A stretch of 6,110 nt of DNA. Origin: Candidatus Fermentibacterota bacterium. Lineage in GTDB: Bacteria; JAFGKV01. Positions 1 through 6,110 of the stretch are shown piece after piece. The stretch lies in assembly GCA_030620115.1 (NCBI GenBank), contig JAUXFG010000201.1, positions 1 through 6,110 of the forward strand, given 5' to 3'. Under the pieces are notes generated by a model that made no database searches, was not told where the DNA came from, and saw only the letters and a program-made list of their open reading frames with translations. The position numbers and the translations under genes were made by a program. Position 1 is the first letter of the stretch. The number at the start of each line of letters is the position of its first letter.

Positions 1-24
1 AATCCTATCCCCATCTCCTTTCCC

Positions 25-42
25 AATCTGTGTAATCTGTGG
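25..42. repeat. 9-bp tandem repeat pair
   Basis: AATCTGTGT (25-33) is followed at once by AATCTGTGG (34-42). It lies in the spacer left of the release-factor-like gene and resembles the other short tandem runs in the spacers of this window. No coding or regulatory meaning is visible. Confidence 0.6.
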
Positions 43-51
43 TTCCGCCTT

Positions 52-146
52 CTTGTCACGGCGAAGCCTCGGTGTAGACGGACTTGTCACGGCGAAGCTG
101 ACGAGCGAAGACGGACTTGTCACGACGAAGCCTCGGCGAAGGCGGA
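52..146. repeat. Three tandem copies of a 31-33 nt repeat
   Basis: Three adjacent units each begin with CTTGTCAC and end with CGGA: 52-82 (31 nt), 83-115 (33 nt) and 116-146 (31 nt). Units 1 and 3 share the core GAAGCCTCGG; unit 2 has GAAGCTGACGAGCGAAGACGG in the middle. The units diverge internally while their ends are kept. There are no unique spacers between the units, so this is not a CRISPR array. The array ends 16 nt before the stop codon of the minus-strand gene at 163, so it lies just downstream of that gene. Confidence 0.8.
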
Positions 147-162
147 TGCGTGAGGTTCCTCT

Positions 163-588
163 TCAATCCATCAATTCTTCAATCCCGACGCTCTGACGGC
201 TCTTCTTCCTTACCGCCTGCATCTTCTTGTCCGCAAGCACCTTTTCTTTCGCCCGCTTGGATCGTTTGCGCTTCTGGCGCCGTATCTTTTCGATCCGTTT
301 GCGCTCATCGCTGAGATCCTTGTTGACCTCCTCGGCGATCCGATCGACGAGTCGTCTGCGGGCAAGGAATCGGTTGAGCTCGCGGGACCGGGTCTCCATG
401 CATTTCACCACGATTCCCGTGCGAGTATGTTTCAGCACCACGCATGTTGAGGTCTTGTTGACTTTCTGGCCTCCGGGCCCGGACGATCGCACGAAGCTCT
501 CTTCGATATCCTTTTCCCGTACACCCAACTGGTCCATCTTCTTGGCAAGCGCTTCTATCTTATTTGGCGAAACAATGGAGTGGTGCAT
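163..588 (-). CDS. Peptide chain release factor-like protein (RF-1 domain, GGQ)
   Basis: This 141-aa protein is the catalytic domain of class I release factors standing alone. Residues 31-48 hold SFVRSSGPGGQKVNKTST, including the GGQ tripeptide (39-41) that triggers peptidyl-tRNA hydrolysis in the ribosomal peptidyl-transferase centre. Residues about 49-78 carry the usual 'L-H-TGI-VKC...RSR-LNR' block. The region needed for stop-codon recognition is absent. From about residue 95 the tail is extremely Lys/Arg-rich (KRKRSKRAKEKVLADKK), as in ArfB/ICT1 and mtRF-R (C12orf65)-like proteins, where a basic tail binds the ribosome or ribosomal RNA. The likely role is rescue of stalled ribosomes, but the substrate is inferred. 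The ATG start has AGTAGG about 8 nt upstream, and an in-frame TGA upstream of it leaves no other ATG. The ArfB-like and C12orf65-like subfamilies cannot be separated by eye; the tail looks closer to the latter. Confidence 0.92.
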   Translation of the reverse strand: MHHSIVSPNKIEALAKKMDQLGVREKDIEESFVRSSGPGGQKVNKTSTCVVLKHTRTGIVVKCMETRSRELNRFLARRRLVDRIAEEVNKDLSDERKRIEKIRRQKRKRSKRAKEKVLADKKMQAVRKKSRQSVGIEELMD

Positions 589-750
589 GGCAATACCTAC
601 TTCTTCGATGGTGGACCCCGAAAGAAAAGCCCATCAGCATAACTCCACAACTTCACGGGCTCGCTAATACCACCACCAACCCAACCGGCCTCCGAACTCC
701 AGATCACATCGTCCTTCCTCCTCAATCCCACATTCCAGCATTCCCCTCCT

Positions 751-792
751 CCCCACAGATTCTTCGGTCGCCCCGCTCCCTCAGAATGACAC
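751..792 (+). repeat. Dispersed spacer element, copy 1
   Basis: The unit begins CAGATTCTTCGGTCG and ends CTCAGAATGACAC. A second copy in the same orientation lies at 888-924 and an inverted copy at 954-990. The ends are conserved and the middle (CCCCGCTCC here) varies. It sits in non-coding DNA and has no terminal features of a transposon. Confidence 0.75.
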
Positions 793-812
793 ATGTGGTC
801 ACATCCAATACG

Positions 813-876
813 AGCTATCAGCTGTCAGCTCCCCTCCTATCATTCGATCTTGGGCGTTCAATGTTCGATGTTCAAT
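813..876. repeat. Two heptamer tandem runs
   Basis: Two perfectly 7-periodic runs lie close together. AGCTATC, AGCTGTC and AGCTCCC occupy 813-833. GTTCAAT, GTTCGAT and GTTCAAT occupy 856-876. They share the period but not the sequence. A degenerate relative of the second (GTTCGAC GTTTGAT) appears at 2340-2353 in the next large spacer. Confidence 0.75.
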
Positions 877-887
877 TTCCCCCCACC

Positions 888-990
888 CAGATTCTTCGGT
901 CGCGCCCCTTCCTCAGAATGACAGACAGTGCCACATCCACCTACGCATCACCCCTGTCATTCTGAGCGACTGAAAGAAGCGAAGAATCTC
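888..990. repeat. Large inverted repeat of the dispersed spacer element (copies 2 and 3)
   Basis: Copy 2 (888-924, plus orientation) faces copy 3 (954-990, minus orientation). CTCAGAATGACAG (912-924) is the exact reverse complement of CTGTCATTCTGAG (954-966). AGATTCTTCG (889-898) is the exact reverse complement of CGAAGAATCT (980-989). The central stretches of the arms do not pair fully, and the loop is 29 nt (925-953). The transcript could fold into a long hairpin in either direction. It is not a classical intrinsic terminator because no T-tract follows. Confidence 0.75.
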
Positions 991-1025
991 TCCTGCTCCT
1001 TTTCCCCTCATCTAAACCCTTGTTT

Positions 1026-1055
1026 GAGAGTACATTTCATATCTGCGGTACTCTC
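1026..1055. repeat. 8-bp perfect inverted repeat
   Basis: GAGAGTAC (1026-1033) pairs exactly with GTACTCTC (1048-1055) across a 14-nt loop. It lies 14 nt before a second hairpin at 1069-1089. No T-tract follows, so a role as terminator is not supported. Confidence 0.5.
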
Positions 1056-1068
1056 TGCCTTGAAAAAC

Positions 1069-1089
1069 CTGATGGCGCGGCGCCATCAG
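1069..1089. repeat. 9-bp perfect hairpin with 3-nt loop
   Basis: CTGATGGCG (1069-1077) and CGCCATCAG (1081-1089) pair perfectly around the loop CGG. It is immediately followed by the TGAACCC heptamer run. It could be a REP-like palindrome, or half of a terminator lacking a U-tract. Confidence 0.55.
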
Positions 1090-1098
1090 AGGCCGCAC

Positions 1099-1165
1099 TG
1101 AACCCTGAACCCTGAACCCCATCATCATCCCTCTTTCCCTCATCTGAACGCTGAACGCTGAACGC
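1099..1165. repeat. Heptamer runs TGAACCC x3 and TGAACGC x3
   Basis: TGAACCC repeats three times without a break at 1099-1119, and TGAACGC repeats three times at 1145-1165. The two heptamers differ at one base, so they look like diverged expansions of one seed. TGAACCC x3 recurs at 1389-1409. Confidence 0.85.
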
Positions 1166-1292
1166 TTCCTCCACCCCCTCCCCCAACCCAAGACTTGTCT
1201 CTGGCCTTCCTGCTTTATACCATGTATGCATAAGGCGAGGAAACCTTATTCTCGACGGAGTTAAGGGGCGTGTCTTTTCCTTTTTCGTAGCC

Positions 1293-1337
1293 GTTCACTG
1301 GTTCACTGTTCCCGCCAGGCCGTAGGCCCTATGGGCC
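1293..1337. repeat. Octamer pair and GGCC palindrome
   Basis: GTTCACTG occurs twice in tandem at 1293-1308. Just downstream, GGCCC (1325-1329) pairs with GGGCC (1333-1337) around TAT, within a GGCC-rich segment (AGGCCGTAGGCC). CCGTTCAC at 1292-1299 is also inverted relative to GTGAACGG near 1410-1417, so the whole 1290-1417 block has loose inverted symmetry. Confidence 0.5.
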
Positions 1338-1388
1338 GGAGGCAAGGTTACCTTTCAGAGCCTACGAATCAACGGTTCGGATTTCCGG

Positions 1389-1417
1389 TGAACCCTGAAC
1401 CCTGAACCCGTGAACGG
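1389..1417. repeat. Heptamer run TGAACCC x3 (second locus)
   Basis: TGAACCC repeats at 1389-1395, 1396-1402 and 1403-1409, then after one base comes TGAACGG (1411-1417). It is identical to the run at 1099-1119, 270 nt away, and ends about 40 nt before the start of the DUF1648 gene, so it lies in the probable leader or promoter region of that gene. Confidence 0.8.
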
Positions 1418-1458
1418 TTACCCTTCTCCCTTAGATAAACGAAACGAGGGATATCGCA

Positions 1459-1998
1459 ATGAATTGTCGATCCATAGCGCTGTACGTGCTCCTTGCGCTG
1501 ATTGTGGTGATGATCGTTCAAGTGCTCTACTACTATCCCCGGTTGCCTGACATGATGGCCTCCCATTTCAATGAGGCAGGAGAACCGGATGGCTGGTCGA
1601 GCAAATCATCTTTCTTTGCTATCCTCGGAGGCCTCATTGTCCTCACCGCTCTCATTTTCGCAGGCATGGGGCTTTGGCTCCCAAAGCTGCCGACCTCCAT
1701 CATAAACCTGCCCCAAAGAGATTACTGGCTCGCGCCTGAAAGGCGAGAGGAGACATTCCGTGTGCTCTCTGAGTACATGCTGTGGTTCGGTGCTGTCACC
1801 ATGCTTCTCTTCGTGGGAATGATCCACCAAATAGTACAGGCGAATCTGAAGGCAGATCCAAGACTCGAGAACCCGTGGCTTTTCTTGGCGCCATACCTGG
1901 CTTTTACAGGCGTTTGGATCCTCGCTCTTATCAAGAGATTCCAGCGAAAACCGGGAAAGAAATGGCCCCGAACTCCCCAAGGAAGGAGGCCGAGATGA
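1459..1998 (+). CDS. DUF1648 domain membrane protein
   Basis: This is a 179-aa inner-membrane protein with four predicted hydrophobic segments (about residues 6-25, 52-75, 105-125 and 140-158). Between TM1 and TM2 lies the DUF1648 signature, YPRLPDMMASHFNEAGEPDG (26-45) followed by W. Between TM2 and TM3 is the typical NLPQRDYWLAPERREE block (84-98). The C-terminus is strongly basic (from KRFQRKPGKK). DUF1648 occurs in small membrane proteins and in SdpI-type immunity proteins, but the function of the short standalone forms is not established, and I infer none here. The ATG is preceded by GAGGG (1446-1450) with 8-nt spacing, which supports this start. There is no co-directional gene close upstream, so it is probably transcribed alone. 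After the TGA the same frame continues into a FlgD-like Ig-tail fragment, so the basic C-terminal extension may be a junction product rather than ancestral sequence. Confidence 0.9.
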   Translation: MNCRSIALYVLLALIVVMIVQVLYYYPRLPDMMASHFNEAGEPDGWSSKSSFFAILGGLIVLTALIFAGMGLWLPKLPTSIINLPQRDYWLAPERREETFRVLSEYMLWFGAVTMLLFVGMIHQIVQANLKADPRLENPWLFLAPYLAFTGVWILALIKRFQRKPGKKWPRTPQGRRPR

Positions 1999-2205
1999 TA
2001 CGAAAAATCCGTGGTCATCGCCATCTATGACATGACCGGAGGGCTGGTTACCCGACTCCACCATGGACCTTTGCCCTCCGGAACACGGCAATTCCATTGG
2101 GCCGGCAATTCAAACAGCGGAAACCCAGCAGCTTCAGGGGTCTATCTCTGTCATGTGGTGGCCGAAGGACAAGCCATCAACCGACCTGTTGTGCTTCTTC
2201 GCTAA
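1999..2205 (+). pseudogene. Orphan C-terminal FlgD-like Ig (secretion/sorting) tail fragment
   Basis: The frame reads YEKSVVIAIYDMTGGLVTRL, then a '-GPLPSGTRQFHWAGNSNSG-' stretch, PAASGVYLCHVVAEG and a terminal RPVVLLR before TAA. This is the second half of the FlgD-type Ig domain found at the C-terminus of many exported proteins: hydrophobic-'IYD-tG--V--L', 'G-----W-G-N--G', 'aSGVYl', '-k-vLLR'. The first half, including the usual N-P-F strand, is missing, and no signal peptide is present. The fragment follows the DUF1648 stop codon (1996-1998) in the same frame with no gap. A GTG at 2011 could formally start a 64-aa ORF, but its best Shine-Dalgarno (GGAGG at 1984-1988) is more than 20 nt away. 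I read it as the relic of a deleted secreted-protein gene. A translated read-through fusion is less likely. Confidence 0.72.
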
Positions 2206-2291
2206 CCCGGATTTCTCACCGACTTTGGTGGCGAAACCGCTGAGATGATTCTGGATGCGAGGTCCTCAGTCGCAAGCCTTGCAGCCACAAC

Positions 2292-2329
2292 CATTTCTCC
2301 CGTCTCCCGACGAAAGCCGGCGAGAAATG
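2292..2329. repeat. 8-bp inverted repeat with nested hairpin
   Basis: CATTTCTC (2292-2299) pairs with GAGAAATG (2322-2329). Inside it, CGTC (2301-2304) pairs with GACG (2309-2312). It lies 87 nt after the stop of the Ig-tail relic. No T-tract follows, so it is at best a weak terminator or a structured repeat. Confidence 0.4.
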
Positions 2330-2413
2330 CGGGCTAGATGTTCGACGTTTGATCGTGACGATGGGCAGCGAGACGGCGCCAAGGCGTCTCTATTGCCACG
2401 CGAGCCTCTCCCC

Positions 2414-2435
2414 CCAGATTACCAGATTCCAGATT
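2414..2435. repeat. CCAGATT heptamer run
   Basis: CCAGATTA (2414-2421, one extra base), CCAGATT (2422-2428) and CCAGATT (2429-2435) lie in tandem. Another spacer heptamer family, ending 14 nt before the promoter-like site at 2450. Confidence 0.75.
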
Positions 2436-2449
2436 CAAAATTCTTCCTC

Positions 2450-2478
2450 TTGTGTTTCCAACACATCCTGGCCATAAT
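2450..2478 (+). promoter_or_regulatory. Possible promoter with overlapping palindromic operator
   Basis: TTGTGT (2450-2455) and CATAAT (2473-2478) are 17 nt apart, matching sigma-70 boxes at 3/6 and 5/6 positions. A perfect dyad TGTGTT-TCC-AACACA (2451-2465) overlaps the -35 box and the start of the spacer, where a repressor or activator could act. The site is about 160 nt upstream of the ATPase start, implying a leader that includes the heptamer run and GC hairpin. This assignment rests only on pattern and spacing. Confidence 0.3.
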
Positions 2479-2563
2479 CTGCGCGTTAAGCGATACTGTG
2501 AGCATAGGGTCTTTATCCGTGACATCTATGTTTTTCGCGTAGATAGTGGACGAAGTTGTCCGG

Positions 2564-2598
2564 CTGACCTTTGACCTCTGACTTCTGACTTCTGATCT
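2564..2598. repeat. Five-unit heptamer run
   Basis: Five units in exact 7-nt phase: CTGACCT, TTGACCT, CTGACTT, CTGACTT, CTGATCT, followed by CTGGCGG. It is the longest heptamer run in the window, and ends 10 nt before the GC hairpin that precedes the ATPase ribosome binding site. Confidence 0.85.
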
Positions 2599-2607
2599 CT
2601 GGCGGTT

Positions 2608-2631
2608 GCGGCCGGAGGCCGCCCTAGGAGG
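2608..2631 (+). promoter_or_regulatory. GC hairpin abutting a consensus Shine-Dalgarno of the ATPase gene
   Basis: GCGGCC (2608-2613) and GGCCGC (2617-2622) form a perfect 6-bp stem around GGA. Three bases later comes AGGAGG (2626-2631), a full anti-16S match spaced 6 nt from the ATG at 2638. The Shine-Dalgarno fixes the start codon with high confidence. The stem stops short of the Shine-Dalgarno, so it could insulate the leader or set mRNA stability rather than block initiation. Confidence 0.6.
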
Positions 2632-2637
2632 AGCGCA

Positions 2638-5172
2638 ATGCAGGTTCTCGAGAAACTCGGCGTGTTTTATCTGGGCGACGAATATGACCTCAAAGCGAAG
2701 AAACGGCTCGATCAACCCGTCATGTACGACGCACGAGACCTCACCACCCATGGCGTATGCGTGGGCATGACCGGTTCGGGAAAGACCGGTCTGTGTATCG
2801 ATCTACTCGAAGAAGCCGCTCTCGACCAGGTACCCGCAATCATCATCGACCCCAAAGGAGACATCACCAATCTTCTCCTCACGTTTCCCGAGCTAAAGCC
2901 TGAGGATTTCGAACCATGGGTCAATGTCGATGACGCCAGACGGAAAAACCTGAGCGTTGTCGACTATGCTCGTTCTATCTCCAAGACCTGGCGCACGGGA
3001 CTCGCTGATTGGGGGCAGGGACCCGACCGCATCCAACGACTGAAGGAGAGCGCGGAGTTCAGGATCTACACACCCGGCTCAGAGGCCGGCACGCCGGTTT
3101 CTATTCTTGCGTCGCTCAACGCACCTGCCTTGGCCTGGGATCAGCACCAGGAATCCCTCCGCGATCAGATCCAGGGTACGGTGAACGCCCTGCTGGGTCT
3201 TGCGGGGATCAGTGCGGACCCGCTTCGGAGTCGAGAGCACATCCTGCTTTCCACCATTTTCGAGCAGGCATGGCGCAACGGGGAGGATTTGACACTAGAG
3301 CGTCTTATCGGCGCGATCCAATCGCCTCCGGTGACCAAGATCGGTGTGTTCGACGTTGAGACGTTCTTTCCCCCCAACGATCGCTTCGATCTTGCCATGG
3401 CATTCAACAACATCCTGGCGGCTCCCGGGTTCGCTTCGTGGCTCGCGGGCGAACCGCTCGATGTCTCCCGAATGCTCCACACCGATCAGGGCAAACCCCG
3501 GCATTCAATCTTCTACATCGCGCATCTCTCCGACGCCGAACGAATGTTTTTCGTCACACTCCTCCTCGAACAGCTCCTCACATGGGTTCGCCAGCAGCCG
3601 GGAACTACCAGCCTCAGGGCTCTCCTCTACTTCGACGAGGTATTCGGGTTCTTCCCACCCGTGGCCAATCCCCCATCCAAGCGACCACTCCTCACCTTGC
3701 TGAAGCAGGCGCGGGCTTTTGGAGTAGGCGTGATGTTAACCACCCAGAATCCAGTGGACCTCGATTACAAAGGGCTGACCAACACGGGGACATGGTTCAT
3801 AGGAAAACTCCAGACCGACCGAGACAAGATGCGCGTCCTTGACGGCTTGGAGGGCATCACCACTGATTCGCCGGGCTCATTCAGCCGCTCGCAGCTTGAC
3901 CGGATCATCTCTGGGCTCGGTTCCCGTGTATTCCTGCTTCACAACGTACATGAACCACAACCCGTCATCTTCCAAACCCGGTGGGCCATGAGCTACCTTC
4001 GCGGTCCGCTGACGCGGAAACAGGTTCGCCAGTTGTCCCCTGGGCCAATGGTCAGCCCCCCGGAACCGCCGCAGGTGATGCCATCCGCACCGTCGGCGCC
4101 CGCAAGAGCAACTGTCTCCACTCCGAAGGCCGCCCGGAGGGCTGCCCAATCCACGCTCCCAGGATACGGGAGCGACCCACCTGCGGCAGGACGCCATCTC
4201 TCCGTGGCATATCTTCCCGTTGCCGTGAGCCGCAATCGCGCAATGGCGAGTCTGGAGGAAGTCGGTTCCCTGGCTTCGACCGAGCCTGTTCTCGTCTACG
4301 AGCCATGCGTGGCGGCATTTGGCCGCGTCCGCTTCTTCGACCGGAAGCGCAAGATAAACGAGGTCAAAGATGTGAGGCTCCTTATCCCGATAGAGGGTGC
4401 TGGTGCGGTAATGCATTGGGAGGACGCGGAGGGTCTCGCCATGGATGCGTCTGCGCTCGATCGTCGTCCGGAGTCCGAGACGCTCTTCGGCACATCGCTC
4501 CCATCCACCACTGCGACGGAGCTCAAAGCCATGAAACGGGATTTCCGCGATTACCTCTACCACGAGGTGACATTGGAGATCTTCTCCTGCCCTCCCTTGA
4601 AGCTCTTTGCCCAGCCGGATGAAACCGAGGCCTCATTCAGAGTCAGGGTACAGCAGGCGGCGCGCGAAAAGCGCGACGTAGAGGTGGAGAAACTCCGCCG
4701 TAAGATGAAGCGGTCCATTGGAAGCCTGGAACGAAAGCTAGCCCGCGAACGGTTGGAACTCGAGGAGGACCGGCAGACCTACACCTCCCGGAAACGGGAA
4801 GAGATGATCTCAGCGGGCGAAACCATTGTGGGACTTCTCGGCATATTCGGACGCCGCCGATCCACAGGGCTTTCCACTGCGGCCCGGCGCCGACGCATGA
4901 CCGCCACTGCCAAGGGCAACATAGTGGAATCACAAGAGGAGATTGCACGGATCGAGGACCAGCTTGAAGAGATCCGCCTGGACCTTGAAGATCAAGCGCA
5001 AGCCATTGCAGACGAATGGTCCGGCGTGGTCGACACCATCCAGACGTTTGCAGTCAAACCACGCCGTACCGACGTTCAGGTCGATCTCGTGGCCTTGACC
5101 TGGGCGCCCTACTGGCTCATCCCTGAAGACACCGGCACCTGGCACACACCACACCGCACCCCTGCGTGGTAA
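2638..5172 (+). CDS. HerA/VirB4-like P-loop ATPase with coiled-coil C-terminal half
   Basis: This 844-aa soluble protein opens directly into an FtsK/HerA-superfamily ATPase core. Walker A is GMTGSGKT (43-50), followed by an 'AIIIDPKGD' strand (67-75). Walker B is LLYFDE (329-334), and a motif-III-like TTQNPVDLDYKGL (368-380) is typical of HerA/VirD4-type pumps. Residues about 465-500 are a Pro/Ala-rich linker. The second half has an alpha/beta region (about 520-660), a charged coiled coil (about 665-725), a short hydrophobic turn ISAGETIVGLLGIFGRRR (725-741), a second coiled coil (about 760-795) and a conserved-looking end, LTWAPYW (820-826). Such ATPases form ring hexamers that move DNA or polypeptide. 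No HAS-barrel-like N-terminus is obvious, and no NurA, Sir2 or DUF4297 partner is adjacent, so the substrate is unknown. I recall similar proteins annotated only as 'ATP-binding protein' or DUF87. There is no signal peptide or TM segment. The start is fixed by AGGAGG. Confidence 0.92.
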   Translation: MQVLEKLGVFYLGDEYDLKAKKRLDQPVMYDARDLTTHGVCVGMTGSGKTGLCIDLLEEAALDQVPAIIIDPKGDITNLLLTFPELKPEDFEPWVNVDDARRKNLSVVDYARSISKTWRTGLADWGQGPDRIQRLKESAEFRIYTPGSEAGTPVSILASLNAPALAWDQHQESLRDQIQGTVNALLGLAGISADPLRSREHILLSTIFEQAWRNGEDLTLERLIGAIQSPPVTKIGVFDVETFFPPNDRFDLAMAFNNILAAPGFASWLAGEPLDVSRMLHTDQGKPRHSIFYIAHLSDAERMFFVTLLLEQLLTWVRQQPGTTSLRALLYFDEVFGFFPPVANPPSKRPLLTLLKQARAFGVGVMLTTQNPVDLDYKGLTNTGTWFIGKLQTDRDKMRVLDGLEGITTDSPGSFSRSQLDRIISGLGSRVFLLHNVHEPQPVIFQTRWAMSYLRGPLTRKQVRQLSPGPMVSPPEPPQVMPSAPSAPARATVSTPKAARRAAQSTLPGYGSDPPAAGRHLSVAYLPVAVSRNRAMASLEEVGSLASTEPVLVYEPCVAAFGRVRFFDRKRKINEVKDVRLLIPIEGAGAVMHWEDAEGLAMDASALDRRPESETLFGTSLPSTTATELKAMKRDFRDYLYHEVTLEIFSCPPLKLFAQPDETEASFRVRVQQAAREKRDVEVEKLRRKMKRSIGSLERKLARERLELEEDRQTYTSRKREEMISAGETIVGLLGIFGRRRSTGLSTAARRRRMTATAKGNIVESQEEIARIEDQLEEIRLDLEDQAQAIADEWSGVVDTIQTFAVKPRRTDVQVDLVALTWAPYWLIPEDTGTWHTPHRTPAW

Positions 5173-5181
5173 TCCGATCCG

Positions 5182-5403
5182 GGCCGCCGTTGGTGCCCAT
5201 ACCGCGGACGCGACGGAGCGCGTCCCTCCACAGCACAAGATGTACACATTGCTCGATGGAGGGCCATGCTCCGTCATGGCCGCCGTTGATGCCCATAGAT
5301 GCGGACGCGATCCGCCGGCTGGCGGACGTCCCTCCACAGGACAAGACGCACTCATTGCTCGATGGAGGGCCATGCTCCGTCATGGCCGCCGTTGGTGCCC
5401 ATA
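5182..5403. repeat. BIME-like array of paired REP hairpins
   Basis: Two full units (5182-5277 and 5278-5383) and a 20-nt third start (5384-5403) each begin GGCCGCCGTTG. Positions 5247-5288 and 5353-5394 are identical over 42 nt. Each unit has two hairpins in opposite orientation. The plus-oriented ones are GGACGCG-ACGGAG-CGCGTCC (5206-5225) and a longer variant at 5303-5331 with an inner TCCGCC-GGCT-GGCGGA stem. The inverted ones are GGCCATG-CTCCGT-CATGGCC (5262-5281 and 5368-5387). Read in one orientation, all share 'GG-stem-CCCTCCA', and the stem bases change in pairs (A-T to C-G, G-C to A-T), so structure is conserved. In reverse the foot reads GGAG, resembling the heads of RAYT-associated REPs. 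The array begins 10 nt after the ATPase stop. Confidence 0.8.
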
Positions 5404-5408
5404 GTGAT

Positions 5409-5438
5409 GTAGGTCGGGTTAGCGCAGCGTAACCCGAC
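5409..5438. repeat. GTAG-headed REP palindrome of a second family
   Basis: GTAG (5409-5412) is followed by a 9-bp perfect stem, GTCGGGTTA (5413-5421) and TAACCCGAC (5430-5438), around GCGCAGCG. The GTAG head plus palindrome is the classical layout of REPs mobilised by RAYT transposases, and very similar 'GTCGGGTTA...TAACCCGAC' palindromes are widespread in bacterial spacers. It sits 5 nt past the BIME-like array. No RAYT gene is in the window. Confidence 0.75.
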
Positions 5439-5863
5439 ATCTCCATATCATTCGTTTCCCATGTCATCCCCATCGTCTCCGCCCAAAATCCTACAAGTAC
5501 GTCAAATCACCGTTAGCAATGCCGGACCCCCCTCGTTCCTGATTTGCCAACCTAGGGTTAAAAAATCAACCTGGGTTGAGATTGCAGAGCGCATCGAGAA
5601 CCGACGTCGCTTCATGATCTCTTGCCGCATAAGAAAGTCTGTATCTTTGATTCGACAGGCACGTTTCATGCATAAGGAAGGAGGGAAAGGGAGCAAGACT
5701 TCGGACTGGATATATCCCAGCACGGAGTTGAGAGACGCGCCCTTGGCGCAGGAGAGGGAAGGCGCGAAGGGCATACGGATAGTCGGTCGGAATGTGAGAT
5801 CGGTCTTGTGCCGTGGTTGTCTCGGCCACAGACTCGATACAGACCGGAAGAGAAAGGGGTGCG
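5439..5863. other. 425-nt gene-free spacer, probable leader of the secreted-protein gene
   Basis: A frame open from 5461 encodes a basic, Cys-containing string without a recognisable domain, lacks a Shine-Dalgarno and runs over the start of the real gene at 5864, so I reject it. The spacer contains two AACC/GGTT dyads (5549-5578) and a perfect palindrome GGATATATCC (5708-5717). I found no convincing -35/-10 pair. The long distance from the ATPase and the intervening REP array suggest the downstream gene has its own promoter here. Confidence 0.5.
5549..5578. promoter_or_regulatory. Pair of AACC-GGTT dyads, possible operator
   Basis: AACC-TAG-GGTT (5549-5559) and CAACC-TG-GGTTG (5567-5578) are two near-identical small palindromes with centres about 18-19 nt apart, separated by an A-rich TAAAAAAT stretch. 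Paired dyads like this suit cooperative binding of a dimeric regulator. They are about 290 nt upstream of the next start codon, so the link to that gene is uncertain. Confidence 0.3.
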
Positions 5864-6110
5864 ATGATGTTCAAGAGAGTTATTCAGTGGAAAAACAACC
5901 GACGGATGATGACAGTGTGCGCCGCGGCCGGGCTACTCGGCATGCTGTGTCCAACCATCCTTCTTGCTCAGACGTGGGAAATCGAGGTGCTGGACAACGG
6001 CAAGCAGTTCGGCTACATGGGTAATCGAAGTCTGCGGCTTGACACCCAGGGCCATCCGCATGTGGCGTATGGAGAAGACTGGCTCTACCACGCCTGGTAT
6101 GACGGCGCGG
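5864..6110 (+). CDS. Secreted repeat protein, N-terminus (runs off the window)
   Basis: Eighty-two codons are open to the window edge. The protein starts MMFKRVIQWKNNRRMM with a basic n-region, then a hydrophobic stretch (about residues 17-35, ending PTILLAQ), a clear Sec signal peptide probably cut after Ala35. The mature part reads WEIEVLDNGKQFGYMGNRSL, then RLDTQGHPHVAYGEDWLYHA and WYDGA. This matches the repeat 'W-IE-vD----G---SLaLDs-G-PHiaY----L-yA--dG' seen in tandem in large exported proteins, probably forming propeller-like blades; the repeat assignment is by pattern only. Such proteins often end in a FlgD-like Ig tail, the domain type left as a relic at 1999-2205. AGGGG (5855-5859) is 4 nt from the ATG at 5864 and 7 nt from the adjacent ATG at 5867, so the second Met may be the true start. 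The far end is not visible. Confidence 0.8.
   Translation, partial: MMFKRVIQWKNNRRMMTVCAAAGLLGMLCPTILLAQTWEIEVLDNGKQFGYMGNRSLRLDTQGHPHVAYGEDWLYHAWYDGA

Follow-up and report, generated by a model that had tools for sequence, protein, structure and literature searches.

What are the hairpins that follow so closely on a long gene in this stretch of DNA? The window, i.e. the whole analysed stretch of 6,110 nucleotides, carries at positions 5182-5404 a run of palindromes that begins 10 nt past the stop codon of an 844-aa open reading frame, a HerA/DUF87-like ATPase gene. Did these arise by chance, are they maintained for a function in the host RNA, or are they mobile repeat elements? As set out below, positions 5182-5404 very probably hold RAYT-mobilised REP hairpins arranged in a short array, a BIME.

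Layout and genomic copies of the hairpins

The earlier note had described four hairpins of a shared plan in alternating orientation at 5182-5403, and the description proved accurate. Read from the tag, the general form is TGGAG-GGNNNNN-CTCCGT-NNNNNCC, in which the tag, the loop and the outer GG/CC are fixed and the inner stem is variable. The stretch opens on the plus strand with a truncated B-type unit end (5182-5201), consisting of the outer stem CC and a head-to-head linker of about 20 nt, and representing the third copy of repeat family D2. Hairpin A follows on the minus strand (5206-5230; TGGAG-GGACGCG-CTCCGT-CGCGTCC), and a tag-to-tag linker of 26 nt (5231-5256), copies of which are found throughout the genome, connects it to the first copy of hairpin B on the plus strand (5257-5281; TGGAG-GGCCATG-CTCCGT-CATGGCC). 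A 21-nt head-to-head linker (5282-5302) joins this B to hairpin A' on the minus strand (5303-5336) in one REPIN-like unit. Thereafter come a second copy of the 26-nt tag-to-tag linker (5337-5362), recognized by its length and by repeat D1, the second copy of B on the plus strand (5363-5387) and a head-to-head linker, also in repeat D1, that is shortened before the next element (5388-5404). Hairpin A and both copies of B were identified in the sequence and by pattern match. As had been claimed, the stems of A and B differ at paired positions only, and the loop is identical. The hairpin said to have a longer, bulged inner stem is A'. Besides the TGGAG tag and a GGACG/CGTCC stem, it has an inner stem of greater length, TCCGCC/GGCGGA, and a bulge of 3 nt, TCG.

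The source genome (4.1 Mb in 296 contigs, 98% complete) is rich in these sequences. The exact pattern TGGAGGGN5CTCCGTN5CC has 120 matches, against 0 for a reversed-pattern control, and a loop-free pattern has 219, against 39 for its control. In a 755-kb sample there are 53 hairpins per Mb, which corresponds to about 200 genome-wide, scattered and not limited to this locus. They are found preferentially in intergenic regions: 21 of the 40 sampled hairpins lie outside open reading frames, where 11.5% would be expected (p = 3e-10), and this preference is, if anything, underestimated because the calling of open reading frames was crude. The long-stem hairpin A' is present in 33 copies (control 0). 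It has spread to these places yet does not have the CTCCGT loop, and it stands next to a B hairpin in all sampled pairs. Its inner palindrome, TCCGCCAGCTGGCGGA, may have originated from another repeat.

Two further features of the window can be mentioned. Positions 163-588 (minus strand) encode a small peptide-release-factor-like protein of 141 aa, which has an RF-1 domain, and positions 760-1000 contain a separate dispersed repeat of the AGATTCTTCGGTCGC...CTCAGAATGACA type, which is found in both orientations and is present on other contigs of the genome as well.

Covariation and the pairing of unlike hairpins

Taken alone, the window is little proof that the hairpins are non-random, and a 279-nt fold of the array stretch is unremarkable (z = -1.5). 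GC-rich palindromes are common. Could these be ordinary dispersed palindromes or terminators that resemble one another by chance? Other genomes are informative here. A scan of GTDB genomes in which the inner stem was left free produced matches in Verrucomicrobiota, Lentisphaerota, Planctomycetota, Desulfobacterota and others. Perfect pairing is seen in 36 of the 70 distinct matches, which represent 36 different stems; in 2000 permutations the mean was 1.0 and the maximum 5. Paired cells amount to 92.9%, 131 cells have changed on both sides, compared with 37.5 after shuffling, and the covariation score of 0.69 drops below 0.1 when the partner column is slid by one. The absence of matches to the control patterns for the exact hairpin and for A' and the covariation across genomes speak against a chance origin, which is refuted by copy number and covariation together and retains next to no probability.

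The stems themselves differ between hosts. The near relative G019 (JALOPK, labelled Candidatus Eisenbacteria), which belongs to the family of the source genome, uses for the most part different stem combinations, namely ACGAC with TCGGG, and these occur also in a Spartobacteria genome and in isolate GL140. Stem pairs common to the three hint that the whole system may have been transferred between phyla.

How are the hairpins arranged relative to one another? Orientation pairing is strict, as adjacent hairpins always face each other, either head to head or tag to tag, and tandem-orientation pairs are absent from the own-genome sample. Head-to-head gaps in this genome measure 18-21 nt and tag-to-tag gaps 26-27 nt. 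The smallest unit is a REPIN-like inverted pair of 68 bp with TGGAG tags outward and with unlike stems (A or A' with B); longer arrays alternate and are BIME-like.

The combination of unlike stems is close to a rule. In the own genome, all 29 of 29 adjacent pairs are heterotypic (an A-type and a B-type stem), where 13.5 homotypic pairs would be expected at random. In 34 genomes there are 99 heterotypic and 11 homotypic pairs, compared with 43.8 homotypic expected. Counted by genome, which is safer than by pair because hairpin copies inside one genome are related, about 29 of the 34 have mostly unlike pairs; the exceptions are Pelagicoccus and one Opitutaceae metagenome-assembled genome. Pairs of unlike REPs are known in other systems, not as a general rule in the text of PMC3733652. 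The different-stems rule suggests that selection disfavours base pairing of one hairpin with its partner.

The probable partner transposase

The earlier note had proposed to look for a RAYT gene with these palindromes on its flanks, and the source genome has one on contig C160. The intact frame of 160 aa (locus L283, about 20652-21131; profile search E = 9e-73) sits between arrays with identical A and B stems, of which the upstream one comprises at least four hairpins and the downstream one at least seven; a stop counted in the profile match precedes the start codon. The protein carries the motifs PDHVH and EYVRHNP (HUH plus Tyr). It scores 93.3 bits against NCBIfam NF047646 (REP_Tyr_transpos; cut-off 80) and 18.7 bits against Pfam PF01797 (Y1_Tnp), so that Pfam alone, with a gathering score of 23, misses it and NF047646 catches it. 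Whether judged by sequence or by the predicted fold (pLDDT 86.8), the nearest solved structure is 4er8, which contains E. coli TnpA-REP together with a REP hairpin.

The profile that detected this gene was built from four RAYTs that were the weakest Y1 matches, in Opitutia, Desulfobacterales, Pelagicoccus and Lentisphaeria genomes, and that have GGAGGG hairpins on both sides. Four Y1 genes of the own genome found by the PF01797 search were rejected as partners, as none is flanked by GGAG hairpins, and the same is true of about 60 further Y1 loci.

Related RAYTs flanked by GGAG hairpins are present in Verrucomicrobiota, Lentisphaerota, Planctomycetota and Desulfobacterota. Among 290 genomes of relatives, picked without regard to the hairpin, true hairpins occur in three (a fourth match is non-palindromic and due to chance), and a RAYT of the clade (E<1e-60) occurs in two, both among those three (p = 7e-5). 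In G019, an 82% complete genome with eight hairpins, no RAYT of the C160 clade was found, and many other genomes chosen for having a hairpin gave no close match to such a RAYT. When the search was extended across the phylum to which genome G319 belongs, only one more close RAYT came to light.

The reading of the hairpins as RAYT-driven, BIME-like REPs in a non-enterobacterial host, as originally put forward, is supported by the copies, their enrichment outside open reading frames, the covariation, the orientation pairing and a RAYT flanked by the same hairpins, and the host is indeed non-enterobacterial. The roughly 200 hairpin copies almost certainly depend on this one small RAYT gene in the same genome. 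That the hairpins move is inferred from their copy number and from the flanking of the RAYT. How might they do so? By analogy with homologous enzymes, the RAYT, a HUH/Tyr single-strand nuclease, would bind the folded hairpin on one strand, use GGAG as a guide and read the fixed loop. It would then cut at a nearby dinucleotide and rejoin the strands, whereby units may be copied or moved and arrays built. Under the guide model of PMC8266576, the predicted cut would be at CT (through A3G4) or CC (through G2G4). The residue homologous to E. coli H101 is proposed to help set the second tag base.

Might the hairpins instead be kept for a function in the host RNA, e.g. protection of the 3' end or transcription attenuation after the HerA-like gene, and not for mobility? 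The beginning of the array just behind the stop codon and the enrichment of hairpins between open reading frames would fit such a function. It leaves unexplained, however, why there are 200 near-identical copies, why their tag is strand-specific and their alternation fixed, and why a RAYT has the same repeats on either side, and no Rfam family matches the window; the explanation is very unlikely. With RAYT-mobilised REPs, a site 10 nt past a stop codon is expected for an element that is tolerated in intergenic DNA. The array may possibly have a role in the host.

The GGAG tag, the loop and known systems

Is this a known type of repeat? The elements share the broad features of REPs and REPINs: many dispersed copies, inverted pairs with fixed spacing, a flanked RAYT and an intergenic preference. 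As in the RAYT/REPIN and BIME systems (REPtrons; E. coli Y/Z BIMEs with TnpA-REP, 4er8) described in the texts of PMC6006769 and PMC3733652, there are tagged hairpins, inverted pairs, fixed linkers, alternating arrays, pairs that combine two REP subtypes, and a RAYT gene with HUH and Tyr motifs flanked by the same repeats. Unlike in REPtrons, the tag is GGAG and not GT[AG]G, the 7-bp stem is perfect, the 6-nt loop is fixed and the stems in a pair are nearly always unlike. A short perfect stem, a loop base important for recognition and D at the E. coli E100 position recall the Group 3/subclass 2.5 TnpA-REP of S. maltophilia and Marinomonas, as described in PMC8266576 and the text of PMC6006769, but that group has short loops and a GTAG tag and differs at the H101 position. 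The motifs of the C160 clade, DH[VI]H, WQ and YV[RQ]xNP, correspond to none of the rows in the published table of subclasses. CGTC-tagged REPs also have tagged palindromes and inverted dimers; they are without a dedicated transposase according to the text of PMC3733652, whereas the GGAG hairpins have one.

The GGAG hairpins and their RAYT are thus a REP/RAYT system in the broad sense, a branch with a tag unlike the published ones. No description of a GGAG tag was found in the literature searched, and the main texts of PMC3733652, PMC2817692 and PMC6006769, figures and supplements aside, nowhere contain the string. As far as the text of PMC3733652 shows, the GTAG and CGTC superfamilies exclude these hairpins. 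According to the text of PMC6006769, the published REP search required a GT[AG]G tag and, in short hairpins, a loop of 2-5 nt; the present loop, 6 nt with the stem boundaries used here, lies outside this range. Published surveys sought hairpins with a GT[AG]G (or CGTC) tag and a short loop, and would thus have passed over the whole GGAG branch in PVC bacteria, Desulfobacterota and Eisenbacteria.

The hairpins of the window carry GGAG in place of GT[AG]G, and so do the hairpins next to the C160 RAYT and next to 20 other RAYT genes. The tags were read by eye off the palindromes that flank each gene. In the RAYT tree, the GGAG-flanked genes form a clade of 18 (99/95) and a small clade of three (100/99), both within a wider group that also contains GTAG relatives, and GGAG has one origin in 75% of bootstrap trees and otherwise two. 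GGAG-tagged loci L294, L295, L377 and L379 have other loops or stems that start with CC and represent further subtypes of the branch.

What might read the tag? In E. coli, H101 lies in a region described in PMC6006769, in the text available, as contacting the GTAG guide. The matching residue is Thr, Arg or Ser in 21 of 21 GGAG RAYTs, never His, and is His in 20 of 22 GT[AG]G RAYTs, the exceptions being L371 (a broken frame) and L373 (a degenerate copy). The rule was noticed on 25 sequences; for the further genes, in which tags were listed before the residues were compared, it holds in 7 of 7 GGAG and 9 of 11 GT[AG]G cases. Fisher's test gives p = 3e-10 ignoring kinship, which is overstated because the RAYT sequences share ancestry, and the association amounts to one or two switches. 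These correlations suggest that the residue may read the tag. It is a candidate and not a demonstrated determinant, because other alignment columns also separate the two groups and Arg at this position is reported in some GT[AG]G subclasses (text of PMC6006769). A broader proposal can be made tentatively, with doubt slightly outweighing confidence: GGAG would be a separate REP/RAYT tag class over several phyla, the H101-position residue (His with GT[AG]G; Thr, Arg or Ser with GGAG) would help determine which guide tag is accepted, and stems would evolve freely but have to differ within a pair. In almost every case looked at, the tag can be predicted from the residue at this position, a link that mutation in vitro could test. 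The branch offers natural contrasts for how single-strand transposases read the guide beside a hairpin.

Why is the loop conserved? CTCCGT and its variants accompany the GGAG tag in most genomes. GGAG is complementary to CTCC, and the common loop variants CTCT, CTTC, CTTT and TTTC can still form Watson-Crick or GT pairs with this tag and have kept T at loop position 2. The loop might thus be kept by pairing with the tag in a pseudoknot-like fold, an alternative that concerns only one step of the mechanism. Against this, A' and the GGAG REPs of L294 and L295 are without the loop, and published RAYTs, namely the S. maltophilia and Marinomonas enzymes, were shown to read specific loop bases directly (PMC8266576). 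A CTCTGT loop is also found beside L296, whose tag is GTAG, and because of this occurrence tag:loop pairing fails to explain the loop. Such pairing is improbable, and direct reading of the loop bases by the enzyme appears more likely.

A second, canonical REP abuts the GGAG array at 5409-5438 (plus strand), with a GTAG tag and GTCGGGTTAGCGCAGCGTAACCCGAC. It has 58 copies in the genome at up to three mismatches (control 0), and exact copies flank the family's own RAYT of 179 aa on contig C200 (locus L033). Seven of the 32 GTAG REPs listed have a GGAG hairpin no more than 400 bp away (contigs C6, C12, C30, C94, C99 and C152), a closeness that looks greater than chance.
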